From Candidatus Poribacteria bacterium (GTDB lineage Bacteria; Abyssobacteria; SURF-5): a DNA stretch of 5,543 nucleotides. Below, one piece after another: positions 1 through 5,543 of this stretch (positions are counted from its first letter, which is position 1; each line of letters opens with the position of its first letter). The stretch covers positions 1-5,543 of the forward strand of contig JACRIR010000186.1 in NCBI GenBank assembly GCA_016215705.1, read 5' to 3'. Under the pieces are notes generated by a model. That model saw only the letters and a list, made by a program, of their open reading frames with translations, did no database searches and was not told the DNA's origin. Position numbers and translations under genes: made by a program.

Positions 1-178
1 AACGTGGTTTCATCAAGAGGTGTTGGATGAGATTCTCGAAGAACGAATACCGCCGCGCAAGTACCGGCATATTCCCAGGGCTGTCAAACGTCGCGTGTCA
101 CCATTCCCCGCTCGGCCCAAGAATTATCAGAGCGGCAGAGCAAGCGGCAGGAAACCAAACGTAGCAATGCTTAAGTGA
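1..178 (+). CDS. C-terminal fragment of an IS4-like DDE transposase (5' end outside window)
   Basis: An open frame enters at the left edge (first full codon at base 2) and stops with TGA at 176-178, giving 58 residues. The protein runs L-D-E-I-L-E-E-R-I-P-P-R, then R-A-V-K-R-R-V-S-P-F-P-A-R-P-K, then a basic low-complexity tail. From memory, IS4-type transposases end in a similar way, with LDEI..ERLPPR followed by a P-R-V-V-K-R-K-M-S-type motif and a basic tail after the catalytic DDE domain. The catalytic residues would lie upstream of the window and cannot be checked. The gene converges on the HEAT-repeat gene, with 53 bases between the two stop codons, and a candidate element end lies in that gap. 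Whether the transposase is intact is unknown. The family assignment rests on the tail alone, so a different DDE family is possible. Confidence 0.6.
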   Translation, partial: TWFHQEVLDEILEERIPPRKYRHIPRAVKRRVSPFPARPKNYQSGRASGRKPNVAMLK

Positions 179-181
179 ACA

Positions 182-199
182 GTATTGAGGTCTGACCCC
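182..199. repeat. Candidate terminal repeat (right end) of the insertion sequence
   Basis: Directly after the transposase stop codon lies TATTGAGGTCTGACCCC with the odd-centred palindrome GGTCTGACC at 189-197. Read on the minus strand it begins GGGGTCAGACC, a type of sequence often seen at ends of transposase-bearing elements. Its position fits an element terminus: 4 bases after the transposase stop and about 32 bases before the end of the neighbouring gene. The matching left end is outside the window and no target-site duplication can be checked, so the exact boundary is not fixed. Confidence 0.4.
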
Positions 200-225
200 T
201 TCGTTTTCCAAAGGTGGCAGGGAGA

Positions 226-241
226 CGAGAATTACTTCTCG
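226..241 (-). terminator. Small hairpin across the stop codon of the HEAT-repeat gene (weak terminator candidate)
   Basis: On the minus strand CGAGAA-GTAA-TTCTCG forms a perfect 6-bp stem with a 4-base loop that holds the TAA stop (232-234). No run of T follows it (the next bases are TCTCCCTGCC), so it is not a classical intrinsic terminator. It could protect the mRNA 3' end or be chance. Confidence 0.2.
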
Positions 242-792
242 GGCAGAACACCACGCAGTTTCAGTTGATATCTTGCCCAACTCCGAACATCTCCCTCGGG
301 ATCATTCGTCATTTGTTTTAGTAGAGATATTGATTCGGTATTGCTAAGATGACCAAGATAATCAGCCACAGCCCAGCGGATTCTCTTATTTGGATGGTGC
401 GCCAATCTCATTATTGTTTTGAAGGGCTTATCACTTTTTGCAATACCCAGATCAAATATCGCTGTTGCCACTATCTCGTCATCCTTATTCTCTAGAAAAC
501 CAATAAAAAGACTTTCCGCTTCGTTCCTGTCTGATTCTATTAGGCCAAGCGCTGCTGCGTGTCTACTCTTTTCAGACGCGTCGACATTCTCATATGTGTG
601 AACCAATAACGGAATAATATGGGGCGAGATTGACTCGATTCTATCATTCGTTGCCAAAATCAACGGCCCACCAGTAGTATGATCTAATCTCCACAAATAG
701 ACGTAGTAAAGCGCAGGATATCTACCAATCCACAAAGCCGTGCCTACTGCAACAATAGCGCATAGCGCCAGTAAGATGTTGCGACTCTTCAT
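232..792 (-). CDS. Membrane-anchored HEAT-repeat protein, candidate immunity protein of the RHS toxin
   Basis: This gene encodes 186 residues. The N-terminus (MKSRN) is positive and is followed by one hydrophobic segment at about 6-22 with no convincing signal-peptidase site. I therefore expect a single anchor with the rest outside the cytoplasm. Residues about 74-180 form HEAT-like helical pairs. Their second helices show repeated patterns such as D-E-I-V-A-T-A-I-F-D-L-G (105-116), K-R-I-R-W-A-V-A-D-Y-L-G (136-147) and G-D-V-R-S-W-A-R-Y-Q-L (167-177). HEAT repeats are protein-binding scaffolds and are known among immunity proteins of polymorphic toxins. The gene starts 13 bases after the RHS stop codon, and the predicted location matches a peptidoglycan-directed toxin. 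I chose the ATG at 792 because it gives the anchor a normal N-terminus and has a spaced Shine-Dalgarno; the in-frame ATG at 897 lies inside the RHS gene and would add 35 unlikely residues. The gene is more AT-rich than the RHS core. The immunity role is inferred from context, not from a recognised family. Confidence 0.8.
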   Translation of the reverse strand: MKSRNILLALCAIVAVGTALWIGRYPALYYVYLWRLDHTTGGPLILATNDRIESISPHIIPLLVHTYENVDASEKSRHAAALGLIESDRNEAESLFIGFLENKDDEIVATAIFDLGIAKSDKPFKTIMRLAHHPNKRIRWAVADYLGHLSNTESISLLKQMTNDPEGDVRSWARYQLKLRGVLPEK

Positions 793-801
793 TTCCTTCA
801 A

Positions 802-807
802 TCCTTT
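802..807 (-). promoter_or_regulatory. Ribosome binding site of the HEAT-repeat gene, overlapping the RHS stop codon
   Basis: On the minus strand AAAGGA lies 9 bases before the ATG at 792 and overlaps the TAA stop (806-808) of the RHS gene. This spacing supports the chosen start and suggests translational coupling of toxin and downstream gene. A second purine run, GAAGGA at 794-799, is only 1 base from the ATG and is too close to be the main site. Confidence 0.6.
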
Positions 808-3800
808 AGGGCACTGGGTACTTGTCGGAGTCCGTGTACACGTAACGCCGTGCAATCGGCTCGCCTTTGAAACCCAATGCACTTGTGGTCCCTTCAATGG
901 TATTCTTCTTTAGACCAAAGTCCGCGTGCTGGTAGATCACTAGACCATTTCCAATGTGGAGCGCTGAATGGTGAGAGCCACCCTCTTTGTACCAAACAAT
1001 GATATCGCCCGGCTGAGCGTCCTCGATTGCAAAATTATCGAGCTTCGTCGCCTCGAAATACACGTCAGCCAAATCTTCAACAAGAGGATAATCGTAGCCG
1101 ATTTCAGGATGCACATCATCTGGATAATCCTTTGCATCTGGATCGCCCTCAATATGAGCAGCCGCAACAAATTCATTGCATCTATTCTTCTTCCCATACC
1201 ATCTGCCTTTCCAATCATCTTTATGGTTGTTATACTGATTTTCAGCCCAATCTACTCGATCCTGAGGAGTCAGGCCAAGTGGATCAATCCAGTTAACGGG
1301 ACCATTCCCAACATACGCATACAGATTCATCCCCCCCGCATACCCAATAGGGTCGCGAGTGATCCATCTGCGGACAACGGGTGAATAGAAGCGGTAGCCG
1401 AAGTAGGAGAGGCCTGTTTCTTGGTCATAAGGCTTGGTTGAGAATTTGAAAGGCTGGGATAAAGTGCCTATCCCGGACATGAGGTTGCCGAAGGCGTCAT
1501 AGGTGTATGCCGCCACCACTTCCTCTGAACCATTCAGCAAGGCAGTGACCTCGCCTTTTCCGTCGTAAAGATACGAATAATTCTGGCCGCCCTGCTTGAG
1601 GTCGAGCAACCCGCCAATGCCTCCGCCGAAATTCAATCCCCACGCATATTCCCTGACAACACTGTTGGCTCCATCGCGTTCTTGCAGCGGCAGGAAGCCG
1701 TCGAGGACAGGTCTGCTTTCTGACACCAAAACATCATTCTCGTATTTCTTCGTATTCGCCAAGAGGCTGTCGCCGCTATAAGAATACTCCGTCCTGTGGA
1801 CTGCGCCGCCACTGCCCGTGTACGTAAGAGTCTTTAGCCGATTCTCAGCGTCGTATTGAGCCGAAAACACGTATCCCTCCGGCGTATAGCCTTGCGTCAT
1901 GTTTCCGTCATCGTCATAGGTGAAAGCTTGCGATGGGTTAGTCGAACTCAGGAGTTGGTTGACGTTGTTGTAGTTGTACGTGATCAGTTCGTTCTGGAAC
2001 GACGTGATCGGGTTGCCGTTGGTTATGGTTTCGCTCGAACGCAGGTCAGGATGCGTTGCATCGCCGTAAGCATAGACAAACTTGTTTATAATATCCAACG
2101 GATTGGTCGAGTATAGGTTCGATATAGCCGTCAGGCGCTTCAAGGTGTCGTATTGATAGGTGGTAATACTGCCGTTGGGACGACTCATGGCTTGAACCAA
2201 CGGATTCGCGCCGGTGTAGCCATACGAATAGGTGTTTTGTCCAACCTGAATGCCTGTCAGCCTGTTGAAGTCGTCATAGTCGTAACCAATAGTTTGGCCG
2301 CCCTGCTGCTCCAACAAGTCCCTTCTGCCCAGATCGTCATAGTGATACGTCAAGGTATCGTCAGCCCATGGGCCGTCAACGCTCGTGACCCTGGAATTGG
2401 CGTCATAGGCATACTGATATGTTCCGACTCCGTCGGTTCTCCGTGTCGGGCGATTATAGTCGTCGTACTCGTATGTCACATCCGGCGTGGTATCGGAGTA
2501 ATCTATGCCCAGAAGGTTATGGTTCTGGTCGTAGGTATAGTCAATGGTTGTCCCTCTGGCATTGGTGTATTGGGCGAGAAGTCCGGCGCCATCATACGAA
2601 ACTGAGAGAGACGCATCGTCGGCGTAAGTCATTTTGACGGGGCGGTCATCCACGTCGTATTCGTAAGTTGTTGCATCGCTGTTGGGATCGATAAGCTCGA
2701 GGAGGTTCCCATTGGCGTCGTACACAAGCTTGACGGTCCCGCCGGGGCCGGTGATTTCTGTAAGGCGCTTGAGGGGATCGTAGGTGTAATTCGCGGTGCG
2801 TCCCGCACGATCGGTCAGGCTGTCCAGCATATGCGGACAGCAGTCAGAATAAGCGTAGCTTTCGAACCTTGCATCCGGCCAGGTAACCGTGGTGACGTTA
2901 TTCAGGTTGTTATACGCAAATGCGAGAGTGAGAGCCGTGGCATCGGTGTAAGTTTCGACCCGGCCTGTGGAATCATAGGTGAGGCCGGCAAGCGTCTGGT
3001 TCCCTCTTGTCACCTGATCGAGATAATGGGCAGGGCTGTAGACGTACTGAGTTACTATATTCCGTAAATCAATCGTATTCGTCTGAGTTTCTATCTGGCC
3101 GTATGTGTTGTAGGCAAAGCTTGTGGTGTTGCCAAGACGATCAGTTATTGAAGTAATATCATGGGCGCTATTGTAAGTGAGGCTTATTGTGCCGAGTCCG
3201 TTTGTGATTTCGAGCAGGTCCACGTCGTTGGGATAATACGTAATCGTCGTCGTTTTGCCTCTGGCATCGGTAATAGATGTAATCCCGTCCATAGAATTGT
3301 ACGCAACCGACCATGTGTGCCCATGCACGTCCTTGATACTGGTTCGGTCGCCGGTCACAGTGTCGTAGCCATAGTCAATGTGCCCGCCGTCCGGATAGAG
3401 AACTCTGCTGATCTCCGTCTGCCGACTCGTGCCTGTCCCGATAAAAGCGAAAGAATACATCGTCTTGGGGGTGTGTATGATGAAATTATTGATTGCATAG
3501 CTTTCCCATTCTATGTAATGCTTCGGACTCACGTACCATGCGTAGCCGGCGCCGCTGTAGTAATACTCCTCTTTTCCCCCCAAAGGATCGGTTACGGTGA
3601 TGCGATAGTTATAGTACATGAATTCCCCGGGAGGAGGATAGATGTCGCTGCTGAAGGGTGTGCCGTCCGACGGCTCCACGTAAAAGGTCCTCGTGCCGCG
3701 TTCATTCCCTATGCTTGCAAGATAGACGTCCTCATCATAGGTGAAGCTCGACCAGTAGCCTCCCATATCCGTGATTTTGGTCAAGTTGCGGTTTGCGTCA

Positions 3801-5543
3801 TACTCGAACAAAGCCGAACGGCCAAGGGGGTCGCCTGCCAAGGTGGCTTGGGTAACCAGTCCGGCAGCATTGTACGTCAGTGTCATTTGCCTGTTCATTG
3901 CATCAGTAACAGTGGTCAGATGCACGTTTGCATCATAGCCGATAGTGAGGGTTTGGCCGTGGGCATCGCTGATTTGGGTCAGGAAAGGTTGAAGAGAGGT
4001 TGTTCCTGCCGGAATGTTATAAGTGTAAACCGTGTCGTCGGGGAATCTCAGTTCAAAATGATTCTCGGCGATCTTGCTGAGTGTGTTGAACACCTGATAT
4101 GGCCGGGTATATCCTCCCGCTCCGTCCGGCGAATAGACGTCGCGTTTGCCGTCAGGCATGAATACGGTGACCTGGCCGGCGGTATCCACCACCAAATAGC
4201 TTCCGTAATTCAATTGCCACTTATTGCCGAAGGGCTCGTTCTGGGCAATGGACGATTGGGAATTATAGCTAAGCGTAAGCTGCATAGGCGGCCCTATAGG
4301 GCTGTTGTACCACAGCGGAGTGTCGGTGACGAAAAGGTTCATGTTGACCATATTCACCGACCAGGCGGGAGCTCCCATCGGGCAACCGATCAGACCAGTT
4401 GGCGCAGCGTTGCGTCCGGGATTCCCCAGATTACCCTCCCCGATTGGAACGCCGCAACAGCCGCCATAGATTTCTTCCATTTCGGTTTCGTTCAAAGCGA
4501 TTCCCGGCAAATCCACCCTATCTGAGAATACCAGGGCGATGCCGCTCCATTCCCTCGAAAACTCTTCGGGACTTTGCGAGAATCTGCGGCCCGATTGGGG
4601 GTCAAACAGATTGAGATCTTCGCCTTCAACCTTTTCCAGAATCCAGTAGTGTCCGCTATTGCCTTCGTTTCGACCGCTTATGTGCACGATTGCGGGGAGC
4701 GGCAACTTCTTGTGCCACAGGGTCGAATGGCCAGCCGCAGCGTCTGAGGGCGGGATTCTGATCGCGGCAAATTCATGCCCATATTTCGACGCGATGTCCG
4801 AAAGGTCTCGTATGCTTTGTCCTTGGAGTGTTTCGGGTTTAAGTTCCAATAAATCTCTGGCGTCGTTCTCCCTGCCCTCTTTCTCCAACACGTAAGCCAA
4901 CGCTTGAGTCCCGCATGTGAGCATTGCGCGCTCGTTCGCGGTATACCTGGATAGCCGCTGAATCCAGTGGGAGGCATATGTGCGGTCACGCCAGTCCGAA
5001 CTCTGCATCTTCAGATCACGAAACAGTTCCTGCGCACGGCCAAAGTTGTTCTGATAAACCTTCAAGACACCCAGGCGCAACGTGGCTTTGTTCCTCAAAA
5101 TTCTGGCGCCTTCGTAATCTTTGCCCTTGTTTTGCACCAGTATCCATTCGAAGCTCTCCTCGGCTTCGGAATATCTGCCATTGTACTGCGCGTCACATCC
5201 CATGTGCAAGACCGCCTCCGACGCCCAGGGACTATCCGGATATTGCTCGATATGTTTCTTGAACAGCTTTGTGGCCTTCTTGTATTCGTGCTTGTTCCAT
5301 TCCTGAATGGCCTCGCCGAAGGAAAGGTTAACTTCTTGTTCCTTCTGCTTATCGCCCATCTCATGCGTGGGGTAGAGCGGGCCTCCGAGCTGGCCGGCAG
5401 CAATGAGGTCTTCGATTGCGGGAGGTCTCGAGAGGTCTAACGGCTTTACGGAAGGGCCAACCTTGGGAACCGCGGGCGCGGCGTGTGCGGGCGCTGTCAG
5501 AACGGCTGCCAAGATTACAAGACAAAGCAATGCTGTCTTCTTC
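806..5543 (-). CDS. Secreted C39-peptidase/RHS YD-repeat polymorphic toxin with NlpC/P60-like tip (5' end just outside window)
   Basis: The open frame runs from the right edge to TAA at 806-808, 1578 full codons. Residues are numbered from the in-frame TTG at 5530. Domain order: signal peptide (to about 17), TPR-like helices (70-172), C39-like peptidase (195-338), double-glycine-type site (346-357), RHS N-terminal beta domain (about 385-510), YD repeats (515-1350) with an irregular Tyr-rich insert at about 620-715, RHS core (1371-1420), and a 154-residue tip (1421-1574) with a Cys/His hydrolase signature. RHS repeats are known to build a hollow shell that encloses a C-terminal toxin, and the core releases the toxin by self-cleavage after DPxGL. 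The tip should act on the cell wall. Unlike T6SS Rhs effectors, the N-terminus has a Sec signal instead of a PAAR domain, so the route across any outer membrane is unknown. The TTG is not the likely start: upstream codons K-K-T-A extend the signal peptide, and the last base, G at 5543 on the minus strand, could be the G of an ATG. Confidence 0.93.
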   Translation of the reverse strand, partial: KKTALLCLVILAAVLTAPAHAAPAVPKVGPSVKPLDLSRPPAIEDLIAAGQLGGPLYPTHEMGDKQKEQEVNLSFGEAIQEWNKHEYKKATKLFKKHIEQYPDSPWASEAVLHMGCDAQYNGRYSEAEESFEWILVQNKGKDYEGARILRNKATLRLGVLKVYQNNFGRAQELFRDLKMQSSDWRDRTYASHWIQRLSRYTANERAMLTCGTQALAYVLEKEGRENDARDLLELKPETLQGQSIRDLSDIASKYGHEFAAIRIPPSDAAAGHSTLWHKKLPLPAIVHISGRNEGNSGHYWILEKVEGEDLNLFDPQSGRRFSQSPEEFSREWSGIALVFSDRVDLPGIALNETEMEEIYGGCCGVPIGEGNLGNPGRNAAPTGLIGCPMGAPAWSVNMVNMNLFVTDTPLWYNSPIGPPMQLTLSYNSQSSIAQNEPFGNKWQLNYGSYLVVDTAGQVTVFMPDGKRDVYSPDGAGGYTRPYQVFNTLSKIAENHFELRFPDDTVYTYNIPAGTTSLQPFLTQISDAHGQTLTIGYDANVHLTTVTDAMNRQMTLTYNAAGLVTQATLAGDPLGRSALFEYDANRNLTKITDMGGYWSSFTYDEDVYLASIGNERGTRTFYVEPSDGTPFSSDIYPPPGEFMYYNYRITVTDPLGGKEEYYYSGAGYAWYVSPKHYIEWESYAINNFIIHTPKTMYSFAFIGTGTSRQTEISRVLYPDGGHIDYGYDTVTGDRTSIKDVHGHTWSVAYNSMDGITSITDARGKTTTITYYPNDVDLLEITNGLGTISLTYNSAHDITSITDRLGNTTSFAYNTYGQIETQTNTIDLRNIVTQYVYSPAHYLDQVTRGNQTLAGLTYDSTGRVETYTDATALTLAFAYNNLNNVTTVTWPDARFESYAYSDCCPHMLDSLTDRAGRTANYTYDPLKRLTEITGPGGTVKLVYDANGNLLELIDPNSDATTYEYDVDDRPVKMTYADDASLSVSYDGAGLLAQYTNARGTTIDYTYDQNHNLLGIDYSDTTPDVTYEYDDYNRPTRRTDGVGTYQYAYDANSRVTSVDGPWADDTLTYHYDDLGRRDLLEQQGGQTIGYDYDDFNRLTGIQVGQNTYSYGYTGANPLVQAMSRPNGSITTYQYDTLKRLTAISNLYSTNPLDIINKFVYAYGDATHPDLRSSETITNGNPITSFQNELITYNYNNVNQLLSSTNPSQAFTYDDDGNMTQGYTPEGYVFSAQYDAENRLKTLTYTGSGGAVHRTEYSYSGDSLLANTKKYENDVLVSESRPVLDGFLPLQERDGANSVVREYAWGLNFGGGIGGLLDLKQGGQNYSYLYDGKGEVTALLNGSEEVVAAYTYDAFGNLMSGIGTLSQPFKFSTKPYDQETGLSYFGYRFYSPVVRRWITRDPIGYAGGMNLYAYVGNGPVNWIDPLGLTPQDRVDWAENQYNNHKDDWKGRWYGKKNRCNEFVAAAHIEGDPDAKDYPDDVHPEIGYDYPLVEDLADVYFEATKLDNFAIEDAQPGDIIVWYKEGGSHHSALHIGNGLVIYQHADFGLKKNTIEGTTSALGFKGEPIARRYVYTDSDKYPVP
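809..1270 (-). other. Variable C-terminal toxin tip, NlpC/P60- or CHAP-like cysteine hydrolase (residues 1421-1574)
   Basis: The tip begins right after DPLGL. It has R-C-N-E-F-V at 1450-1455, which places C1451 at the start of a helix as in papain-like cell-wall hydrolases; then Q-P-G-D-I-I-V-W at 1506-1513, the NlpC/P60 and CHAP strand motif; then H-H-S-A-L-H-I-G-N-G at 1520-1529, where H1521 aligns best with the catalytic His; and Q1534-H1535 as candidates for the third polar residue. The order Cys before His is the ordinary, non-permuted one. This family cuts peptidoglycan peptides or amide bonds. Which bond is cut cannot be read here, and an amidase or transglutaminase-like variant remains possible. 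Confidence 0.7.
1271..1420 (-). other. RHS core domain with self-cleavage motif (residues 1371-1420)
   Basis: This segment carries the RHS-associated core consensus: G-L-S-Y-F-G-Y-R-F-Y-S-P, then R-W-I-T-R-D-P-I-G (D1393), N-L-Y-A-Y-V-G-N-G-P, and the closing D-P-L-G-L (D1416 to L1420). In studied Rhs effectors this region acts as an aspartyl protease and cuts just after the final leucine. Both aspartates are present, so cleavage before T1421 is expected. Confidence 0.9.
1481..3988 (-). repeat. YD (RHS) repeat array, more than 20 degenerate units (residues about 515-1350)
   Basis: The protein repeats a pattern of about 20-22 residues ending in Y-D-x-x-G/N-R/N, for example YDANRN (577), YDPLKR (918), YDANGN (938), YDDYNR (1022), YDDLGR (1064), YDDFNR (1085), YDAENR (1226) and YDAFGN (1344). 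I count more than 20 YD or YN units. Such repeats form the beta-sheet strip that spirals into the RHS shell. At DNA level the units are diverged, with only short shared words such as TCGTCATAG on the plus strand, so recent tandem expansion is not evident. A Tyr-rich, non-repeat insert at about 620-715 (PPPGEFMYYNYR, later AWYVSPKHYIEW) interrupts the array. Confidence 0.92.
4001..4378 (-). other. RHS N-terminal beta domain ahead of the repeats (residues about 385-510)
   Basis: Residues about 388-422 read S-V-N-M-V-N-M-N-L-F-V-T-D-T-P-L, followed by G-P-P-M-Q-L-T-L-S-Y-N-S. This resembles the conserved entry segment that precedes YD repeats in many large RHS proteins (similar in place to DUF6531). 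A beta-rich stretch follows, with F-G-N-K-W-Q-L-N-Y at 434-442 and the D-G motifs M-P-D-G-K-R-D-V-Y-S-P-D-G at 458-470. It probably forms the first turns or plug of the shell. No catalytic motif is visible. Confidence 0.6.
4460..4495 (-). other. Candidate double-glycine cleavage site embedded behind the C39 domain (residues 346-357)
   Basis: The residues L-N-E-T-E-M-E-E-I-Y-G-G match the double-glycine leader consensus LSxxELxxIxGG at every key place: L at -12, E at -8, M at -7, I at -4, G-G at -2/-1. The segment starts about 8 residues after the C39 domain ends, and the residue after the cut would be C358. The match is seen directly; that it is cut by the domain next to it is inferred. Confidence 0.5.
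4517..4948 (-). other. C39-like cysteine peptidase domain (residues about 195-338)
   Basis: The segment T-C-G-T-Q-A-L-A-Y-V-L (205-215) fits the C39 catalytic-cysteine helix (C206). S-G-H-Y-W-I-L-E-K (292-300) supplies H294 and N-L-F-D-P-Q-S-G (307-314) supplies D310, with the usual order and H-to-D spacing. C39 peptidases normally remove double-glycine leaders from bacteriocins at ABC exporters; here there is no transporter part. The oxyanion-hole glutamine expected six residues before the cysteine is E200, so activity could be altered or lost. Confidence 0.75.
5015..5323 (-). other. TPR-like helical repeats (residues about 70-172)
   Basis: Three helical pairs with TPR spacing are visible: H-E-Y-K-K-A-T-K-L-F-K-K (81-92) followed by Y-P-D-S-P-W-A-S-E-A (97-106), G-R-Y-S-E-A-E-E-S-F-E-W (118-129), and N-N-F-G-R-A-Q-E-L-F-R-D (161-172). 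The Y-P-x-S-x-x-A pattern is typical of TPRs in periplasmic proteins of the YbgF/BamD kind. The likely role is binding a protein partner or positioning the peptidase domain. Confidence 0.65.
5480..5543 (-). other. Sec signal peptide of the RHS protein (start codon outside window)
   Basis: Read in frame, the visible N-terminus is K-K-T-A-L-L-C-L-V-I-L-A-A-V-L-T-A-P-A-H-A, followed by A-P-A-V-P. It has a positive n-region, a hydrophobic h-region and an A-H-A signal peptidase I site, with the cut expected after residue 17. The cysteine at residue 3 is inside the h-region without a lipobox. This predicts export across the inner membrane. Confidence 0.8.

What the first reader, a model, noticed from the sequence alone, without database searches (positions are those of the whole stretch)
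232..792. Anchored HEAT-repeat protein as candidate periplasmic immunity protein
A 186-residue protein with one N-terminal membrane segment and HEAT repeats lies 13 bases behind the toxin tip. Its predicted topology puts the repeats in the compartment where the predicted toxin works. A HEAT solenoid that blocks an NlpC/P60-like toxin would be a little-described toxin-immunity pair.
Basis: inference. Interest (0 to 1): 0.6.

Follow-up and report, generated by a model that had tools for sequence, protein, structure and literature searches.

The report
Anchored HEAT-repeat putative RHS immunity protein
Right behind the probable wall-cutting tip of a secreted RHS toxin lies a small membrane-anchored helical-repeat protein that most likely protects the producer from its own toxin; the kind of pair is known, but I found no description of this combination of repeat type, tip and location.

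Summary
232-792(-) encodes 186 residues: one N-terminal membrane helix (2-24), then four HEAT helix pairs (59-179; Pfam HEAT_2 E 1.8e-14; AF2 pLDDT 80). It starts 13 nt behind an exported RHS protein whose 154-residue tip has an NlpC/P60-like fold (weak sequence hits; AF2 pTM 0.72; VIA Z about 10), with C1451 and H1521 in the catalytic places.

The immunity reading is well supported but not proven. Tip and HEAT gene form a low-GC cassette. In the window's genome and two relatives, 12 of 13 small genes behind RHS tips are exported or membrane proteins, and one tip/lipoprotein pair is co-inherited. In an automatic survey, 73 of 110 followers of RHS tips carry an N-terminal hydrophobic segment, against 22 of 101 control ORFs.

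The requested co-occurrence test is empty: HEAT follower and NlpC tip were each seen only here. Co-folding was not possible.

Imm-HEAT (with yibA beside rhsA) and Tox-NLPC/P60 are each catalogued, but not as a pair and not with an exported HEAT protein: a new variant of a known kind. Extra: the RHS protein carries a C39 peptidase directly before a double-glycine leader motif, conserved in seven RHS proteins.

The parts
232..792 (-). HEAT-repeat protein, 186 aa, putative anchored immunity protein
   Evidence: ORF; HEAT_2 E 1.8e-14; AF2 pLDDT 80
721..789 (-). N-terminal membrane helix, residues 2-24
   Evidence: hydropathy 2.6; AF2 helix 2-24
256..618 (-). four HEAT helix pairs, residues 59-179
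   Evidence: AF2 secondary structure; Pfam; Foldseek to alphaRep/HEAT proteins E 2.5e-4
793..805 (-). 13-nt gap with AGGA about 9 nt before the HEAT start codon
   Evidence: sequence; no terminator-like site found in 150-1300
809..1270 (-). RHS tip, residues 1421-1574, NlpC/P60-like; predicted catalytic C1451 (1178-1180) and H1521 (968-970)
   Evidence: AF2 pTM 0.72; Foldseek MepS E 1.7e-4; VIA Z about 10; PF00877 16.4 bits, below the cut-off of 23
806..5530 (-). RHS protein of at least 1574 aa; true start probably beyond the contig end
   Evidence: PF05593 E 3.9e-51; TIGR03696 87.5 bits, cut-off 32.5
1271..1501 (-). RHS-associated core domain at the tip border
   Evidence: TIGR03696
4460..4495 (-). 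LNETEMEEIYGG, double-glycine leader-like motif, residues 346-357
   Evidence: sequence; conserved in seven RHS proteins
4517..4918 (-). Peptidase C39 domain, residues 205-338, with C206, H294, D310
   Evidence: PF03412 E 2.2e-16; triad invariant in six sequences
5477..5530 (-). signal-peptide-like N-terminus ending APAHA
   Evidence: sequence; no dedicated predictor run

Best explanation
The HEAT protein is the cognate immunity protein of the RHS tip. The RHS protein is exported by a signal peptide and carries an NlpC/P60-type cysteine peptidase as its C-terminal tip, expected to cut peptidoglycan stem peptides of neighbouring cells. The producer's own wall is exposed to the toxin, so it makes, probably from the same transcript, a protein held in the inner membrane by one helix with its HEAT solenoid outside; the solenoid binds the tip and blocks it. 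Shown here: HEAT protein, anchor, tip fold, cassette layout, and the habit of exported genes behind RHS tips. Inferred: toxicity, wall target, binding, inhibition, and that binding covers the active site.
For: HEAT fold and single N-terminal membrane helix. NlpC/P60-like tip with C and H in place. 13-nt gap, no terminator-like site, AGGA. Tip and HEAT share low GC3 (0.47 and 0.41 against 0.63 in the RHS body), and six other family loci show the same lower GC of tip and follower. Family loci: different tips, different followers, 12 of 13 small followers exported or membrane, against 6 of 47 other genes (assigned by hand). One tip/lipoprotein pair conserved between two genera, 50% and 39% identity. 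Automatic survey: 73 of 110 followers with an N-terminal hydrophobic segment against 22 of 101 control ORFs, p 5e-11. HEAT immunity and membrane immunity to wall-acting toxins have precedents (PMC3482391).
Against: No second tip/HEAT pair exists in anything searched. Homologous ankyrin genes follow two unrelated tips in this genome. HEAT repeats are generic binding modules. No complex was modelled and no activity measured. Catalogued HEAT immunity proteins go with toxins of other kinds (Ntox34, Tox-REase-7).
Confidence: 0.62

Rival explanations
1. The HEAT protein is an adaptor or chaperone that holds or positions the RHS tip at the membrane and does not neutralise it, as the TPR lipoprotein NlpI recruits the NlpC/P60 endopeptidase MepS.
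For: NlpI-MepS shows that an anchored helical-repeat protein can bind an NlpC/P60 enzyme in the periplasm, and there binding raises activity (PMC11211486). The best fold matches of the tip are MepS chains, several from NlpI complexes.
Against: Followers change with the tip from locus to locus, as expected of tip-specific immunity; a shared adaptor should be constant. Here one could still be tip-specific.
Confidence: 0.14
2. The HEAT gene is an ordinary repeat-protein gene that landed behind the RHS gene and has no tie to the tip.
For: HEAT genes are common: 17 of 98 genomes had a match at E 0.001 or better. Repeated DNA, perhaps mobile, borders the gene (1-193). No second pair is known.
Against: 13-nt gap with ribosome-binding-like AGGA, low GC shared with the tip, and a membrane anchor that fits the local rule.
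Confidence: 0.14
3. The RHS protein is not a toxin: the tip remodels the producer's own wall or surface, and the HEAT protein regulates it.
For: NlpC/P60 domains are common housekeeping wall enzymes; no toxicity has been measured.
Against: The tip is absent from the two relatives in the same family and from every other genome searched; variable tips behind a conserved RHS core and a cassette-like GC drop point to conflict.
Confidence: 0.07

Closest known systems
Imm-HEAT immunity proteins (Zhang et al. 2012, PMC3482391), with YibA beside E. coli RhsA (PDB 1oyz; cited in PMC3150448)
   Same: HEAT repeats; encoded immediately behind an RHS gene; proposed or reported to neutralise its C-terminal tip.
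   Different: Those listed go with Ntox34 or Tox-REase-7. Here the tip is NlpC/P60-like and the HEAT protein has a membrane anchor. Similarity to the YibA model is only local (NF007244 31.5 bits, cut-off 275; 1oyz E 0.002 over 46 residues).
Tox-NLPC/P60 polymorphic toxins (PMC3482391)
   Same: NlpC/P60-type domain as the C-terminal tip of an RHS protein, predicted to degrade walls.
   Different: Listed with no immunity protein and with other export routes; here a signal peptide and a candidate immunity gene are present.
Exported or membrane immunity proteins of wall- or membrane-acting toxins (L,D-peptidase partners and Imm65 in PMC3482391; the follower of a TseH-like candidate in PMC10469887; Imm-Act1 in PMC12994826)
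   Same: Immunity outside the cytoplasm matching the toxin's place of action.
   Different: None of those described in the passages read is a HEAT solenoid.
NlpI-MepS (PMC11211486)
   Same: Membrane-anchored helical-repeat protein that binds an NlpC/P60 endopeptidase in the periplasm.
   Different: TPR, not HEAT; lipoprotein of the outer membrane; housekeeping; raises activity rather than inhibits.

Membership tests
Imm-HEAT (HEAT-repeat immunity proteins of polymorphic toxins) | protein made of HEAT repeats | tested here: met
   HEAT_2 E 1.8e-14; AF2 model and fold matches
Imm-HEAT (HEAT-repeat immunity proteins of polymorphic toxins) | encoded directly behind a polymorphic toxin gene on the same strand | tested here: met
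   13 nt behind the RHS stop
Imm-HEAT (HEAT-repeat immunity proteins of polymorphic toxins) | neutralises the cognate toxin | not testable with these tools
   needs co-expression; co-folding also not available
YibA (PRK09687) | full-length match to the YibA model | tested here: not met
   NF007244 31.5 bits, cut-off 275; only 46 residues align
NlpC/P60 (PF00877), for the tip | score above the curated cut-off | tested here: not met
   16.4 bits, cut-off 23
NlpC/P60 (PF00877), for the tip | NlpC/P60 fold with Cys at a helix start and His on a strand | tested here: met
   AF2: C31 opens helix 30-41, H101 on strand 100-107; Foldseek and VIA. The model's alignment used NlpC/P60 relatives for the C-terminal half, so this is not fully independent
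NlpC/P60 (PF00877), for the tip | third catalytic residue (usually H, N, Q or D) | tested here: inconclusive
   Y114 aligns to the H/N/Q column; Q115, H116 lie next to it
RHS polymorphic toxin | RHS/YD repeats, Rhs_assc_core domain and a variable C-terminal tip | tested here: met
   PF05593 E 3.9e-51, TIGR03696 87.5 bits, cut-off 32.5; tips differ between loci
RHS polymorphic toxin | toxic activity of the tip | not testable with these tools
   needs expression in a laboratory strain

The most novel reading that the evidence does not exclude
A membrane-anchored HEAT solenoid outside the cytoplasm inhibits an NlpC/P60 wall peptidase, giving the Tox-NLPC/P60 class an immunity partner; and the toxin belongs to a group of exported RHS proteins that free themselves from their N-terminal part by a built-in C39 peptidase acting on a double-glycine site just behind it.
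Probability: 0.4. Interest if true: 0.6.

Novelty: new variant of a known kind. Interest (0 to 1): 0.42.

Why it matters
If true, it supplies an immunity partner for a toxin class listed without one, shows HEAT repeats used for immunity outside the cytoplasm, and gives a natural template for an NlpC/P60 inhibitor. The survey also gives a testable rule: genes right behind RHS tips are exported far more often than other genes, so the follower's topology may predict where the tip acts.

Tried and rejected
Co-folding of tip and HEAT: the structure tool takes one unchanged protein, so no complex could be modelled. Close relatives of the tip: none in viral contigs, plasmids, genome contigs (about 85,000 species) or 386 whole genomes; the last gave only weak hits to ordinary NlpC/P60 proteins or chance frames. 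The pattern-based scans find close relatives only. HEAT protein in plasmids: none; in 98 genomes only generic HEAT repeats at 21-33% identity. N-terminal halves of NlpC/P60 relatives could not be aligned reliably to the tip (MAFFT misplaced the cysteine), so only C-terminal halves were used for AF2. PADLOC gave only a HEAT-ARM match (23.6 bits), judged generic. YibA orthology considered and rejected. The 12-of-13 family count was assigned by hand (the follower in L065 counted from an internal start); the automatic count is 73 of 110.

Full report
What is there. The window is an entire 5543-base contig (C118) of a 5.47-Mb draft genome with two held relatives of the same family. On the minus strand it holds an RHS gene (806-5530 as listed, start probably beyond the contig end) and, 13 bases behind its stop, the gene of the finding (232-792, 186 aa). 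Bases 1-193 recur at the start of another contig at 99% identity: repeated DNA, perhaps the end of a mobile element, which would explain the contig break.

The HEAT protein. Pfam HEAT_2 scores 54.2 bits against a cut-off of 27.7 and HEAT 24.3 against 23.5; designed HEAT proteins are the best PDB matches by sequence (E 2e-12) and fold. AF2 with 15 aligned sequences gives mean pLDDT 79.8: helix 2-24, helix 26-40, four HEAT pairs at 59-179, the last 90 residues mostly above 90. The only strong hydrophobic stretch is N-terminal, preceded by K2 and R4, with no good lipobox. One helix in, repeats out is the natural reading; no dedicated topology predictor was available.

The tip. By sequence it stays below the Pfam NLPC_P60 cut-off (16.4 of 23 bits); weak hits in the PDB and NCBIfam point mostly to NlpC/P60 for the second half. 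The AF2 model (pLDDT 73, pTM 0.72) puts C31 (C1451) at the start of a helix and H101 (H1521) on a strand. Foldseek's best matches are MepS and other NlpC/P60 peptidases (E 1.7e-4); VIA gives Z about 10 over 105-130 residues at roughly 3-4.5 A, against the 7-8 that models without a clear match typically reach. Transglutaminases score nearly as high (9.7), so the papain-like fold is more secure than the exact family. I therefore call it NlpC/P60-like.

Do they belong together? Four lines. (1) Layout: 13-nt gap, AGGA at ribosome-binding distance, no terminator-like site. (2) Composition: GC3 is 0.63 in the RHS body, 0.47 in the tip and 0.41 in the HEAT gene; at six other RHS loci of the family tip and follower are also lower in GC than the body, as expected for exchangeable toxin-immunity cassettes. 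(3) Family practice: ten RHS core matches in this genome and nine in the two relatives lead to tips of many kinds with different followers. Twelve of thirteen small followers are exported or membrane proteins, against 6 of 47 other genes (assigned by hand). The exception follows a tip with an HNH-like motif, and a SUKH gene lies nearby. A tip with an L,D-transpeptidase domain (YkuD E 1.6e-5) is followed by a multi-pass membrane protein. One pair, tip plus lipoprotein, is shared by two genera (50% and 39% identity). (4) Automatic survey: among 110 followers of at least 80 aa behind RHS tips from many families, 73 have an N-terminal hydrophobic segment, against 22 of 101 other ORFs in the same stretches (odds ratio 7, p 5e-11); outside the window's family 62 of 94. 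The HEAT gene is thus typical in place and topology, and unusual in fold: 1 HEAT follower in 114, 1 NlpC-like tip in 123.

What is missing. A caution comes from the same genome: two homologous ankyrin-repeat genes (35% identity), both with export signals, follow two unrelated tips, so a repeat protein can sit behind different tips. Binding, toxicity and protection are untested.

Mechanism. Shown: fold, anchor, cassette. Inferred: the RHS protein is exported, its tip cuts stem peptides in the wall, and the HEAT solenoid, held at the outer face of the inner membrane, binds and blocks it. That an anchored helical-repeat protein can bind an NlpC/P60 enzyme in the periplasm is known from NlpI-MepS (PMC11211486), but there binding raises activity; hence the adaptor rival at 0.14.

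Against the literature. Zhang et al. 2012 (PMC3482391) list HEAT-repeat immunity proteins (with Ntox34 and Tox-REase-7) and NlpC/P60 toxins (no immunity listed), and state that some immunity proteins of wall-acting toxins are secreted or membrane proteins, with Imm65 the only lipoprotein. Growth inhibition by the RhsA C-terminus neutralised by yibA is cited in PMC3150448, and YibA is PDB 1oyz. T6SS effectors of NlpC/P60 type have membrane immunity proteins of other kinds (PMC10469887, PMC12994826). So the kind is known; the combination is a new variant.

Unexpected. The RHS protein carries a Peptidase C39 domain (residues 205-338, E 2.2e-16) directly before LNETEMEEIYGG, a match to the double-glycine leader pattern that C39 peptidases cut (L-12, E-8, M-7, I-4, GG; the pattern is from general knowledge). 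In six aligned RHS proteins from four genomes, the window's included, the C, H and D of C39 and the M and first G of the motif are invariant; a seventh from another genome has QLALMERIRGG at the same place. One of these genomes is a Nitrospinae MAG. My literature searches found no paper combining C39 with RHS in this order. Self-cleavage in cis that frees shell and tip from the N-terminal part is the obvious hypothesis and deserves its own study.

Noticed in passing
window 4460-4918 (-); L061, L074, L075, L076, L077, L199: Exported RHS proteins with a C39 peptidase domain directly followed by a double-glycine leader-like motif (LNETEMEEIYGG in the window); triad and motif M/G conserved in seven proteins. 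Suggests cis self-cleavage.
   Followed up: partly
L042:2560-3366 and L046:7293-8345: Two homologous exported ankyrin-repeat genes (35% identity) follow two unrelated RHS tips in the window's own genome; further ankyrin matches lie on contigs C223 and C99.
   Followed up: partly
L043:6542-7792 and L065:3132-4576: RHS tip of unknown fold with a small lipoprotein behind it, conserved as a pair in two genera (tip 50%, lipoprotein 39% identity); a candidate new toxin-immunity pair without Pfam match in L043 outside the RHS repeat.
   Followed up: partly
123 RHS tips in L042-L067, L074-L105, L113-L192: Genes right behind RHS tips carry an N-terminal hydrophobic segment in 73 of 110 cases, against 22 of 101 other ORFs.
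   Followed up: yes
window 1-193: Repeat shared at 99% identity with the start of contig C139; probably a mobile-element end that broke the assembly next to the HEAT gene.
   Followed up: partly
L066:4203-5406: RHS tip with an L,D-transpeptidase (YkuD) domain followed by a multi-pass membrane protein.
   Followed up: no

What the first reader, a model, noticed from the sequence alone, without database searches (positions are those of the whole stretch)
4460..4948. C39 peptidase domain followed by its own double-glycine-type substrate site in one RHS protein
Residues 195-338 have the C39 catalytic set (C206, H294, D310). Only about 8 residues further on, L-N-E-T-E-M-E-E-I-Y-G-G (346-357) matches the double-glycine leader consensus at -12, -8, -7, -4, -2 and -1. 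C39 peptidases normally cut this motif in bacteriocin precursors. Finding both in one toxin suggests that the protein cuts itself after G357, freeing the TPR/C39 part from the RHS shell. With the core cleavage after DPLGL this would give a three-piece maturation. I am not aware of this cis arrangement being described as a maturation step.
Basis: partly seen in the sequence, partly recalled or inferred. Interest (0 to 1): 0.7.

Follow-up and report, generated by a model that had tools for sequence, protein, structure and literature searches.

The report
Rhs toxin with built-in self-cutting site
A large bacterial Rhs toxin carries, side by side in one chain, a bacteriocin-type peptidase and the exact cutting signal that such peptidases recognise, and relatives in several phyla keep both, so the toxin very probably trims its own front end during maturation.

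Summary
The minus-strand Rhs protein has the order signal peptide, TPR, C39 peptidase, double-glycine motif, Rhs shell, DPLGL, C-terminal toxin. The motif LNETEMEEIYGG follows 8 residues later. It is not chance. Among 31 C39-Rhs proteins outside Alphaproteobacteria, many under 30% identical to the window, 27 carry a strict motif (G[GAS] plus hydrophobic -4, -7, -12; 1.5 expected in shuffles). Elsewhere in the same proteins such windows occur at 1.7%. C39-ABC transporters show it at chance level (1 of 24), and the Rhs shells without C39 that I could inspect lack it. Best explanation: the C39 cuts its own chain after G361, releasing TPR-C39 from the shell. Cleavage itself is not shown. Two facts weigh against it: Rhs-linked C39s lack the presumed oxyanion Gln (1/36, against 24/25 in transporters), and five alphaproteobacterial homologues keep C/H/D but have G-K. 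Three-piece maturation is already known in T6SS Rhs effectors; the C39/GG agent appears new.

The parts
806..5542 (-). Rhs polymorphic-toxin gene, 1578 aa (P0001); the start codon lies beyond the contig edge
   Evidence: Pfam RHS_repeat 2e-51, Rhs_assc_core TIGR03696 6e-25
5477..5542 (-). Sec-type signal peptide, aa about 1-22 (...CLVILAAVLTAPAHA|APA)
   Evidence: read from the sequence; L005, L006 and L041 also begin with a hydrophobic signal-like stretch. No signal-peptide program was run.
4955..5365 (-). TPR domain (YbgF/BamD-like), aa about 60-196
   Evidence: TIGR02795 5e-7 and BamD 6.5e-7; Foldseek 2xev YbgF TPR; VIA Z 13.7
4517..4948 (-). Peptidase C39 domain, aa 199-342
   Evidence: PF03412 2e-16; best Foldseek match 6mpz_D, a double-glycine protease crystallised with leader peptide, E 1.9e-4
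4913..4915 (-). catalytic Cys210
   Evidence: alignment to C39 family; Cys in 36 of 36 C39-Rhs
4649..4651 (-). catalytic His298
   Evidence: His in 36 of 36
4601..4603 (-). catalytic Asp314
   Evidence: Asp in 32 of 36, Glu in 3, Gly in 1
4460..4495 (-). double-glycine-type motif LNETEMEEIYGG, aa 350-361; predicted cut after G361
   Evidence: predicted helix over this segment in both models
4385..4459 (-). Cys/Gly-rich linker CCGVPIGEGNLGNPGRNAAPTGLIG, aa 362-386; C362 would be the new N-terminus
   Evidence: sequence; low-confidence, disordered in the model
1271..4384 (-). Rhs shell, aa 387-1424, ending in core motif DPLGL (bases 1271-1285)
   Evidence: Foldseek 8qja Rhs core 3.9e-40 and 7q97 RhsA 1.5e-38 (model of low global confidence)
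806..1270 (-). C-terminal toxin domain, NlpC/P60-like (predicted cell-wall peptidase)
   Evidence: PF00877 E 0.009, below Pfam's cut-off; weak PDB matches to NlpC/P60 proteins; the nearest relative L041 is 62% identical up to aa 1424 and unrelated after it
232..792 (-). downstream ORF, start 13 bp after the Rhs stop: N-terminal membrane helix plus HEAT repeats; candidate immunity protein
   Evidence: HEAT_2 1.7e-14; start codon at 792; immunity role inferred from position only

Best explanation
The C39 domain and the double-glycine segment are a matched enzyme and substrate in one polypeptide. After Sec export and folding, the short amphipathic helix ETEMEEIY (L-12, M-7 and I-4 facing one way) docks in the hydrophobic groove of the C39 domain, the GG threads to Cys210, and the chain is cut after Gly361. 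This detaches the TPR-C39 part from the Rhs shell, whose new N-terminus would be Cys362. A separate cut after DPLGL by the Rhs aspartyl core would free the NlpC/P60-like toxin inside the shell. Shown here: domain order, catalytic residues, the motif, its conservation with C39 and its absence without C39. Inferred: that cleavage happens, that it is intramolecular, where and when it happens, and that it frees the shell from an envelope-bound TPR module.
For: (1) Strict motif in 27 of 31 C39-Rhs proteins against 1.53 expected; 1 of 24 C39-ABC transporters; 26 of 31 at the fixed spacing against 1.7% of other windows in the same proteins. (2) Across 31 proteins, hydrophobic residues at -12 (97%), -7 (97%) and -4 (94%), Gly at -2 (100%), Gly or Ala at -1 (100%), with mainly variable polar residues between; 26 of 31 lie 20-24 residues after the C39 domain (the register was chosen by score, so these percentages lean upwards). 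These are the positions that LahT contacts, and GG, GA and GS are the known cut sites (PMC6363468; PMC10885120). (3) Cys and His 36 of 36, Asp 32 of 36. (4) Inspected Rhs shells without C39 lack the motif: L042, 51% identical in the shell, L109 and L125, L104. (5) Same order TPR-C39-motif-Rhs in distant relatives L052, L045, L053. (6) The motif is predicted helical, and the C39 model's best PDB match is 6mpz. (7) The genome has three C39 genes: this one and two frames of 279 and 228 aa, too short for a C39-ABC transporter, so no transporter is seen that could cut in trans (92% complete assembly).
Against: The presumed oxyanion Gln at Cys-6 is present in only 1 of 36 Rhs-linked C39s against 24 of 25 transporters, although PMC6363468 finds this Gln 4.3 A from the oxygen and doubts its role. 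Five alphaproteobacterial homologues keep C/H/D but have Gly-Lys instead of Gly-Gly. No coordinates, PAE or biochemical data show that the segment reaches Cys210; model confidence falls to about 59 over the helix and below 50 after it.
Confidence: 0.7

Rival explanations
1. Binding without cutting: the C39 domain has become a docking module that holds the GG helix as an intramolecular latch between TPR-C39 and the shell, like the cysteine-less C39-like domain of haemolysin transporters.
For: Loss of the presumed oxyanion Gln (1 of 36); Gly-Lys in alphaproteobacterial homologues; Foldseek also finds 3zua, 'A C39-like domain'.
Against: Cys and His are kept in 36 of 36 and Asp in 32 of 36; a pure binding site would not need Gly at -2 in every sequence and Gly/Ala at -1.
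Confidence: 0.15
2. Cut in trans: the motif is cut by the C39 domain of another copy of the same protein, or by another C39 peptidase of the cell.
For: C39 enzymes normally act in trans; two other C39-type genes exist in the genome (G000:C138 and C185).
Against: The motif is tied to the presence of C39 in the same chain: shells without C39 lack it; no C39 transporter was found in this genome.
Confidence: 0.1
3. No proteolysis: the segment is a conserved structural helix and turn closing the C39 fold and leading into the Rhs plug; its likeness to a leader is incidental.
For: The spacing from the C39 domain is nearly constant, as a structural element would be.
Against: C39 domains of transporters lack it (1 of 24); the variation is limited to GG and GA, known C39 cut sites, outside one clade; helix positions between the contact residues vary freely.
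Confidence: 0.05

Closest known systems
PCAT/AMS transporters with N-terminal C39 (ComA, LahT, PCAT1) and double-glycine leader peptides
   Same: Peptidase fold, Cys/His/Asp, leader helix with hydrophobic -4, -7, -12 and GG/GA at the cut
   Different: No ABC transporter domain here; enzyme and substrate are one chain with the motif C-terminal to the enzyme; protein apparently Sec-exported; presumed oxyanion Gln lost
T6SS Rhs effectors cut at both ends (RhsA, TseI, Photorhabdus Rhs1)
   Same: Rhs shell, PxxxxDPxGL-type core, three expected pieces NT/shell/CT
   Different: There the N-terminal cut is attributed to nearby acidic residues or to an unknown mechanism; no C39 reported; PAAR/prePAAR instead of signal peptide and TPR; the window genome shows no TssC
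Polymorphic toxins with releasing peptidases and Tox-PLC39 (Zhang et al. 2012, PMC3482391)
   Same: Autoprocessing peptidase idea; a C39-like domain in a toxin
   Different: [quoted passage not shown] Tox-PLC39 is filed as a toxin. Here C39 lies N-terminal of the shell with its own substrate motif
Haemolysin-type C39-like domain (CLD, PDB 3zua)
   Same: C39 fold
   Different: Known (own knowledge) as lacking the catalytic Cys; here Cys is invariant

Membership tests
Peptidase C39 (PF03412) | Profile match above the curated cut-off | tested here: met
   60.4 bits against 22
Peptidase C39 (PF03412) | Catalytic Cys, His, Asp | tested here: met
   C210, H298, D314
Peptidase C39 (PF03412) | Gln at Cys-6 (presumed oxyanion residue; not required by the Pfam definition) | tested here: not met
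   Glu in the window; 1 of 36 C39-Rhs against 24 of 25 transporters; role doubted in PMC6363468
Peptidase C39 (PF03412) | Peptidase activity after GG/GA/GS | not testable with these tools
   no biochemistry
Double-glycine leader site | G[GAS] with hydrophobic -4, -7, -12 on a helix | tested here: met
   LNETEMEEIYGG; predicted helix
PCAT/AMS transporter | ABC transmembrane and ATPase domains | tested here: not met
   none in the Pfam scan
Rhs polymorphic toxin | YD repeats and Rhs-associated core ending in DPxGL | tested here: met
   PF05593, TIGR03696; DPLGL at aa 1420-1424
Rhs polymorphic toxin | Exchangeable C-terminal toxin after the core | tested here: met
   L041 is 62% identical up to aa 1424, no alignment after it
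T6SS Rhs effector | N-terminal PAAR/prePAAR and a T6SS in the cell | tested here: not met
   no PAAR in the Pfam scan; no TssC/VipB in the genome (assembly 92% complete)
Tox-PLC39 toxin domain | C39 at the C-terminal end as the toxin | tested here: not met
   C39 lies N-terminal of the shell; the C-terminus is NlpC/P60-like
NlpC/P60 toxin | Profile match above cut-off | tested here: inconclusive
   PF00877 16.4 bits against 23; PDB NlpC matches E 0.02-0.3

The most novel reading that the evidence does not exclude
A widespread class of Sec-exported Rhs toxins matures through a single-chain C39 peptidase/double-glycine cassette, and this branch of C39 has a changed active site (no oxyanion Gln) suited to one-time cutting of its own chain. 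It would be a further way to cut the N-terminus of Rhs proteins.
Probability: 0.55. Interest if true: 0.72.

Novelty: new variant of a known kind. Interest (0 to 1): 0.62.

Why it matters
C39 peptidases are known as leader-clipping gates of ABC transporters acting on small peptides in trans. Here the same recognition code is reused inside giant Rhs toxins, enzyme and substrate in one chain, in proteins that appear to be exported by Sec. The N-terminal cut of the T6SS Rhs effector RhsA was still of unknown mechanism in its structure paper (PMC8765631), so a dedicated, recognisable cutting cassette gives a clean testable case: one cysteine, one site, a predicted new N-terminus. It also lets genome annotators split these proteins into release module, shell and toxin by sequence alone.

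Tried and rejected
A six-sequence alignment including the alphaproteobacterial homologues had no stretch conserved enough for a contig scan, so three closer sequences were used; that scan gave only two further C39-Rhs proteins (L041, and L043, which is the same protein as in genome G088). Literature searches for C39 or double-glycine with Rhs/YD repeats gave nothing that describes this arrangement; the library lacks most subscription papers. A T6SS route was considered and dropped for lack of TssC and PAAR. The second structure model (shell) was poor overall (pTM 0.32) and was used only for fold identity. VIA-align rows were filled by the TPR part and say little on C39. A tree of C39 domains did not settle whether the C39-Rhs fusion arose once or several times: four changes on the best tree, one origin not excluded. 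Other Rhs loci of the same genome were too fragmentary or of another type (SpvB-like) to serve as strong controls.
Full report
What is there. Its minus strand is filled by one open frame of 1578 aa, 5542 to 806, whose start codon is cut off by the contig edge. The order is: signal peptide (read by eye), TPR domain, Peptidase_C39 (PF03412, aa 209-342, 60.4 bits against a cut-off of 22), a double-glycine-type segment (aa 350-361), a Cys/Gly-rich linker, DUF6531 and an Rhs shell with the Rhs-associated core, DPLGL at aa 1420-1424, and a C-terminal domain with weak NlpC/P60 similarity. A second minus-strand gene, starting 13 bp downstream, encodes a membrane helix plus HEAT repeats and is a candidate immunity protein by position only.

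Is it more than chance? I gathered homologues from whole genomes, plasmids and genome contigs. The nearest, L041 (a Nitrospirae MAG), reads KLAESEMGRVFGG; others read LLSKKEMKISWGG (L005, same family as the window), FLSEKEMERIRGA (L043, a Nitrospinae MAG), ELKPQEMAKIWGG, PVSEEGMKTIIGG and VLNLKQMKLISGG (three paralogues in one genome), IIQLALMERIRGG, and many more in one further phylum. Counting over 31 such proteins, 27 have G[GAS] with hydrophobic residues at -4, -7 and -12 in the 46 residues after the domain, with 1.53 expected from shuffles; among 24 C39-ABC transporters the count is 1 with 1.4 expected. At the fixed spacing it is 26 of 31, against 28 of 1695 equal windows elsewhere in the same proteins. 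The sequences are homologous, so the p-value overstates independence. The pattern by position is the stronger argument: -12, -7 and -4 are hydrophobic in 94-97%, -2 is Gly in all, -1 is Gly or Ala in all, while positions such as -11, -14, -6 and -3 are mainly polar and variable (the register was picked by score, which leans these figures upwards). That is the contact pattern of the leader peptide bound to the C39 enzyme LahT (PMC6363468), and GG, GA and GS are the accepted cut sites (PMC10885120).

Is the motif tied to C39? The Rhs shells without C39 that I could inspect lack it: L042, whose shell is 51% identical to the window's, L109 and L125 from the C39-rich phylum, and L104. This is a small set. 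One apparent exception, L112, is cut by its contig edge just where C39 would be and begins with the motif. C39 proteins fused to other domains, such as a DUF1573-like domain, also lack it. A protein from another phylum, L094, which has no Pfam Rhs match, has C39 followed by LLSKQRMKEIRGA, but its Asp is not conserved. The order TPR, C39, motif, Rhs recurs in distant relatives.

Is the enzyme intact? Cys and His are kept in 36 of 36 Rhs-linked C39 domains and Asp in 32 of 36, with Glu in 3. The Gln six residues before Cys, proposed as oxyanion stabiliser, is present in only 1 of 36 but in 24 of 25 transporter domains. The LahT co-crystal study found this Gln 4.3 A from the oxygen and suggested that the catalytic His may serve instead (PMC6363468), so its loss does not settle the matter. 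I read it as a sign either of an enzyme tuned for one-time cutting of its own chain or, less likely, of a binding-only domain.

Structure. AlphaFold2 on aa 60-399 with three sequences gave mean pLDDT 71, a TPR solenoid, a C39 fold, and a helix over the motif ending at the GG; the top Foldseek hit was 6mpz, the double-glycine protease crystallised with a leader peptide. The shell model was poor overall but matched Rhs cocoons first, and again showed the motif as a helix.

Mechanism. Most likely the chain is exported by Sec, folds, and cuts itself after G361, releasing TPR-C39 from the shell. The shell then keeps the toxin until the DPLGL core cut and delivery. Domain content, residues and conservation are shown; the cut, its cis nature, its compartment and its purpose are inferred. 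A trans-acting C39 transporter is unlikely in this genome: only three C39 genes were found, and the other two frames are 279 and 228 aa. A T6SS route is unlikely: no TssC was found in a 92% complete assembly and no PAAR in the protein.

Evidence against. Five alphaproteobacterial plasmid homologues keep C, H and D and the hydrophobic pattern but have Gly-Lys at the cut. Either the S1 pocket differs there or the activity is lost.

What is known. T6SS Rhs proteins are cut on both sides of the shell. In RhsA the N-terminal mechanism was left open, in TseI acidic residues are responsible, and in Photorhabdus Rhs1 aspartates were mutated (PMC8765631; PMC8636562). So the three-piece outcome is not new. 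[quoted passage not shown] I found no description of a C39 with its own double-glycine site in an Rhs protein, within an open-access library only. One plasmid record already names such a protein 'Rhs repeat-associated core/peptidase C39-like', so the fusion itself is visible to annotators; the substrate site is the new part. C-terminal exchange is clear from the window against L041: 62% identity up to aa 1424 and nothing after.

Verdict. Real, conserved, and best explained as a self-processing cassette; a new variant of a known kind. Confidence that the protein cuts itself after G361: about 0.7.

Noticed in passing
window 232-792, minus strand: Gene starting 13 bp after the Rhs stop with a membrane helix and HEAT repeats; candidate immunity protein for a periplasmic NlpC/P60-like toxin.
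   Followed up: partly
window 4913-4933 and the C39 domains of L006-L010, L038-L081: Rhs-linked C39 domains lack the Gln at Cys-6 that nearly all C39 transporter domains keep, although Cys and His are invariant.
   Followed up: partly
L006-L010 (alphaproteobacterial plasmids): C39-Rhs proteins with Gly-Lys-Gly at the expected cut; in L006, L007 and L009 a short separate YD-repeat ORF lies directly upstream.
   Followed up: partly
L094, C39 then LLSKQRMKEIRGA: C39 plus GA motif in a large beta-repeat protein without a Pfam Rhs match; catalytic Asp not conserved.
   Followed up: partly
L020, L023, L029, L078, L089, L090: C39 domains that lack the Gln and are followed by what looks like a DUF1573-type domain (judged by eye), without any GG motif: another C39 architecture.
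   Followed up: no
window 4454-4459; L041, L047, L051, L053: Cys directly after the GG in several members, and Cys clusters in the linker; the cut would expose an N-terminal Cys.
   Followed up: no
G278 and its phylum (L050-L079): 17 of 68 genomes of this phylum had a C39-profile match at E 1e-14, most of them large C39-Rhs proteins, with open frames up to 6570 aa, often several per genome.
   Followed up: partly
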